64,000 bases of DNA from Collinsella sp. An268 (GTDB lineage: Bacteria; Actinomycetota; Coriobacteriia; Coriobacteriales; Coriobacteriaceae): contig NZ_NFJH01000005.1 in the NCBI RefSeq assembly GCF_002159765.1, forward strand, positions 62,001 through 126,000. The letters are read 5' to 3'. Position 1 is the stretch's first letter; every line of letters begins with the position of its first letter. The notes beneath the pieces are model-generated. The model did not search any database and was not told the DNA's origin. It saw only the letters and a program-made list of their open reading frames with translations. Below, piece by piece: positions 1 to 64,000 of the stretch. The position numbers were made by a program, and so were the translations under genes.

Positions 1-1896
1 GTCCCCACCGGACGGGCGGACGCCTCGCCCCTCGACCTCGCCGGCGCCCTCGCCCTCGTGAGCACGGCGGCGCCGCCGGCGACGTTTGCCGGGCGCATCC
101 GCGTGCCCTTCTCGCCCGAGGCGCCGCTCTCGGGCGTGCGCCGCACCCTCACCCCCGGCGAGCTCCTCTGGTACCGCCGCCGCGTCAGCGCGCCGGCGCG
201 CGGCGCCCACGACCGCATCATCCTGCACGTCGACGCCGTCGACTGGGTGGCGGCAATCCGCGTGAACGGCCGGCTCGCCGCCACGCACGCAGGCGGCTAT
301 CTGCCCTTTGAGCTCGACGTGACCCCCTATCTCAACGACGGCACCGGCGCAGATGCCGACGGGACCTTCCTCATCGAGGTCTGCGTCTACGACCCCTCGG
401 ACGCCGGCATGCAGCCGCGCGGCAAGCAGCGGCTCCACCCCGGCGGCATCTGGTACACGGCGCAGAGCGGCATCTGGCAGAGCGTCTGGCTCGAGGTGGT
501 GCCCGCCGCGCATCTGACGGCGCTCTCCTGCCGGGGCGCGGCCGACGGCACGCTCGCCGTCGAGGCGCTGGCGCGCGTGGCGGAGCCCCTCGGTGCTGAC
601 GCCGCCCTCGCGCTCGACCTCGCCGTGTTTGATGCGGAGGGGACCCGCGTGCTCGACGCGCGCCTCCCCTTTGATGCGCGCCCCGCCACGGCACCGGCGC
701 CCTCGCTCGCCCAACTTGCCGCCGCCATGGGTGCACCCGCCCTCGGCACGGCGCCCGCACGACGCCTGCGCGCCACCCTCGCCCTCGATACACCCCGGCT
801 CTGGTCGCCTGCCGAGCCGTATCTCTACCGCGTGGAGGCTGCGCTTATCGCCGGCGCCGCGCCCTGCACCGCCGACGGGGCCGCTAGCGCGCATGCCGCC
901 GCCGAGCCCGACCGCGTGCGCAGCTACGCCGCCTTCCGCACCGTTCACGTGGAGCGCGACGGCGCGGGCACGCCGCGCTTCTTCCTCAACGGGAAGCCCC
1001 TTCTGCTCAAGGGGGTGCTCGACCAGGGCTACTGGCCGGACGGTCTCATGACGGCGCCTGCAGATGCCGCCCTCGTCCACGATATCGAGGCCGCGCGCGC
1101 ATCCGGCTTCAACCTGCTGCGCAAGCACCTCAAGGTCGAGCGTGCGCGCTGGTATTACCACTGCGACCGCATGGGCATGCTCGTCTGTCAGGACGCCGTG
1201 CAGGGCGGCAGCGCCTACAACCTCTGGCACACGAGCCGCAAGCCCACCGTCTTCAGCGCGACGTGGAGGCGCTATCGCGACGATATCCCCCACCACCGCG
1301 TGGCCCTCTCGTCAGACGATGCGCGCTACCAGCTCGAATGGACGGCAACGTGCGCCGACATGGTGCGCCATCTCGCCGGGCACCCCTCGATCGTCGCCTG
1401 GTCGCTCTTTAACGAGGGCATGGGCCAGTTCGACGCCTGCGCCGCGGCGGAGCTCGTCCACACGATCGACCCCACGCGCCCCCTCGATGCGGCGAGCGGC
1501 TGGTACGACCAGCACTGCGGCGACGTTTACTCGCATCACAACTACTTCCGCCCGCTCACCGCGCCGCGCGACCGGGGCCGCCTCAAGGGTTATGCGCGCG
1601 AGCGCGGCTTCCGCGCGTTTCTCCTCTCGGAGTTTGGCGGCTGGGCACAGCCCGTGGATGGCCACCGCTTCTCGGACGCGGTCTACGGCTACGGCGACTT
1701 TGCGTCCCCCGCCGCCTGGCGCGCCGCCGTCCGCGCATCGCTCGCCGAGGCCGAGGCGCTGGCGCCGCACGGGCTTGCCGGCTATGTCTACACGCAGCTC
1801 TCCGACGTGGAGGACGAGGCCAACGGCATCCTCACCTACGACCGCCGCGTCAACAAGCTCGCCACCCCAGACGACGCCGAGGGCGCGGGCGCCTGA
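1..1896 (+). CDS. Glycoside hydrolase family 2 protein (beta-galactosidase/beta-glucuronidase type), 5' end outside window
   Basis: The frame is open from base 1 and the sugar-binding domain has already begun, so the true start lies upstream and roughly 50 or more residues are missing. A jelly-roll GH2 N-domain (VPFSPEAPLSGV, then HVDAVDWVAAIRVNG) leads into an immunoglobulin-like domain and a TIM barrel. The barrel carries the GH2 acid/base signature WSLFNEGMGQFD and a nucleophile-type glutamate in FLLSEFGGW. The family hydrolyses terminal beta-linked sugars; the exact sugar cannot be read from sequence. No signal peptide is visible in the part present, so the location is undetermined. The 273-bp gap to the next gene suggests it is not co-transcribed with the M60 protein. 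Confidence 0.9.
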   Translation, partial: VPTGRADASPLDLAGALALVSTAAPPATFAGRIRVPFSPEAPLSGVRRTLTPGELLWYRRRVSAPARGAHDRIILHVDAVDWVAAIRVNGRLAATHAGGYLPFELDVTPYLNDGTGADADGTFLIEVCVYDPSDAGMQPRGKQRLHPGGIWYTAQSGIWQSVWLEVVPAAHLTALSCRGAADGTLAVEALARVAEPLGADAALALDLAVFDAEGTRVLDARLPFDARPATAPAPSLAQLAAAMGAPALGTAPARRLRATLALDTPRLWSPAEPYLYRVEAALIAGAAPCTADGAASAHAAAEPDRVRSYAAFRTVHVERDGAGTPRFFLNGKPLLLKGVLDQGYWPDGLMTAPADAALVHDIEAARASGFNLLRKHLKVERARWYYHCDRMGMLVCQDAVQGGSAYNLWHTSRKPTVFSATWRRYRDDIPHHRVALSSDDARYQLEWTATCADMVRHLAGHPSIVAWSLFNEGMGQFDACAAAELVHTIDPTRPLDAASGWYDQHCGDVYSHHNYFRPLTAPRDRGRLKGYARERGFRAFLLSEFGGWAQPVDGHRFSDAVYGYGDFASPAAWRAAVRASLAEAEALAPHGLAGYVYTQLSDVEDEANGILTYDRRVNKLATPDDAEGAGA

Positions 1897-2169
1897 GACC
1901 GTAGCACGCGCCGTGCGAACAGTGGCCATCGAGGTGCGCCTGCCGGGCGGTACGGAAGGTCGCAGGAACTGCGGTACAAAACGGAGCACATAACGGTGGC
2001 GCAAAGCGGTGGTGCAGAACCTGTGGATTCGGCCCCCCGAAGCTTTCCTTCAATATGCCACCCGGGGTATACCAGTTCTGCACCTAGACAGACACTGCCT
2101 CCGCGCTCAAATGATTCCCCAGCGCGGCCACGCCTTCCCAGGCGCGAGATGCGAAAGGATTTGGACATC

Positions 2170-5100
2170 ATGCCCTACAACCGAATAGCCCCCACAACCT
2201 TGCGCGCTGTTTTAGCCGCAAGCTTGGTATTTTCCGGCCCGGGGGCGACGGCGGCCCTCGCCGCACCCGCAAGCGCCCATGCGGACGAAGAGACGCCGCA
2301 GGCAGACGCCGAAACCGAGGTGCGCGACCCCTCCCTCGATACCAGCGACGCCGCGGCTGCCTCGCCCGTGGACGAGGGCTATGCAGCCGCCACCTCCGCA
2401 GACGAAGAACCGGCGTCCGCCACCCCGGCGCCAGAAAGCGCGGTGGAGGCCACAGCCGAGCCCTTCACCCCTGCCGAGAGCGCATCCGCCGGCACGGTCA
2501 CCCTCATCCACAACGGCGGGCAAACGGTATACGGCTCGCTCGTCGAGGCAGCCCGGGCCGCGCAGGACGGTGACGTCATCGAGGTCTCGGGCGCGCTCAG
2601 CGTGAGCGAACCCGTGGTGATCGACGCGGGCCGCTCGATCACGCTGCGCGCCACCGCAAGCGCCACCATCACGCGCGCAGGAGCGTTCCCGCAGGAGGGC
2701 GGCAAGGCCGCGGGCATGTTCCGCCTCTTGGACGGCGCCGCGCTCACGTTGGAGGCCGCCGACCCCGCCGCCGGCGAGCTCGTTATCGACAACGAGCGGA
2801 CCGATTCGAACGAGGCCGTCGTCACCCTGCACGGGCAATCGACCTTCACCATGCGCGCGGGCACGGCCATCGAGGGCGCCCAATGCTCTTGGAAGCCCTG
2901 GGGCGCCGTCTACGTGCGCGAGGGCACCTTTGTGCTGGACGGCGGCGAGATTCGCAACGGCTTTTCCATGCGCAACGCCGCCGTGGCGGTGGAGCACGGG
3001 AGCACCTTCGAGATGCGGGCGGGCACCATCACCGGCAACCGCACGAGCTACTCCGAGTCCATCGTGTGGACCAAGGGCACCGTGCGCATGAGCGGCGGCA
3101 CCATCGCGGGCAACTCGTCCAACGTGTCGAGCGACGGCGTGGTCCACGTGCTCGAGGGCGGCCGGCTCAGCTTTACGGGCGGCACCATCGGCAACAACAA
3201 CCCCAATAACACCTTTGGCGTGCGCGTGGACGCCCGCGGCGCGCTCGAGTTGGGCGGGCAGGCGCGCTTCGAGGGCGTCGACCGCGTGAGCCTGGCACAG
3301 GGCGCCGCGCTCTCGTTTGCAAGCGCGCCCGGGGCGCACACCACAGACGACCCGATCGAGGTCGTGCTCGCGGACGAATGGCCGGCGGGCGGCGTGGTGG
3401 CCACCGCCACCTCGCCCGAGGTGGCGCGCGCCGCACTCGAGCGCCTCGCGGTGCGCCGTGCCGGAGCGCCCGAGCGCACGGCCTCGGTGGGCATCGACGC
3501 TACCGACCAGAGCCGCATTACCTTGGCCTCGGCCGACGTAGCGGCGCTCTTCGACCTGCTCGACCACCCCTTCGCCGGCAACCTCGGCCTCGAGCTGCGC
3601 AGCGAGCTCACCGGGTCGGACGCCCTCGAGGGTCTGCGCGCAACGGTGGAGGAGCACTTCGCCGGCGTGGACACGCCCGAGAAGCGCGTGAGACTGCAGC
3701 AGCTGGATGACATCGAGCGCTATGCGGCCTACCTTACCGCCCACGGCGACGAGCTCGCGGACACGGTGCGCACGCTCTCGCAGCTGGGCGACCCGTGGGC
3801 CGAGGCGCAGCGCACCAAGCAGGGCTACCAGTTCGACAACCTCGACGCCACCGGCCTCTACCTCAAGCCCGGCCAGGTGAACGAGATCGTGGTCTACGTC
3901 GATGCCGACGACCCGTCGAAGCTCTCGGTCGCCTGGCGCCAGGTGGGCGTGACCGACACAAGTAACTACCCCTCGCTCAACCTCGGCCAGCAAAACGGCC
4001 TCGTCAACGGCGCCAACCGCATCACCGTGGACCTTACCGACAAAACCTACGGCTCCATGCTCTACCTGCGTAACGACTCCACCGATAACGCAGCCCAGGT
4101 GCGCATCGAGGCGGCCGATGCCGCCGAGGTCGCCCTGGGCGCAACCGGGGGCGACGCCGCGGGCGCCGGCACCTCGGCAGACGGCGCCAACCCCGGCACC
4201 TCGGCAGACGGCGCCAGCCCCGCCCTCGGCACGAGCCTGGGCGCGCACCCCTTCTACGAGCACGACCCCGCCCATCCCGAGCGCTTCTGGACCTATGTGC
4301 AGGACATCCGCACCTACGCCGCGCGGGCGCAGGCGGGTGAGGCGGCCGACATGACGCTCATCCAGATGGGCGACGAGGGCAGCGCGCAGTTCGCCGTGAG
4401 CGCCACCGCTATGGCGAGGGCGTACGCCGGCATCGCGTCTCAGGAGGATGCCGTTGCCTACATCGAGAAATCGAATAAGGCGATCCAGGACCGGCTCGAG
4501 TTCTACTGGGCCTTCGACGGCTTCGACCCGGCCGAGGCAAGCGGCCCCAACGCCATCACCACCGCGCGCGTGCACACGGCCTTCACCCGCACGGTCAAGA
4601 GCCCCTCGACCATGTACGCCTACGGGCGCTACTTCCACATGCCCGAAAGCTCGGCCGCGTCGTTCCTATCGGGCGAGAGCATGTACGGCTGGGGCATGTC
4701 GCACGAATACGGGCACATGCTCGATAACAACGTGATCGCGGTTGCCGAGGAGACGAACAACCTCTACTCCATCGCCGGCTCGCGCCACGGCGGCATCGAG
4801 GCATCGCGCGCAGCGGGAACGGCGTTCGACCCCTCGGCGTACTACCACGTGAACGCCATGAACGCCACCAAGCGCCGCGATGCCGAGCTCGCGCAGATGG
4901 CCGCCGACCCGAACTATGTGCCCGACTGGATGAACGGCGACGTATGGGGCACCTACATCTGGACGCACGTAACCACATGGTGGAACGGCCTGCACTTCTT
5001 TGACGACTGGGATTACGCGGGCTACGATTTCTCCGCGAGCCCCTATACTGCAGAGATCGCCGCTGACGTGGAGACATACGGCGCCTACGGGGCGACCGTG

Positions 5101-6042
5101 CGCATCCTGCGCAGCGACGCCGATGCCGTAAAGACCATCGAGGACCTGGCGAGCAACGCCACCACGGGCGTCAAATACAACCGCATGGCCGTGGCCTTCA
5201 CCATGGGGACGGGCTACAACTTTGCCGAATACCTGTACGAGCTCGGCGAGCGCGACCTCGCGCCCGAGGTGCGGGAGTGGTGCGCGCAGTACCCCTCGAT
5301 GCCGCGCAAGGTGAAGTACTTCTCGCTGAACACCGATGCGCAGATCATCAACGGGGCGAAGACGTACGAGGAGATCGTGGGCGAGAACGGTACGGTGGAA
5401 CCCGAGCTTACGGTCGAGATCGTGGGCGACGCGCTGCGCGTGATGGCCTCGATGCCGAGCGACGAGCTCGCGCGCGCCACGACGGCGTGGGAGCTCTACC
5501 GCGACGGGCAGCTCGTGGGCTTCTCGCGCGACGGGGTGTTCGAGCTCATCGGCGACGCAGGCGACAGCGACCCGGCATCCTTCAGCGTGGTGGCCTACGA
5601 CGTGCGCCTGAATCCGCATACCGCGCTAACCGGCGGCGATTCCGGCGAGGAACCCGGCGGCGGCGAAGAGGGCGGCGGCTCCGGTGAGACCACCCCGCCC
5701 GAGGGCGGCGACGGCTCCGGCGGCGAAGGCGAGGTGACCCCGCCCGAGGGCGGCGATCAAGAGCCGGGCGACGGCTCGGGCGACCCCGATGGGGGAACCG
5801 GCGGCACGCAACAGCCGGACGGTCAGGAGCCTAACGCGCCGGATGGCGGCACAGATCCCGCAGACGGCGCCGGAACGTCTGGAACCAACCCGTCGCAGCA
5901 GACCGGCGCAGCAACGGGCGGGCGGACGGCACTCGCCGCAACGGGTGACCATACGCTTTGGGCGACGCTCATCACCGCGCTTGGCAGCGGCATCGCCATC
6001 GCCGGCGGAGCGCTCGCGACCCGGTTCAAGCGGGAATCGTAA
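2170..6042 (+). CDS. Surface M60-like zinc metallopeptidase with beta-helix region and sortase-type C-terminus
   Basis: About 1,290 residues. I chose ATG 2170 because AAAGGA lies 10 bases upstream and a signal peptide follows (hydrophobic LRAVLAASLVFSGPGATAAL); a longer frame to 1996 lacks this. Order: signal peptide; Ala/Glu-rich spacer; parallel beta-helix-like stretch with repeated GGTI-GN motifs (about residues 150-380); M60/enhancin-like peptidase region with the zinc motif HEYGH at residues 845-849; long Gly/Glu/Pro/Asp-rich spacer; LAATGD, hydrophobic segment and RFKRES tail. M60 (PF13402) enzymes cleave mucin-type O-glycoproteins, which suits a gut surface protein; substrate is inference. 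The LAATG motif departs from the usual LPXTG, so the sorting enzyme is uncertain. A strong hairpin follows at 6079. Confidence 0.88.
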   Translation: MPYNRIAPTTLRAVLAASLVFSGPGATAALAAPASAHADEETPQADAETEVRDPSLDTSDAAAASPVDEGYAAATSADEEPASATPAPESAVEATAEPFTPAESASAGTVTLIHNGGQTVYGSLVEAARAAQDGDVIEVSGALSVSEPVVIDAGRSITLRATASATITRAGAFPQEGGKAAGMFRLLDGAALTLEAADPAAGELVIDNERTDSNEAVVTLHGQSTFTMRAGTAIEGAQCSWKPWGAVYVREGTFVLDGGEIRNGFSMRNAAVAVEHGSTFEMRAGTITGNRTSYSESIVWTKGTVRMSGGTIAGNSSNVSSDGVVHVLEGGRLSFTGGTIGNNNPNNTFGVRVDARGALELGGQARFEGVDRVSLAQGAALSFASAPGAHTTDDPIEVVLADEWPAGGVVATATSPEVARAALERLAVRRAGAPERTASVGIDATDQSRITLASADVAALFDLLDHPFAGNLGLELRSELTGSDALEGLRATVEEHFAGVDTPEKRVRLQQLDDIERYAAYLTAHGDELADTVRTLSQLGDPWAEAQRTKQGYQFDNLDATGLYLKPGQVNEIVVYVDADDPSKLSVAWRQVGVTDTSNYPSLNLGQQNGLVNGANRITVDLTDKTYGSMLYLRNDSTDNAAQVRIEAADAAEVALGATGGDAAGAGTSADGANPGTSADGASPALGTSLGAHPFYEHDPAHPERFWTYVQDIRTYAARAQAGEAADMTLIQMGDEGSAQFAVSATAMARAYAGIASQEDAVAYIEKSNKAIQDRLEFYWAFDGFDPAEASGPNAITTARVHTAFTRTVKSPSTMYAYGRYFHMPESSAASFLSGESMYGWGMSHEYGHMLDNNVIAVAEETNNLYSIAGSRHGGIEASRAAGTAFDPSAYYHVNAMNATKRRDAELAQMAADPNYVPDWMNGDVWGTYIWTHVTTWWNGLHFFDDWDYAGYDFSASPYTAEIAADVETYGAYGATVRILRSDADAVKTIEDLASNATTGVKYNRMAVAFTMGTGYNFAEYLYELGERDLAPEVREWCAQYPSMPRKVKYFSLNTDAQIINGAKTYEEIVGENGTVEPELTVEIVGDALRVMASMPSDELARATTAWELYRDGQLVGFSRDGVFELIGDAGDSDPASFSVVAYDVRLNPHTALTGGDSGEEPGGGEEGGGSGETTPPEGGDGSGGEGEVTPPEGGDQEPGDGSGDPDGGTGGTQQPDGQEPNAPDGGTDPADGAGTSGTNPSQQTGAATGGRTALAATGDHTLWATLITALGSGIAIAGGALATRFKRES

Positions 6043-6078
6043 TGTAGGCGCACGCGCTACCCAAACCGCACGGCAAGA

Positions 6079-6111
6079 CCGGCGTCTCAGGGAGTCTCCC
6101 TGGGGCGCCGG
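6079..6111. terminator. Hairpin between convergent genes
   Basis: Two 15-base arms (6079-6093 and 6097-6111) pair around a 3-base loop, with a couple of G-U or mismatched positions. It lies 37 bases after the M60 stop and 46 bases before the end of the convergent MFS gene, so it probably ends both transcripts. The following CCTTCTT is only a weak U-tract. Confidence 0.6.
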
Positions 6112-6156
6112 CCTTCTTGATCGCTGCCTGGTCCCGCCTTGCGCGCAAGGGCTACG

Positions 6157-7872
6157 TCACGCGCGTGCAGTGTGCGGCCGCTCTTTGATGGCAGGGGTCG
6201 ACGCCAGCCCGGCAAGCACGATGACCGCGCCCACGGCGTAGGCGATCCGCACCGCGTCTACCCGAGCCCCGGCCTCGATCTTCACGAGCTCCGTCCGCTC
6301 GGCATCGGACATGGTGATACCGGCTATCTCGTCCTCAAAGGTCCGGTCGCTCCCCAAGTCGATGCTCACCGCGTCGAGCTGGCTTGCCACCTCAGGGGTG
6401 ATTGACGCATCCGCCGCGGCCTGCGACCGCACCGTGCCGGTGATCCCAAAGAGCAGGACGGCGCCGAGCAGCGCCACGCCAAAGGCCTGGCCCACGTTGC
6501 GCATCGTGCTCTGGATGCCGCCGGACTGCGACGCCTCGCGCTCGGGCAGGGCGGCCGCCACCACATTGCTCGCATGGGAGGAAACCGTGCCGGCGCCCAC
6601 ACCGGCCATAAAGGCCCCGAGGAACACGAACGGCGCCGAGGCGCCCTCCGTCGTCACCGACAACGCCATGAGCCCCAAGGCCGCCGCCATGGCAACGTAG
6701 CCGAGCTGAATCACGCGGCGGGGGCTGGCATGGGGCAGGAACTTGGGGATGCCGAGTGCGAACGCAAAGGTGGGAAGCCCCGTGACAAGTGAGATGGATC
6801 CCACGGCAACCGGCGACCAGCCCGCAACGAGCTGCAGGTAGGGAGCCATAAGGATGGACTGCGCTCCCATAAAGAAGAAGGTGAGGGCGCACGCGATGAG
6901 GCCGGCGCGGACCTGCGGGGTCGCCAGAAACACGCTCGGCAGCACCGCGATGCCGCCACGCGCCTCGACGCGCCGCTCGTACACGACGAGAAGGCCGAGA
7001 ACCACAAGACCGATCGCTGCAAGGGGAAGCGCCGGCGAGATACCGAGAACCGTGAAGGGCGCTCCTGCCAGCGGAGTCACCAAACCCCAAGAGGAGACGC
7101 TCGAGACGCCGATGAGCAACAGGAAGAGACCCAGCGCCGCAAGCACCACGCCACCGCTGTCGAACGCGGTGCGCTCATGCGGCTGCTCGATGGCCGGCAA
7201 GGTGAAGGACGCAGCGAAGACGAGGGCGAAGTAGCCTGCGAGCGCGAGGAACGTGGCGTGCATGCCCGCGGTCTCCATCACCACGCCGAGGACGAGCGGC
7301 AGAAGCGCCGAGAGGCCCGACGCCGCGCCGATGGCGCCGAAGGCGACGGTCCGGTTACCACCTTGGTACATAAGCGGGATGAGACCCAGGACCGCGGGGA
7401 TCATAAAGCTCGCACCGAGCCCCACGAGCACGCGGCCGCCCCAGATGAAGACCGCCATGCTCGGCGCCGCCGCGAGAACGACCTCGCCTACCGCGCAGAG
7501 CAGGATGCCGCCGCGAAAGGTCCGCTTCCACCCGACGATGGTGCCGGCAAGGCCGCCGGCGATCATAAAGGCGCCTCCTACGAGCGGATAGATCATGTTT
7601 GCCAGCTGTATCTGCGCCGTCGTGGCGCCGAGCTCGCTCGTGAGGGCGGATGTGGCAAGCGAAAGGGCGCCGTTATCGCCCGTGGCACCCATCTGGGCGA
7701 GAATCAGAACGAGAATGGGAAGTACGAGGAACCGCCCCGCATTTGCGGGCCGGGCGGTCCCTGCAGGCTGAGCCGCCTGCACGGAGGTTGAGGTATGCAC
7801 GTTGTGTCCAATCTGGTGCGCGAAGAAGTACTTGGGAGCCGCCTGCGCCGCAGCGAGCGCGATGCCCACCAC
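6157..7872 (-). CDS. MFS transporter, 14-TM DHA2-like, paired with bile salt hydrolase
   Basis: About 571 residues with roughly 14 hydrophobic segments and MFS signatures (WGGRVLVGLGASFMIPAVLG near motif C; GWKRTFRGG near the TM2-3 loop), as in the drug/H+ antiporter DHA2 family. It acts in the cytoplasmic membrane. It starts 24 bases after the stop of the bile salt hydrolase gene on the same strand, which implies one transcript and a possible role in moving conjugated or free bile acids; this is inference. The start is uncertain: GTG 7872 has no clear ribosome site, and a GTG about 24 codons later (before HTSTSVQA) is an alternative that would shorten the long polar N-terminus. Confidence 0.85.
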   Translation of the reverse strand: MVGIALAAAQAAPKYFFAHQIGHNVHTSTSVQAAQPAGTARPANAGRFLVLPILVLILAQMGATGDNGALSLATSALTSELGATTAQIQLANMIYPLVGGAFMIAGGLAGTIVGWKRTFRGGILLCAVGEVVLAAAPSMAVFIWGGRVLVGLGASFMIPAVLGLIPLMYQGGNRTVAFGAIGAASGLSALLPLVLGVVMETAGMHATFLALAGYFALVFAASFTLPAIEQPHERTAFDSGGVVLAALGLFLLLIGVSSVSSWGLVTPLAGAPFTVLGISPALPLAAIGLVVLGLLVVYERRVEARGGIAVLPSVFLATPQVRAGLIACALTFFFMGAQSILMAPYLQLVAGWSPVAVGSISLVTGLPTFAFALGIPKFLPHASPRRVIQLGYVAMAAALGLMALSVTTEGASAPFVFLGAFMAGVGAGTVSSHASNVVAAALPEREASQSGGIQSTMRNVGQAFGVALLGAVLLFGITGTVRSQAAADASITPEVASQLDAVSIDLGSDRTFEDEIAGITMSDAERTELVKIEAGARVDAVRIAYAVGAVIVLAGLASTPAIKERPHTARA

Positions 7873-7895
7873 GGCGCAAGGGAGCGCTGACGGGC

Positions 7896-8882
7896 CTATG
7901 CCGTCAGCGGAGCCTCGGAGGCGTTGAGCGGCGCGTTCCCGCTAAGGTCGCACGACGCGAGGCGGTAGGCGCGAATGCGCGGATCGTCATAGGTGGCGTG
8001 GTAATACGTGAGCGCCTCAGCGGAGAAGCAGCTGGTATAGAGCGTCTTCTCGCAGGAGCCGTCGGCCATGCGCGCCGCACCGTCCGGCACGGCAACCGCG
8101 CCGAGGGTGCGGAAGAGCCGCGTCACGTTCTCGCCTTCGGAGTCCTTTGCGGGGTAATGGCTGTTCACAAACGCAGCCTTCACGAACCGCGCCGGTCCGC
8201 TGTAATCGCCGGGAATCCCCTGTAGGCCCGCTCCTGACCCAAAGGGCGCGAGCTGGGCGCGGCCCCATAAGGGCGATGCCGGCTCAGCGTCCGTCAGCGT
8301 GAGGTAGTTGCGGAGGTTTGTGCGCTGCCAGCCGAAATCCGGCTCGTTGGTGAGCACATCGACGTCGTCCTCCCACACATGCATGCCGTCGCGCATGTAC
8401 TCGACCACGATGCTGCCCGTGGCGTCGGCGATGATCCAGTGCAGGTTTGCGACGGGGAGATCGGACGAGACGGGCTTGGCGACGATGGTTGTCTTCGCGA
8501 GGGCCTGGCGGACCTCGTCGAGCGTACTGAAGTTGCGCGCGACCCAGAAGGGAAACTCGTAAGCGGCGACGTTGATGGCGTCGGGGTCCGTTGAGGCCTC
8601 CGGCGCATAGCAGGCGCTCTGCGGAAAATTGAGACCCGCGACCGCGAGGCCGGCGTCGTTGCCGCAATCAAAGTAGAGCGGCGTCTCGTTAAACACAATG
8701 GCCATGCCGATGACGGCATGGGCGTGGCCTGCGTCCACGTCACCAGGGCGATCGAAGGCGGCGGGCACCTGCGCCGCAGGAGGCGTCACCACCACGCGCT
8801 CACCATAGCCCTGAGTCCAATCGAGATTGCGACCGAAGTACATCGATCCGGTCGTGCTGGTAAAGCGGATGCCCGTGCACAT
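7896..8882 (-). CDS. bsh: Bile salt hydrolase (choloylglycine hydrolase, Ntn family)
   Basis: 328 residues, the normal family length. The protein begins Met-Cys; Cys2 is the nucleophile exposed after Met removal. The other active-site residues are present at expected positions: Arg18, Asp21, Asn85 (in GLNFP), Asn179 and Arg232. This class hydrolyses the amide bond of glycine- or taurine-conjugated bile acids in the cytoplasm; penicillin V acylases share the fold, but the GLNFP region and gut-type context favour BSH. ATG 8882 is preceded by a GGGGG run 8 bases upstream. An MFS transporter gene follows directly. A perfect hairpin at 8991-9010 lies about 110 bases upstream of the start and could be regulatory. 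Confidence 0.93.
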   Translation of the reverse strand: MCTGIRFTSTTGSMYFGRNLDWTQGYGERVVVTPPAAQVPAAFDRPGDVDAGHAHAVIGMAIVFNETPLYFDCGNDAGLAVAGLNFPQSACYAPEASTDPDAINVAAYEFPFWVARNFSTLDEVRQALAKTTIVAKPVSSDLPVANLHWIIADATGSIVVEYMRDGMHVWEDDVDVLTNEPDFGWQRTNLRNYLTLTDAEPASPLWGRAQLAPFGSGAGLQGIPGDYSGPARFVKAAFVNSHYPAKDSEGENVTRLFRTLGAVAVPDGAARMADGSCEKTLYTSCFSAEALTYYHATYDDPRIRAYRLASCDLSGNAPLNASEAPLTA

Positions 8883-8990
8883 GGGCCCGCCCCCTTCCCT
8901 TACCGCGCGGCGAAACCGGCGGAGCAGTTGGTGTAGTACTTCTCTTCTGCCCGAATACGAAGGGATGTTGCCGGGAACATGCTTAGGAAT

Positions 8991-9010
8991 GCCTGAAGGT
9001 CGCTTCAGGC
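8991..9010. promoter_or_regulatory. Perfect 8-bp inverted repeat upstream of bsh
   Basis: GCCTGAAG and CTTCAGGC flank the loop GTCG. It is about 110 bases upstream of the bile salt hydrolase start. It could be an operator or a short hairpin; no clear promoter was recognised beside it. Confidence 0.4.
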
Positions 9011-9314
9011 CCTTTGATCTGCAGCCATGAGCATGTGCTTGTTACGCGCACATCGTACGAGCCCATGCTAAAACGGTTATACGTAGGATAAAACTGCATA
9101 TTAGGATACTTGAGGACGGGCTCATGTCATCCCATTCACTCTGCTAGGGCGATCTCCTGCCTCGACATTATGCACCCCACGGGACAGATGCGTAGACGCC
9201 GGAGCGCTATCATTGCCAAGACGCCCCCTGCCAGTGTCCCAACACCCTGGCTGCGCGCCCCGGCGACACGCCACCGCATAAGGCAGTACCCTACCGTGAA
9301 GAGAGAATCGCCAC

Positions 9315-9903
9315 GAACGCGCCGGACATCCACCCAGCATCCGCATCTGCATTGCTACCGCCATGGCCTGCAACCGGGCGTTTTTGGAGCGCACGCACGG
9401 TGACACGCGAGCTCCCCAGAGCACCTGCCCGGCACCTCACCGTGATAAGCTGCACGGACACGCGACGGACGCGCCTTTCGCCCAAGGCGCTGGGTCTTGT
9501 GGACGGCGATGCGGTCGCCATCAAGGCGGCGTGAGCGACGATTACCGGCCCCTACAGCGAGATAATGCGATCGCTGCTTGTCGCGATCGGCAAGCTGGAC
9601 GTAGGGGAGATCCTCGCGGTTGGGCATACCTTGTGCTGAACCTGCGGTATGCATTCCGAGCACCTGCTCGAAGCGCTTGAGCAGACAGGTACGGCACCCG
9701 AGCAGATTGCAGCGGCGCGACACGACGAGCGCGTCGTGCATGTGCTTGCCGGCTTCGAACGCCTTGAGGACGAAGTCGCTGCCAGCTTGTGTGCGATCCG
9801 GGAACACGCGCTTATGACCGCGCACGTACGCGTCACCGACTGCACCATCGACGTGCGCACAGGCGCGCTCACCACCCGTAAGGTGAAATTACCACTGTCC
9901 TGA
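9315..9903 (+). pseudogene. Degraded beta-class carbonic anhydrase
   Basis: Read across frames, this resembles a complete beta-carbonic anhydrase (zinc enzyme, CO2 + H2O to bicarbonate). The N-terminal part (NRAFLERTHGD) is in frame 3. After a frameshift near 9410, frame 1 continues with the zinc signature ISCTDTRRTRL (Cys and Asp-Arg of the CxDxR motif), then LGLVDGDAV. An in-frame TGA at 9532 interrupts the usual NAGA segment. The frame goes on with GPYSEIMRSLLVAI and VGHT, then a short disruption with a second TGA near 9637 right before the zinc site CGMH. The C-terminal part (ARHDERVVHVLAGFE, TGALT) is intact. At least three lesions make it inactive. It lies at the edge of the accessory slot. 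Confidence 0.75.
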
Positions 9904-9905
9904 TT

Positions 9906-10531
9906 TCACACATAGCGCCAGGCCGTGTAATGCTGCGGGTAGTCGTAGACGGTAACGCGCGTGCCCTGCAACGTGCGATACGCCTGAATCAAGCCTTCGC
10001 GGAGGCACTCCCAGCCGCTGCGCCCCAGATAGAGGAAGGATTCCCCGTCGTCCAACATATGGATACGCATGCGGGTCGCACAGCATCGAGCTCCAGCTTG
10101 TAGAGGAAACTGCTGGGGAAAGGCGTATCGAAGTGATTGAACAGATAGCAGTGCGAGTGGGATGTCGAGCATGCTAGCAGAGCGCATTTCAGCCGGTCGA
10201 AGCGTGCAGTCCATGCTGAGACGATGCTCGTGAGCGCTAGGCCGAGCTCGATTCCGGTCGCGCGGCGCGGCGGCTTCGCCGCCGCATAGGCCGGCACACG
10301 ACCCGTCCCGCGCCCGCCGTCGAGCAGGTAATCGGTAAACTTTTAGGTCGAGCGGGTCGAGCAACTCATTGAGCACGTAGTACGACTCGGCATCAGGTCA
10401 AGCGCGCTCGCAGCAGCGAGACCCACCCGCGCCGCGTCCGCCGTCGCCAGCGAGCGCCCGTAGATGACCTCATCCCATATTGCGCTCGCGGCGAAGAAGG
10501 AGGACCTAGCTGTGATGGGACCCGTCATCAT
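9906..10531 (-). pseudogene. Frameshifted gene of unknown function, next to the reverse transcriptase
   Basis: High-GC coding-like stretches sit in three frames on one strand: MTGPITARSSFFAASAIWDE at the start, then VLNELLDPLDLKVYRLP, then LFNHFDTPFPSSFLYKLELD, and finally GRSGWECLREGLIQAY to a stop at 9906. Joined, they would form one protein of about 200 residues, so I read it as a single gene broken by several frameshifts. I do not recognise the family. Its ATG overlaps the TGA of the upstream reverse transcriptase gene, so it may once have been coupled to it, or the junction may mark where the lower-GC island begins. Confidence 0.45.
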
Positions 10532-11916
10532 TGGCGCCTTCGTTTCAGTTTTCTGCCAGCGCGCTCCGTCCGCGCTAACGGTCCTATATCTCGTTTGAGC
10601 TTCCCGTACATATTGCTTACTGGCTTCGAGATAGGATCATCCGGAAAAGTTTTCTGCGCACGCCTCACATAAGAGAGAAAGTTCATCTGCGAATATCCCC
10701 CGCGGGCGTTGTCCCCTTTCTTGCTAAACGACTTGTATATTGCCGCCTTCTGTTTATTAGAAAGGTGACGTCCCCTTTTCTGGCACTTCCTCACTCTACG
10801 GTAGTAACGATTGAAGAACCTTCCAACTGTTCTTTGACGCAGTCTTACATAACGCCCGTCAAAATCAAAGCCGAGGTATGTGATTTTCTTTGCCCCGCTT
10901 TTGCACACCTTCTCAAAACAAGGCCCATTAAACTGCTCAACAATACTGTCATGCACATGAAAGAACTTTGTTTTCCCAGCCTGGAGGGATACTCCTGGTA
11001 CCCCCTTCACATAATCCAGAACCGCTGCGAGCACGTTCCTTTTATCCCAAGGAACGATGACGATGAAATCGTCACAGTATCGGAGGTATAGACCGTTGAG
11101 TGTAGAAATCGACCCGGCCATGGAAGTGTCGAAATCAAGCATGTAAACGTTTGATAGAGCGCCGCTTGCAGCAAGTCCCTGCGGAATCCCGACCCCAGCC
11201 CCCTCTTTCCAGGGAGCCTTTATACAGCTGTCTTTATTCGCTTTGAACTGCTCTTTTGTCAGCGCATGCGCCTCGTTCCGATTGAAGCTGCGAATACTTC
11301 CCTTGCGCCTCTTCTTTGAGCTCGTGTCATATCCACGAATCCCCAGAATCGAGTCAAGCTCCCAAATGGAATAATGAATAATGCTCTTTAAGACTCGATA
11401 ATGGTCTTTAGGAAGCTTCCCGTCTGAGAAAAGCTTCCGCATCATACCAAGAAGATAATCGTGTTGAATGCTTGGAAAGAAGCTTGAGAAATCCCCTGTC
11501 ATTACCGCGACGTTCTGAAGCTCGCGGATTTTCGAGAAAGCTTTTGCCGCTCCATCAATGTTGCTTAGATGTTTTTGCGGCCGATATGCTAGAACGCTTC
11601 CATCAGCCCCCGACTTTTCCAGCAGCACCTCATATCGATCAGACCATTGCAAAGAGTAATACTGATAAATCCTGTGGTCGAGATGGGCTGCATACGCAAC
11701 CTCCCTCGCTTTTACCGAAAACTCTTTCCCTAGATAGTCGCTATCCTCAACACGAAAGCTCTCAATCGTGTTTGAAATAAGCGGGTAAAACGCATGGCTC
11801 ACGACATAATCCGGATCCTCAACAAGACGCTTTACTTGAACATATGTAACAGGACTATCGAAATGCGTATAGCCTTTCTTCCGATGAGCATCGGCGATAC
11901 GGACGGAATAGTCCAT
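10528..11916 (-). CDS. Reverse transcriptase (defence-type/unclassified group, not group II intron)
   Basis: 462 residues from ATG 11916, preceded by GGGAGG; the frame is open further upstream, but that part is arginine-rich and looks non-coding. Polymerase motifs: GDFSSFFPSI with catalytic Asp142, GIPQGLAASGALSN (QG at 246-247), and YCDD at 280-283. After the palm comes ITYLGFDFDGRYVRLRQRT and a basic tail. There is no maturase or endonuclease domain, which argues against a group II intron, and the QG motif argues against diversity-generating retroelement enzymes. No clear retron VTG motif was seen. The best placement is the Abi/DRT/UG defence-associated class. G+C is near 48%, far below neighbours, suggesting transfer. 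About 340 bp of structured, apparently non-coding sequence lies upstream. Confidence 0.85.
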   Translation of the reverse strand: MDYSVRIADAHRKKGYTHFDSPVTYVQVKRLVEDPDYVVSHAFYPLISNTIESFRVEDSDYLGKEFSVKAREVAYAAHLDHRIYQYYSLQWSDRYEVLLEKSGADGSVLAYRPQKHLSNIDGAAKAFSKIRELQNVAVMTGDFSSFFPSIQHDYLLGMMRKLFSDGKLPKDHYRVLKSIIHYSIWELDSILGIRGYDTSSKKRRKGSIRSFNRNEAHALTKEQFKANKDSCIKAPWKEGAGVGIPQGLAASGALSNVYMLDFDTSMAGSISTLNGLYLRYCDDFIVIVPWDKRNVLAAVLDYVKGVPGVSLQAGKTKFFHVHDSIVEQFNGPCFEKVCKSGAKKITYLGFDFDGRYVRLRQRTVGRFFNRYYRRVRKCQKRGRHLSNKQKAAIYKSFSKKGDNARGGYSQMNFLSYVRRAQKTFPDDPISKPVSNMYGKLKRDIGPLARTERAGRKLKRRRQ

Positions 11917-12260
11917 TCTCCTCCCATCTTGGGTCAACCCGCTTGGATCAACAACGGGGCGGCTTCGTCTCCCCAAGCGGGCTTCACCGGCCGACAAACG
12001 ACCATGTACGTCGGCTCTCGCCAACGACCGCCGCGAACAAAGTGCTCGCCTGTGCCACAATAGAATCGGAGGTCGCAATGCCCGCTCTCGCGTTCAAAGC
12101 AACACTCGACCTGAATGCAGGCGAGTGCGCCGGAAATGCCGGAAACGTGATAATTATCTCGTTTGCGGTATTGACGGCAGTACCACACCCCCACGCCTGG
12201 TGCATAGGGCGTAGATACTATACCCCATCGAGATTATTCACAAACGGAAAAAGTAGCCAC
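11917..12260 (-). ncRNA. Candidate structured leader or ncRNA of the reverse transcriptase
   Basis: No convincing protein gene fills this stretch. The part nearest the reverse transcriptase start contains a perfect 9-bp inverted repeat (11938-11946 with 11973-11981, CCCGCTTGG/CCAAGCGGG) with an inner GGGG/CCCC pairing. Further upstream there are two similar stretches around CGCG-TCAAAG and CGCGAACAAAG. Retrons and DRT2-type systems encode an RNA template in this position, so a template RNA is plausible, but this is inference from position and structure only. Short reading frames exist on both strands and none is recognisable. Confidence 0.35.
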
Positions 12261-12448
12261 TGAGCCTGTCAACGACGATGACATGACGCTTAAACGCATG
12301 TACTTCGAGCTGGATGTGAAAAGACTACGCCCCTAGAGCTACAATCCCAAATGCCGAGACCGAGCTTTTAGGGAGAATGACCCCAACACCCCGGAGGTTA
12401 ATATTATGGCAAAGCGGTTACGTACTCGTCACCGCTTAGCTGGAGAAC

Positions 12449-12919
12449 GTGATTGAAGATATGAACAAGGTTTACGATTGCGACCGATCAACAAAACTCA
12501 CGGACGACAATTCCCCTATTAATAACTATCTAGACTACGAATTCTATTGCAACTCATGGTACTACCGTGGAAAGCCTAAGGTGAACGAGCGGGACTATGT
12601 GCGCTTGCAGCCCGAACCAAACAACAAGCATGATCCATTCGCTGTCGCCATCTACAAGGGCAGCAGAAAGGTTGGATATGTTCCGAAACACTACTCACGG
12701 GAAACTTCCAAGGCGATTAATGATGGAAGGGATATTCGTGTTGAAGTGAGCTGTGGAAGCGACAATTACGCACCGTTTTTCAGGGTATATGATGCAGCGA
12801 AGCCAGCTCCCAAAAAGTCCGATATACCAGAACGTAACCCGATTGGATGTTTCTTTTGGCTTCTACTGGCTCTAATTATACTTGGCTCTGCTAAAGCGCT
12901 TCTGACATCCGCCGGATGA
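12449..12919 (+). CDS. HIRAN-domain protein with C-terminal membrane anchor
   Basis: About 156 residues from GTG 12449 (GGAG just upstream); ATG 12461 is an alternative start. The middle matches the HIRAN pattern: RLQPEPNNKHDPFAVAIYKG followed by KVGYVPKHYS. HIRAN domains bind DNA ends or stalled forks, as in the eukaryotic HLTF protein, and occur alone in many bacterial accessory genes. The C-terminus has one hydrophobic segment (CFFWLLLALIILGSAKALL) that could anchor it to the membrane, an unusual pairing for a DNA-binding fold. G+C is near 47%. It is divergent from the reverse transcriptase across about 530 bp. A function in defence is inference from the neighbourhood. Confidence 0.7.
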   Translation: MIEDMNKVYDCDRSTKLTDDNSPINNYLDYEFYCNSWYYRGKPKVNERDYVRLQPEPNNKHDPFAVAIYKGSRKVGYVPKHYSRETSKAINDGRDIRVEVSCGSDNYAPFFRVYDAAKPAPKKSDIPERNPIGCFFWLLLALIILGSAKALLTSAG

Positions 12920-12978
12920 GTTCATGCTCGCGCGCCCCATCATCATAGTCGCCAACCAATCGAGACAAGGGGCGGCGC

Positions 12979-13270
12979 ATGAGAGGCGTGCATCCATCCA
13001 TATCGATGGATGCAATCGTCGAGGAGCTCACCGCCGTCCCAAGGGAAATCGAACGCATCGCAGCGGAGCTCATCGCCGCGAGGTCCATGGAGTCGATGTC
13101 CCTCCCGAGATGTGGGTGTCGCCGCTTCATCCGCAAAGACGGCGGCTCAGACAGTACCCGACGCTACCGGTACTCGGATATTCGGGTACACGCTTCCCGC
13201 CCGCACCGACAACCCTCTCACCAAAGATTATTCGATTGCCGGCATCGTTTCTGCAGAACACCAGTGCCGT
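12979..13270 (+). pseudogene. Transposase N-terminal remnant (IS1595/zinc-ribbon type)
   Basis: The first frame reads MDAIVEELTAVPREIERIAA and then PRCGCRRFIRKDG-TRRYRYSDIR, which resembles the CPxCGS-xxxF-RYRC zinc ribbon of IS1595-family transposases, but with the first and last cysteines lost. A shift to another frame then gives LPARTDNPLTKDYS, resembling the segment after the ribbon (F-ARTGNLLTKS). No catalytic domain follows. A 10-bp inverted repeat (12989-12998 with 13005-13014) lies at the start. This is a truncated, frameshifted fragment. Confidence 0.45.
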
Positions 13271-13432
13271 TTACATAGAACGGCGGTACAATTTGCGTAC
13301 GGTACTCATCGCCTTCAGCGAACAGCGCTCTCCCACTCCGAACCATTCCACTTGCCTAGCCCCTAGACACAGTTCAAGCAGCAAGGAACCGTTCGCAAGA
13401 AAACATGTGAATCAAGAAGAGTCGATGGTGCG

Positions 13433-14116
13433 CTATGCAAGCCATGAAGCTGGTACTAGAGCCTCGCCATCTCTCCAGCTATCTACGACACTATCAGCGC
13501 ATCCGTATGCTTCGCTGCCCGTATGGTCAACAACAATCACCTGCAGCCCCCCATTTAACTCCGCAACTCTATCATGAATAAACCGGTAGATGCGCTCAAT
13601 TTGCTCACGATCGAGTTTGTCGGTTCCCCCAGAATTAACCTGCGAGGGTTGGTCAAGAAATATGTCCAGCGCCGACGCGGCCATTTTGGCCGTGTCCACG
13701 ACCATCGTGCCGGTATTATCGACCTGCTGCCGGAGGTTTTTCGCTAGGCCCTTGGCGGTGGTCATCACCATATAACGCGACACGGCAGGATCACCAAGCG
13801 CACGTGCGAAGAACGAGTCGCAGACGCCCTTTGGCAGTTGCTTATCCGAGTCATGACACTTGCACTGGATGGCCCACCAGGAGCCGTCTTCACGAGACTT
13901 CGCCACAAGATCGATGCCGGTGTCCTGCGTATCGTGGATGGGGCAGCCATCCCACGCGAGCGCCTGTTCCAAGGTCCCCACACATTCGAAGTTGGATGCC
14001 CAGTACGGATCGTTTGCAAGGTATCAGACGCAGGCAGCCTCGTACTTGGTACCCTTCTCCTTCTCGGATATCGATGCGTTTACGATAGGATCGAGCGCGT
14101 CGTAGACCGTCTGCAT
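13433..14116 (-). pseudogene. Chimeric remnant: type ISP-like restriction endonuclease N-domain joined to a DUF3732-like tail
   Basis: ATG 14116 has a good ribosome site (AAGGAAG). The frame encodes MQTVYDALDPIVNASISEKE, then an in-frame TGA at 14024-14026, then continues intact. TGIDLVAKSREDGSWWAIQC and a CHDSDKQL-DSFFARA region match the Mrr-like nuclease core (Asp, then Gln-x-Lys) at the N-terminus of type ISP restriction enzymes. Those proteins are usually over 1,000 residues, whereas this ends after about 227 codons. The last 60 residues (LQVIVVDHTGSEAYGCADSV-WRDGEALVPASWL) instead resemble the C-terminus of DUF3732 proteins. I infer that a deletion fused two defence genes and a stop mutation finished it off. 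Confidence 0.6.
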
Positions 14117-14227
14117 CGCAACTTCCTTCGTTCGCAGCCTCTTCTCCCATTTCAATAATATCAGCGCCAAGAAAGCTACCGCCTAGAGCATACCTGCGAA
14201 TGAACTGGGGGAACCTTCTACAGCGCT

Positions 14228-14294
14228 TTGCCAAGTGTAGAGCGCTTGCTATAATCTTCTCAAATCCGGAATCAATTCCGGATTTGAGAAGATT
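14228..14294 (+). promoter_or_regulatory. Promoter overlapped by a 20-bp perfect palindrome (ATPase gene)
   Basis: TTGCCA (14228-14233) and TATAAT (14250-14255) are separated by 16 bases, a near-consensus sigma-70 promoter. A perfect inverted repeat with 20-base arms (14253-14272 and 14275-14294, loop CA) starts inside the -10 box and covers the expected transcription start. It ends 10 bases before the ATPase ATG and just upstream of its GAGG site. Such placement suggests an operator, possibly autoregulatory, or an mRNA hairpin masking the ribosome site. Confidence 0.7.
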
Positions 14295-14304
14295 TGAGGT
14301 TGCC

Positions 14305-15576
14305 ATGTACATTACTCGTGCGCTCGAACCTTTGGTTCGTAGATACTCCGAACACTTCAAAGTCGTCGTCGTAACCGGCCCTCGCCAAGTCGGCAAGACA
14401 ACTATGCTCAAGCACCTCATGGAAGAAGATGCATCGGAGGGCATCGAGCGCGCTTATGTGACCCTCGACAACACCGCCATCTTGCAAACTGCGAAGGAAG
14501 ATCCCGCGCTGTTCCTCCAGCGCTACCGCCCGCCCGTTCTCATCGACGAGATTCAGAAGGCACCGGAGCTTCTCCCCTACATCAAGGAAATCGTCGACGC
14601 GTCCAACCAGACCGGGACCGTCTGGCTTACCGGTTCCCAGCCATTCCACCTCATGAAGGAGGTCTCCGAATCGCTTGCGGGACGCGTCGGCGTAATAGAA
14701 ATGCTCGGCCTCTCTGGTGCCGAGGTTTCCGGCGTTCCTTCTGAACCGTTCTCCCCTGGACAGGATTACTTCGTTCGTCGCGTAACCGCATCCAAGTCAT
14801 ATAACGTGATAGAAGCATACGACCGCATCTGTGCTGGCTCGCTTCCGGGCATCCGCTCCCTGCCGGATGACCTGCGCGCAGGGGCATACGAGTCATACCT
14901 CGACACATACATCATGCGCGACATCCGCGACCTCTCGCAGATTGGCGACGAGCTGAAGTTTCGCCGCTTCATGACAGCCTGCGCTGCGCTCACCTCGAAA
15001 CCCGTGGTCTATGCGGAACTCGCGCGCATAGCGGACATCGACGAGAAGACAGCCAAGACGTGGCTGTCCCTGCTCGTGAGCTCGTACATCGTCAAGATTG
15101 TCGAACCTTACGCGAACAACTTGCTGAAGCGCCTTTCCAAGCAGCCGGTCATGCATTTTCTTGACACTGGCCTGGCAGCGTATCTCACGGGTTGGACCAG
15201 CCCGCAAGCTCTTGAAGCCGGTGCCATGAGCGGGCAGATCTTTGAGACCCATGTTTTTGGGGAGATTTACAAGAGCTTCCTCAACGCTGGGCAACGAGCA
15301 CCGCTCTACTTCTTCCGTAACAACGACAAGAAGGAAATCGACCTACTGATGGAGCGAGATGGCGCGCTCTTCCCCATCGAGGTGAAGAAAACGGCGTCGC
15401 CCTCGCGCAAAGACACGCGCAACCTAAACGCCTTGGACCCAGTCAATGCGTCTGACGTGGCGCCCGAGCTCTCGATGTACAAACGTGAAATTGGAACAGG
15501 TACTATCGTCTGCATGGTTCAGGACACGTTCCCCGTGAGCGAACGGGCGTGGGCCTTCCCGGTTTGGGCAGTGTAA
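14305..15576 (+). CDS. AAA-family ATPase with DUF4143 domain
   Basis: 423 residues from ATG 14305 (GAGG upstream). Walker A is VVVTGPRQVGKTT, and Walker B is PPVLIDEIQKAPEL. The central region continues as an AAA fold and the C-terminal half matches DUF4143, ending with an endonuclease-like core (FFRNNDKKEIDLLMERD, FPIEVKKT: Asp-x12-Glu-x-Lys). This family is very common in gut bacteria, usually as orphan genes in variable regions; the role is unknown, with proposals of DNA-related or toxin-antitoxin-like activity. The gene is intact. It is flanked by two different long perfect inverted repeats, one over its promoter and one just after it. Confidence 0.88.
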   Translation: MYITRALEPLVRRYSEHFKVVVVTGPRQVGKTTMLKHLMEEDASEGIERAYVTLDNTAILQTAKEDPALFLQRYRPPVLIDEIQKAPELLPYIKEIVDASNQTGTVWLTGSQPFHLMKEVSESLAGRVGVIEMLGLSGAEVSGVPSEPFSPGQDYFVRRVTASKSYNVIEAYDRICAGSLPGIRSLPDDLRAGAYESYLDTYIMRDIRDLSQIGDELKFRRFMTACAALTSKPVVYAELARIADIDEKTAKTWLSLLVSSYIVKIVEPYANNLLKRLSKQPVMHFLDTGLAAYLTGWTSPQALEAGAMSGQIFETHVFGEIYKSFLNAGQRAPLYFFRNNDKKEIDLLMERDGALFPIEVKKTASPSRKDTRNLNALDPVNASDVAPELSMYKREIGTGTIVCMVQDTFPVSERAWAFPVWAV

Positions 15577-15620
15577 TTGCGGGCAAAGAAAGCGGCTCCG
15601 CATCGTATGCCACTGGTACC

Positions 15621-15674
15621 ATCACTCAACTCCCGTTGACTCAGTTTTACTTGAGTCAACGGGAGTTGAGTGAT
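15621..15674. repeat. 23-bp perfect inverted repeat after the ATPase gene
   Basis: Arms 15621-15643 and 15652-15674 are perfect reverse complements around an 8-base loop. The sequence contains TTGACTCA/TGAGTCAA and is unrelated to the palindrome before the ATPase gene. An ATG follows immediately at 15675. It lacks a U-tract, so a plain terminator is unlikely; it resembles an operator left from a deleted neighbour. Confidence 0.7.
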
Positions 15675-15800
15675 ATGGAACTCATCGGATGCACAGCTCG
15701 GCTCCAATTACCGAAAAGATGGTTGCAGAAGAGGATTCCCAAGTCGAGCGAACGGGCCTGCATTGTTATCGGTACGGGCTTTTCTCACGCTCGGGCTTAA
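15675..15800 (+). CDS. Small reading frame or gene remnant after inverted repeat
   Basis: 41 codons starting at the ATG that abuts the 23-bp inverted repeat and ending SERACIVIGTGFSHARA. No ribosome site other than the repeat itself precedes it. I do not recognise it. It may be the joined ends of a deleted gene, or non-coding. Confidence 0.2.
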   Translation: MELIGCTARLQLPKRWLQKRIPKSSERACIVIGTGFSHARA

Positions 15801-15884
15801 TGTGCACACCAAACAGCTCAACTCTGTTCATCGAGTTGGATGAGATGTATTAGGGGATCGTTTCCATCTCATCGTCAGCCCTCA

Positions 15885-16250
15885 CTACCACTCATCCCCC
15901 GCGCGGCCGCGCTGCTGCTTCAGCTGCGAGCGGCGGCGCTTGTCGGCCAGCCGGCGCTCGCGCGCGGCCTTGGGCACCTTGGTCTTCTTGCGCACGCGGG
16001 GAGGTTGGGCGCGCCGCTCGATAATCTGCGCGATCTTCTGCAGGCAGAGACGGCGGTTCTGGAGCTGGCTGCGCGTCTCGCGCGCGGTCACGGTGATGCC
16101 CGTGGGCACGTGTTTCATGCGCACCGCAGAATCCGTGGTGTTCACCCCTTGGCCGCCCGGCCCCTTTGCCCGGAACACCTGCACCTCGCAATCACGCGCG
16201 AGTTCGTCGGCACTCTGCCGAGCGTAGTTCGCATAGTCTCGCCAGTTCAT
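15885..16250 (-). CDS. arfB: Peptidyl-tRNA hydrolase ArfB-like (release-factor domain, ribosome rescue)
   Basis: 121 residues from ATG 16250, which has GAGGGG 7 bases upstream. The domain carries the release-factor catalytic loop [20 protein letters not shown] with the GGQ motif. A basic C-terminal tail ([20 protein letters not shown], then [11 protein letters not shown]) enters the empty mRNA channel in known ArfB proteins. It lacks the codon-recognition domains of RF1/RF2, as expected for rescue factors that free ribosomes stalled without a stop codon. It acts in the cytoplasm. Length and motifs are normal, so I regard it as functional. Confidence 0.88.
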
Positions 16251-16378
16251 GCCACACCCCTCACGTTGCATTCGACACGGGAACAATCCTACATGGATAC
16301 GGGGACAATCCTACCTGCAAATGCAACCGGGCGCATGCGCGCGCTACGGGCCGTAGCACTCCACGATATCGATGGAAT

Positions 16379-16657
16379 CTATGCGGCGACATCGAGCGGA
16401 TCTGAGACGACGGGGCTCTCCTTGTACATCTTCCAAGGATCAAGATCGATGCAAGTTGCCGCGTCGTGCGAGCCCGAAATGTCCCATGCAACCGCATCAT
16501 TCAAGACGGTTAGACACCCTCGAAACACATCGACATCAGTTGTCCGAAGCAGCAAGCTCCCAATTCTGCATCAGCTCATCCCCGTGCAGCCTCCAAGCGT
16601 AATCCGGAGCCGCCTGCACCCGTTGTACCCAGTGCCCCGCATCGTTGCCAAACTCTC
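16379..16657 (-). pseudogene. Frameshifted DUF2442-family gene
   Basis: Directly after the tex stop, the minus strand reads HWVQRVQAAPDYAWRLHGDE then LMQNWELAASDN before TGA. One base further, a second frame continues RGCLTVLNDAVAWDISGSHD then CIDLDPWKMYKESPVV to TAG at 16379. Together they give the DUF2442 layout (beta strands, then TVAWD and IDLDP), split by a single-base frameshift. DUF2442 genes often sit with DUF4160 genes; function is unknown. The remaining 128 bp to arfB contain two copies of CAATCCTAC 22 bases apart and nothing else I recognise. Confidence 0.55.
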
Positions 16658-18814
16658 CTACTTCCCCTGCACCATGGTGAGCGAGATCTTGCCGCGCTCG
16701 CGGTCGACCTTCTCTACCCACACCTTTACCGTATCACCCACGGCAACCACATCGCTCGGGTGCTTTACGAAGCGTTTGGCCAGTTTGGAGATGTGCACGA
16801 GGCCGTCCTGGTGCACGCCCACGTCCACAAACGCGCCGAAGTCGACCACGTTGCGCACGGTACCGGTGAGCTCCATCCCGGGCTGCAGATCCTCGATGGA
16901 GAGCGCCGCCTTGCTAAAGACCACCTCGGGCGCGTCGTCGCGCGGGTCGCGGCCGGGCTTCTCTAACTCGGAGACGATGTCGATCAGCGTGAGCACGCCG
17001 CAGCCCAGCTCGCCGGCGAGCGAGGCCACGCTGCCCACCCGGCGCGCGATGTCCGGGATGCCGCCGCGCGTGAGCTCCGCGGGCGCCACGCCGGCGCGCT
17101 TCAGCACCTCGCGGGCGATGGCGTAGCTCTCGGGGTGCACGCTCGTCGCGTCGAGCGGGTTCGCCCCGCCCGCAATGCGCAGGAATCCCGCGGCGTTTTG
17201 GAACGCCTTGGGCCCCAGCTTGGGGACGTCCTTCAGCTGGCGCCGGTCGGTAAAGGCGCCGTGCTCCTCGCGGTAGGCGACGATATTCTTGGCCACCGTC
17301 GGCGTGATGCCCGACACATAGCCCAGAAGGCTCGCGCTCGCCGTGTTGACGTCCACGCCCACGCGGTTCACCACGTCCTCCACCACGTGCCCGAGGGTGC
17401 GCGCGAGCCCCGTCTGGTCGAGGTCGTGCTGGTACTGGCCCACGCCGATGGACTGCGGCGGAATCTTGACGAGCTCCGCGAGCGGGTCCTGCAAACGGCG
17501 TCCCAGACTCATGGCACCGCGCGTGGTGACGTCGAGGTCGGGGTACTCCTCACTCGCGAGCTGGCTCGCGGAGTAGACCGACGCGCCCGCCTCGTTGACG
17601 ATGGTGTAGCGGAGCTCCGGCGCCTCGGCGGCGATGAAGTCGGAGACGACCTCCTCCGTCTCGCGGCTCGCCGTGCCGTTGCCGATGACGATGGTGTTGA
17701 TGCGGTAGCGCGCGATCAGGCGCGCCAGCTCCCGGCGCGTGCCCGCCACATCACGGCGCGGGGGCGTGGGGTAGACGACGCCGTGGTCGAGAAGCTTGCC
17801 CGTCTCGTCGAGCACGGCGACCTTGCAGCCCGTGCGGTAGCCCGGGTCGAGCGCGATGATGCGCGCGCCGCGCACGGGGCGTGCCGAGAGCAGGCCCTCG
17901 AGGTTCTTGGCGAACACCTTGATGGCATCGGTCTGCGCGCGCACGGTGAGCTTCGCCCTGAGCTCGCGCTCGAGCGAGGGCGCCATCAGGCGCTTATAGC
18001 CGTCGGCGATGGCGGCGTCGAGCACCGGTGCGAACACGCCCTGGCGGCGCGGCCAACGCGCCCCCAAGCGGGCGATGGCCGCCTCGGTATCCACCTCGAC
18101 GCGCACCCGGAGCTTCCCCTCGCGCTCGCCGCGGTCGATGGCGAGGACGCGATGGTTGGGAATCTTGCGCGCGGGCTCCTCGTACGCGTAGTACGGCTCG
18201 TAGGGCGTCTTCTCGTCCGCATCGGTCGCCACCGAGACGACCTCGCCCATCCCCTCGGTAAACGAGCGCAGGTCGGCCACGTTCTCGGCGTCCTCCGCAA
18301 CCACCTCGGCCACGATGTCCGATGCGCCGGCGAGCGCCTTCTCGGCCGAGTCGAAGCCCGCCTGCGCCGCCTCGGGCGTGACGAAGCGCGCCGCCTCGTC
18401 GAGCGCCGAGCCCTTGGTCTTCACCTGCATGATGATCATGTTCGCCAAGGGCTCGAGCCCCGCCTCGCGGGCCTTCTGCGCGCGCGTCTGGCGCTTCTTG
18501 CGGTAGGGCTTGTAGAGGTCCTCGACGCGCTGGAGCTGCGTGGCGGCGCGAATCTCGGCCTCGAGCTCGGGCGTGAGCTTGCCCTGGACGCTAATGAGGG
18601 TGATGACATCCTCCTTGCGCTGCTCGAGGTTGCGCAGGTAGGTAAGGCGGTCGTCGAGCGTGCGCAGGGCGACGTCGTCCATACCGCCCGTAGCTTCCTT
18701 GCGGTAGCGCGCGATAAAGGGGATGGTGTTCCCTTCGTCGATAAGGCTGACGGCCGCCTCGACCGCAGCGGGTTTGAGCCCAAGCTCCTCAGCGAGCGCA
18801 GAGATGATATCCAT
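16658..18814 (-). CDS. tex: Tex, S1 RNA-binding transcription accessory protein
   Basis: 718 residues from ATG 18814, chosen for the AGGGAG site; the longer frame is not conserved. Order: Tex N-terminal helical domain (PFIARYRKEATGGMDD), YqgF/RNase H-like domain with the signature IIALDPGYRTGCKVAVLDE, helix-hairpin-helix region (VVEDVVNRVGVDVNTASASL), then a C-terminal S1 domain (GMELTGTVRNVVDFGAFVDV). Tex is a conserved nucleic-acid-binding protein linked to transcription and stress tolerance; its biochemical reaction is not settled. All domains are complete. It stands alone on its strand, with short non-coding gaps on both sides. Confidence 0.95.
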   Translation of the reverse strand: MDIISALAEELGLKPAAVEAAVSLIDEGNTIPFIARYRKEATGGMDDVALRTLDDRLTYLRNLEQRKEDVITLISVQGKLTPELEAEIRAATQLQRVEDLYKPYRKKRQTRAQKAREAGLEPLANMIIMQVKTKGSALDEAARFVTPEAAQAGFDSAEKALAGASDIVAEVVAEDAENVADLRSFTEGMGEVVSVATDADEKTPYEPYYAYEEPARKIPNHRVLAIDRGEREGKLRVRVEVDTEAAIARLGARWPRRQGVFAPVLDAAIADGYKRLMAPSLERELRAKLTVRAQTDAIKVFAKNLEGLLSARPVRGARIIALDPGYRTGCKVAVLDETGKLLDHGVVYPTPPRRDVAGTRRELARLIARYRINTIVIGNGTASRETEEVVSDFIAAEAPELRYTIVNEAGASVYSASQLASEEYPDLDVTTRGAMSLGRRLQDPLAELVKIPPQSIGVGQYQHDLDQTGLARTLGHVVEDVVNRVGVDVNTASASLLGYVSGITPTVAKNIVAYREEHGAFTDRRQLKDVPKLGPKAFQNAAGFLRIAGGANPLDATSVHPESYAIAREVLKRAGVAPAELTRGGIPDIARRVGSVASLAGELGCGVLTLIDIVSELEKPGRDPRDDAPEVVFSKAALSIEDLQPGMELTGTVRNVVDFGAFVDVGVHQDGLVHISKLAKRFVKHPSDVVAVGDTVKVWVEKVDRERGKISLTMVQGK

Positions 18815-19008
18815 GTAACTCCCTAGGTCGGGTATGGGAGTGACTAGGATACCCGCCCGTGCGGACACGGGCAAATGGGGCAGATAAACGTGGACCCAAA
18901 GCGCCGGCCTCGCATGCGCTCCCGTCCCCACCGAGTAAACTGAAGGCTACGGTTACGCCCGCGCTTATCGAGAGCCACCAGATGGCAATAGCGCAACGGA
19001 GGTACCCC

Positions 19009-21132
19009 ATGGACATCGGAACGCTCACCGTGCTGTTCTTTGTCGCAGCCTTCTTTGATGCGGTGACCGTTATGGTCATCAGGCAGGGCAACCAGCAAAG
19101 CTCGCCGGTGATCTTCCGAGCGCTCGTGGCCATTTCGATCGGCTTCACGCTTGCCTTCGTGTTCGCAGCGTTCGTCCCGGGCGGGGACGCCCTCGCGGCC
19201 GTCGCGATAACGCTGTCGCTCGCCGTGCTGTTTGCGAGCGTCGCCGCCAACGACATCCGGGCGCTCCTCACGTGCACCGTCGCCGTGGAGGCCGTATGGC
19301 GCGGCAGCCTCGACCAGCCGACCGGCGAGGCCGTAACGCTCCGCTACCCCGCCTTCTCGTACAGCTACCAGGGGAGGACGTATTGCGTGAGATCGGTCCA
19401 GAGCGTCTCCAAACGTCACGCCCGTAGGATGGCCGAGGCCGGAACCTGCACCATCTACCTTAACCCCAACCACCCCGCAACCTTCATCACCCGAAAGACC
19501 GTGGGCCTCATCACGCTTACGGAGCTCGCTTTGGCAGTAGCCGCGCTCGCTAACGAAAAGGCGGCGATGGCGAGCCCGCCTCCACAAACTGGGACGGGCG
19601 GGCCACCGGAGCCCCTCACGCTCACCGATTCGCTCCCCCGGCGGGTTTCTGCGGCAGGGCTCCTTGGGCTAGGCTATACCCATGACGGCATCCATGTGCC
19701 CCGCACGGCAACCGCGCCGCCCGGGCCTCAGAGGGGAGGCTGCCCCATGTCCCTAGCCATCGCATCCGCCGGCCGCCGCCGCGCCGCCCGACCGGGTACC
19801 GCGCCGCGGCATCGCCTCGTTGCGCCCCTCGCCCTCAGCATCGCCCTCGTCATGGCGCTCGTGCTCGGCACTACCGGCTGCTCGGACCTCGGTGCCTTTG
19901 ACGAAGACGCCGTCGCACGCCAAGCGGAAGACTATTACGCAGCAAAGTACGGCGAGCACGCTGCCGTGACCGACGTCTGGGAGGACCGCAGCTATTCGCT
20001 CTTCGCCTACTATTCGCTAAAGCGCGCCTTCTGCACCATGGCTGACGGCTCCTGCGTGCTCGTCGATTTTGAGAAGGGCCCGCTCGGCGACACCCGGCAG
20101 GAGGCAGAGATCACCGCGGCGTACGAGAAGCGCTTCCGCTCCGCCGTCGTCGAGGGCAAACGGCTGCTGCAAGACGCCGGCTACACCGTCTCCCTCGTCC
20201 TGATCAACGGCTACGACCTGACCGAGAAGGGTTTCTTTACCGGCTGCATCTCGCCCTATGACTGGGATAACAGCGAAGGGAGCGGCAATCGATCCGGGTC
20301 GTTTTTCTACACGCGCTACACGGGGGACGAGCGCTTTTTTGAGGAGGAGGCCGCCCGCATCACCATCCGAACACCCCAGATCACGTTCGAGATCGCCGGC
20401 GCAGACGCCGCGTACGCGAACGGGTTTCCCACCGGCGTGCCCGACGTTCCCGGCTGGACTCATCCCATCGACGCGATGTGCCGCGAGCTCCTCCCCCTCA
20501 CTGCGGGAAACCCCCAAACAAAGGTGCGCGTCTATCAGGAGGGCTTCTACGAGATCGCCACGGACGATAACGGCGAGAGCGGCCTCCTAGGCGAGCTCTC
20601 CCCCTTCGACCACACACGCGACGTGGGCGATTGGCTCATCGTCGACTGGATCGGGCTCGGCCACGGCGTCTACCTGACCCCCGACGAGCATGGGGTGCGC
20701 CTGCATCCCGACGACGTAACGCTTGAGGAGACGGCGGCCACCTATACGTTTGACGACCTCGTAGAGAAGAGCAACCTCACCAACAACGACGTGCGCGCCC
20801 ATGACCCCGCGGTCTTCGAGACCTATGAGCTCGCACCCGCCGAGGGCATGTTTGCCGCGTTGCCGGCAAGCGTGCAGGACAAGGGCTGGTTCAGCATCCG
20901 CATCGCGTACGACAATACCGATCCGGAAGCGGGGCTCGCCGACCTCGGCGTCACGCCCGGTGCCCTCACGCCCTCCCTCTACTCGGTGGAGGAAAACCCT
21001 GCCGTCGAGGATTTTCCCGACGAGCCCGAGCTCGTCATCGGCTGGATGCGCGAGACGACGCTTGCCAACGGCTATCAGCATCGGAGAGGCACGCTCTATC
21101 GCGACGAGCCGATACGCTTGGTGCGCCTCTGA
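19009..21132 (+). CDS. DUF3592-like membrane protein frame that reads without a stop into a lipoprotein
   Basis: ATG 19009 has an excellent site (GGAGGT, 5 bases). The first 240 codons encode hydrophobic segments near residues 3-24, 34-56 and 61-80, a DUF3592-like soluble part (RYPAFSYSYQGRTYCVRS; YLNPNHPATF) and another segment (VGLITLTELALAVAALA). No stop follows: the same frame runs through a Pro/Gly/Thr-rich stretch into the lipoprotein that starts at 19747. Either the stop of the first gene was lost and a 707-residue fusion is made, or ribosomes restart at 19747. A GCCCGCC/GGCGGGC inverted repeat lies in the junction near 19576-19610. Function is unknown. Confidence 0.6.
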   Translation: MDIGTLTVLFFVAAFFDAVTVMVIRQGNQQSSPVIFRALVAISIGFTLAFVFAAFVPGGDALAAVAITLSLAVLFASVAANDIRALLTCTVAVEAVWRGSLDQPTGEAVTLRYPAFSYSYQGRTYCVRSVQSVSKRHARRMAEAGTCTIYLNPNHPATFITRKTVGLITLTELALAVAALANEKAAMASPPPQTGTGGPPEPLTLTDSLPRRVSAAGLLGLGYTHDGIHVPRTATAPPGPQRGGCPMSLAIASAGRRRAARPGTAPRHRLVAPLALSIALVMALVLGTTGCSDLGAFDEDAVARQAEDYYAAKYGEHAAVTDVWEDRSYSLFAYYSLKRAFCTMADGSCVLVDFEKGPLGDTRQEAEITAAYEKRFRSAVVEGKRLLQDAGYTVSLVLINGYDLTEKGFFTGCISPYDWDNSEGSGNRSGSFFYTRYTGDERFFEEEAARITIRTPQITFEIAGADAAYANGFPTGVPDVPGWTHPIDAMCRELLPLTAGNPQTKVRVYQEGFYEIATDDNGESGLLGELSPFDHTRDVGDWLIVDWIGLGHGVYLTPDEHGVRLHPDDVTLEETAATYTFDDLVEKSNLTNNDVRAHDPAVFETYELAPAEGMFAALPASVQDKGWFSIRIAYDNTDPEAGLADLGVTPGALTPSLYSVEENPAVEDFPDEPELVIGWMRETTLANGYQHRRGTLYRDEPIRLVRL
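19747..21132 (+). CDS. Predicted lipoprotein of unknown function (internal start)
   Basis: 461 residues from ATG 19747, with a strong GGGGAGG site 7 bases upstream, supporting independent initiation inside the longer frame. It has a positively charged leader (RRRAARPG, RHR), a hydrophobic segment (LALSIALVMALVLG) and a lipobox ending TTGC, so it should be lipid-anchored outside the membrane. The mature part is acidic, with many Tyr/Phe residues, and has no domain I recognise. It probably belongs functionally with the preceding DUF3592-like membrane protein. Confidence 0.75.
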   Translation: MSLAIASAGRRRAARPGTAPRHRLVAPLALSIALVMALVLGTTGCSDLGAFDEDAVARQAEDYYAAKYGEHAAVTDVWEDRSYSLFAYYSLKRAFCTMADGSCVLVDFEKGPLGDTRQEAEITAAYEKRFRSAVVEGKRLLQDAGYTVSLVLINGYDLTEKGFFTGCISPYDWDNSEGSGNRSGSFFYTRYTGDERFFEEEAARITIRTPQITFEIAGADAAYANGFPTGVPDVPGWTHPIDAMCRELLPLTAGNPQTKVRVYQEGFYEIATDDNGESGLLGELSPFDHTRDVGDWLIVDWIGLGHGVYLTPDEHGVRLHPDDVTLEETAATYTFDDLVEKSNLTNNDVRAHDPAVFETYELAPAEGMFAALPASVQDKGWFSIRIAYDNTDPEAGLADLGVTPGALTPSLYSVEENPAVEDFPDEPELVIGWMRETTLANGYQHRRGTLYRDEPIRLVRL

Positions 21133-21220
21133 GGTAGCGCCGTCAAGCGGGTCCCCGGCGCCCTCGTCTCACCGTGCGATCCGGACGGCCGCGCATGACG
21201 GCGCCGGCAACGCGTCCTGC

Positions 21221-21439
21221 CTACACGCACTCCGCCACCGCCTTGACGAGCTTCTTCTTGGATCCGCGGGCAACGATGGCGCCGTCGTACTTCACGTACG
21301 CCTTGCCCTCGAGCTCCTTGTGCTTTTTGGCACAATGGCCAAAGCAGCCGGTGCGGATATCGCCCTTGGCGACAACGCCCTTGAAATCCTTGGGCGAGAC
21401 GCCGGAGCATTTCTTGCAGAGCTTGAGGCAGGCACCCAT
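21221..21439 (-). CDS. Small cysteine-rich protein, ferredoxin-like (unknown)
   Basis: 72 residues from ATG 21439 (GGGAG 8 bases upstream). The sequence contains LKLCKKCSGV and later GCFGHCAKKHKELEGKAYV, so five of its cysteines form CxxC and CxxxC-like spacings that could bind zinc or an iron-sulfur cluster. The overall pattern, Cys pairs followed by KYDGAIVARGSKKKLVKAV, recalls thioredoxin-fold [2Fe-2S] mini-proteins and DUF1450, but identity is uncertain. The stretch on the same strand before it (21440-21582) appears non-coding. Confidence 0.65.
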   Translation of the reverse strand: MGACLKLCKKCSGVSPKDFKGVVAKGDIRTGCFGHCAKKHKELEGKAYVKYDGAIVARGSKKKLVKAVAECV

Positions 21440-21582
21440 CGTGGTTACTCCCAATAACGGCATGCGGGCGGCGACGCCCGTCGGTAATATGCTACCTAGT
21501 TTATACCATATCTTTCCGCTCCGGGTATCGCACGGTGGCGCGTCCTGCAAAACGAGCCGGAAAGCCGCCCGGCGGCGCCGCC

Positions 21583-22188
21583 TTACGCCCGTGCGACGCG
21601 CCGCGGCGTGCGGACGCTCACGAGCCCATGGCGGTTGCAATAGGCAACAATGATGCCCGATTGACCGCACCGGAACCGTGCGGCGGCCTCTTGCTCGGGA
21701 TAGAGCTTCTTGATCGTTACGCCATCGGTGGTGACATAGGCGATAAAGCTGATGTAGTGGTCCTTGCGCATGGGATGGTCGAGCGTCACGTACCATTCGT
21801 CCTCGATGCTCTCGACCACGAGCGCATGGCCCTCATCGGGCTCCTCCGCCTCGGCGGGCGCAAGCGCGACGCCGCAGCACGAGTACGAGCCCTCCCCCAG
21901 CGCATACAGCACGTTGCCGCACACCGGGCACACGTAGAAGCGCGACCGCAGCAGGTTGCCCGCGCGATTGGCGTTTTGGCGGACGTCGCCGGTCAGAAGC
22001 TCCGCCACCGATACGCCGAGCGCGGCGGCAAGTGGCTCCACCAGCGAGATATCGGGCAGCCCGCGCCCCGATTCCCACTTGGAAACAGCCTTGTCGGTCA
22101 CGCCCACCGCCTCGGCGAGGGCGCGTTGGGTAAGCTTGCGCCCCTCACGGAGCGTCTTGATGGTATCGGCAGTCAGGTATCCGGCCAT
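21583..22188 (-). CDS. XRE-family regulator fused to a desulfoferrodoxin-like domain
   Basis: 201 residues from ATG 22188 (AGAGAGG site). Residues about 8-65 form a Cro/C1 helix-turn-helix (LTQRALAEAVGVTDKAVSKW). A CPVCGN-SCCGVAL pair follows, as in the small rubredoxin-like centre of desulfoferrodoxin. The last part (HPMRKDHYISFIAYVTTDGV then KKLYPEQEAAARF) resembles the superoxide reductase domain, whose iron ligands are His and Cys. This suggests a redox- or metal-sensing regulator; sensing is inference. A CTACGG-N-CCGTAG dyad at 22269-22281 lies about 80 bases upstream and is a possible operator. Confidence 0.8.
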   Translation of the reverse strand: MAGYLTADTIKTLREGRKLTQRALAEAVGVTDKAVSKWESGRGLPDISLVEPLAAALGVSVAELLTGDVRQNANRAGNLLRSRFYVCPVCGNVLYALGEGSYSCCGVALAPAEAEEPDEGHALVVESIEDEWYVTLDHPMRKDHYISFIAYVTTDGVTIKKLYPEQEAAARFRCGQSGIIVAYCNRHGLVSVRTPRRVARA

Positions 22189-22298
22189 GAGGGTCCTCTC
22201 TCAAAAGCGCCGTCGCGGGCGCATGTCACAACGGGACCAGTATCTCCCGCGCGACCGTGCAAGACTACCTACGGACCGTAGAGCGCGCGGGACGCGCC

Positions 22299-22640
22299 CT
22301 ATGACCAGCCCTTCCACGTATCGGGCGCGTACCCCACCGTCGCCTGGCGCCCATTGCGCACGATGGGCTCGCGCAGGACCTGCTGGTTCTCGAGCAGCAT
22401 CTCAAAGCGCTGCACCTCGGCGATGTGCATGACGAGCGCGGCGGCATCTTGGTCGCGTGCGTCGGGGTTGATAAGCGCGTCTAGTCCTCCCACCGCGCGT
22501 GCCACGCTCTGCAACTCGCCTTTGCTCATGGGCTTCTCGGCGAGGTTGATGAACTGGAACGGAATGCGACGCTCCTTAAAGTAGCGCTGCGCCTTTTTGG
22601 TATCGAAGCTCTTCTTGGTACCAAAGATCTGGATGTTCAC
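22299..22640 (-). CDS. ArsC/Spx-family protein lacking the catalytic cysteine
   Basis: 113 residues from GTG 22640 (AAAGG upstream). The fold pattern is that of ArsC/Spx proteins: a first strand and loop MNIQIFGTKKSFDTKKAQRY, then the FKERRIPFQFINLAEKP segment, and a C-terminal REPIVRNGRQATVGY. Arsenate reductases need Cys in the first loop, and Spx uses CxxC there. Here the loop reads GTKKSFDTKK with no cysteine, so neither arsenate reduction nor the Spx redox switch should work as known. It may instead be a structural or RNA polymerase-binding relative. It lies 63 bp after the Dus gene on the same strand. Confidence 0.82.
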   Translation of the reverse strand: MNIQIFGTKKSFDTKKAQRYFKERRIPFQFINLAEKPMSKGELQSVARAVGGLDALINPDARDQDAAALVMHIAEVQRFEMLLENQQVLREPIVRNGRQATVGYAPDTWKGWS

Positions 22641-22703
22641 GGCGTACCTTTCTTGCCCGGCAACCCATCGGCTCCTATAGGATTATGCCATCGTGCCCCC
22701 GCG

Positions 22704-23660
22704 CTACTTGGTATCAAACCGGGCGATTGCGGCAAATGCCTCGGATGCAAAAATGCCTTCGACCGCCGCACGGTATTCCGCAACCTTGCGCACCTTGCGC
22801 ACCCGACGGTGCACCGCAAGCGGGTTGGCAAAGGCGTGCTGGGCGTAGAACCACCACTCCTTCATGCGAAAGACCGCGTTGCCGCCTATTTCTGCGAGAT
22901 AGGCGTCGAAGAGATCGTCGTGGAAACGCTCGAGCTCTTCGCGCGAGAGCGCCGCCCCGCCGCGCAGCACACGCGCCAAAGCGGGATTGGCGAGCACGCC
23001 GCGGCCGAGCATCACGTGGCGCGTCTGGGGATATGCCGCAAGGAGCGCATCTCTATCGTCCTCCCCAAAGATGTCGCCGTTGTACGCCACCGGAAACGGG
23101 GCTGCGGCGAGTGCCTCGGCGTATATGCTCCGCCGAGGGACGCCATCATAGCGGTCTTTTTGGACGCGCGGGTGCACGATGAGTTCCGCCAAGGGGTGGC
23201 GGCAATACATTGCGAGGATCTTCTCGAACTCCCCGTCATCCACCACACCGATTCTCGTTTTAACCGATACCGCAAGGGGCGAGCGCGCGCATACATCTTG
23301 CAGGAACGCATCGAGCGCCTCCACATCGCGCAGAAGCCCCGCGCCCCTCCCCTTGGCAACGACCGTCCCCGAAGGGCAGCCTGCGTTGAGGTTGACCTCG
23401 GTGTAGCCCATCTCGGCCAGCACCTCGGCAGCCCAGACAAACTGGCCCGCGTCCTTGGTCAGAAGCTGCGGCACCACGGTCAGCCCCCGGTTGTTGGCCG
23501 GGTCTAGCTCCGCCGCGGCACGTTTGCCAAAGGAGCTGCCTGGATGCGGCGGCGTCAGAAACGGCGTGTAATATCGATCGAGCGCGCCAAAATGCTCCGC
23601 GTGCACTCTACGGAACACATGACCCGTAAGCCCCTCCATGGGCGCAAGCGACAACAGCAT
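22704..23660 (-). CDS. tRNA-dihydrouridine synthase family protein
   Basis: 318 residues from ATG 23660 (GGAG 7 bases upstream). It is an FMN-dependent TIM-barrel enzyme reducing uridine to dihydrouridine in tRNA with NADPH. Visible motifs are the N-terminal LAPMEGLTGHVFRR, the catalytic cysteine in NLNAGCPSGTVVAKGRG, VSVKTRIG, HPRVQKDRYDG, YNGDIFGEDD and MLGRGVLANP. It is slightly shorter than DusB but complete. Which tRNA positions it modifies cannot be told. The ArsC/Spx-like gene follows on the same strand, probably in the same transcript. Confidence 0.92.
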   Translation of the reverse strand: MLLSLAPMEGLTGHVFRRVHAEHFGALDRYYTPFLTPPHPGSSFGKRAAAELDPANNRGLTVVPQLLTKDAGQFVWAAEVLAEMGYTEVNLNAGCPSGTVVAKGRGAGLLRDVEALDAFLQDVCARSPLAVSVKTRIGVVDDGEFEKILAMYCRHPLAELIVHPRVQKDRYDGVPRRSIYAEALAAAPFPVAYNGDIFGEDDRDALLAAYPQTRHVMLGRGVLANPALARVLRGGAALSREELERFHDDLFDAYLAEIGGNAVFRMKEWWFYAQHAFANPLAVHRRVRKVRKVAEYRAAVEGIFASEAFAAIARFDTK

Positions 23661-23786
23661 GCATCGACTCCTTCAATCGCGACGGCGCACACCATCCTAC
23701 ACGTGCGAGCGCAAGAACATACCGCAGCTGGCGCCCTACAGCAACCGAACGCATAACGTACCTGACCGTCTCAAAAAGATGTCTTC

Positions 23787-24038
23787 ACCGCACGGTAAGC
23801 TCGTTCGCAAGCCGGGCATCGGGCTCGGGCAGCCACTCAATCTTGTCGCCAAAGATCGCCATATCCTCATCATAGATGTGCATGAAGTCGAGAACCATCC
23901 CGAGACGTTTGGGAAACATGCCCTCACAGTAGACGGGAATGACCCCATGAGGAACTATGCTTTCGACTCCATTTGGAAACTCGTTGACATCTGGGTGCCG
24001 ATACAGGGAGAATCTATAGAGATGTAAAATCTCTTCGG
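23787..24038 (-). pseudogene. C-terminal gene fragment of unknown family
   Basis: The minus strand is open and protein-like here: HLYRFSLYRHPDVNEFPNGV, then VPHGVIPVYCEGMFPKRLGM, then DFMHIYDEDMAIFGDKIEWL, ending ANELTVR at TGA 23787. Upstream the frame runs into a terminator-like hairpin with no start codon or ribosome site, so only the 3' end of a gene seems to be left. I do not recognise the family. The rest of the gap between the Dus gene and the HD gene (23661-24301) shows nothing else I can support except the hairpin at 24049. Confidence 0.4.
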
Positions 24039-24048
24039 AGTTTTGTAA

Positions 24049-24084
24049 GGGCGGTGCTGCGCAAGCGGAACCGCCCTAGTTTTC
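24049..24084 (+). terminator. Rho-independent terminator-like hairpin
   Basis: GGGCGGT (24049-24055) pairs with ACCGCCC (24070-24076), with some pairing inside the loop, followed by TAGTTTTC. It would end plus-strand transcription before the HD gene. Confidence 0.5.
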
Positions 24085-24301
24085 AAACAGACATATGCAG
24101 AAGAGTGAGCTCGCATAGAAGGCCCCCATTAGTGCTTCTATCACAACACGGCGGGTGTCAAGCCAATTCATCGGGACCGACTGCATCCCGCTGCACCGTA
24201 CGGGTCAAGGTACGCATGCGCAGAGCCCCAACACGAGCTACAACTGGGCAAAACTGTGGATAGATGTCCAGCGCGCCAGACGGCAACGGGGAGGCACCAC
24301 C

Positions 24302-24763
24302 ATGATCTACATGCCACTCACAAACCGCGCCCTACGCATCTCCTACGATGCGCACGCCGGCCAAGTGGACAAGTGCGGCGCACCTTACATCTTCCACCCC
24401 TACCACATTGCCGAGCAAATGGAGGACGAGGTAACTGCATGCGTCGCGCTCCTGCACGATGTCGTAGAGGACACCGACGTCACCTTAAGCGACCTAGCTC
24501 GGGAGTTCCCCGCAGAGGTGATTGAGGCGCTCCGCCTGCTCACGCACCAGCCGGGCGTACCCTACCTCGACTACGTGCGCTCCCTCGCGACCAATCCCGT
24601 CGCACGCGCGGTCAAACGGGCAGACCTTCGGCACAACATGGACGAGACACGCTGCATGGGTGGGACGCAGCCGCCCGCAGACGTACTCGAGCGGCGGCGC
24701 GTGACGTACCGCGCCGCACTCGCCATTCTTGAGGAGGCAGAGGCCTCGGAAACCGTTGGCTAG
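24302..24763 (+). CDS. Small HD-domain hydrolase, (p)ppGpp hydrolase-like
   Basis: 153 residues from ATG 24302 (GGGGAGG 8 bases upstream). The protein is a single HD domain like the hydrolase half of RelA/SpoT: FHPYHIAEQM, then the HD motif in ALLHDVVEDTDVT, and KRADLRHNM near the end. There is no synthetase, TGS or ACT domain. Small stand-alone proteins of this type (SAH/MESH1-like) remove pyrophosphate from alarmones such as ppGpp; other nucleotides are possible. It acts in the cytoplasm. It is isolated, with a terminator-like hairpin upstream. Confidence 0.82.
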   Translation: MIYMPLTNRALRISYDAHAGQVDKCGAPYIFHPYHIAEQMEDEVTACVALLHDVVEDTDVTLSDLAREFPAEVIEALRLLTHQPGVPYLDYVRSLATNPVARAVKRADLRHNMDETRCMGGTQPPADVLERRRVTYRAALAILEEAEASETVG

Positions 24764-24849
24764 CACTCGCTGCCTACAATCCCCGCCTACAGGCAAGGGG
24801 CTCTTCGTCCCAAAAAGCCTGGCAGCGGATGCGGTTCCTTCCTCCTGAC

Positions 24850-25329
24850 TTACGGGCGCGTCACACCCATGGCGCGATAAAGGTCCTCGAAGCCAAGCCC
24901 TTTGCGGTCCCGACGGCGATACCACGTCGCGTAGCTATTCCAATCGGGCGCGAGCACATGATTGCAGAGCAGAATCCATAGGGGAATGAACGGGATGAAA
25001 AGCAGCCCGGCGATCGAGAGCCACAGGATAACCCTAAGCTCCACATCCATAGAAAGCGGAAGCACCAGCATGATCACAAGGGCCACCACCGCAACCGCCG
25101 CATAAGCGATCATGCCACGAAGCTGCAGCTTCTTTGCCTTTTCATAGCCGGAGACAATGCGGTCGAGCAGTTGGCCATGGCCACGGCTGAAGGTGCGGAG
25201 CGCGAATGCCATCATCTCATTCCGTTCCGCAACCGAAGCGGCAACTCCAGCCGCAGTCGCCGCCTCTGAGAAGCCATCGGGTGTGCGCAACGGGGCGTCG
25301 AACGCCCACTCGTAGAAATCGTGGTCCAT
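24850..25329 (-). CDS. Small two-TM membrane protein of unknown function
   Basis: 159 residues from ATG 25329, chosen because GGAGG lies 8 bases upstream; a TTG start five codons earlier would overlap this site. An N-terminal soluble part (DFYEWAFDAPLRTPDGFSEA) precedes two adjacent hydrophobic segments (IAYAAVAVVALVIMLVLPL; VILWLSIAGLLFIPFIPLWI). A polar tail ends with DLYRAMGV. No family was recognised. The gene looks native in base composition and stands alone. Confidence 0.65.
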   Translation of the reverse strand: MDHDFYEWAFDAPLRTPDGFSEAATAAGVAASVAERNEMMAFALRTFSRGHGQLLDRIVSGYEKAKKLQLRGMIAYAAVAVVALVIMLVLPLSMDVELRVILWLSIAGLLFIPFIPLWILLCNHVLAPDWNSYATWYRRRDRKGLGFEDLYRAMGVTRP

Positions 25330-25415
25330 GTGCATCGCCTCCAAACATGATGCAACCGGTGTTCACCGGCGCAAATCAAGCGGCTTCAGTGTAGCAAGCG
25401 CCCGGCGCGGTCCTC

Positions 25416-25561
25416 GGGCGAAATCGACGAGGGGCTCGCCTGGACGGTCAACTTCCTCGCGCGGGGGTTCGCCACCATGCGCGGCGAGGCGGAGCCCTCG
25501 GACGTCGAGCGCGAGGACGCCCTCACCTTCGACATGTCGCGGAGGCGAGGGGCGAGCCTAC
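25416..25561 (+). repeat. Gene-end module, copy A (matches 32008-32155)
   Basis: About 145 bp that is roughly 80-85% identical to 32008-32155 by eye. In frame it encodes DEGLAWTVNFLARGFATMRG then EAEPSDVEREDALTFDMSRR. Copy B ends in TGA after SRR, whereas copy A has CGA and runs on. The flanks differ, so both look like detached 3' ends of the same gene family, which I do not recognise. The remaining sequence to 25700 holds no gene I can support. Confidence 0.55.
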
Positions 25562-25700
25562 CCCCGCCCCGACGGCGCCAGCGCGATCATCATGCGCGCT
25601 GGCCCCTCTGCGTCGAGGGTGTGGAACTCCTCTGCTGGATGGCCCACACCTCCCAAGCGCTCCCCCGCCCGCCTCAATCGGGTATACTTCAGTCATTGTG

Positions 25701-25754
25701 AAAAGCCCTAGGGCTTTTAGCGGCTGCGGGTACCTGTACCTTCAGCCGCATTTT
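25701..25754. terminator. Double hairpin terminator region
   Basis: An 18-base perfect palindrome (25701-25718, AAAAGCC/GGCTTTT around CTAG) is followed by GCGGCTG (25720-25726) pairing with CAGCCGC (25743-25749) and then ATTTTT. On the minus strand this lies about 80 bases after the ABC permease stop and can end that operon; on the plus strand the T-run also suits termination. Confidence 0.6.
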
Positions 25755-25833
25755 TCTTATATGGCTTCCTTCTTCGAATCCAAGTACGAAAGAAAGATAA
25801 AGGTACCGTGCAGGACGTCCCCTCAATCGACGC

Positions 25834-26631
25834 TCATACGCTCAAGTCGCGCCGCGCAAAAGCGATGGTTCCGAGCGCAAAGAGCACCGCGCCTGAAACG
25901 CCAAGCACAGTCGCGCCCGCCAAGGCGCCCATTCCCCCAGACGCAACCCCGAGCGGATCGAATAGAGCAAGCGGCGTGGCGTCGGCAAGCCAAGAGAGCT
26001 CGTCCCCAACCCCCGAAAGCATCTGCACCAGCACGAAGAGGGCACACAGGGCGACACCCGCCCACCGCGCCGCCGAGACGTTCGACAGCGCACAGGCGCC
26101 TGCCCAGCACACACCGGAGAGAAATAGCCAGAGACAGAAGGTCGCCGCGTTGGCGACAATAAGGTCGGAGGCATCGAGCTCGCCAGGAAACATGGCATGG
26201 GCGCAAGCCAGCTCGAACACAGTGAGCACCGCCGCAAGGAGAACGAGGCAGAAGACGAGAACGCCCGTCTGCGAGAGCATGAGTCTCGTACGGCTCACAG
26301 GCTGCGCGAGCAGATAGGAGATGCTGCCGCGCTCGATATGACGCACCACAAGCCGACTGGTGAGCACCGCCACGAGAACGAGGGGAAGCGCCACGAGCAA
26401 AAAGCCGTACAGGTAGTTGACCATAAACTCAAGAAGCGTCGTCCCCTGGTCCGCCATACCGAAGGCGGCGAAGAGCTCGGGCATAGCGTCGCGCATGAGG
26501 GCGAGCGACTCGCCGAGCGCCGGATCGTACATACCGATGATCACACCAGCATAAAGAGCGACCACCGCTGCGATGATGGCGGTCGGGAACAGGCAGGAGC
26601 GCAGCTCGCGCTTGAAGAGGGGAAGGGTCAT
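25834..26631 (-). CDS. ABC-2 type transporter permease
   Basis: 265 residues with six hydrophobic segments, starting MTLPLFKRELRSCLFPTAII. Its layout matches ABC-2 family membrane proteins of the exporter or antibiotic-resistance type (NatB/YhaP-like): a large polar loop after the first segment, then VLTSRLVVRHIERGSISYLL and QPVSRTRLMLSQ. It would form a membrane channel with the ATPase encoded 9 bases upstream. Substrate is unknown. It is the last gene of a TetR-ATPase-permease operon and is followed by a double hairpin. Confidence 0.87.
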   Translation of the reverse strand: MTLPLFKRELRSCLFPTAIIAAVVALYAGVIIGMYDPALGESLALMRDAMPELFAAFGMADQGTTLLEFMVNYLYGFLLVALPLVLVAVLTSRLVVRHIERGSISYLLAQPVSRTRLMLSQTGVLVFCLVLLAAVLTVFELACAHAMFPGELDASDLIVANAATFCLWLFLSGVCWAGACALSNVSAARWAGVALCALFVLVQMLSGVGDELSWLADATPLALFDPLGVASGGMGALAGATVLGVSGAVLFALGTIAFARRDLSV

Positions 26632-26640
26632 GGGAATCTC

Positions 26641-27561
26641 CTAGCTTTGCCGCGAGGACTCGAAGCCCTCGTACAGATGGAGGAACAGCTCCTCGATCGT
26701 CTGCTCGCGAGACGTGACCGCGGCAACGTCGTAGGAGGAGAGCTCGCGGATGAGGGCGTTCACATCTCGCACGTCGCGGAGCTCCACACCACGGGCATCC
26801 CCCTCAGCGGGATCGACCCCGTGGGCGAGCTCCCAGCGCGAGCGTTCCCGCGCGCTCGAGAACTCGACCGAGTAGCCGCGGCCGCGCATCGAGCGCACCT
26901 CGTCCATGCTGCAGGCCATGACGACGCGCCCCGCGCGGATGAACGCCACGCGGTCGCACGCCCGCCCGACCTCTTCGAAGATGTGCGAGGAGAGCAGGAT
27001 GGCAGCGCCGCGCGCCCGCTCCTCGGCAACCACATCGAGAAAGCGCTCCTGCATGAGCGGGTCGAGACCGCTCGTTGGCTCATCGAGGAGAAGCACGTCC
27101 GGGCGGGCCATGAAAGCCGCGACGATCGCAACCTTCTGCCGGTTGCCTTTGGACATCCCGCCGATACGTGCGCCGAGGTCCAGTTCGAAGGCGTCGGCAA
27201 GCTCCCGCATCCGGGAGCGGTCGTGCAGGCCCCGCATCCCCGCCATGAGGTCGAGGAAGGCCCGCGCGGTCATCTCCTGCATGCAGGCGTTCTCGCCGGG
27301 CAGGTAACCCAGACGCGCCTGGACACGCGGCCGCTCCCGGAAACAGTCGTGCCCGAGGATCTCGGCCGTCCCCCTCTGCGACCTGACAAACCCCATGAGG
27401 TGGCGCATCGTGACCGTCTTTCCCGCCCCGTTGGGACCCAGAAAACCGAGCACCTCGCCAGCACCGACCTTGAGGCTAACGTCGAAGATGCCGCGACCGC
27501 GCCCGTAATCCTTCGTGAGCCCGCGCACACAAATCGCAGGGCCCGCTCCGTTTGCCGTCAT
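26641..27561 (-). CDS. ABC transporter ATP-binding protein
   Basis: 306 residues from ATG 27561, which overlaps the stop of the TetR gene (ATGA), indicating coupled translation. Walker A is GFLGPNGAGKTVTM. The ABC signature is atypical: IGGMSKGNRQKVAIVAAFMA. Walker B is DVLLLDEPTSGLDP, followed by the switch histidine in LLSSHIFEE. The C-terminal 80 residues form the accessory domain common in ABC-2 exporters. With the downstream permease it should make an efflux-type transporter in the membrane. Confidence 0.92.
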   Translation of the reverse strand: MTANGAGPAICVRGLTKDYGRGRGIFDVSLKVGAGEVLGFLGPNGAGKTVTMRHLMGFVRSQRGTAEILGHDCFRERPRVQARLGYLPGENACMQEMTARAFLDLMAGMRGLHDRSRMRELADAFELDLGARIGGMSKGNRQKVAIVAAFMARPDVLLLDEPTSGLDPLMQERFLDVVAEERARGAAILLSSHIFEEVGRACDRVAFIRAGRVVMACSMDEVRSMRGRGYSVEFSSARERSRWELAHGVDPAEGDARGVELRDVRDVNALIRELSSYDVAAVTSREQTIEELFLHLYEGFESSRQS

Positions 27562-28187
27562 AGGTATTCCTCCTTGTACGTGGCCCGTTTGAGCCAGTCG
27601 AGCCAGACGAGAAACTCTGAGAGCATTGTCTCCATGTCGAGCTCCCCTCCGCCGCGCAACTGCTCGTGCAGGTAGCCGTCCCCGCACCACACGAGCATGC
27701 GCACCACGCGCATGGGATCGACGTCCTCCCGGAATCGCTCCCAACGCACGTGTCCCAAATACGTCTGCACCATCGCGGGCACGGCATCCGTCATGAATGC
27801 GTCGAGCACCCCCGAGACGTCCCGATGGCCGAGGTAGAACGCCCGGACGAAAAAATCCATGATGCGCGGGCTCGACCCCACGAGTCCGGCCTTCTGCGTC
27901 GCGGCGTAACGCATGATCTCGAAGAAGTCGTCGATCTTATACCAGCGCTCGTCGACCACCGCGTCTGCGACGCGGCGTGTGAGGGCCGTGAGGACGTATA
28001 GGTAGAGCTCTCTTTTGTTCCTGAAGTAGAAGAAGAGCTGGCTCTTCGACACACCGGCGCGCCTGGCTATGTCCGCCGTGGACGCGCGGGCGTAATCCTC
28101 GTCACCGAACACTTCGGCGGCTGCGTCCACAACGGCTCGCCTGCGGTCCTCGGGGAGGTTCTCGAAGCGCTCGAACCTGTCTGACAT
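27558..28187 (-). CDS. TetR-family transcriptional regulator of the ABC operon
   Basis: 209 residues from ATG 28187 (GAGG upstream). The N-terminal helix-turn-helix is clear: RRAVVDAAAEVFGDEDYARA then TADIARRAGVSKSQLFFYFR. The C-terminal ligand-binding domain has many aromatic residues (MRYAATQKAGLVGSSPRIMD). It is the first gene of the operon with the ABC ATPase and permease, and the 4-base overlap suggests it controls its own transporter; effector unknown. The upstream sequence (28188-28260) is short and then meets a pseudogene, so the promoter probably lies in that remnant. Confidence 0.9.
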   Translation of the reverse strand: MSDRFERFENLPEDRRRAVVDAAAEVFGDEDYARASTADIARRAGVSKSQLFFYFRNKRELYLYVLTALTRRVADAVVDERWYKIDDFFEIMRYAATQKAGLVGSSPRIMDFFVRAFYLGHRDVSGVLDAFMTDAVPAMVQTYLGHVRWERFREDVDPMRVVRMLVWCGDGYLHEQLRGGGELDMETMLSEFLVWLDWLKRATYKEEYL

Positions 28188-28259
28188 GGGGCCTCGCTTT
28201 CCCTCGTCTTTCGAGAACAAGGCTACCCCGTTGACCAAAATATGGAAGGGGCTTTGAGC

Positions 28260-29155
28260 TCGCGAAACGATTCCTCGAGCGTGCTCTGACGCCCAGCATG
28301 CGATCCGGAACCCAGCGGGCGGCCCCAGCGAGCCGACCCATCAGAAAGTACAGTGCCCCGCAGGGATTCTGCGGGGCACGCTTTAGCTGATGCCGATACA
28401 TCCTCAGGGCCAAACGTCTCACCCAGCCCCAGCGCCTTCGCCCGATCGCCCAAAACGCGAGGAGAATCACCGCGCCGCTCGCAACGGCGAACCAGTCCCG
28501 GGGAGAGCCGACGCCACCCGTCGCCGCACCGACGGCAAGGGCGCCCACAGCCCAGAGCGAAGACAGGGTGGCAGCCGTCCACGCCGGGCGCGCGAGGAGC
28601 CCCAGGGCGAAGGAGCCGACGAGCACGGCGGCAACGACGAGCACTATCGCCAGTTTTTGGAACGACGTGGGGTCGAGAAGAATGTCACCAGCCACGAGCA
28701 CGCCAATACCGACCGTAAGACCAGCAAAAGCCTGCAGAACGATCTGCGCCCCCCAGAGCGGCGCCGCTCGCTCGCGTCGCCTCCACGGGCTCGCCCGTGG
28801 AGGCTCCGAGGAGCTCGGCTGCGCTCCTCGCCTCGTCAGAGCCCTCGGGGCAGCGCGCCGCGAGCATCGCGACCGAAAAGGCCAGCGCCAGCACCGAGAG
28901 CAGGAGACGCAGCACCGGCTCCAGGTGATCGCGCCCGCGACCGCCGTCACGGCGAGCGCCGTGTCCACGACCACCTCGACCGCGGCCAACGCCACCGCAA
29001 TCGTTTTCGTCCTTCGCTCGTTCTTCTCGACCATCTCGCGCATCTCGTCCACGCCCCCTCTCACCAGCTCGTCGATCATGGTACCGAAGAGATTCGCGAG
29101 GAGCAGCATGCTCTGGATGTCCGGCAGGGTCCTCCCGACGCGCAAAGACTTGTTG
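28260..29155 (-). pseudogene. XRE-regulator/multi-TM membrane protein, 5'-truncated and frameshifted
   Basis: The remnant starts inside a helix-turn-helix protein: RVGRTLPDIQSMLLLANLFG then DELVRGGVDEMREMVEKNER, which is the end of the common Cro/C1 domain (usually SKWE-GxTLPDIQSL). The HTH itself is missing. A membrane part follows (VALAAVEVVVDTALAVTAVA). Near 28930 the coding signal moves to another frame (RLLLSVLALAFSVAMLAARC) and near 28770 it moves back (VLQAFAGLTVGIGVLVAGDI, then LVVAAVLVGSFALGLLARPA). So there are at least two frameshifts plus loss of the 5' end. Intact relatives are regulators with C-terminal membrane domains. Confidence 0.65.
28353..28379. terminator. Perfect 11-bp stem hairpin inside the broken XRE-membrane gene
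   Basis: GTGCCCCGCAG (28353-28363) and CTGCGGGGCAC (28369-28379) flank GGATT. On the plus strand GCTTTA follows. It falls within the reading frame of the pseudogene, so the gene may really end before it; the hairpin could be its terminator. Confidence 0.45.
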
Positions 29156-30007
29156 CGGCGTTGAGCGTGTGCACAGAAAAAGCCCTGAACGGAGCGAGTG
29201 GTTCCGACCGGTGCGAGGTGATTTCAAGCGAGAGCGAAACGGGTATGCGTCCGAAATCGCGGGCGGCTAGAAAAAACTTATGATGCAGCGCATCTGGACG
29301 AAGTCGGCGCCTGCAAGAGCAGGGAACCCCACGCTCTTCCCGTCCACATCAGATTGTTCGGTATGGACGTTATGAACCCGCCGCCCTTGTCCCTCTTCGA
29401 GGGGCTATCACAGCAGCGCAATCTCGTACGTTATTCTGTATCCATTCTGCGGACTACCGACAATTACCCCTTCTGTTGGACGGTGCGCAATGTCGCCACG
29501 AACAACTTGGACAAGTTTCCCTCAACCGCAGCCACACAGCCTAGAGCGGCACGAAGAAGTTGTAGAAACATCCGCGCGGTTTTCGAGGCAATGCCCCTTG
29601 GTGGGAGGGGAGTGCCCGGTAGACACCGAACAGAGCCAGATTTGAGCAAGTCCTCAATACGCTTGACTGCCACACGGCCAAGCGAGAATTCCACCTGCCC
29701 ACCAAGCTTGAAACGACTGCCACGCGAAGAATCAGTTGAACTTCTCAAATGGCGCCCTCACTATCGAGCACACCGTACCAAGAAGCGCCAGAACTGTCGG
29801 ATATGGCACGACGGTCGGTCGCGACTGTAGATACGCCCTTGAAGAGCATGTCAACACACGGTGAAATCACGTTCATCATAAGCGGGCGCAACAATAATCT
29901 GTTTAGGAAAAGTCCGCTAAACAGATAGAAAAAGAACTCATAATCCCAACTATGCAATTTGGCATTTTGCAACACAAAGCCGTTCGATTTATACGTAAGG
30001 AGCAAAC
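29156..30007. other. Gene-poor stretch before the low-GC membrane protein
   Basis: Reading frames of 95-158 codons exist on both strands here, but none has a domain, a ribosome site or a coding-like composition I trust. The last 120 bases become AT-rich and contain a 10-bp inverted repeat and the start signals of the next gene. Otherwise I see nothing in it. Confidence 0.5.
29897..29926. promoter_or_regulatory. Inverted repeat upstream of the low-GC membrane protein
   Basis: ATCTGTTTAG (29897-29906) and CTAAACAGAT (29917-29926) are perfect complements around a 10-base loop, 82 bases before the GTG start. Between them and the start lies a possible promoter, TTGCAA then TATACG with 17 bases between, though very close to the start. 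The dyad could be an operator or attenuator. Confidence 0.4.
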
Positions 30008-31483
30008 GTGAGCGAAACCTGGGAAACATTCCTTCTAAACGAGTTTGACTTCTTTTCTCTCCAGCCATTAGACGTTGTCATCTGCGCAGCCATTGGATTT
30101 ATGTGTGTGCCTTTAATTCGCTTCTCAGGCCCTCGCGTGCTTGGACTGGATTACCACACGCGTATTGTCCAGTATAAACCTGATGACACGGGAACAACCA
30201 ACATCATTTATAGGATCATATCGCCCGTCGTCGTCTCGTACATCATGGTAATTGCGCTGTCCTCGTGCAGCCTCGTTCTCGGTCGACACTGGTCGCTGGC
30301 AGTTCGATGGATGCCAGTCTTTGTATATTGGATTGCACAAATCCTCATAGTTAGTATCCGTGTTGGTGAGATTTATCCTATCTGGACGGTGCTCATTCAA
30401 GCACTCGTATCGCTTATGACTGCAATATATTTTGACTGGGCCGTCATATGCAAACTTCCCGTTTCCGGAATAACTGCTTTCGATCAGTCAAATATTGGCT
30501 GGCAGGTACTTACTGGAGTCTTTTTGACGGCAAGTCAATTCATACTTCTCGGAATCGTACGAGGGGTTGGTCGTTATAACAATCGTCTGCAGCGCAAATA
30601 TTTTCAGCGAGTCTATTCAAATAAACTTGCTGGGGATTCTATTGACCAGCAAACAGAGCGAAAGCTTTATAATTATATTCGAGAGTACGGAGACATGCTT
30701 CCAGAGAGGCTTTCTTCAGACCTGCTACTCCGAGCCTTTTTCTTTACGGTTATGCTCATTGAGGATTCAAATCGACCAAATTGGTTTCGAATGGTTGAAC
30801 GGGCCGGATTTCGCTTTGGCATTATAAAGACCACGGGCATCATGCAGGTTAAGTCTCAGAAGGCCCTCACGGATAAGGAAAGTGTTGCCGCTTCCCTTCC
30901 CATTATTGAGAGAATTTGGAATGATTTTTTGGTCGACGCCGCTCGCCAACATTACGATGTATCCCCGACCATCTCTTTCTCTTCTAACTGGTATCGCTAT
31001 CGATATAAAGAACTGCAGGAGATGGCGATTCAAAAAGGCGGATTGCTGTATGGAAGGTACTGCGGAACTGTTTTAATTGATATACGGGAGATTTTCGACG
31101 AGGTGCTTCGCTTTTTCGATTGCGCCGAGCGATTCTTCTCTCCAGAATACGTAGTAGTGAGGTCAACGCTTTTCTCGTCTTTCGCAAGCGTAATGCCCGG
31201 ACGCGAGTTATGCTTTCAGGCCGATTCCTTGTCCATTGTGCCTGAGGCTGTTCCCACGTCGGAAACTAAAGCGATTGTGAGCGCTCGTGAGAATGTCTCT
31301 CTGGAAACAATTAAGAGCTGCTTAACAGTTATTGAAAACTACGGACTTGTCATATCAGTAAGTAACCCGCATAGCATCGCGCGCTGTGTTATTACCGCCC
31401 TTGTGGATGAAGCGAGAATCAAAGAGCTTTCGGAAAAGCTTCCACACTGGAAAATTGCTTTTATGGGTGACGCAAAGGAATAA
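30008..31483 (+). CDS. Low-GC polytopic membrane protein with a lysozyme-like motif
   Basis: 491 residues from GTG 30008 (AAGGAG, 5 bases). Five hydrophobic segments occupy about residues 20-40, 70-92, 101-118, 122-142 and 165-187. A long soluble C-terminal domain follows. It contains MLIEDSNRPNWFRMVER (Glu252) and KTTGIMQVKS (277-281), reminiscent of the E...GLMQ pattern of transglycosylases and lysozymes. This fold call is inference. G+C is about 45% against more than 60% in flanking genes, so it is clearly acquired. It is intact and has no obvious partner gene; a cell-envelope-damaging or defence effector role is conceivable but unproven. Confidence 0.7.
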   Translation: MSETWETFLLNEFDFFSLQPLDVVICAAIGFMCVPLIRFSGPRVLGLDYHTRIVQYKPDDTGTTNIIYRIISPVVVSYIMVIALSSCSLVLGRHWSLAVRWMPVFVYWIAQILIVSIRVGEIYPIWTVLIQALVSLMTAIYFDWAVICKLPVSGITAFDQSNIGWQVLTGVFLTASQFILLGIVRGVGRYNNRLQRKYFQRVYSNKLAGDSIDQQTERKLYNYIREYGDMLPERLSSDLLLRAFFFTVMLIEDSNRPNWFRMVERAGFRFGIIKTTGIMQVKSQKALTDKESVAASLPIIERIWNDFLVDAARQHYDVSPTISFSSNWYRYRYKELQEMAIQKGGLLYGRYCGTVLIDIREIFDEVLRFFDCAERFFSPEYVVVRSTLFSSFASVMPGRELCFQADSLSIVPEAVPTSETKAIVSARENVSLETIKSCLTVIENYGLVISVSNPHSIARCVITALVDEARIKELSEKLPHWKIAFMGDAKE

Positions 31484-31670
31484 GCTGAAAGGTAAATTGA
31501 GTCGCGAGATTCACCGTGCCCCGAGTGTATCATTTTGCAGAGAGCATGAATTGATTCCGCTGGTAGATGAGTAGAAAGCGCGTACCGATCCTCTTTCCTT
31601 GGAATAGTCTTTGTCTAGCATTCCATGTTTGAACGGAGACTCACGGCATCGAGCCAGAGAAACAAGGAGA

Positions 31671-31787
31671 ATGACAGGTTTCGATAACGCTGCTCCATCG
31701 TGGGAACCTTACTGCGATGAACCTGCAGTCCCCATCAAGACCGTGGGCACCACTCAGTCAACGCCCTCTTTTCGAAACAGGATTTGA
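31671..31787 (+). CDS. Possible short reading frame with good ribosome site
   Basis: 38 codons starting MTGFDNAAPSWEPYCDEPAV and ending SFRNRI, preceded by AAGGAG. A second short frame with GAAGGAG starts at 31798 (MMSEGLISTVRKMPNLHLEL). Neither is recognised. The surrounding 31484-32007 region holds nothing else I can support. Confidence 0.2.
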   Translation: MTGFDNAAPSWEPYCDEPAVPIKTVGTTQSTPSFRNRI

Positions 31788-32007
31788 GAAGGAGCTTATG
31801 ATGAGCGAGGGGTTGATCTCGACCGTGCGCAAAATGCCCAATTTGCATCTAGAGTTATGAAGGCGAGGCTGTTAGGGTCCCTTGTATCGCAAGCCGGTTC
31901 TTCGCTGCTGGAATCATGGGGCTCAACAACGAATTTGTTCTGACTTGGGGCCATGCGGAATCCATAAGTGTTCTTGCTAGCAATCTACCGCGAGCTCAGG
32001 CGCATCC

Positions 32008-32155
32008 TTTCCGCCGGCGAGGTCGGCGAGGGGCTCGCTTGGACGGTCGACTTCCTGGCACGGGAGTTTTCCGCCATGCGCGGTGAGGCGGAGCCCTCGG
32101 GCGTCGAGCGGGAGAACGCCCTCATCTTCGGCATGTCGCGGAGGTGAGAGACGAA
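32008..32155 (+). repeat. Gene-end module, copy B (matches 25416-25561)
   Basis: Encodes VGEGLAWTVDFLAREFSAMR then GEAEPSGVERENALIFGMSR and ends with TGA. Upstream the same frame reads LLAIYRELRRILSAGE back to TAA at 31965. It ends about 60 bases before the AlbA_2 gene and looks like the 3' end of a lost gene. Confidence 0.55.
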
Positions 32156-32216
32156 CCTCATCGGTCAGCCTGCCGCAACCGTACGATAAAATATCGCCCA
32201 AGGACAGGAGGGCCCG

Positions 32217-33665
32217 ATGCAGCACCCCATCGAACAAAACGATCCGAAACGGTTCTCCTCGGAGAAGGAGAACCAGTACTTCGACCGCAAGAGCGCCCGG
32301 AAGGACGCTAACGACATCTCCAGGCACATCAGCGCCTTTGCGAACGCATCCGGCGGCAAGCTCGTCATCGGCATCGAGGACGACGGCGAGATCACCGGCT
32401 TCAGGCGCAGGGGCGCCCACGACATCGAGGACTTCCTCCAGGCCCCCATCACGTGCTGCGACCCCGTCCCCGCCGTCAGGGCCAAGGAGGTCAACGTCAC
32501 CAACTCGAGCGGGGAGAGCGATCGCATCCTCGTCCTCGACGTCCAGGCCTCAACAGACCGGGTTATCGCGAGAAAGCGCGACGGCGAGGTCTTCCTCAGG
32601 CAGAAGGACGAGAGCGTCCGGCTGGACCGCGAACAGGTCCGCGCGCTCGAGTACGACAAGAACCAGAGGCGCTTCGAGGACGAGCTGGCAGACAGGTCCG
32701 GCATCGACGACATCGACCGCGAGGTGATGGACCGCTACCGGGAGGAGCTCGGGACCGACGCCCCCTACGAGCAGATACTCAGGAGCAGGGGGATGCTCGT
32801 CGACGGGCACCTCACCAACGCGGGGGTTCTCCTGTTTGCAAGGAACCCCGCGCAGTTCATCCCGTGCGCCCGCGTGAGGGTCATGCGCTTCGACGGCAGC
32901 AGGATGGAGACCGGGCGGCGCCTGAACATCGTGAAGGACAGGACCTTCGACGGGCCCCTCCCCAAGGTGATCGAGGGTGCCAAGCAGATGATCTCCAGCC
33001 AGCTCCGGGAGTTCCAGTTCCTGGGGGACGACGGGAAGTTCAAGATCATCCCCGAGTACCCGGAGTTCGCGTGGTTCGAGGGCCTCGTCAACGCGGTCAC
33101 GCACAGGAACTACGCCTACTCTGGCGACTACATCCGCGTCATGATGTACGACGACCGCCTTGAGATCCTCAGCCCCGGAAAGCTCCCCAACATCGTCACC
33201 CTCGAGAACATGCGCCACACCCGCTGGTCGCGCAACCCCATCATCGCCCGCACCCTCGTCGAGTTCGGCTGGGTGAGGGAGCTCAACGAGGGGGTGCAGA
33301 GAATCTACGACGAGATGGCCAGCTTCTTCCTCAACGACCCCGTCTTCTCGGAGCCGAACGACTCCTCGGTGCTGCTCACGCTCGAGAACAGCATAACGTC
33401 GCGCGTCCTCAGGCAGAGCGACACCGTCTCCGGCATCGTCGGCGAGGACGCGTACAGGACCCTCACCGAGCCCGAGCTGTCAGCGGTCCAGATCGTGTAT
33501 GCAAGGAGCAAGGTCACCGTCAAGCAGCTGTCCGAGCACCTCGGAAGGAGCGCCAAGTTCGCCAGGTCGACCCTGAGGGGCCTCGTCGGCAAAGGCATCC
33601 TCTCATGGCACGGCTCCGGCCCCAAGGACCCGTCCCAGTACTACTCCTTCCCCCGCCCCCGTTAA
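32217..33665 (+). CDS. AlbA_2 (Schlafen-type) / HATPase_c_4 ATP-binding protein
   Basis: 482 residues from ATG 32217 (CAGGAGG site). The N-terminal AlbA_2 domain shows ENQYFDRKSARKDANDISRH then ISAFANASGGKLVIGIEDDG, typical of this putative DNA- or RNA-binding fold. A middle linker leads to an HATPase_c_4-type region (WFEGLVNAVTHRNYAYSGDY, MMYDDRLEILSPGKLP). A winged-helix-like C-terminus follows (VTVKQLSEHLGRSAKFARST). The family is annotated as putative transcriptional regulators and abounds in accessory regions. Codon use is very uniform and high-GC, so it is probably a distinct acquisition from a high-GC source. A GC-rich hairpin and tandem decamer repeats follow directly. Confidence 0.88.
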   Translation: MQHPIEQNDPKRFSSEKENQYFDRKSARKDANDISRHISAFANASGGKLVIGIEDDGEITGFRRRGAHDIEDFLQAPITCCDPVPAVRAKEVNVTNSSGESDRILVLDVQASTDRVIARKRDGEVFLRQKDESVRLDREQVRALEYDKNQRRFEDELADRSGIDDIDREVMDRYREELGTDAPYEQILRSRGMLVDGHLTNAGVLLFARNPAQFIPCARVRVMRFDGSRMETGRRLNIVKDRTFDGPLPKVIEGAKQMISSQLREFQFLGDDGKFKIIPEYPEFAWFEGLVNAVTHRNYAYSGDYIRVMMYDDRLEILSPGKLPNIVTLENMRHTRWSRNPIIARTLVEFGWVRELNEGVQRIYDEMASFFLNDPVFSEPNDSSVLLTLENSITSRVLRQSDTVSGIVGEDAYRTLTEPELSAVQIVYARSKVTVKQLSEHLGRSAKFARSTLRGLVGKGILSWHGSGPKDPSQYYSFPRPR

Positions 33666-33677
33666 GACTGATAAGAT

Positions 33678-33717
33678 GGCCCCGCAGGCCCGGTGAGATT
33701 CCCGGGCCTGCGGGGCC
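33678..33717. terminator. 16-bp perfect GC-rich hairpin after the AlbA_2 gene
   Basis: GGCCCCGCAGGCCCGG (33678-33693) pairs with 33702-33717 around an 8-base loop, 12 bases after the stop. No T-run follows, so termination efficiency is uncertain, but position suggests it ends the AlbA_2 transcript. Confidence 0.6.
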
Positions 33718-33720
33718 GAG

Positions 33721-34014
33721 CGGGTAAGAGTAAGTCCGAGTAGTTCCGAGTAGGTAAGGGCGACGATTGGCCCATCTTGCGCCGTAATCTGATAAAAGCG
33801 CAGATAAACACCTCGACAGTCATTTCGACAAGCCGTTTTACTGGGTTCGAGTAAGTCCGAGTAGTTCCGAGTAAGTCCGAGTAGTTCCGAGTAAGTCCGA
33901 GTAGTTCCGAGTAGCCCAGCAGCAACCCGGCTACCCGCTGCATGAAAACAGCAGCTCAGACGCATGACATGCCGCCACATGAAGCGGCTAACTCGGGTAA
34001 GAGTAAGTCCGAGT
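33721..34014. repeat. Tandem decamer repeat array bounded by 21-bp direct repeats
   Basis: Alternating decamers GTAAGTCCGA and GTAGTTCCGA occur once at 33730-33749 and three times in tandem at 33851-33910 (period 20, two 10-bp half-units each). A further GTAAGTCCGA lies at 34003-34012. The bases 33721-33741 and 33994-34014 are identical 21-bp direct repeats that bracket the array. The decamer is close to one helical turn, so a protein could bind all copies on one face, as with iterons. Frames running through the array give only repetitive LLG-TRTYS-like peptides and are not genes. Confidence 0.75.
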
Positions 34015-34683
34015 GGTCAGAGCAGGGCCCGACTCCCCCCTTGCTCAGCCGAGTGCTGAGCCCATCGGACAAAACCAAGGCGACAACCCGATGGCGACGA
34101 GCCGAAGCCGGCGGATGCCGGTTATTCCTCGTGCGCGCAGCCTGTCGCGGGCCCCGCTTTCCCCGCAAGGGCCGCGATGCTTCCCCGGCTTCTTTCGGGC
34201 CCGGCCGCCCCCGCTCAGAGCGGTGCCGGCGAAGCTCGCCCGAAACAACCGGTCGGCGGCGCCTCCCTGCCGGAAAACCAGCGGCTCCGCCTTCGTTTCC
34301 CCCCTTGCGGCGCGCGGGATCCCGCGCGCCCTCCGCTCCCGCTCCGGGCGGTCGGCAGCTAACGAGGCATAGCCGGTTACGGAAGGAGCGTGAGGACGGT
34401 GAGGGAGAGCCTAGAGGTCGGCCGTGTTCTCCACGAGGCCGAAGCGCCCGCCGAGCGTCACGAGCGCGTCCCCGTCGAGGTACCGCAGGGGCCCGCCGGA
34501 GGGAACGCCCCTCGCCTCGTCCACGTCGGTTGACCGAAGCGTTCCAGTCGCACCCCGGGCAGTAGAGCGCAATCTCCCCCGGGCGGCGGGAGTACCGGAA
34601 CATGCGCGCTCTTTCCTCATACAAGACAACACGATTGAAGAGAACGGCCCCACAGCCTTGGAATCCGTACCGCAATTAAGCAG
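34015..34683. other. Very GC-rich gene-poor stretch with possible gene fragments
   Basis: This stretch is extremely GC-rich to about 34380, with no supported gene. On the minus strand between 34411 and 34600, two partial frames give FRYSRRPGEIALYCPGCDWN and, in another frame, SGGPLRYLDGDALVTLGGRF then GLVENTADL to a stop at 34411; together they may be one small frameshifted gene with a YCPGC motif. I do not recognise it. Such composition is common at mobile-element ends. Confidence 0.35.
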
Positions 34684-34923
34684 CTACACCACAAAACCTT
34701 GGTGCTTCTTATACTCCATGAGTGCGACATCAAGAACGTCTATTGCCGCCTCAAAATAACCAAATGAGCGCTCTGCCTCTTTTCGCTTGTACTCATCCTC
34801 AGGAAAATAGCTTCCGATGCAAAGCCCCTCCGATAATAGCTCTCGAACAATTTCAACACGTCTCATGCACGAATCGTATTTGTTAACGATTTCCAACTTA
34901 TCCTTGTCCACACTCGTCTCCAT
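34684..34923 (-). CDS. Small hypothetical protein, AT-richer than surroundings
   Basis: 79 residues from ATG 34923, preceded by GAAGGGAAAAAGCG (acceptable ribosome site). The sequence, METSVDKDKLEIVNKYDSCM through EAERSFGYFEAAIDVLDVAL, looks helical and amphipathic and is coding-like. No family recognised. Its low G+C and position at the end of the accessory zone suggest it is cargo. The gap from 34924 to 35202 contains a frame rich in charged residues without recognisable features. Confidence 0.55.
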   Translation of the reverse strand: METSVDKDKLEIVNKYDSCMRRVEIVRELLSEGLCIGSYFPEDEYKRKEAERSFGYFEAAIDVLDVALMEYKKHQGFVV

Positions 34924-35202
34924 CGCTTTTTCCCTTCAGATAACCGAACAATAGCTCCGAGGATCCTCGACTTCGAGAGCATATCGTCACGTGCGGACAA
35001 AAAACGATGACACTTCATGGCTCCGTGCATTGAGTTCAAATTGCGTTCCAACCGGGCGCCACGCTCGCGATTATGCACGTTAGCCCTTCCGTCATCAGCT
35101 CCCTCAGGGACGTCCACACAGTGCCGGCGAGTTACGCCGAATGCCGTCATGTATCGCGAAGCCTCTTCATGATTTAGCTATTTTCCGGCACTTATTCACA
35201 GC

Positions 35203-35238
35203 AAAAGACCTCCCATCGAATGCGATGGGAGGTCTTTT
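35203..35238. terminator. Bidirectional rho-independent terminator
   Basis: AAAAGACCTCCCATCG and its exact complement flank the loop AATG, with A-run and T-run on the two sides, so it works on both strands. It lies about 125 bases past the guaA stop and closes that transcript, and it separates guaA from the accessory zone. Confidence 0.85.
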
Positions 35239-35361
35239 CTGTCATCCAGTTGAGTTCCGATGTGCCGGCGGCTTGCTCGTTACCGGTGGACGGGATGGTA
35301 CAGAATGGTACGAGTTTTAATCATACGTACAGTCCAAAAATACGAACGTATGTACGATGAT

Positions 35362-36969
35362 TTACTCCCACTCGATTGTCGCGGGAGGCTTCGACGTGAT
35401 GTCGTACGCCACGCGGTTCACGCCCGGCACCTCGGCCACGATGCGTCCGCTGATACGCGCGAGCACCTCGTAGGGCAGCTTCGCCCAGTCGGCGGTCATG
35501 GCGTCGCTCGACTCCACCGCGCGCAGGATCACGGGGCGCGCATAGGTGCGCTCGTCGCCCATCACGCCCACGCTCTTGATGTCGGGCAGCACCGCGAAGT
35601 ATTGCCAGCAGCTGTGCTCGGAGTTGCGCTCCCCCGTCGCCTCGAACAGGCGCTGGTTGTACGCATCGAGCTCCTCGCGCACGATGGCGTCGGCGTTCTT
35701 CAGAATCTCAAGCTTCTCGGGGCTCACCGCGCCGATGATGCGAATGGCGAGGCCCGGACCCGGGAAGGGCTGGCGGTACACGATGTGCTCGGGCAGCCCC
35801 AGCGCCAGACCGAGCTCGCGCACCTCATCCTTAAAGAAATGGTCGAGCGGCTCGATAAGGTCGAAATGCACGCCCTCGGGGAACGGGATCAGGTTGTGAT
35901 GGCTCTTGATCGTAGCCGTCTTGCCGCCCGTCTTGCGCGCGCCGCTCTCGATGATATCGGGGTAGATGGTGCCCTGTGCGAGGTACGTTACCGGGCGACC
36001 ATCCTGCTCGAGCTGCTGCGCGACCGCGAAGAACTCGTTCCAGAACTGCGTGCCGATAATGCGGCGCTTCTCCTCAGGCTCCGTCACGCCGTCGAGCAGA
36101 GCAGCATAACGGTCCTCGGCGTGCACGTGGATGAAATCGACGTCGAACTGCTTGGTGAAGATCTCCTCCACCTGCTCGGGCTCGCCCTTACGCAAGAGGC
36201 CGTGGTTGATGAACACGCAGGTCATCTGACGGCCGATAGCGCGCGCACCCAGCGCTGCGACCACGCTCGAGTCCACGCCGCCGGAGAGCGCGAGGATAAC
36301 GCGGTCGTCACCCACCTGGGCGCGAATGGTCTCGGTCATGCTCTCGACGAGGTTGTCCATCGTCCACGTGGGCTCGAGCCCGCAGATGTCAAACAGGAAG
36401 TTCGAGAGGAGCTGCTGACCGTACTCGGTGTGACGCACCTCGGGATGGAACTGGGTGCTGTAGAGCTTCCGCTCCGGGCACTCCATGGAGGCCACCGGGC
36501 ACACGCTCGTCTCGCTCGTCACCACAAAGCCCTCGGGCACGCGGCTCACGGCGTCGCGATGGCTCATCCACACCGTCTGCTCGAGCGGCGTGGCGTTGAA
36601 GAGCGCGGAGTCCGCCTCGCGCGTGATGGTCGCCGGGCCGTACTCGCCCACCTCGGAGTGACCCACCTCGCCACCGAGCGTGACGGCCATGATCTGGTGC
36701 CCGTAGCAGAAGCCGAGAACCGGTAGCCCCAGGTCGAAGATGGCGGGGTCGATGGAGGGAGCATCCTCGGCGTACACGCTTGCGGGACCGCCCGAAAGGA
36801 TGAGCGCCGAGGGGTTCAGGGCGCGCACCTCGTCGGCGGTGATATCGCACGGTACGATCTCTGAGTACACATGAAGATCGCGCACACGGCGGGCGATGAG
36901 CTGGCCGTACTGTGCGCCAAAGTCGAATACGAGCACCTTCTGGTTCGTGGCAGATGCGTTCTGGGGCAT
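35362..36969 (-). CDS. guaA: GMP synthase (glutamine-hydrolysing)
   Basis: 535 residues from ATG 36969 (GGAGAGGAG site). It converts XMP to GMP using ATP and glutamine. The class I amidotransferase domain comes first, with nucleophile Cys in VLGFCYGHQIMAV and the His in STQFHPEVRHT. The ATP-pyrophosphatase domain follows with the P-loop LALSGGVDSSVVAALG, then the GuaA dimerisation domain (PFPGPGLAIRIIG) ending in the typical IEWE. All parts are complete. A TATGAT -10 box at 37022-37027 is a possible promoter; I saw no purine riboswitch in the leader. It is divergent from ansA. Confidence 0.97.
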   Translation of the reverse strand: MPQNASATNQKVLVFDFGAQYGQLIARRVRDLHVYSEIVPCDITADEVRALNPSALILSGGPASVYAEDAPSIDPAIFDLGLPVLGFCYGHQIMAVTLGGEVGHSEVGEYGPATITREADSALFNATPLEQTVWMSHRDAVSRVPEGFVVTSETSVCPVASMECPERKLYSTQFHPEVRHTEYGQQLLSNFLFDICGLEPTWTMDNLVESMTETIRAQVGDDRVILALSGGVDSSVVAALGARAIGRQMTCVFINHGLLRKGEPEQVEEIFTKQFDVDFIHVHAEDRYAALLDGVTEPEEKRRIIGTQFWNEFFAVAQQLEQDGRPVTYLAQGTIYPDIIESGARKTGGKTATIKSHHNLIPFPEGVHFDLIEPLDHFFKDEVRELGLALGLPEHIVYRQPFPGPGLAIRIIGAVSPEKLEILKNADAIVREELDAYNQRLFEATGERNSEHSCWQYFAVLPDIKSVGVMGDERTYARPVILRAVESSDAMTADWAKLPYEVLARISGRIVAEVPGVNRVAYDITSKPPATIEWE

Positions 36970-37255
36970 GGATCTCCTCTCCCTCGCGCCGGGTGTACCA
37001 GCGCGTATTTCGAACTTACCTATCATACACGCTCGCCTTTTTTACACAGCCACGGGCACCCTATCTGCACGTCTTCGCCAACTCGGCGCACCTCTCGAGC
37101 TCGGATGTCTGCTCGACATCCGTCAGAGGATCGCCGACGGCTGCGCGCCGGGGAGGACTCCGCGGTGCGCGCCAGACGGATGCATCGCCTACAATACGGT
37201 ACATCGAACACATCCGCGTCGGTCCCATCTCGACCATCGGCAGAAAGCGACACGC

Positions 37256-38410
37256 ATGAAGAAGATCCTCCTCATCGCAACCGGCGGCACCATCGCCTCA
37301 ACCGAAGACGGCAACGGGCTCTCACCCGCCCTCTCCGGCGCCGAGCTTGCCGCCTGCGTGCCCGAGATCGAGGGTCTTTGCGAGCTCGACGTCGTCCAGC
37401 CGATGAACATCGACAGCACAAACATGCGCCCCGCCGACTGGCTGCGCATCCGCGACGTGGTGATGGACGGCTACGATGCCTACGACGGATTCCTTATCCT
37501 CCACGGCACCGACACCATGGCATACACCGCCGCGGCGCTCTCCTATCTGATTCAGGCGAGCCCCAAGCCCATCGTGCTCACCGGCTCGCAACGCCCCATG
37601 ATGAGCCCGTTTACCGATGCCAAGCTCAACCTCTACCAGAGCCTGCTCTGGGCGGTGGACGATGCCGCCCGCGACGTCGCCATCGTCTTTGGCGGCCTGG
37701 TGATCGCCGGCACGCGCGCCCGCAAGCAGCGCACCCTGAGCGCCAATGCGTTCTCGAGCGTCAACTTTCCGCCGCTCGCCTACATCCGCCACGACCGCAT
37801 CGTGCGGGGCGGGGCGGCCCTCCCGGGTTGGACCATCGACGACCGCGCCCTCGAGGCCATGGTAAGTGCCACCGAGACCGACGCCGGCATGGCGGCGCTC
37901 GCCCATGCCTTCCGCACCGCCCGCGATGCGCGCGACAGCGCCCCCACCACGTTTGCGACGCTCGATGAGCGCGTCGGCGTGCTCAAGCTCACCCCCGGCA
38001 TGAGCCCGCGCGTCTTTGAGGTAATGCGACCCGCTTATGACGCCCTGATTTTGGAGACGTTCGGGCTGGGCGGCATTCCCGAGTACGGCCCCGATACGTC
38101 CGCGACGGGCGACACCGCGTGCGACCATACCTGCGTCGAGCCCTCGTTCAGGCAGGCCATTTTTGACTGGGTTGATTCGGGGCGCATCGTCGTCATGACG
38201 ACGCAGGTGCCCGAAGAGGGGCTCGACCTCGGCGTGTATGAAGTCGGGCGCGCCTACGCCGATCATCCGGGTATCCTGCACGGCGACGACATGACCACCG
38301 AGGCGCTCGTCGCCAAGACGATGTGGGCGCTGGGGCAGACGCACGACCCCCGCGAGGTCGCCCGCCTGTTCTATCAGGTCGTAAACCACGATCGCACGGC
38401 GGCGCGGTAG
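37256..38410 (+). CDS. ansA: L-asparaginase, type I (cytoplasmic)
   Basis: 384 residues from ATG 37256 (weak GAAAG site upstream). It hydrolyses asparagine to aspartate and ammonia. The two catalytic threonine regions are present: ILLIATGGTIASTEDG at the start and ILHGTDTMAYTAAAL near residue 80. Later motifs PIVLTGSQRPMMSPFTDAKL and FGLGGIPEYG fit the family. No signal peptide is present, so it is the cytoplasmic, usually lower-affinity type. The ammonia it releases would feed the GltBD/GSIII system encoded further along. Confidence 0.93.
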   Translation: MKKILLIATGGTIASTEDGNGLSPALSGAELAACVPEIEGLCELDVVQPMNIDSTNMRPADWLRIRDVVMDGYDAYDGFLILHGTDTMAYTAAALSYLIQASPKPIVLTGSQRPMMSPFTDAKLNLYQSLLWAVDDAARDVAIVFGGLVIAGTRARKQRTLSANAFSSVNFPPLAYIRHDRIVRGGAALPGWTIDDRALEAMVSATETDAGMAALAHAFRTARDARDSAPTTFATLDERVGVLKLTPGMSPRVFEVMRPAYDALILETFGLGGIPEYGPDTSATGDTACDHTCVEPSFRQAIFDWVDSGRIVVMTTQVPEEGLDLGVYEVGRAYADHPGILHGDDMTTEALVAKTMWALGQTHDPREVARLFYQVVNHDRTAAR

Positions 38411-38482
38411 CCGCGCCCGCCTGGGGCATCCCCCGGTCGGTTTTCTCCGCACCGGGCACCGGGTACCAGGCGTCCTATGAGC

Positions 38483-38692
38483 CTACTTGAGCAACTCGAC
38501 CATCGGAACGTCGAGGCCTCTCGCCACCCGCTCCAGCATCTTGATCGTCACATTGGCGCTTCCGTTCTCGATTTGTGAGAGATAGGGGCGGCTGATACCG
38601 ACCATCAGGGCAAAGTCGGTCTTGCTCAGACCTTGCCGCTTACGCAGCTCCTGCACGCGCACGCCGATTTTCTGTAACGTCGATTCACTCAT
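38483..38692 (-). CDS. Small XRE-family regulator
   Basis: 69 residues if started at ATG 38692 (no clear ribosome site, so possibly leaderless); a TTG at 38752 would add 20 residues. It is a single Cro/C1 domain: VRVQELRKRQGLSKTDFALM then VGISRPYLSQIENGSANVTI. This size is typical of free-standing phage-type or toxin-antitoxin regulators. A 12-bp palindrome (AAACTATAGTTT, 38728-38739) with a TATAGT -10 box just upstream suggests autoregulation. No partner gene is adjacent. Confidence 0.75.
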   Translation of the reverse strand: MSESTLQKIGVRVQELRKRQGLSKTDFALMVGISRPYLSQIENGSANVTIKMLERVARGLDVPMVELLK

Positions 38693-38727
38693 GCCATGAG
38701 TGTGCAGAACCGAGCGTGCCCAAACGT

Positions 38728-38739
38728 AAACTATAGTTT
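38728..38739 (-). promoter_or_regulatory. 12-bp palindrome overlapping -10 box of the XRE gene
   Basis: AAACTATAGTTT is a perfect palindrome containing TATAGT, 36 bases before the ATG of the XRE gene. A repressor bound here would block its own promoter. Confidence 0.5.
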
Positions 38740-38834
38740 CCCTTTTGGCCAAAGAGCACGGAAGCCGCGCGCAGCGGCGCCGGCATCGCGGACGGTCGTG
38801 TCAGCATGCCGAGAGCATATGCTCATACGGCAAA

Positions 38835-38859
38835 AGCCCCCGGCACAGCGCCGGGGGCT
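38835..38859 (-). terminator. Terminator of the DUF1648 gene
   Basis: AGCCCCCGGC and GCCGGGGGCT flank a 5-base loop; on the minus strand TTTT follows. It lies 33 bases after the DUF1648 stop codon. Confidence 0.85.
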
Positions 38860-38891
38860 CGCAAGCTTTGAGGTTGGAGATGAGGGCGGTC

Positions 38892-39275
38892 TCAGCCCAG
38901 CCAGGGCGCGCTCTGACCGGTGAGCGCCATGGCCATAAGGTAGATATTTGCCACGTTGAAGATGACTGCGGCAACCAACCCGCTCCGCACGTAGCGCCTA
39001 AAGGTGAGCTGCGCGATGGCGGGCGATGCGCCGTCAGCCCCCGAGCGGCGGTAGGCGCTCAGAAGCGACGCCGCGCCGAGCGCGAGGCAGATAAGGGGAA
39101 GCAGCACCAAATGCCACCGCGTGCCCGTGCGCGCCGTATCGGCGGCCGCATTGAAGCCGATCACGACTGTCTCGGGTATCTGGGGCAACAGCACCACCAG
39201 CTCGATAAGGGGGATGAACGAGAGCACCGTGAGCGCGATCGCCATAATCCCGTTGGTTCGTCCGTACTTGAACAT
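38892..39275 (-). CDS. DUF1648/SdpI-like small membrane protein
   Basis: 127 residues from ATG 39275, chosen because GAAAGGG lies 6 bases upstream. Four hydrophobic segments are visible. The first loop, LLPQIPETVVIGFNAAADTA followed by WHLVLLPLICLALG, matches the DUF1648 signature of SdpI-type proteins, where IP...FN...G is conserved. SdpI relatives give immunity to toxins or act in signalling; here no toxin gene is nearby, so the role is open. It follows the ychF gene by 64 bases on the same strand and has its own terminator. Confidence 0.78.
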   Translation of the reverse strand: MFKYGRTNGIMAIALTVLSFIPLIELVVLLPQIPETVVIGFNAAADTARTGTRWHLVLLPLICLALGAASLLSAYRRSGADGASPAIAQLTFRRYVRSGLVAAVIFNVANIYLMAMALTGQSAPWLG

Positions 39276-39339
39276 CTGCATCCCTTTCGCAGGCGGCGTC
39301 CGCATTCCACCGGCGTCGCCTTCCACCTTCGGTGCCGCG

Positions 39340-40416
39340 TTACACGTTGAAGCGGAAATGCACCACGTCGCCGTCGGCCATCACGTAGTCCTTGCCCTCC
39401 ATACGGAGCTTGCCCGCTGCACGGGCGCCGGCCTCGCCGCCCAGTTCGATGTAATCATCGTAGCTGATGACTTCGGCCTTGATGAACCCGCGCTCGAAGT
39501 CGGAGTGGATGACACCCGCCGCCTGCGGCGCCGTAGCGCCCTGGCGCACCGTCCATGCCTTGACCTCCATTTCGCCCGCCGTGAAGAACGACTGCAGGCC
39601 GAGCAGCCTGTAGGCCGCCTGAGCGAGCACCTCCAGGCCGGGGCGCTCGAGACCCAGGCTCTCCAGGTACTCCGCCGCCTCCTCGGGCTCGAGCTCAGAG
39701 AGCTCCGCCTCGACCTTGGCGCAAATGGGAATGGGCGCCACGCCGTCGATGGGCTCGAGTTCGCGACCGAGCATGTCCTCGTCAACGTTGGCGACATAGA
39801 GGATCGGCTTCATCGTGAGGAGGAAGAGCCCCTTGGCGGCGGCGCGCTCCTCGGGCGTCATCTCGAGCGTGGCGGCGCGGTTGCCTTCATTCAGCCACTC
39901 CGTCAGGCGACGGGCGATCTCCAGCTTGGGGGCGAGCTCGCGGTCGCGCTTGGCCTCCTTCTCGAGCTTGGGGAGCTGCTTCTCGAGCGTCTGCAAATCC
40001 GCCAAGATGAGCTCGGTCATGATGGTGTCGGCATCTGCCGCCGGGTCGACAAACGCGCCCGTGCGCCCCACCTCGCGCATCACGTTGGGGTCGTTGAAGT
40101 AGCGCACGACCTCGCAGATGGCATCCGTCTCGCGGATGTTGGCGAGAAACTGGTTGCCGAGCCCCTCACCCTCGTTAGCGCCCTTGACAAGGCCCGCGAT
40201 GTCGACGAACTCGACGGTGGCGGGCACGATGCGCCCCGGGTGCACGATGTCGGCGAGCTTTTGCAGGCGATCATCCGGCACGTTGACGATGCCGACGTTA
40301 GGGTCGATCGTCGCAAAGGGGTAGTTGGCGGCAAGCCCGCCCTTCTTGGTGAGCGCGGTAAAGAGCGTCGACTTGCCCACATTGGGCAGGCCCACGATAC
40401 CGATGGAAAGCGACAC
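39340..40416 (-). CDS. ychF: Redox-regulated ATPase/GTPase YchF
   Basis: 358 residues from GTG 40416 (GAGAGG upstream). It is an OBG-family P-loop protein that prefers ATP. Motifs are [20 protein letters not shown] (Walker A), [20 protein letters not shown] (G3), and [11 protein letters not shown] in place of the NKxD guanine motif, as known for YchF. A TGS-like C-terminal domain follows ([20 protein letters not shown]), ending [11 protein letters not shown]. It binds ribosomes and is widely conserved. Complete. Confidence 0.95.
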
Positions 40417-40500
40417 GGTCTCAGATCCTCTCTGACAGCGGGGCGGCGGTGCAGCGCCCCCTCCATTCCTAGCTATGGTACACGATAGTCGCGCGACGAG

Positions 40501-41772
40501 TTAGCGGTCGAGCTTCTCCACCTGGTCGAGCATGCGCGTGAGCTTCTGCTTGGCCTCGGCCTTGAGCTTCTCGGCGTCCTTCTTTGCCTGCGCTGCCTCA
40601 AGGGCCTTCTTCTCAGCCTCGGGATCGGGCACCACGAGCTCGGCGCCATCGTGCACCGTCAGCGTGAGGGCGTGCTCGGGACAGACCTCGGTGCAGAGGC
40701 CGCAGCCCACGCAGTACGCCGTCTCGACGGCAAAGCGCCCCGCGCCCACCAGATCGCACGCGTGCAGAGGGCACACGCGCACGCACTCGCCGCACATCGT
40801 GCAGGCAGAAAAGTCGCATTCGGGGACGTGGACCTGGATGTTGTCCGCAAGATTAGGATGCGCCTGCAGGGTCGAGAGCATGAGCTGGCGAGACTGGGTG
40901 AGGATGCGCCGGCGTTTCTGCGTGGTGGTACCCGTCGCCTGCGAGAGCGTGCGCTCGAGCGCCGTAATCTTCTTGTTGTGCTCCCTGAGCCGCTGCGTGA
41001 CGCTCGCGACGGCCGCGGCTGCGGGGTTGAGCTTCGACACGGTGAGGCCGGTCGTGCGCATGATGTTGTCCATGAACTCCTTGCGCTCGTACTCGCGGCG
41101 CTTCTCGCACACAAGCGCGCGGCTCTCCACCTCGAGCCCCATGCCGGCGCCGGCCCACTCCTCCGCTGTGGCGATGGCGTCGCCCAGCAGCTCCTCGCCG
41201 CGCGCGTTCTTGCACTTGTCGCAGATGCCGAGGGGCAGGTACACGCTCATCTGCGGAAAATCCGTCATGATGGCGAACCAGGTCTCGGGCGTGATGTCGC
41301 CCACGCAGGCGATGACGACCTCGTTCTCGCGCGGGACGCGACGGAGCGCGCGCGTGCAGGTCACATACGCTGTGGTATGCGCCGCCGCAGCGGCCGCAAC
41401 CGCGTCGTACAGCTTTTTGGGCTGCACTTTGGGCGAGAGCATCGCTTCGGTGGGGCACACGGGCACGCAGAGACCGCACTTACGGCACGCATCGGAGATA
41501 TCGACCTCACCGTCATCGATATCGATGGCGTTGACGGGGCAGACCTCGGCGCACTTGCGGCACGTGCTCTTCTCGGACTTGCATGCGAGGCACGGGATGG
41601 CGTTGAAGCGCGGGCGCTCCTTGTAGTCGGCCGGGTTCCACTCCTGCTGCGGCTCACCGACGCCCGCCGTACCCAGAAGCGCGTCGGTCACGCCGCCGAG
41701 CGGGTCCCTGAGCACGTCAATGCCCTTGCTGATATCGATGATGTCATCGAAGAGGTCATGCTGCTGCGCCAT
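40501..41772 (-). CDS. Polyferredoxin-type 4Fe-4S protein with coiled-coil tail
   Basis: 423 residues from ATG 41772 (GGAGG upstream). Two N-terminal clusters (CRKCAEVCPVNAI, CRKCGLCVPVCPTEA) are followed by a 200-residue middle domain with a CDKCKNARG motif and helical parts. Two more clusters follow (CTMCGECVRVCPLHA, CVGCGLCTEVCPEHA). The end is a Lys/Glu/Ala-rich coiled coil (EKKALEAAQAKKDAEKLKAE). It should transfer electrons in the cytoplasm; partner and reaction are unknown. I recognise no named family, and such ferredoxin-like proteins are typical of anaerobic Coriobacteriia. Confidence 0.85.
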   Translation of the reverse strand: MAQQHDLFDDIIDISKGIDVLRDPLGGVTDALLGTAGVGEPQQEWNPADYKERPRFNAIPCLACKSEKSTCRKCAEVCPVNAIDIDDGEVDISDACRKCGLCVPVCPTEAMLSPKVQPKKLYDAVAAAAAAHTTAYVTCTRALRRVPRENEVVIACVGDITPETWFAIMTDFPQMSVYLPLGICDKCKNARGEELLGDAIATAEEWAGAGMGLEVESRALVCEKRREYERKEFMDNIMRTTGLTVSKLNPAAAAVASVTQRLREHNKKITALERTLSQATGTTTQKRRRILTQSRQLMLSTLQAHPNLADNIQVHVPECDFSACTMCGECVRVCPLHACDLVGAGRFAVETAYCVGCGLCTEVCPEHALTLTVHDGAELVVPDPEAEKKALEAAQAKKDAEKLKAEAKQKLTRMLDQVEKLDR

Positions 41773-41922
41773 GAAACCGTCCTCCCTAGCGTCTCATAAG
41801 CGGTAACTTCGATATGGTACCGCAAGTGTGTGCGCGCACCCGCGCCGGAGGTACCCTGCGCGCAACGACCACGACGGCCAGACGACCTCATGCCGGCCGC
41901 CCGGCCTCTAGCCCCTAACACA

Positions 41923-41959
41923 GGGAGGCCCCGGACGAAAACCTCGTCCGGGGCCTCCC
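41923..41959. terminator. 16-bp perfect hairpin after groL
   Basis: GGGAGGCCCCGGACGA (41923-41938) pairs exactly with 41944-41959. It lies 27 bases beyond the groL stop on the minus strand. No long T-run follows. Confidence 0.75.
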
Positions 41960-41985
41960 GTAACGGTTACGCTTTCGCGCAGCCC

Positions 41986-43623
<1,638 letters not shown>

Positions 43624-43673
43624 CGTATCTGTCCTCCAACTAGAGTATTAGTACCTAATGTGCAGAGCGCGGT

Positions 43674-43961
43674 CTACTCGACGATCGCGTAGATGTCGTC
43701 GACGCGCATGAGGAGGTAATCCTCACCGTCGACCTTGACCTCGTTGCCACCGTACTTGCCGTAGATGACGACGTCGCCCTCATGGACGTCCATGGGCATG
43801 CGCTCGCCCTTGTCGTTCAGCTTGCCGGCGCCCACGGCGACGATGGTGCCGCGCTGCGGCTTCTCCTGGGCGTTGCTGGCGATGTAGAGACCCGAAGCGG
43901 TCTTCTGCTCGGCGGCATCGGGCTTGACGAGAACGCGATCTCCAAGCGGCTTGAGACTCAT
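43674..43961 (-). CDS. groS: Co-chaperonin GroES (Hsp10)
   Basis: 95 residues from ATG 43961, with AAGGAGG upstream; longer frames are not conserved. It caps GroEL. Motifs: KPLGDRVLVKPDAAEQKTAS, the mobile-loop region SGLYI, and GDVVIYGKYGGNEVKVDGED. First gene of groSL. I found no clear CIRCE (TTAGCACTC-N9-GAGTGCTAA) or HAIR element upstream, so the heat-shock control mode is not evident. Confidence 0.97.
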   Translation of the reverse strand: MSLKPLGDRVLVKPDAAEQKTASGLYIASNAQEKPQRGTIVAVGAGKLNDKGERMPMDVHEGDVVIYGKYGGNEVKVDGEDYLLMRVDDIYAIVE

Positions 43962-44028
43962 GTGAGATTCCTCCTTCGCTGGTGCTGCGGCAGTGCGCCG
44001 CGCATCCATGCTTTTACGTACGCAGTGA

Positions 44029-44057
44029 ATAGTACCCACGTTTCAAGACTTATACAA
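44029..44057 (-). promoter_or_regulatory. Likely promoter of groSL
   Basis: On the minus strand TTGTAT (44052-44057) and TACTAT (44029-44034) are separated by 17 bases, about 70 bases before the groS start. Confidence 0.5.
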
Positions 44058-44135
44058 CTGAGAAGCAAAAAATCTTATGAATCGGCACTTAGATTTCTTC
44101 AGTGCGTTTAGCAGGGCTCTTTGATGGAAAGATGC

Positions 44136-44975
44136 CTACGCCGCGCTCGCCTGCCGCTCGATGCGGTGCAGGAGCTGGACGCGCATCGTCTCATAGCGGG
44201 GGACCAGTCGCTCCTCGCCGAGCGCACGCAGATCGCGCAGCGCCTCCTCGACGCGGCCGTGCGCCGCCTCATAGGCATCCAAGCGCAGGCGCGCGCCGGC
44301 GCGATTCACCCGCTTGTCCGCAAGGACCATCTGTTCGCGAAAGAACCGTGCATCTCCTTCAGTCCACTGCGCAGGAGGCGTGAAGCCGAGCTCGAGGCTG
44401 CGCACGATATCGCGCGCCGCCGTGGCGACCTTGGTGCCAGGCCGATACTGCGCCGCCATCTCGCGGATGCGGCCGAGCGCCTCATCGCGCCGCGCAACGT
44501 CTCCGCATGCGTCGAAGAGGAGCGCCTCGAGGTCGAAGCACCGCAGGCGCTGGGTGTTTTTGCGTCCCCGAAACGTCAGGCCCTGGATGCGCTCGAGCGC
44601 CGCGCCGTCGAGCCCATCGAAGTAATCGCAGAAGGCGAGCTCGAGCTCGAGCGCGGCGCGCGTCTGGCGACGGCGCGTGCGCGCAAGACCCATCTCAAGC
44701 ACCGCACGGTATTTGGCGACGTCCGCATCCTGCCAGAGGATGCCCTGCAGCTGCTCCATCTCTCGCGCCACGCGGCGCAGGAAGAGAAAAACCGTCACGA
44801 GGATGCCCGCGAGTCCGGCGACGTACAGCCACATCCATCCGCGCTCGATACCCCAGATCCCCGCCGCACCGAGCACAACCGTTATGAGGATGCCCCGTAT
44901 CCTGAGGCGGCGCAGGGTCGCCTTATGGCTGTTGAACGTTTCCTCTGCGGTCATACCCTCGAATGGCGAATGCAT
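44136..44975 (-). CDS. Two-TM membrane protein with helical cytoplasmic domain (unknown)
   Basis: 279 residues from ATG 44975 (AAGGAG upstream). Near the N-terminus two hydrophobic segments (GILITVVLGAAGIWGI; WLYVAGLAGILVTVFLFL) are followed by 190 residues rich in Ala, Arg, Glu and Leu (ELELAFCDYFDGLDGAALER; YEAAHGRVEEALRDLRALGE) that look like TPR-type helical repeats. No family was recognised. It lies between groSL and gltB, on the opposite strand to gltB, with its start about 250 bases from gltB. Confidence 0.7.
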   Translation of the reverse strand: MHSPFEGMTAEETFNSHKATLRRLRIRGILITVVLGAAGIWGIERGWMWLYVAGLAGILVTVFLFLRRVAREMEQLQGILWQDADVAKYRAVLEMGLARTRRRQTRAALELELAFCDYFDGLDGAALERIQGLTFRGRKNTQRLRCFDLEALLFDACGDVARRDEALGRIREMAAQYRPGTKVATAARDIVRSLELGFTPPAQWTEGDARFFREQMVLADKRVNRAGARLRLDAYEAAHGRVEEALRDLRALGEERLVPRYETMRVQLLHRIERQASAA

Positions 44976-45042
44976 CGCAACTCCTTGTCGCCGTCGATCT
45001 TCCGCCCATCTTAACCCATGGCGCGCCCCTTTGTTGGCACCG

Positions 45043-45097
45043 TGTTTCCGACGTGTTCAAAACACGTTTCCGCGTCGTTTCCCCCACGTTTCGAAAC
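45043..45097 (-). promoter_or_regulatory. Candidate GlnR-like operator upstream of gltB
   Basis: On the minus strand, the pentamer GAAAC occurs at 45088-45092, 45077-45081 and 45066-45070, that is, three copies exactly 11 bases apart, and again at 45043-45047. GTTTCGAAAC (45088-45097) is a palindrome at one end. OmpR-type regulators such as actinobacterial GlnR bind direct repeats with 11-bp period containing GAAAC, and gltBD is a classic nitrogen-regulated target. The array lies 126-180 bases upstream of the gltB start. No regulator gene is in this window. Confidence 0.5.
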
Positions 45098-45222
45098 CAG
45101 CGGGTAACATGCCCCGCTCGGCCCCCCGCTACCATGCCGGCCAGACACATCTCGGCGCGCCGTCTGATCGTCTGATGCGCGCAGCTGCACCCATCCGATC
45201 ACCCCACTAGAGAGGGGACACC

Positions 45223-48200
45223 ATGCCCTACCTCGCATCGAGCGAATCCACGCACGATTCCCGCGGGAAGCGCAGCCTCTACCGCCCCGAATTCGAGCAC
45301 GACGCCTGCGGCATCGGCGCGCTCGCCAACATCAACGGCGAGAAGTCCCATCAGATACTCGATGACGCGCTCTCGGTCCTCGTCAATCTCGAGCATCGCG
45401 GCGGAACGGGCCTCGAGAAGAATACCGGGGACGGTGCGGGCGTGCTCTTTCAGATACCGCACCACTTCTTCCGCAAGGAGGCGCAGAAGTGCGGGCAGAT
45501 CCTTCCCGCGGTAGGCGACTACGGCACAGCCATGGTGTTCTTTCCCCAAAGCGAGCAGGGCGTCGCGTGCGCCCGCAGCGTATTTGAAGAAGGCTGTGCC
45601 GAGGCAGGCGTGCCCGTGCTCTTCTGGCGCGAGGTCCCCGTCGACCCGCACGATATCGGCGAGACGGCGCGCGCCTGCATGCCCACCATCCTACAGGCGT
45701 TTCTGGGGCGGCCCGAGGGGGTGTCTCGGGGAGACGCCTTCGAGCGCAAGCTCTACGTGTGCCGCCGCATCATAGAGAAGCGGGCCGAGGGCGCGCACGC
45801 GCTCAAGGGGCAGATCTTCTACATCTGCAGCATGTCGAGCCGCACCATCGTCTACAAGGGCATGCTCGTGGCAACCCAGATGCGGCGCTTCTTCTCCGAC
45901 CTCAACGACGCCGCCGTCAAAACCGCCGTGGCGCTCGTGCACTCGCGCTACTCCACCAACACGACCCCCAGCTGGGAGCGCGCCCACCCCAACCGCCTCA
46001 TCATCCATAACGGCGAGATCAACACGCTCAAGGGCAACGTCAACTGGATTCGCGCCCGCGAACCGAACCTCTACTCGCCGGTGCTCGGCCCTGACCTCTC
46101 CCGCGTGCTTCCCATCATCAACCGCGAGGGATCGGACTCCGCCGTCCTCGACAACGTGCTCGAGTTCCTCGTCATGAACGGCCGCCCCCTCTCACGCGCG
46201 GTCACGATGCTTCTGCCCGAGCCGTGGGACAACAACGGGGCCCTGAGCCCGGAGCGCCGTGCATACGACGCCTACCAGTCCATGCTGATGGAGCCCTGGG
46301 ACGGGCCCGCCGCCATCGCCTTTACCGATGGGCGCACGCTCGGCGCCGCCCTCGACCGCAACGGCCTGCGCCCCGCCCGCTACTACGTGACGCGCGATGA
46401 CCGCTTCCTGCTCTCGAGCGAGGTGGGCACCATCGACGTCGACCCCGAGGACATTCTCGCCACCGGCTGCCTCGGCCCCGGCGAGATGCTCGAGGTGGAC
46501 TTCGCCCGCGGGCGCATCATCTATAACGACGAGCTTCGCCGGCGCTACGCCAAGGAGAAGCCCTACCGCGACTGGATCGCCGAGGAGACGCTCGAACTTG
46601 CCGACCTTGCCGACGGCAGCCCGCTGCCCCACGAGGACGCCGAAGTGCCCGCCGCGCTCTCCGCAGCGAAACTCGGCCACCATTTTGACGACGTCGAGGA
46701 GATCGTGCGCCCCATGGCGACAACGGGCAAGACTCCGCTTGCCTCCATGGGCATCGACGCGCCGCTCGCCTGCCTCTCCACCAAGACGCGCTCGTTTTTC
46801 GATTACTTCTACGAGCTCTTCGCCCAGGTCACCAACCCGCCTATCGACGCCCTGCGCGAGAGCTTCGTCACCTCCACCATCCTCTACCTCGGCAACCACG
46901 GCAACCTGCTCGAGGACGCGCGCGCGGCGTGCCGTCTCGTCCGGCTGCCCCAACCGCTCCTGACCGAGGACGACCTCTCCCGCATCGCCTCCATCGACAG
47001 CGAGAGCTTCCACGTGGCGCGCCTTCGCGCCGTGTTTGAGCGCCAAGCAGGCCCGGGCGCACTCGCGCGGGCGCTGGACGCCCTGACCGGCGCGGCAGAG
47101 GAGGCGGTCCGCGCGGGGGCCAACATCATCATCCTCTCCGATCGCGCCGCCGCGCACGAGGTCCCCATCCCCTCGCTTCTCGCGGTGGGAGCGGTGCACC
47201 ATCATCTGATGCGGGCCGGCATGCGCACCTTTGCCGACATCGTCGTCGAGAGCGGCGATGCCCTCTCGGCACACGACCTCGCCGCGCTTATCGGCTACTC
47301 GGCGAGCGGCATCTTGCCGTACGGGGCGCACGCCCAGATCGAGCGGCTCGCCACGCAGGGGGACCTGACCGATGCCGCCGGCCGCGCGCTCACCGCGGCG
47401 GAGGCCATCGAGAACTACAACCGCGCCGCGTGCGCGGGCATCGTGGCCATCATGTCCAAGATGGGCATCTCCACCGCGCAAAGCTACCATTCCGCGCAGA
47501 TATTCGAGGCGGTGGGGCTTGCCGACGAGCTCGTGGAGCGCTACTTCACCGGTACGGTGAGCCGTGTGGGCGGCCTCACCCTCGCCGACCTGCAGTGCGA
47601 GCTCGAGCAGCGCTTCGATGCGGCGCAGGCCCTGCTCGAGAGCCCGGCGCCCGAGCAGCTCCCCACCCTCGGACTAACCACGTGGCGGCCCCAGGGCGGA
47701 GAGGACCACCTCATCGACCCCGCGGTCATCTACACGCTGCAGCGCGCCTGCCGCGAGGGGAACTTTGAGCTCTTCTGCACCTACAGCGACCTCGTGCACC
47801 GTCCCGGTCGCGCCGTGAGGCTGCGTGACCTCATCGATTTCGATGCGAGCGGCCGGACGCCCGTCCCCCTCGAGGAGGTCGAGAGCGCCCGGAGCATCGT
47901 CAGGCGCTTCAACACGGGCGCCATGTCGTTTGGCTCGATCAGCCCCGAGGCCCACGAATGCATGGCGATCGCCATGAACCGCCTGCACGGCCGCTCCAAC
48001 TCGGGTGAGGGCGGCGAGGACCCCCGACGCGAGACGCCGCTCGCCAACGGCGACTCAAAGAACTCCGCCATCAAGCAGGTCGCCTCGGGGCGCTTTGGCG
48101 TGACGAGCCGTTACCTCGTCTCCGCAACCGAGATCCAGATCAAGATGGCTCAGGGCGCCAAACCGGGTGAGGGCGGCCACCTCCCCGGCAAGAAGGTGTA

Positions 48201-49857
48201 TCCCTGGGTCGCCGAGGTGCGCCGCTCGACACCGGGCATCGGCCTCATCTCTCCCCCGCCGCACCACGATATCTACTCCATCGAGGACTTGGCCGAGCTC
48301 ATCTTCGACCTCAAGTGCGCCAACCCGCGGGCGCGCGTCAGTGTGAAGCTCGTCTCCGAGGCGGGCGTGGGCACGATTGCCACCGGCGTCGCCAAGGGCG
48401 GGGCGAACAAGATCCTCATCTCGGGACATAACGGCGGCTCTGGCGCCGCGCCGCGCGACTCCATCTGGCATGCGGGGCTCCCCCTCGAGCTCGGTCTGGC
48501 CGAGACGCAGCAGACGCTGGTCATGAACGGTCTGCGGTCGCGCGTGGTGCTCGAGGCCGACGGCAAGCTCATGGACGGCACCGACGTCGCCGTCGCCTGC
48601 CTGCTGGGCGCCGAGGAGTTCGGCTTCGCCACCATGCCGCTTATCGCACTCGGCTGCCTCATGCAGCGCGACTGCCATCAGGACACCTGCCCGGCGGGCA
48701 TCGCCACGCAGAACTGCCGCCTGCGCCGGGGCTTTGCCGGCAAGCCCGAGCACGTGGAGCACTTCATGCTCTTTGTGGCCGAGCAGCTGCGCGGCATCAT
48801 GGCGCAGCTCGGGTTCCGCACCGTCGAGGACATGGTCGGCCACACCGAGTGCCTGCGCCAGGTCAGCGTCCCTAAGAACCGCAAGGCCAACCTCGTGGAC
48901 CTGTCCTGCGTGCTCGCACCCGCCCGCTGCGCGTTCGGGGCGCACATCCCCGGGGCCGATGGCACCCACTACCTGCCCGAGATGGCCGCCGACGCCGGGC
49001 TTGACACCACACTCGACAGCACGCTTCTCATCCCCCTGACGGCAAGCGCGCGCGAGCACCTGCGCCCCGTGCGCTTTGCGGTCGATATCGACAACGTCAA
49101 CCGCTGCGTGGGCACCATGCTCGGCAGCACCGTGACACGGGCGCATCCCGAGGGGCTCCCCGAGGGATCGGTGACCGTGGATGCCACGGGATCGGCCGGT
49201 CAGAGCTTTGGCGCCTTCCTGCCCGCGGGCATCACCCTAAACGTCACGGGGGATGCCAACGACTACGTGGGAAAGGGTCTTTCCGGCGGCATCGTCACGG
49301 TGCGCCCGCACGAGGCGGCCACCTATAAGTTTGACGAGAACGTCATCGTGGGCAACGTCGCCTTCTTTGGCGCCACGAGCGGCAAGGGATTTGTGAACGG
49401 CCTCGCCGGCCAGCGCTTCGCCGTGCGCAACTCCGGCGCGACGCTGGTGGTCGAGGGCACAGGCGCCCACGGCTGCGAGTACATGACCGGCGGACGCGTG
49501 CTGGTGCTCGGCGAGGTGGGCCAGAACTTTGCCGCCGGCATGACGGGCGGCATCGCCTATGTGTACGACGAGCGCGGGACCTTGGCCGAGCGCCTGAACG
49601 CCGAGCTCGTGCGCCTGCGCCCGCCCACCGATGCGGAGCTCGACGAGATCCGCTCCCTCATTGAGGAGCATGTCGAGCGAACGGCGAGCCCTCGCGGCAT
49701 CAAACTCCTGTACCGCTTTGCCGCGGAGGCGAAGCGCTTCCGCGTGGTCGCCCCCGTGGAATACGAGCGCGTGCAGAAGATCGTCACTGCCGCCGAGCGC
49801 GCCGGTGCCACGCGCGAGCAAGCGCTCGAAGAGGCCTTTGCCGCCGTCACCGCCTAG
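45223..49857 (+). CDS. gltB: Glutamate synthase (NADPH), large subunit
   Basis: 1,544 residues from ATG 45223 (GAGAGGGG upstream). It makes glutamate from glutamine and 2-oxoglutarate. Order: class II amidotransferase whose catalytic Cys29 (EHDACGIG) becomes the N-terminus after removal of a propeptide; central domain; FMN-binding synthase domain (GEGGHLPGKKVYPWVAEVRR, LISGHNGGSGAAPRDSIWHA); 3Fe-4S cysteines in CHQDTCPAGIATQNC; C-terminal beta-helix domain with GG-x4-G repeats (KGLSGGIVTVRP, GATSGKGFVNGLAGQRFAVR). Complete. gltD follows after 66 bases. Together with GSIII encoded downstream it forms the ammonium assimilation cycle. Confidence 0.97.
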   Translation: MPYLASSESTHDSRGKRSLYRPEFEHDACGIGALANINGEKSHQILDDALSVLVNLEHRGGTGLEKNTGDGAGVLFQIPHHFFRKEAQKCGQILPAVGDYGTAMVFFPQSEQGVACARSVFEEGCAEAGVPVLFWREVPVDPHDIGETARACMPTILQAFLGRPEGVSRGDAFERKLYVCRRIIEKRAEGAHALKGQIFYICSMSSRTIVYKGMLVATQMRRFFSDLNDAAVKTAVALVHSRYSTNTTPSWERAHPNRLIIHNGEINTLKGNVNWIRAREPNLYSPVLGPDLSRVLPIINREGSDSAVLDNVLEFLVMNGRPLSRAVTMLLPEPWDNNGALSPERRAYDAYQSMLMEPWDGPAAIAFTDGRTLGAALDRNGLRPARYYVTRDDRFLLSSEVGTIDVDPEDILATGCLGPGEMLEVDFARGRIIYNDELRRRYAKEKPYRDWIAEETLELADLADGSPLPHEDAEVPAALSAAKLGHHFDDVEEIVRPMATTGKTPLASMGIDAPLACLSTKTRSFFDYFYELFAQVTNPPIDALRESFVTSTILYLGNHGNLLEDARAACRLVRLPQPLLTEDDLSRIASIDSESFHVARLRAVFERQAGPGALARALDALTGAAEEAVRAGANIIILSDRAAAHEVPIPSLLAVGAVHHHLMRAGMRTFADIVVESGDALSAHDLAALIGYSASGILPYGAHAQIERLATQGDLTDAAGRALTAAEAIENYNRAACAGIVAIMSKMGISTAQSYHSAQIFEAVGLADELVERYFTGTVSRVGGLTLADLQCELEQRFDAAQALLESPAPEQLPTLGLTTWRPQGGEDHLIDPAVIYTLQRACREGNFELFCTYSDLVHRPGRAVRLRDLIDFDASGRTPVPLEEVESARSIVRRFNTGAMSFGSISPEAHECMAIAMNRLHGRSNSGEGGEDPRRETPLANGDSKNSAIKQVASGRFGVTSRYLVSATEIQIKMAQGAKPGEGGHLPGKKVYPWVAEVRRSTPGIGLISPPPHHDIYSIEDLAELIFDLKCANPRARVSVKLVSEAGVGTIATGVAKGGANKILISGHNGGSGAAPRDSIWHAGLPLELGLAETQQTLVMNGLRSRVVLEADGKLMDGTDVAVACLLGAEEFGFATMPLIALGCLMQRDCHQDTCPAGIATQNCRLRRGFAGKPEHVEHFMLFVAEQLRGIMAQLGFRTVEDMVGHTECLRQVSVPKNRKANLVDLSCVLAPARCAFGAHIPGADGTHYLPEMAADAGLDTTLDSTLLIPLTASAREHLRPVRFAVDIDNVNRCVGTMLGSTVTRAHPEGLPEGSVTVDATGSAGQSFGAFLPAGITLNVTGDANDYVGKGLSGGIVTVRPHEAATYKFDENVIVGNVAFFGATSGKGFVNGLAGQRFAVRNSGATLVVEGTGAHGCEYMTGGRVLVLGEVGQNFAAGMTGGIAYVYDERGTLAERLNAELVRLRPPTDAELDEIRSLIEEHVERTASPRGIKLLYRFAAEAKRFRVVAPVEYERVQKIVTAAERAGATREQALEEAFAAVTA

Positions 49858-49923
49858 ACCGTCCGGCAAGCGCGAGGCCCGGCCGCACCGGCTCGTGCCG
49901 CCCTCCCCCGAAAGGAACCTACC

Positions 49924-51447
49924 ATGGGAAAACCGGGAGCATTCCTCACCATCGATCGAGTCGCGCACCGCGCGCGCCCCGTCAGCGAACGAACGCAAGA
50001 CTACCGCGAGCTCTACGTGGAGCCGGACGAGGCCGTGCGCCGCGCCCAGGCGAGCCGCTGCATGATGTGCGGCGTCGCCTTCTGCCAGACGGGCGCGCCC
50101 TTTGGGCATGCGCGCCCGAGCGGCTGCCCGCTCCACAACCTCATCCCCGAGTGGAACGACCTCATCTGGCGCGGACGCTGGAGCGACGCCGCCCAGCGTC
50201 TGGCGCTCACCAACCCCCTGCCCGAGTTCACCAGCCGCGTGTGTCCGGCGCTCTGCGAGGCAGCCTGCAATCTGGGCAGCGTTAACGACGAGCCCACCAC
50301 GATCCATGACAACGAGCGCGCCATCTCCGACTGGGAGTGGGCGCACGGCGGGCCGCGTCGCTTCGCGCCACCCGCCGAGGACGCCCCGCGCGTCGCCGTC
50401 GTAGGGTCGGGCCCGGCGGGCCTCGCCTGCGCCTGGGAGCTCGCGCGGCGGGGATTCAGGGTGACCGTGGTGGAGCGCGCGGATCGCGCCGGCGGCCTGC
50501 TCATGTACGGCATCCCCGCTATGAAGCTCGAGAAGGACGTCGTCGCGCGACGCACGGCGCTGATGGAGGAGCTCGGCATCCGCTTCGTGCTCGGCGTCGA
50601 TGCCGCCGAGCACGAGGTCGCGCAACAGCTTCTCGCCGACAACGACGCCGTCATCCTCACCGTGGGCGCCAGACGTGCACGCCCCCTCAACGCGCCCGGC
50701 GCCGACGGTCCGGGGGTCGTCTTCGCACTGGACTACCTCACCGCCGCCACCCGGGCGGTACTCGAAGGAGATGCCGCTCCCGCCGCCCTCTCCGCCCGCG
50801 ACCGCAATGTGGTGGTCATTGGCGGCGGCGACACCGGCAACGACTGCATCGCCACCGCGGTGCGGCAGGGCGCGCGCAGCGTACGCCAGCTCGAGCTCAC
50901 GCCCCGGCCCGCCGACCGGCGCGCGCCCAATAACCCTTGGCCCGAATGGCCCCAGGTGCTTAAGACCGATTACGGTCAAGAGGAGGCCATCGCCCTCAGC
51001 GGAGACGAGATACGCGCCTGGTCGGTCGACACCCGCGAGGTCGTGCGCGGCGCCGACGGGTCGGTGCAGGCGCTGCGCGTCGTGGACCTTGATTGGACGA
51101 CGGGCTCGCCCGAGGCGGTTCCCGGCACCGAGCGCACCATCCCCTGTGACCTCGTGCTCATCGCCTGCGGCTTCACCGGAGCGGAGCCGGATGTCTTCGA
51201 CGCCTTCAACGTCGCCTTCGCCGAGACGGGCCGACCGCTACCCCTCACGACGGCACCAACGAGTCATCGCTGCGCCCTCACCGATGCGGCATCGCTCTCA
51301 AACGACAGCGAGCCAGAAAGGATCGGGACGGCTCCCCTGTTTGTCGCAGGCGACGCCCGCAACGGCTCTACGCTCGTCGTTTCCGCCATCGCCGACGCCC
51401 TCGCCTGCGTCGATGAGGTCGTCGAGGCCCTTCGCGGACGCGCTTGA
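49924..51447 (+). CDS. gltD: Glutamate synthase (NADPH), small subunit
   Basis: 507 residues from ATG 49924 (AAAGGAACC). It passes electrons from NADPH through FAD and two 4Fe-4S clusters to GltB. The N-terminal cysteines are in SRCMMCGVAFCQTGAP, GCPLHNLIPEWNDL and CPALCEAACNLGSVNDEP. Two dinucleotide folds follow: VAVVGSGPAGLACAWELARR for FAD and VVVIGGGDTGNDCIATAVRQ for NADPH. It also has the PNNPWPEWP motif typical of GltD. Complete and in an operon with gltB. Confidence 0.97.
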   Translation: MGKPGAFLTIDRVAHRARPVSERTQDYRELYVEPDEAVRRAQASRCMMCGVAFCQTGAPFGHARPSGCPLHNLIPEWNDLIWRGRWSDAAQRLALTNPLPEFTSRVCPALCEAACNLGSVNDEPTTIHDNERAISDWEWAHGGPRRFAPPAEDAPRVAVVGSGPAGLACAWELARRGFRVTVVERADRAGGLLMYGIPAMKLEKDVVARRTALMEELGIRFVLGVDAAEHEVAQQLLADNDAVILTVGARRARPLNAPGADGPGVVFALDYLTAATRAVLEGDAAPAALSARDRNVVVIGGGDTGNDCIATAVRQGARSVRQLELTPRPADRRAPNNPWPEWPQVLKTDYGQEEAIALSGDEIRAWSVDTREVVRGADGSVQALRVVDLDWTTGSPEAVPGTERTIPCDLVLIACGFTGAEPDVFDAFNVAFAETGRPLPLTTAPTSHRCALTDAASLSNDSEPERIGTAPLFVAGDARNGSTLVVSAIADALACVDEVVEALRGRA

Positions 51448-51539
51448 CGCTGAGAAAACACCGGTCATTCGGAGGATGACGGCCCGGTGCCGGCGTGCGG
51501 GAGCCTGCCGCGCGGGAGCCGTGGCCCCGCCCCGCACAG

Positions 51540-51593
51540 GAAATCGCGCTAAGGCCCCCTCAGCAGACGGAAAACGGGCCTTAACGCGATTTC
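51540..51593. terminator. Long inverted repeat after gltD
   Basis: 18-base arms (51540-51557 and 51576-51593, GAAATCGCG-TAAGGCCC type) with one mismatch and an 18-base loop, 92 bases after the gltD stop, followed by TTCTTGAC. Probable terminator of gltBD. Confidence 0.55.
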
Positions 51594-51718
51594 TTGACAG
51601 GTGGGGCGGCAACGGGGCGTGCTCCGAGTGGTTGTTCCCGTTGGAGGCCCCTTGAGACGTGTCGGATGGCAGAAAACCACTTCCCGGAAGATCCCGGAAA
51701 CCCGGGGCAAACAATCAG

Positions 51719-52432
51719 GACCACCCGCAAAGCGGGTGGTCTGCTCTTAGGGTATAACCCTAGGGTCCCAGGCCAGGGGCTCAAGCCCCTGGCCTGAACT
51801 TCCGTTCAGGCCCGATAGCCCCTTGACTCGTGGCGGGCCGGCCGAACCGGCGGCGCGCCCACCTACCCTGCGGCCCCCTCGCGAAGGGGTCCCCGTGCTC
51901 TTTGACGCTCAGCCCGTCCTGGGCGATGTCGGCGCGCTCCTGCTCCCTTATGCACTTCGCGGCCGTCGCCCCGTTGAGCCCGACGGTGGAGACGCAGCGG
52001 CCCTCCGCCCAGAACTTCCTGCTCCCGAACTCGTGCTTGAGGTTCGCGTGCCGGTCGAACATGAGGAGCGAGCTCTTCCCCCTCAGGTACCCCATGAAGC
52101 TCGACACGCTGATCTTGGGCGGGATGCCGGCCGGCATGTCACGTGGTCCGGCATCAGGTGCCCCTCTATTATCTCGACCCCCTTCCAGCGGCACAGGTCC
52201 CGAAAGATCTGCGCCGGGTCCCTGCGGTACTCGTTGTAGATGGCCTTTCGCCTATACTTTGGCGAGAACACGATGTGGTACCTGCAGAGCCACTTCGTGT
52301 GAGCGAGGCTGTTGGCCTTCTGGGCCACGGCAGCCACCTTCCCCTCGGGGCCGGCGACCCGAGCAATCACCATGCTAGAGGGGGGTTTCCTGTTGCGTAG
52401 CAAAGGTGGGGTCCACCCGCTGAGCGGGTGGA
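51719..52432 (-). mobile_element. Degraded IS200/IS605-type insertion sequence
   Basis: A single-gene element with a TnpA-type Y1 transposase frame on the minus strand. Both ends carry related GC-rich hairpins: GACCACCCGC/GCGGGTGGTC (51719-51741) and TCCACCCGC/GCGGGTGGA (52412-52432). Ending in subterminal hairpins rather than terminal inverted repeats is the hallmark of this group. The exact cleavage sites were not determined. The transposase is frameshifted, so the copy is non-autonomous. Confidence 0.65.
51781..52328 (-). pseudogene. tnpA: IS200-type transposase TnpA, frameshifted in the HUH motif
   Basis: From GTG 52328 the frame reads AQKANSLAHTKWLCRYHIVF then SPKYRRKAIYNEYRRDPAQI and GVEIIEGHLMPDHV, the classic start of TnpA. 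The next bases give a shift exactly at the catalytic HUH site: adding one C after CACGTG restores HVHM followed by PAGIPPKISVSSFMGYLRGK. From 52140 the other frame continues with FMGYLRGKSSLLMFDRHANL and RKFWAEGRCVSTVGLNGATA. The catalytic Tyr region lies in that second frame. One missing base thus removes the second catalytic His and shifts the rest, so the enzyme is dead. Confidence 0.75.
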
Positions 52433-52482
52433 TTTCCATGCCGCGCGAAGGGCGCGCGGCACAGGGTTGAGGACCCTTACAA

Positions 52483-52516
52483 AAACGGCGTGCGGCCTCA
52501 TCGCCGCACGCCGTTT
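52483..52516 (-). terminator. Terminator of glnN
   Basis: AAACGGCGTGCGGC and its exact complement (52483-52496, 52503-52516) flank a 6-base loop and are followed on the minus strand by a T-run, 38 bases past the glnN stop. Confidence 0.88.
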
Positions 52517-52553
52517 CGCTCACACTCACGCAACGTAGGGGAGCCCAGGCACC

Positions 52554-54644
52554 TTACACGTAGAACAGCATGTCGTCGTAGGTCGGCACCGGCCAGTAGT
52601 CGTGCGCGACCACGTCCTCCATGGCGTCCACCGCAGCCCGCAGCGCCTCCATGGCGGGAGCGACCTCGTGGGCGTAGACGTTCGCCTTCTCCTGCCAGCC
52701 CTCGGTCTCGAGCGCACGCGCATGGACGTCGCGCAGGGCGAGGATGGCCTCGTTGATGGTGGTGACGCCCTCGAGCAGCTTCTCCAGGAGGTCGCGCTCG
52801 AAGTTCAGCGTGCTCACCCCACCTGCACCCATAACCGTATCGATGCCCTTGGCGATCTTGGTCGCGTAGGCGCTGATGCGCGGCAGATAGGTGCGGCGCG
52901 CCATGCGCTCCATGGTGCGCGCCTCGATGTTCATGCGCTTGGCGTACTTCTCGAGTTTGACCTCGTAGCGGCTCTCCACCTCGGCCTTATCGAGCACGCC
53001 CATCTCCGCAAAGAGAGAGCGCGCCTTCTCGCTCACCAGCGCGGGCAGCGCATCGGCCGTCGTCGGCAGGTTGGCAAGGCCGCGGCGCGCCGCCTCCTCG
53101 TGCCACTCCTCCGCATAGCCATTGCCGCCAAAGAGGATGCGCTGATGCTCGGTGAGCGTCGTGCGCACGAAGGCAAGCGCGCGCTCGGCGAAGTCCGATG
53201 CGGCGACGCCCTCCATCGCATCGGCAAAGCGCTTGAGCTCATGGGCGACGGCAGCGTCGAGCACCATGTTGGCGTCCGATACGTTGACCGCAGAGCCCGG
53301 CATGCGGAACTCGAACTTGTTGCCGGTAAAGGCGAACGGGCTCGTGCGGTTGCGGTCGGAGTTGTCCTGCTGGAGCTTGGGCAGCACATCCGTACCCAGG
53401 TCGAGCACGCCGTGCGCGGCATGCACGCTCGCCTTGCCGTCGACGATCTTCTGCACGCACTCGGTAAGCAGGTCGCCCAAGAAGATGGAGATGATGGCGG
53501 GCGGCGCCTCGTTGGCACCCAAGCGATGGTCGTTGCCGCACGTGGCGACGCTTGCGCGCAAGAGGTCCTGATACTCGTCCACCGCCGCGATCACCGAGGC
53601 GAGAAAGACGAGGAACTGCAGGTTCTCCTCGGGCGTCTCGCCCGGGTCGAGCAGATTGGCATCCTCCGTGGCAATCGACCAGTTGTTGTGCTTGCCCGAG
53701 CCGTTGATGCCCTCGAAGGGCTTCTCGTGCTGCAGGCACACGAGCCCGTGCCGGCTCGCGATGATGCGCATCTCCTCCATGGTGATGAGGTTCTCGTCCA
53801 CGGCGCGATTCGCGTTGGTAAAGACGGGGGCGAGCTCGTGCTGGCAGGGAGCGACCTCGTTGTGCTTGGTCTTGGCGGCGATGCCGAGTGCCCAGAGCTC
53901 GTCATCGAGCTCCTTCATGAAGTTGTTGACGGTGGGGCGAATGGCGCCGAAGTAATGCTCCTCGAGCTCCTGGCCCTTGCAGGGTGCCGCGCCAAACAGC
54001 GTGCGCCCCGTGATAATAAGGTCCGGGCGGCGCGCGTAGTCCTCCTCTTTGATGAGGAAGTACTCCTGCTCGTTACCGACGGACGGCACCACGCGCTTGG
54101 GGTGCTTGCCAAAGAGGGCGAGCACGCGCTTGGCCTCGCGGTCGATTGCCGCCATGGAGCGCAAAAGCGGCGTCTTCTTATCGAGCGCCTCACCGGTATA
54201 GGAGCAAAACGCCGTGGGGATGCAGAGCACCTCGTCCTTGATGAAGGCGGGCGACGTGGGATCCCAGGCGGTGTAGCCGCGCGCCTCGAACGTGGCGCGC
54301 AGCCCGCCGTTGGGGAAGCTCGACGCATCCGGCTCGCCCTGGACGAGCTCCTTGCCCTTGAACTGGGAGATGGCGGTACCGTCTCCCATGGGCTCCAAGA
54401 ACGCCTCGTGCTTCTCTGAGGTGATGCAGCTGAGCGGCTGGAACCAGTGCGCGTAATGCGTCGCGCCGCGCTCGATGGCCCAGGCCTTCATGGCGTGGGC
54501 GACCGCGTTCGCCAGATCAAGGTCGAGCGGCTTTCCCTCGTTTACGGTCGCATGCAGCTTCTTATATACATCTTTGGGCAAATAGCGCTTCTGCGCCGCA
54601 TCGCCAAACACCATCGTGCCAAACCGTTCCTCCAACGCAGGCAT
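52554..54644 (-). CDS. glnN: Glutamine synthetase, type III
   Basis: 696 residues from ATG 54644 (GGAGGAGGAA); longer frames have no site. It condenses ammonium and glutamate with ATP. GSIII is longer and forms a different dodecamer from GSI; the length and motifs fit. Recognisable stretches: THYAHWFQPLSCITSEKHEA, VGNEQEYFLIKEEDY, and INGSGKHNNWSIATEDANLL, the ATP/metal region specific to GSIII; then GNDHRLGANEAPPAIISIFL and RNRTSPFAFTGNKFEFRMPG. GSIII is common in Bacteroidetes and some anaerobic Firmicutes and actinobacteria. It diverges from the M20 gene and has its own terminator. Confidence 0.95.
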   Translation of the reverse strand: MPALEERFGTMVFGDAAQKRYLPKDVYKKLHATVNEGKPLDLDLANAVAHAMKAWAIERGATHYAHWFQPLSCITSEKHEAFLEPMGDGTAISQFKGKELVQGEPDASSFPNGGLRATFEARGYTAWDPTSPAFIKDEVLCIPTAFCSYTGEALDKKTPLLRSMAAIDREAKRVLALFGKHPKRVVPSVGNEQEYFLIKEEDYARRPDLIITGRTLFGAAPCKGQELEEHYFGAIRPTVNNFMKELDDELWALGIAAKTKHNEVAPCQHELAPVFTNANRAVDENLITMEEMRIIASRHGLVCLQHEKPFEGINGSGKHNNWSIATEDANLLDPGETPEENLQFLVFLASVIAAVDEYQDLLRASVATCGNDHRLGANEAPPAIISIFLGDLLTECVQKIVDGKASVHAAHGVLDLGTDVLPKLQQDNSDRNRTSPFAFTGNKFEFRMPGSAVNVSDANMVLDAAVAHELKRFADAMEGVAASDFAERALAFVRTTLTEHQRILFGGNGYAEEWHEEAARRGLANLPTTADALPALVSEKARSLFAEMGVLDKAEVESRYEVKLEKYAKRMNIEARTMERMARRTYLPRISAYATKIAKGIDTVMGAGGVSTLNFERDLLEKLLEGVTTINEAILALRDVHARALETEGWQEKANVYAHEVAPAMEALRAAVDAMEDVVAHDYWPVPTYDDMLFYV

Positions 54645-54952
54645 AGGCGGTTCCTCCTCCCACGGCATTCGCCGTGCCATCGGGACTGCGATGGCGGCCA
54701 CGTCCTCTGGCCTCCATCCGGACGCGATTTAAGATACGAGGACGGTGTTACAGGGCGGTTGCCCCTTCGTAACCGGCGCGCTTCCAGGTGGTGAACACTT
54801 ACGGTCGAAACGGTTTCCTGCCGATGGCGACCTCGTTGCCATTCCGTAGCAGGTCTGTTTCCACGAGATGACGCGGCGCCAGGACACCGCCGCGGGTGCG
54901 GTGCCGGCGCCTGACGTACTATAGAGCCGATACGCAACCGAGAGGAGACGCC

Positions 54953-56170
54953 ATGGCGGACACGCACGAGACGGCGCGCATCCAAAGCGCGGTACACGAC
55001 ATCGAGCCCCACATTATCGAGCTGCGCCGCCACTTCCACGCGCACCCCGAGCTCAGTCTCGAGGAGGTCGAGACCACGCGGGCCATCGCCGCCGAGCTCG
55101 ACCGCATGGGCATCCCCTATGAGCGCCCCACCGCGACGGGGCTCATCGCCACGCTCCGCGGGACGGCCCCCGACGCCTACGACGCGTCCGGGGCTCCCCG
55201 GCGGCGCCTCCTCATGCGGGCCGACATAGACGCCCTGCCCGTCACCGAGAAGACGGGAGAGCCTTTTGCCAGCCGGAACCCCGGCGTCATGCACGCCTGC
55301 GGGCACGACTGCCACACCGCGATGCTTCTGGGCGCCCTCCGCGTGCTCGCGCAGATGACCGACGCGCTCCACGGCGAGATCCGCGCCGTCTTCCAACCCT
55401 CGGAGGAAAACGGCCGGGGCGCGGCGTCGATGATCGACGCCGGCGCGGCAGACGGTGTCGACGGCGCCTTTGCCATGCACGTATGGAGCGAGATCGACGC
55501 CGGCCTCATCTCGTGCGAGCCAGGCCCGCGCATGGCCAACGTCGATTGGTTCCGCGTCGACGTGCGCGGCACCTCCTGCCACGGCGCCATGCCGCAGCGC
55601 GGCGCCGACGCCGTGGTGGTCGCCGCCGAGATAGCCAACGCGCTCCAGACCATCGTGAGCCGCGACGTCTCCCCCTTCGAGCCCGCCGTCGTCACCATCG
55701 GGGAGCTCCACGCGGGAACCGCGCGCAACGTCATCGCCGGCGAGGCCTATCTCGCAGGCACGGTGCGCACCTACGGCAAGCGCACGCACGACGCCATGCC
55801 CGAGCTCATCAAGCGCATCTGCGTGCACACGGCCGCGGCGCTCGGCGCCGAGGCGGAGCTTACCGAGTACACCGTCGCCCACCCCGCCGTGGTAAACGAC
55901 GAGCGCGCCGCCGCCCGCTGCCGCCGCGCCGTCAAGCGCGTGCTCGGCCCTGAGGCCGTCGGCAGCTACCGGGGCACGCTCTCCGGCGAGGATTTCTCGC
56001 TCTTTCTCGAGCGCGTGCCCGGCGTGCTCGCGTTTGTGGGCGTGCGCAACCCCGCCGTCGGCGCCACGTTTGCCCAGCACTCGTGCTTCTATCGCGTCGA
56101 CGAGTCGGTGCTCGCCCGAGGCACGGCGCTCGCCTGCCAATATGCCGTGGACTTCCTTACCGCGAGATGA
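54953..56170 (+). CDS. M20-family amidohydrolase/aminoacylase
   Basis: 405 residues from ATG 54953 (GAGGAGACG site). This family removes acyl groups from amino acids or amino-acid conjugates using two metal ions. Metal-binding motifs are present: VMHACGHDCHTAMLLGALRV, AVFQPSEENGRGAASMIDAG, and later GSYRGTLSGEDFSLFLERVP with the C-terminal region TFAQHSCFYRVDESVL. The substrate is unknown (N-acyl-amino acid, hippurate or indole-acetyl-amino acid types are possible). No signal peptide, so cytoplasmic. It is divergent from glnN, separated by about 300 bases holding only start signals. Confidence 0.9.
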   Translation: MADTHETARIQSAVHDIEPHIIELRRHFHAHPELSLEEVETTRAIAAELDRMGIPYERPTATGLIATLRGTAPDAYDASGAPRRRLLMRADIDALPVTEKTGEPFASRNPGVMHACGHDCHTAMLLGALRVLAQMTDALHGEIRAVFQPSEENGRGAASMIDAGAADGVDGAFAMHVWSEIDAGLISCEPGPRMANVDWFRVDVRGTSCHGAMPQRGADAVVVAAEIANALQTIVSRDVSPFEPAVVTIGELHAGTARNVIAGEAYLAGTVRTYGKRTHDAMPELIKRICVHTAAALGAEAELTEYTVAHPAVVNDERAAARCRRAVKRVLGPEAVGSYRGTLSGEDFSLFLERVPGVLAFVGVRNPAVGATFAQHSCFYRVDESVLARGTALACQYAVDFLTAR

Positions 56171-56325
56171 CGCCCGCTGACCGAACGATAACGCATGCCG
56201 CAAAACCCTTAACAAGCAGCATCCATCGTTGACGAAACGATGGCGCACGCGCGCCTGCCCCTTGACGTCCGTCTCGCACAATCTGGATGGCCGTGTAAAC
56301 GGATCAACCAGACAAGGAGTGGTAT

Positions 56326-59300
56326 ATGGAACAGCACCTCGCTCATGAGGGCGTGTCGCGGCGCGGTCTCCTCAAGCTCGTGATGACGGCGGGCCTGGGG
56401 CTTGCGGCAGCGGGCACCGTCGACCCCGTCTTTGCCTACGCGGACGGACAGGGCCTGTCGCGCGACGGCGTGAAGGCGCGCTTCTTCATCGGCAGCGACC
56501 TGCATATCAACAACAACACGGGCGCCGAGCCGCGCGATGCGGACAAGAAGCTGCAGTTTGCCTTCGATACGGCTTACGCACTCGACCCCGAGCTCGACGC
56601 GTTCTGCCTGGTGGGCGACCTTACCGACAACGGCAACAAAGGCCAGTACACGCGCCTCATGTCGCTCATCAACGACGGCGCGCACAACACAGGCTATGCC
56701 AACGGAACGGGCCGCACCCAGATGATCCTCTGCCAGGGCAACCACGAGACGTACGACCCCGGCGTGGCGGCCGCCCCCGAGCGCTTCAAGCTGTACACCG
56801 GGCAGGAGGCTACCAGGGTGGTCGACGTCAACGGCGTCACGGTGATTACCATGGGGCCTGCGGAAAACGGCTCCGGCGACGGCGACTACCGCCCGCACTT
56901 CGATTGGTTTGCCGAGCAGCTCGCAACGCAGGTGGACAACACCACCGAGCCCTTCCTCGTTCTCACGCATCACCAGATGCGCGGCTCCAGCTACACCTCG
57001 CCCGAATGGCACGGCAACTTTGGCCAGGGTGAGGAGAGCGACTTCCAGGAGCTCATGGCCAGGTACCCCAACCTCATCCAGGTCTCGGGCCACAGCCACG
57101 CCACGCTTGAGGACGAGCGCTCCATCAGCCAGGACCTCGGCTTTACCGCCATCCAGGACGCCACCATCGGCGCGTATTACGAGAACGAGACGGGTAAGGT
57201 CGACCCCGAGAGCGGCAACGGCGCCTCGGTTCCGCCGCAGTCGGCGGAGATCTACACGCCGGGCAGCTTCCGCCCGGAGGCTTCGCAGGCCGTGATCCTC
57301 GACTTCATGGAGAACGACACCGTCAAGGCCTACCGCATCTCGCTCGTGCGCGCCAAGGCCGAGACCGAGGGCAAGGGCGTCGTCTACCTGTACGAGCCGT
57401 GGATCATCGACCCCACCGACATGCAGGCGTACACCTCCGCCCGCACCTCGACCGCCGCGCCCGTATGGCCCGCCGACGCGGCCGTGACGGTGGACGAGGT
57501 CGCCCACACCTCTGCCAAGGTGCACTTCCCCACTGCACAGCCCGGCTCCGACCGGGGCGACGACATGGTGCACGAATACAAACTCGTCGCCACCGCCGAT
57601 GACGGCTCGAGCGTGACGAAGCGCATCTTTAACGACTACTACCGTCCGGCCACCTACATCCGCAACACGTGGGACGTGCTCATAAACGGCCTTTCCGCCG
57701 AGACGACCTACACGCTCTCCGTGTACGCGCAGACCTCCTGGAACAAGGAGGTGGGCTCCGAGGGCGCCGGCACCTGGGCCGACAGCGCGGGCCCCGCAGC
57801 GAACTCCACCTCGGTCGCACTCGTTTCCGCGCCCTTTACCACCGCCGCCCAGCCTGCGAGCCCGCGCGCGATCCTCGATATCGACTACCGTACCGGCTCG
57901 AACGAGGACACCATGGGTCATACCGCCACCTTTGAGGCCGGCCCCGCCGTCGTCTCGGACGAGGAGCTCGGCTATACGGTGCTGGAGGCAGACGGGCATG
58001 CCGGTTGGGGCTACCAGCTTGAGGGCACCGATTACGAGGCTTTTGTGGGCGCCTCGACGCACGAGTGCCTCTTCAAGCTCGTCGACAACCAGACCGACCA
58101 GTGCCTCTTCTCAAACCAGCAATCCGCAGGCGCGGGCTTTGAGGTGGAGAACGGCCAGATTGAGTTCTGGTACAACGACCAGGCGCGCCACATCATCGGC
58201 GCCCCCGTCGAGACCGGCACGTGGGTGCACGCCATCGCCACCTACGACGGCACCAACGTCACGCTCTACGTCAACGGCGAGCAGGTCGCCCAAGAGAGCG
58301 CCGGCACCATGACCGTGCCGAGCCCCAACCGCTATTACGTCTGCTCTGACGTGAGCACGTCCAACACGCCCGAGATCTGCGCCGCAGCGGGCACGCGCGT
58401 CGCCTTTGCCCGTCTCTTCCCCTATGCCATGACGGCGGGGCAGGTATCAACCGCCTTCGCCGCGAGCAAGCTCGCCCCGGCACCGGCGAAACTCCTCGAC
58501 GTCGATTTTGCCGCATGCGAGACCGGCGCCGATGTGGAGGACGCCGCCGGCCACGCCGCTGTGCACCCCGAGCTCGCCGCCACCGCGTCCCTCGTCTTTG
58601 ACGAGAAGCTCGGCCAGAACGTCTTTGCCTGCGACGGCGTGAGCGCCTTTGGCTTTGCGTTTACCGAGGACGACTACACCTACCTGGGCAACGAGCACGC
58701 CCTCGAGTGCGTGTTCATGGCTCACGACCTCGATACCGACCAGTGCTTCATCTCCAATCAGCAGAACTCGGGCGACGGTCTGGAGATCGCTGGGGACGGC
58801 GACACCCACGGCAAGATGGCCTTCTGGTTCAATTCCAACGGCTCAGGCACACCCAAGCCCGCCGGCGCCGTGAGCGCCGACGTCTGGCACCACGCCATCG
58901 GCGTCTATGCCTGCGGCAAGGTGCGCCTGTATATCGACGGCAAGCTGTGCGAGGAGCTCGAGGCCCAGGGCGGTCTTGAGGTGCCGCCCGCGAACTGCCG
59001 CAACTACTATGTGGGCGCAGACGTCTACACCGGCGGCGGGGCGCAGATCTTCACCCAGCCCGGTTCCAAGATCGCCCGTGCGGCCATTCTCGCCAAAGCC
59101 CCCTCGCGCGAGGAGATCGCCCAGCTGGCAGCGGGCTTCCCGCTCGACCCCAACGCACCCGAGCCCGTCGACAAGACGGCACTTGCCGAGGCCGTGGACG
59201 CGTCGGCCCAGCTTGTCGAGAGCGATTGGACGGCCGCCTCGTGGCAGGCGTTTGCAACCGCGCTCGCTGAGGCCAAGGCGGTGCTCGACGATACGGCATC

Positions 59301-59715
59301 CTCGCAGGAGGAGGTCGACGCCGCACTGAACGCACTCGAGAGCGCCAAGGCCAACCTCGTAAAGGCCTCCAGCGGCGGCACGGGCACAGGCGACGGAGGC
59401 AACACCGGCGCGGGTGACGGCGGCAACACCGGCGGCGGCAACACCGGCAGCGCCAACGGCGGCAACACCGGCACCGGCGGTCAGACCGGCGGCAACGGCG
59501 GCAGCGCCAACGGCGGCAACACCGGCTCGAAGAAGCCCTCGTCCAAGCTTCCCTCCACCGGTGACGCCTCGCTTCTGGCCGGCGGTATCGCGAGCCTTTT
59601 GGGCGCAACGACCCTCAGCGCCGGCCTGCTCGCCCTACGGCACCGCACCCCGCAGGCAACCGCGGGAGACGACCTCGCCCAAGCCCTGGCTGAGGACGAT
59701 GACATCGACGCATAG
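56326..59715 (+). CDS. Cell-wall metallophosphoesterase with LamG-like and FIVAR domains and LPXTG anchor
   Basis: 1,129 residues from ATG 56326 (AAGGAGTGG). The leader has a twin-arginine motif (SRRGLLKLVM) before a hydrophobic stretch, so export may be by Tat. The calcineurin-like phosphoesterase domain shows FIGSDLHINNN, FCLVGDLTDNG, ILCQGNHETYDPG, LVLTHHQM and VSGHSHATLED. Two concanavalin/LamG-like repeats follow (NQTDQCLFSNQQSAGAGFEV; LDTDQCFISNQQNSGDGLEI), then a FIVAR helical domain (DASAQLVESDWTAASWQAFA). A Gly/Asn/Thr spacer precedes KLPSTGD, a hydrophobic segment and a short tail. It should act at the surface, hydrolysing phosphodiesters or phosphomonoesters; substrate unknown. Confidence 0.9.
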   Translation: MEQHLAHEGVSRRGLLKLVMTAGLGLAAAGTVDPVFAYADGQGLSRDGVKARFFIGSDLHINNNTGAEPRDADKKLQFAFDTAYALDPELDAFCLVGDLTDNGNKGQYTRLMSLINDGAHNTGYANGTGRTQMILCQGNHETYDPGVAAAPERFKLYTGQEATRVVDVNGVTVITMGPAENGSGDGDYRPHFDWFAEQLATQVDNTTEPFLVLTHHQMRGSSYTSPEWHGNFGQGEESDFQELMARYPNLIQVSGHSHATLEDERSISQDLGFTAIQDATIGAYYENETGKVDPESGNGASVPPQSAEIYTPGSFRPEASQAVILDFMENDTVKAYRISLVRAKAETEGKGVVYLYEPWIIDPTDMQAYTSARTSTAAPVWPADAAVTVDEVAHTSAKVHFPTAQPGSDRGDDMVHEYKLVATADDGSSVTKRIFNDYYRPATYIRNTWDVLINGLSAETTYTLSVYAQTSWNKEVGSEGAGTWADSAGPAANSTSVALVSAPFTTAAQPASPRAILDIDYRTGSNEDTMGHTATFEAGPAVVSDEELGYTVLEADGHAGWGYQLEGTDYEAFVGASTHECLFKLVDNQTDQCLFSNQQSAGAGFEVENGQIEFWYNDQARHIIGAPVETGTWVHAIATYDGTNVTLYVNGEQVAQESAGTMTVPSPNRYYVCSDVSTSNTPEICAAAGTRVAFARLFPYAMTAGQVSTAFAASKLAPAPAKLLDVDFAACETGADVEDAAGHAAVHPELAATASLVFDEKLGQNVFACDGVSAFGFAFTEDDYTYLGNEHALECVFMAHDLDTDQCFISNQQNSGDGLEIAGDGDTHGKMAFWFNSNGSGTPKPAGAVSADVWHHAIGVYACGKVRLYIDGKLCEELEAQGGLEVPPANCRNYYVGADVYTGGGAQIFTQPGSKIARAAILAKAPSREEIAQLAAGFPLDPNAPEPVDKTALAEAVDASAQLVESDWTAASWQAFATALAEAKAVLDDTASSQEEVDAALNALESAKANLVKASSGGTGTGDGGNTGAGDGGNTGGGNTGSANGGNTGTGGQTGGNGGSANGGNTGSKKPSSKLPSTGDASLLAGGIASLLGATTLSAGLLALRHRTPQATAGDDLAQALAEDDDIDA

Positions 59716-59761
59716 CGTCCGTTTTACATCCGGCCGCGCAGGGCACCAGCGCGCATAGCAG

Positions 59762-59797
59762 CGGGGCGGCGACGGGATCGAACCCGTCGCCGCCCCG
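59762..59797. terminator. Bidirectional hairpin between phosphoesterase and metQ
   Basis: CGGGGCGGCGACGGG and its complement (59762-59776, 59783-59797) flank ATCGAA, with GTTT after it on the plus strand. It closes two convergent transcripts, the phosphoesterase gene and the metNIQ operon. Confidence 0.8.
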
Positions 59798-59855
59798 TTT
59801 GGCACGCTAAGCGCCCTTGACGATGCGGATGGTGTCCAGCCGGTCGCGCGCCACC

Positions 59856-60689
59856 TTAGAACGCCGCCTGCACGGAGTCGCCAAACGTCTCCTCGAGGTA
59901 GGCCTTGAAGTCCTCGGTCTGGAGCACCTGGACGAGCGCCGCGATGCACTCGTCGTCCTCGAGCTCGGGACGGGTGCAGATGACGTTCGCGTACTCCTCG
60001 GCGATGACCGCGGAATCAGCGCTCTCCTGCGCCACGGCATCGGCAAGCGAAAGGCCCGCGTCGATGGCGTAGTTGCCGTTGATGACGGCAAAGTCGACGT
60101 CGGCGAGCGTGGAGGGGAGCATGGCCGCCTCCTGCTCGGAGAACTGGATGTTGTGCGGGTTGTCCACGATATCGTTGGGGGTCGCCTCGAGCCCGGCGTC
60201 ATCGGAGAGCGTGATCACACCCTGCTCCTGCAGAAGCAGCAACGCGCGGCCCTCGTTGGTGGGGTCGTTGGGGATGGAGATGGTGGCGCCGTCGGCAATC
60301 GCGGCGAGGTCCGTCGAGCGCCCCGCGAAGACGCCCATCGGCTCGAAGTGGATCTTGCCGGCGTTGACGAGGTCGGTGCCGTTCTCGGCGTTGTAGTTGT
60401 TGAGGTAGTTGATGTGCTGGAAGTAGTTGGCATCCAGGTCGCCGGACGTAACGTCCTGGTTGGGCTTGATGTAGTCGGTGTACTCCGTCACCTCGAGCGT
60501 GATGCCCTGCTCCTCAAGACGCGGCGCGACGAAGTCGGTCAGGATCTCGGCGTGCGGGCTCGGCGAGGCACCGATCTTGATGGTGCCGTGCTCGTGCGCG
60601 GCCTGGCCGCCGCAACCGGCGAGCGTCGAGGCGGCGAGCACCGCCGCGGAGGCGAAGAGGGAGCGGCGGGAAAGCGAGAAGTTCTGCAT
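59856..60689 (-). CDS. metQ: MetQ-type methionine-binding lipoprotein
   Basis: 277 residues from ATG 60689 (GAAAGGAATC). The leader ends in a lipobox (STLAGC), so it is tethered to the membrane. The mature part is the NlpA/MetQ fold: TIKIGASPSPHAEILTDFVA, NYFQHINYLNN, ATISIPNDPTNEGRALLLLQ, DFAVINGNYAID. It captures methionine, usually D- or L-forms, for the MetNI transporter. Last gene of the metN-metI-metQ operon, ending just before a shared terminator. Confidence 0.95.
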   Translation of the reverse strand: MQNFSLSRRSLFASAAVLAASTLAGCGGQAAHEHGTIKIGASPSPHAEILTDFVAPRLEEQGITLEVTEYTDYIKPNQDVTSGDLDANYFQHINYLNNYNAENGTDLVNAGKIHFEPMGVFAGRSTDLAAIADGATISIPNDPTNEGRALLLLQEQGVITLSDDAGLEATPNDIVDNPHNIQFSEQEAAMLPSTLADVDFAVINGNYAIDAGLSLADAVAQESADSAVIAEEYANVICTRPELEDDECIAALVQVLQTEDFKAYLEETFGDSVQAAF

Positions 60690-60760
60690 GATGATTCCTT
60701 TCAAGAAAAGCGATGGCTCTACGTTGTGGCAGACCGGACGGTACGACCGGTCGGGGATGC

Positions 60761-61447
60761 TCAGGAGCGCGCGGAGCGATGGTCCACCTTGCGCGCGAGG
60801 ATATCGCACGCGCTCTGGATGATCTGGACGAGCACCACCAGGATGATGACGGCGGCGAGCATGACATCGGACTGGTAGCGATAGTACCCGTAGCGGATGG
60901 CGATATCGCCCAGACCGCCCGCGCCGACGGCACCGGCGATGGCCGTGTAGCCGAGGACGGAGATGAGGACGACGGCCACGCCGCGGACGATGGAGGGCAG
61001 CGCCTCGGGCAACAGCGCCGAGAACACGATGCGCGGTACGGAGGCACCGCAGGCCTCGACGGCCTCCACGCTCTCGCGCGGGACCTCTGCGAGCGACTGC
61101 TCGATCATGCGGGCGATGAAGGGCGAAGCCGAGAGCACGAGCGGCGGGATGGTGCCGAGAATACCCGAACCCGTCCCCATGATGAGGCGCGTGAACGGGA
61201 TGATGAACACCATGAGCACGATGAACGGGAACGAGCGGAGGATGTTGACCACCCAACCGAGCACCGCGTTAAGCACCGGCAGCGGACGCAGCGACCCCGG
61301 GGCGGTGAGATAGAGCACCACGCCCAAGGCGAGGCCGATGATATAGGAGATGGCCGTCGGGACGAGCACCATGACGATGGTCGAGCCCGTGCCCTCGAGC
61401 AGAAGCTCGCCGTACTCGGCGATAAAGGCACCTACGGTATCAAGCAT
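60761..61447 (-). CDS. metI: Methionine ABC transporter permease
   Basis: 228 residues from ATG 61447; its first 8 bases overlap the metN stop, indicating coupling. Five or so transmembrane segments surround the EAA-type cytoplasmic loop (VEAVEACGASVPRIVFSALL), which contacts the ATPase. The motif LPEALPSIVRG and the C-terminal VGAGGLGDIAIRYGYYRYQS fit MetI. It forms the membrane channel. Confidence 0.95.
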   Translation of the reverse strand: MLDTVGAFIAEYGELLLEGTGSTIVMVLVPTAISYIIGLALGVVLYLTAPGSLRPLPVLNAVLGWVVNILRSFPFIVLMVFIIPFTRLIMGTGSGILGTIPPLVLSASPFIARMIEQSLAEVPRESVEAVEACGASVPRIVFSALLPEALPSIVRGVAVVLISVLGYTAIAGAVGAGGLGDIAIRYGYYRYQSDVMLAAVIILVVLVQIIQSACDILARKVDHRSARS

Positions 61448-62189
61448 CCCAATCAACCCTTTCGAGCAGCACCTGCGCCGCATGCGAACGGGGGTTGGCG
61501 AAGACATCCGCCACGCTCCCCTGCTCCACCACGCGACCGTGCTCGACAACAGCAACGTTGCGGCAGATCTTCTCGACCACGCCCATGGAGTGGGTGATGA
61601 CGATGATCGTGACGCCCGTCTGCCGGTTGATGTCGCGCAGGAGCTTTAAGATGGTATTCGTGCTCGCCGGGTCGAGGGCGCTCGTCGCCTCGTCGCAGAG
61701 GATGTACTCGGGATCGCACGCGAGCGCGCGGGCGATGGCGACGCGCTGCTGCTGCCCGCCGGAGAGCTGAGACGGATAGGACGATGCCTTGTCTTTGAGA
61801 CCGACCATGTCGAGCAGCTCGAGAGCGCGCTCACGGTTGGCGGCCGTCACCTTGCCCGTCGCCGCCTTATACGGGAAGCACACGTTGGCGAGCACGGTCT
61901 TTTGCGAGAGCAGGCCGAAGTTCTGGAAGATCATGGCCACGCGGCGGCGATACGTGCGCAGCGCCGCCCCGGTAAGACCGGTGACATCCTGCCCATCGAC
62001 GACGATGCTGCCCGACGTGGGCTGCTCGAGCAGGTTGATGCAGCGCACGAGCGTCGACTTGCCGGCACCGCTCATGCCGATGATGCCCATGATGTCGCCG
62101 TCGGCGATGGTCAGCGAGACGTCATCGAGCGCATGGGCCGTACCGGCAGCGCTCTCATACGTCTTGGTCAGGTGTTTGATTTCAATCAC
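61440..62189 (-). CDS. metN: Methionine ABC transporter ATPase, short form without NIL domain
   Basis: 249 residues. ABC motifs are complete: Walker A GMSGAGKSTLVRC, signature LSGGQQQRVAIARAL, Walker B ILCDEATSALDP, switch ITHSMGV. Typical MetN proteins are about 340 residues, with a C-terminal NIL domain that binds methionine and inhibits transport. This one stops right after the ATPase domain, as in some actinobacterial and clostridial forms, so feedback by methionine is probably absent. First gene of the operon. No SAM riboswitch was recognised in the leader. Confidence 0.92.
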   Translation of the reverse strand: MIEIKHLTKTYESAAGTAHALDDVSLTIADGDIMGIIGMSGAGKSTLVRCINLLEQPTSGSIVVDGQDVTGLTGAALRTYRRRVAMIFQNFGLLSQKTVLANVCFPYKAATGKVTAANRERALELLDMVGLKDKASSYPSQLSGGQQQRVAIARALACDPEYILCDEATSALDPASTNTILKLLRDINRQTGVTIIVITHSMGVVEKICRNVAVVEHGRVVEQGSVADVFANPRSHAAQVLLERVDWDA

Positions 62190-62227
62190 GGGGAAACTCC
62201 GCTCGATGAGGTGGTCTCAAACAGGCG

Positions 62228-62251
62228 AACAGCCTCCCGCCGGAGACTGTT
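62228..62251 (-). promoter_or_regulatory. Hairpin in the metN leader
   Basis: AACAGCCTCC (62228-62237) pairs with GGAGACTGTT (62242-62251), one mismatch on the DNA and a G-U pair in RNA, about 40 bases upstream of metN. It could be an attenuator or part of a leader structure; no T-run follows. The remaining 62252-62465 stretch holds no gene I can support. Confidence 0.35.
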
Positions 62252-62465
62252 TAACGAAGGCGCCCGGTCTTTCCCTGCACGCGGCTATCGCGCGGCATGA
62301 CAAAGTGCCCGGGCGAGGGCATCTGCATGACCATCATCATCGTGATATGTGCGGAAGTCGTAATCATGGTGTTTAGGGTAACAGTGAGACAAGCCGAGTG
62401 CAACCCGCAAATGTTATCGGTTGGTTACGCCGCAGCGCACCGCAGCACCCCTCCCGCGACGCAAA

Positions 62466-62498
62466 ACGGGCGCCCACCGCATCTAGGTGGGCGCCCGT
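62466..62498 (-). terminator. Terminator of the Asp23 operon
   Basis: ACGGGCGCCCACC and its complement (62466-62478, 62486-62498) around a 7-base loop, followed on the minus strand by TTTTGC, 35 bases after the Asp23 stop. Confidence 0.88.
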
Positions 62499-62532
62499 CG
62501 CATGCCTTCGGCAGACGTGCCGTCAGAATAGG

Positions 62533-63108
62533 TTAGGCCGCGTTCTCGCGCGCCGCCTCCGCCTGCTTCTTGCTCGCGTTGTAGGCCTCGAGCGTCACAA
62601 CGTCCTCGATGCGCAGGTTGATACCCGCCACCTCGAGGCCCGTCATGGCTGCCAAGCGCTCGGTCACGCGCTCCTTCACGTCCTCGAAAATCGCCGGCGC
62701 GTAGCAGCCGTACTCGATGATGACGGAGATGTTGACGATAACGCGGTTGTCATCGGTCACCTCGACGGTGACGCCCTTGGTAAGGTCCTTGGCGCCGAGC
62801 GTCTCCTGCACAAAGTGAATGAGATTCCCCTTCATGCCGAGTACGTGCGGCACCTCGCGCGTCGCCATGGCGACGATCTTCTCGATCACACCGTTTGAGT
62901 AGGTGAGGGAGTCCTCGGTGTCCTCGTACTCCTCATCCTCGGCGTCGTCGGCGGCATCATCTGCGGCAACGTCCTCTGGAGCCGCATCGTCGCCCGCCGG
63001 CTCCTCGCCGGCTACATCCGGCGCCGCCTCCGCGAGGACGTCCTTATCCTCTGCCGCGGCCTCGCCCGTCGTCTCAATGCTTGCCTGAAGCTCTTTCTCC
63101 TGCGCCAT
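62533..63108 (-). CDS. Asp23/Gls24 family envelope stress protein
   Basis: 191 residues from ATG 63108. An acidic low-complexity N-terminal part (residues 1-65, Asp/Glu/Ala-rich) precedes the Asp23 domain: SNGVIEKIVAMATREVPHVL, KGVTVEVTDDNRVIVNISVI, KERVTERLAAMTGLEVAGIN. Asp23 proteins sit at the membrane on the inner face through AmaP-type anchors and relate to envelope stress. Here it is the last gene of an apparent three-gene cluster with a DUF2273 protein and an AmaP-like protein. The long acidic leader is unusual for the family. Confidence 0.9.
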   Translation of the reverse strand: MAQEKELQASIETTGEAAAEDKDVLAEAAPDVAGEEPAGDDAAPEDVAADDAADDAEDEEYEDTEDSLTYSNGVIEKIVAMATREVPHVLGMKGNLIHFVQETLGAKDLTKGVTVEVTDDNRVIVNISVIIEYGCYAPAIFEDVKERVTERLAAMTGLEVAGINLRIEDVVTLEAYNASKKQAEAARENAA

Positions 63109-63180
63109 GAGGTACCCCTCTCGCGTTACCGGCCACAGGGCCGCATGAACCTACCTTACCGCCGCACCGCGCGGCGCGCG

Positions 63181-63582
63181 CTACCTCCCCCGGCCAAACA
63201 GGCGCGAAAAGAAGTTGACGATGCCATTATCCCCATCACGAATCTGGCCAATCACCGCACCGACAATCACAAAGACCGCGATGACGATGGTGTCCCACAA
63301 ACCGATGGTCAGGATGAGGATGGCGAGCACAAGGCCCGCGAAGCCATATGCCACGGTGAAGGGATGCCGCTTGGCGTACACCCAGGCAGCCTCGCCGAAC
63401 CCCTTCACAAAGCCGACGGCATCGCGAAAATCCTCGGAGGCCACCGCATCGCGCACCGCGTCGCCGGCTGCCTCCCAGCGGGATGCCGCCGCAGCCTCAT
63501 CGGTATGTTCGTCGCCGGGAGCGTCGGTCTCGATAGAGAGCCGGGGTATGCGCGCCTGGCGCGCGTCATCCTTATCGCTCAC
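63181..63582 (-). CDS. DUF2273 small membrane protein
   Basis: 133 residues from GTG 63582, whose ribosome site AAGGAGG lies in the end of the preceding gene; the two overlap by 11 bases. The N-terminal 70 residues are charged. Two hydrophobic segments follow (HPFTVAYGFAGLVLAILILT; IVIAVFVIVGAVIG), then GQIRDGD and a C-terminal FFSRLFGRGR, matching DUF2273. The family is found next to Asp23 and AmaP genes and is thought to be part of that membrane complex; function unproven. Confidence 0.85.
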   Translation of the reverse strand: MSDKDDARQARIPRLSIETDAPGDEHTDEAAAASRWEAAGDAVRDAVASEDFRDAVGFVKGFGEAAWVYAKRHPFTVAYGFAGLVLAILILTIGLWDTIVIAVFVIVGAVIGQIRDGDNGIVNFFSRLFGRGR

Positions 63583-64000
63583 GAGAAACCTCCTTGGTCA
63601 CAACCGTGGTTTTAGCGGGAAGAAAGCGCACGAGCGCCGTCACGCCCGGGGTGCCGAGCGTCTTCTCGCACGCCCGCTCGATAGCGTCCTGCACGCGCTT
63701 GGCAAGAGGGGCGAGCTCCTCGTCCGTCAACGCGATGGCCTCAACGGTGAAACGCACCTGATCGTGGTCGCGCCCGAAGATGCGGCCGGTCACCGACTCG
63801 ACCAGCACGCCCTCGCGCTCCGCCGCCGTCGTCGCCGTCGCCTTGAGGGCGGCGATGCTCACCTCGATATCTGGGTTACCGCCGGGATGGAGACAGACGG
63901 GCTCGCGCCGCGCCAAGAAGATGGCGAGCACCGTGATGAGGGCACCGAGGGCGAGGGCGACCAAGCAGACGGCCAGCACGACCTGCACGGCTGCGTTGTC
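63572..64000 (-). CDS. AmaP-like membrane anchor (Asp23 cluster), 5' end outside window
   Basis: About 140 residues are visible; the frame is open to the window edge, so the start is probably upstream, though GTG 63988 is possible. An N-terminal hydrophobic segment (VVLAVCLVALALGALITVLA) is followed by an Asp23-like soluble part (DIEVSIAALKATATTAAERE; FTVEAIALTDEELAPLAKRV). This arrangement, one anchor plus an Asp23-type domain, fits the alkaline-shock membrane anchor AmaP. It is translationally coupled to the DUF2273 gene. Identification rests on pattern and context. Confidence 0.7.
   Translation of the reverse strand, partial: DNAAVQVVLAVCLVALALGALITVLAIFLARREPVCLHPGGNPDIEVSIAALKATATTAAEREGVLVESVTGRIFGRDHDQVRFTVEAIALTDEELAPLAKRVQDAIERACEKTLGTPGVTALVRFLPAKTTVVTKEVSRER

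What the first reader, a model, noticed from the sequence alone, without database searches (positions are those of the whole stretch)
10528..12260. Solo defence-type reverse transcriptase with a structured upstream leader
An intact 462-residue reverse transcriptase (Asp142, QG, YCDD) sits alone in an accessory slot beside broken restriction genes and a HIRAN protein. It lacks maturase/endonuclease domains and clear retron or DGR motifs. The 340 bp before it have no convincing gene but contain a perfect 9-bp stem with an inner G4/C4 pairing. Retrons and DRT2 keep a template RNA in this position. Seen: motifs and stem. Inference: template RNA and anti-phage role.
Basis: partly seen in the sequence, partly recalled or inferred. 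Interest (0 to 1): 0.7.

Follow-up and report, generated by a model that had tools for sequence, protein, structure and literature searches.

The report
Anti-phage DRT2 that builds hidden gene
A gut bacterium related to Collinsella carries a reverse transcriptase plus an adjacent structured RNA that together belong to the known DRT2 anti-phage family, and the RNA's antisense strand hides a stop-free repeating gene (neo) that appears only when the RNA is copied end to end, with a jump signal different from the one described for the studied examples.

Summary
The 462-aa RT (10528-11916, minus) is a DRT2 reverse transcriptase: PADLOC Drt2 4.5e-118, solved KpDRT2 1e-50, and its AlphaFold model fits 9c0i (E 6e-31, next 2e-10). 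The 'leader' is the DRT2 ncRNA (about 11925-12214, minus). When the template region (12044-12181) is joined end to end at a short shared motif (ACT/ACT), the antisense strand gains a TTGACG-17-CACAAT promoter, an RBS-ATG and a 46-codon frame without stops: a neo gene. A blind scan of 34 related DRT2 loci finds repeat length divisible by 3 plus an open frame in 22 (about 2 expected, p about 1e-18). Aligning the junctions, 17 of 25 loci share the jump motif at exactly one offset. In this Gram-positive clade the motif is AYT, not the ACA of the Klebsiella/E. coli clade, and the RT scores below NCBI's Drt2 cut-off. It is a divergent DRT2 whose neo can be predicted; phage defence itself is not tested.

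The parts
10528..11916 (-). DRT2 reverse transcriptase, 462 aa (ATG at 11914-11916; stop at 10528-10530)
   Evidence: AF2 model pLDDT 89.4, best PDB match 9c0i
11925..12214 (-). DRT2 non-coding RNA (5' end inferred from the promoter; 3' end approximate)
   Evidence: Conserved layout in homologues; fold z-score -3.8
12217..12243 (-). Likely promoter of the ncRNA: TTGTGA - 15 bp - TATAGT; the -10 is conserved in position in L011 and L012
   Evidence: by eye, inference
12191..12214 (-). 5' hairpin (SL1, '5' handle'): CTACGCC ... GGCGTGG
   Evidence: equivalent hairpins with different sequence in the homologues
12044..12181 (-). Predicted template region copied in tandem, 138 nt = 46 codons
   Evidence: homologous position open and divisible by 3 in 8 of 8 Coriobacteriia loci
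12179..12181 (-). Jump motif 1 (RNA ACT, first bases of the template; equivalent of ACA-1)
12041..12043 (-). Jump motif 2 (RNA ACT, just after the template; equivalent of ACA-2)
12171..12176 (+). neo -35 element TTGACG (antisense)
   Evidence: TTGAC conserved in the Coriobacteriaceae and Firmicutes loci, TTTACG in the Eggerthellaceae loci
12056..12061 (+). neo -10 element CACAAT preceded by TGC (TGn extended -10); 17 bp from the -35 only across the repeat junction
   Evidence: homologous to GATAAT in L011 and TATAAT in Firmicutes
12068..12080 (+). neo ribosome-binding site GGAGG and start codon ATG (12078-12080)
   Evidence: GGAGG and ATG at the same place in L011
12044..12181 (+). neo repeat unit (antisense), Neo 46-aa repeat MPALAFKATLDLNAGECAGNAGNVIIISFAVLTAVLACATIESEVA
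   Evidence: no stop in the concatemer, GRAVY 1.11
12144..12163 (-). Hairpin inside the 5' part of the template, varies in sequence but keeps 8-9 pairs in eight Coriobacteriia loci
12030..12036 (-). Pseudoknot strand 1 (TCGCGGC; 5 of 7 pairs form here)
12009..12026 (-). Scaffold hairpin CGTTGGC-GAGA-GCCGACG
   Evidence: present in the window fold, not tested for covariation
11989..12003 (-). Scaffold hairpin GGTCG-TTTGT-CGGCC
   Evidence: present in the window fold, not tested for covariation
11936..11983 (-).
11957..11963 (-). Pseudoknot strand 2 in the loop of the 3' stem (GCCGCCC)

Best explanation
This is a two-part DRT2 defence system: a reverse transcriptase and a template/scaffold ncRNA transcribed just before it. 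By analogy with KpDRT2, the RT holds the ncRNA through SL1 and the pseudoknotted 3' scaffold and copies the 138-nt template. At its 5' end the cDNA end re-anneals from motif 1 (ACT) to motif 2 (ACT), so the RT copies the template again and makes tandem cDNA. After phage infection the cDNA becomes double-stranded. Each junction brings a -35 (TTGACG) and an extended -10 (CACAAT) to 17 bp and drives an mRNA antisense to the ncRNA. That mRNA has a GGAGG-ATG start and an endless 46-aa repeat frame (Neo). The very hydrophobic Neo protein stops growth, so the infected cell does not release phage. Shown here by sequence: RT family, covarying ncRNA scaffold, family-wide junction rule (shared motif, 17-bp promoter, length divisible by 3, no stops). 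Inferred: cDNA synthesis, expression, growth arrest, defence.
For: RT: Drt2 4.5e-118 against 2.7e-20 for the next RT family; KpDRT2 structure as sequence match 1.1e-50 and fold match 6e-31 against 2e-10 for the next entry. ncRNA: 25 loci keep the 3' stem and pseudoknot; on 20 of them 14/15 pairs have compensatory changes, 98.7% of cells paired, no shuffle as high, slid controls 26-49% paired. neo: blind choice of -35/-10 in 34 non-redundant loci gives length divisible by 3 and an open frame in 22, expected about 2. With anchors, 22 of 25 divisible by 3 and all 22 open; jump microhomology of 3 nt in 17 of 25 at spacing 17 and offset 5, at most 9 elsewhere. All 8 Coriobacteriia loci open in the same frame. 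Positive control: the same scan on two E. coli Drt2 loci returns ACA/ACA, 117 nt, open, as published (PMC12039810).
Against: The window alone proves little about neo: its -10 (CACAAT, 4 of 6) is weak, the blind scan picked a nearby TAGAAT instead (133 nt, not divisible by 3), and at its G+C content a chance open frame is common (0.55 per in-phase unit). A second frame is also open in the window. Codon-position bias in neo is weak (101/91/115 differences), so little amino-acid conservation. Some homologues (L033, L045, L046, L056, L059) do not fit the rule. The RT is below NCBIfam's Drt2 equivalog cut-off (325 against 390 bits). Coriobacteriia anchors were placed by homology, not blindly. No RNA, cDNA or phage data exist.
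Confidence: 0.85

Rival explanations
1. DRT2 RT and ncRNA are real, but the template has other ends: a jump between GCA (left) and GCA (right) giving a 111-nt repeat of 37 codons.
For: In the window, L011 and L013 a GCA/GCA pair gives 111 nt, divisible by 3 and open; several Kp-clade repeats are also 111 nt (PMC12039810).
Against: L012 has no such match in register; the Eggerthellaceae loci have GTA on the left and GCA on the right; no 17-bp promoter is formed; the 138-nt rule holds for all eight Coriobacteriia and most Firmicutes loci.
Confidence: 0.08
2. DRT2 RT with a template ncRNA whose cDNA acts by itself (for example as a nucleic-acid signal), without any neo protein in this clade.
For: Tang et al. 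found Neo annotation harder in divergent DRT2 clades and raised alternative mechanisms (PMC11100668). Weak codon-position bias.
Against: Length divisible by 3 and absence of stops across the family have no reason under this view; promoter and RBS are placed as in KpDRT2.
Confidence: 0.07
3. Retron, diversity-generating retroelement or group II intron RT rather than DRT2.
For: All share the RT fold; weak profile hits to group II and retron RTs.
Against: Drt2 profiles win by about 100 orders of magnitude; the best solved structure is KpDRT2; no maturase or endonuclease domain, no Rfam retron or intron match.
Confidence: 0.01
4. A decayed, inactive DRT2 remnant in an island of broken genes.
For: The island holds truncated restriction-like ORFs and is absent from at least one other species of the genus; the neo -10 is degenerate.
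Against: RT intact with all catalytic motifs, scaffold pairs kept, neo open.
Confidence: 0.1

Closest known systems
KpnDRT2 (Klebsiella pneumoniae DRT2, UG2; PDB 9c0i; PMC12039810, PMC11100668)
   Same: Single-domain RT of similar size preceded by a ~280-nt ncRNA with 5' hairpin, central template, 3' pseudoknotted scaffold; antisense neo frame, promoter formed only across the repeat junction with 17-bp spacing, RBS-ATG just after the -10.
   Different: About 29% identity; jump motif AYT[G/A] instead of ACA; junction 5 nt after the -35 and 12 nt before the -10 here, 6 and 11 in the E. coli relatives examined; repeat 138 nt instead of 120; TGn extended -10; RT in a separate well-supported clade.
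E. coli Drt2 loci (NZ_CP176484.1, NZ_CM132658.1)
   Same: Recovered by the same junction scan: promoter spacing 17, length divisible by 3, open frame.
   Different: ACA/ACA motif, 117-nt repeat.
DRT9, DRT3, DRT10 (other RT-ncRNA defence systems)
   Same: RT plus ncRNA, defence.
   Different: RT profile far weaker (Drt3a 2.7e-20, Drt9 8.3e-12); their published products are homopolymer, dinucleotide or short repeat DNA without a neo gene (PMC12483538, PMC13314766, PMC12632851).
Retrons
   Same: RT with an upstream template RNA.
   Different: Retron profiles score very low; no a1/a2 msr-msd layout was seen and no effector gene is attached.

Membership tests
DRT2 (UG2) | RT most similar to Drt2 | tested here: met
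   PADLOC Drt2 4.5e-118, next family 2.7e-20; KpDRT2 structure best in sequence and fold
DRT2 (UG2) | NCBIfam NF041746 equivalog cut-off (390 bits) | tested here: not met
   325.5 bits over the full length of the model. This is the cut-off for naming close equivalogs, not a property of the system; it marks the copy as divergent.
DRT2 (UG2) | No domain beyond the RT; RT catalytic YxDD | tested here: met
DRT2 (UG2) | ncRNA of about 280 nt directly upstream with 5' hairpin and 3' pseudoknotted scaffold | tested here: met
DRT2 (UG2) | ACA-1 / ACA-2 jump motifs flanking the template (as in the KpDRT2 clade) | tested here: not met
   The place holds ACT/ACT here and AYT[G/A] in the clade; the function (short identical motif at both ends) is met. 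Hence 'divergent DRT2', not a member of the KpDRT2-like ACA subgroup.
DRT2 (UG2) | Promoter formed only across the repeat junction, 17-bp spacing | tested here: met
   TTGACG-17-CACAAT; family-wide peak at 17; window -10 weak
DRT2 (UG2) | Stop-free antisense frame, repeat length a multiple of 3 | tested here: met
   138 nt; 8 of 8 Coriobacteriia, 22 of 34 loci blind
DRT2 (UG2) | Tandem cDNA, phage-triggered neo mRNA, Neo-dependent growth arrest, defence | not testable with these tools
   Needs experiments
Retron | Retron-type RT and msr/msd RNA | tested here: not met
   RT profile weak; no Rfam retron match
Group II intron | Maturase domains and intron RNA | tested here: not met
   Only RVT_1; no Rfam group II intron match; TIGR04416 57.9 of 300 bits
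Diversity-generating retroelement | Template and variable repeats with a target gene | not tested
   RT falls in DRT2; repeats were not searched for

The most novel reading that the evidence does not exclude
The Gram-positive DRT2 clade (Coriobacteriia plus many Firmicutes) makes neo genes by the same rolling-circle logic but with an AYT jump motif and a shifted junction. Neo annotation keyed to ACA would miss them, and neo synthesis would then be general to much of DRT2, with Neo repeats of about 42-57 aa that share almost no sequence.
Probability: 0.6. Interest if true: 0.6.

Novelty: new variant of a known kind. Interest (0 to 1): 0.52.

Why it matters
The DRT2 papers showed de novo gene synthesis for relatives of KpDRT2 and left open whether distant clades do the same (PMC11100668). 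The junction rule found here (motif AYT, spacing 17, divisible by 3) predicts exact cDNA junctions and Neo sequences for dozens of loci in gut Actinomycetota and Firmicutes, each testable by one long-read run. It also shows how a gene with no fixed coding locus evolves: promoter parts, frame and repeat length are kept while the protein sequence drifts.

Tried and rejected
GCA/GCA jump (111 nt) rejected because it fails in L012 and in Eggerthellaceae. ACA motifs as in KpDRT2: not found at the needed places in this clade. Codon-position test for protein-level selection on neo: weak and inconclusive. Close relatives in viral contigs: none useful. Rfam: no match in the window. MAFFT alignment of the whole scaffold was too poor for RNAalifold beyond the 3' stem, so a curated extract of stem and pseudoknot strands was used for counting; MAFFT also broke the Eggerthellaceae rows, which were left out of the count. 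Folding the Neo concatemer was not attempted because the joined sequence is not letter for letter in the window.

Full report
What was checked. Pfam finds only RVT_1. The upstream leader has no sense-strand gene. The 9-bp stem is at 11973-11981 / 11938-11946, and the 296-nt leader folds more stably than any of 200 shuffles.

What the protein is. PADLOC's Drt2 model scores 4.5e-118 and the next RT family 2.7e-20. NCBIfam's Drt2 equivalog model matches over its full length at 325.5 bits, below the cut-off of 390, so this copy is divergent. The only strong solved relatives are KpDRT2 entries (1e-50). An AlphaFold2 model from 41 homologues (pLDDT 89.4) matches 9c0i with TM 0.77/0.83 and E 6e-31; the next PDB entry, DRT9, is at 2e-10. 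In a tree of 45 DRT2 proteins the window protein falls in a Coriobacteriia clade (support 100/99) grouped with Firmicutes proteins, away from KpDRT2 and Photobacterium Drt2 (the root is for drawing only).

Distribution. In the class, 10 of 398 genomes drawn have a relative at E up to 1e-20, four of them in the window's own family. A scan of one genome per species gave 64 candidate loci, about 50 of them convincing DRT2s in Coriobacteriia, Firmicutes and a few others.

What the leader is. The upstream regions of these loci share one layout: a sigma-70-like promoter, a 5' hairpin with changing sequence, a conserved element GTCAA (or GTAAA in the Eggerthellaceae loci), a variable region, a CCTCC element, a reversed -10-like element, then a 3' scaffold. 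The last stem and a pseudoknot between its loop and a strand upstream are intact in 25 loci, apart from one broken stem pair in L017 and one or two missing pseudoknot pairs in several of the Coriobacteriia loci. On 20 loci, 14 of 15 pairs have changes on both sides, 98.7% of cells pair, no shuffle reaches this, and slid controls pair 26-49% (this alignment is a curated extract of the two helices). In the window the pseudoknot has 5 of 7 pairs. This matches the pseudoknotted scaffold of the KpDRT2 ncRNA (PMC12039810).

The hidden gene. KpDRT2 copies a template inside the ncRNA in tandem by jumping between two identical ACA motifs; each junction forms a promoter on the antisense strand, which reads a stop-free frame called neo (PMC12039810, PMC11100668). 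The same was looked for here. In Firmicutes loci the antisense strand has TTGACA and TATAAT that come to 17 bp only when the template is joined end to end. A blind choice of the best such pair in 34 non-redundant loci gives a repeat length divisible by 3 with an open frame in 22; shuffled interiors predict about 2 (binomial p 7e-19, relatedness of loci not corrected for). With anchors in 25 loci, 22 are divisible by 3 and all 22 are open, and a shared 3-nt motif at the junction peaks sharply at spacing 17 and offset 5 (17 of 25; elsewhere at most 9). Spacings 14 and 20 are equal to 17 modulo 3, so the frame alone cannot tell them apart; the motif and the promoter can. The same scan on two E. 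coli Drt2 loci returns the published ACA/ACA rule and 117-nt repeats, and on Photobacterium ACA/ATA with 111 nt. In the Gram-positive clade the motif is A, C or T, T, then usually G or A.

The window itself. The homologous position gives a template at 12044-12181, 138 nt, jump motif ACT at 12179-12181 and 12041-12043, -35 TTGACG at 12171-12176, -10 CACAAT at 12056-12061 preceded by TGC, GGAGG at 12068-12072 and ATG at 12078-12080, and an endless 46-residue repeat MPALAFKATLDLNAGECAGNAGNVIIISFAVLTAVLACATIESEVA with mean hydropathy 1.11. All eight Coriobacteriia loci are open in this same frame (138 or 129 nt). The second frame that is open in the window is closed in L012, L016 and L017. On its own the window would not prove neo: its -10 is weak, the blind scan preferred a wrong neighbour, and open frames are common at this base composition. 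The case rests on the family. Codon-position differences are 101/91/115, so the protein sequence is hardly conserved; the authors likewise attributed most conserved Neo residues of KpDRT2 relatives to nucleotide-level constraints (PMC12039810).

Context. The system lies in an accessory island between a C45-type peptidase gene and a Tex-like gene; in G050 of the same genus these are 193 bp apart, and in the nearest relative G325 the stretch 9005-14464 is replaced by other DNA. A HIRAN protein, a truncated Mrr/DUF3732 ORF and an AAA_14/DUF4143 ATPase lie beside it. The names of the two flanking genes are my reading of their sequence, not a profile search.

Mechanism and limits. The most likely mechanism is the one shown for KpDRT2: tandem cDNA, a promoter made at the junction, Neo made on infection, growth arrest. 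In this clade every step after the sequence features is inferred. The published text I could read says that Neo annotation was harder in divergent clades; supplements were not available, so I cannot say that the AYT rule is unreported.

Noticed in passing
window 8909-16657: Accessory island between a C45-type peptidase gene and a Tex-like S1 protein gene; the flanks are 193 bp apart in G050 and part of the island is replaced in the near relative G325.
   Followed up: partly
window 12449-12919 (+): HIRAN-domain protein divergent from the ncRNA; weak match to PADLOC candidate PDC-M03B.
   Followed up: partly
window 13433-13981 (-): 182-aa ORF joining an Mrr_cat_2 nuclease part to a DUF3732 / LmuB C-terminal part; looks like a remnant fused by an internal deletion.
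   Followed up: no
window 14200-15576 (+): AAA_14/DUF4143 ATPase, PADLOC candidate defence family PDC-S01; also present in G325, which lacks the DRT2.
   Followed up: no
L095 (Nitratidesulfovibrio plasmid) upstream of drt2: TTGACA/TATAAT with a 4-nt jump match gives 145 nt, not divisible by 3: either other junction ends or a broken neo.
   Followed up: no
L033, L045, L046, L050, L053, L056, L062: Bacillaceae and Selenomonas DRT2 subclade; L033, L045, L046 and L056 fail the neo rule in the blind scan, the others were not resolved; a different junction rule may apply.
   Followed up: no
L029 / L030 (same genome, contigs CAIFEZ010000050 and 39): Two DRT2 copies in one metagenome bin; L029 has the 3' scaffold but an apparently foreign sequence in place of the template.
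   Followed up: no
window 1996-6042 (+): Large secreted protein with a C-terminal LAATG-type cell-wall anchor signal; looks like a peptidase, judged by eye.
   Followed up: no
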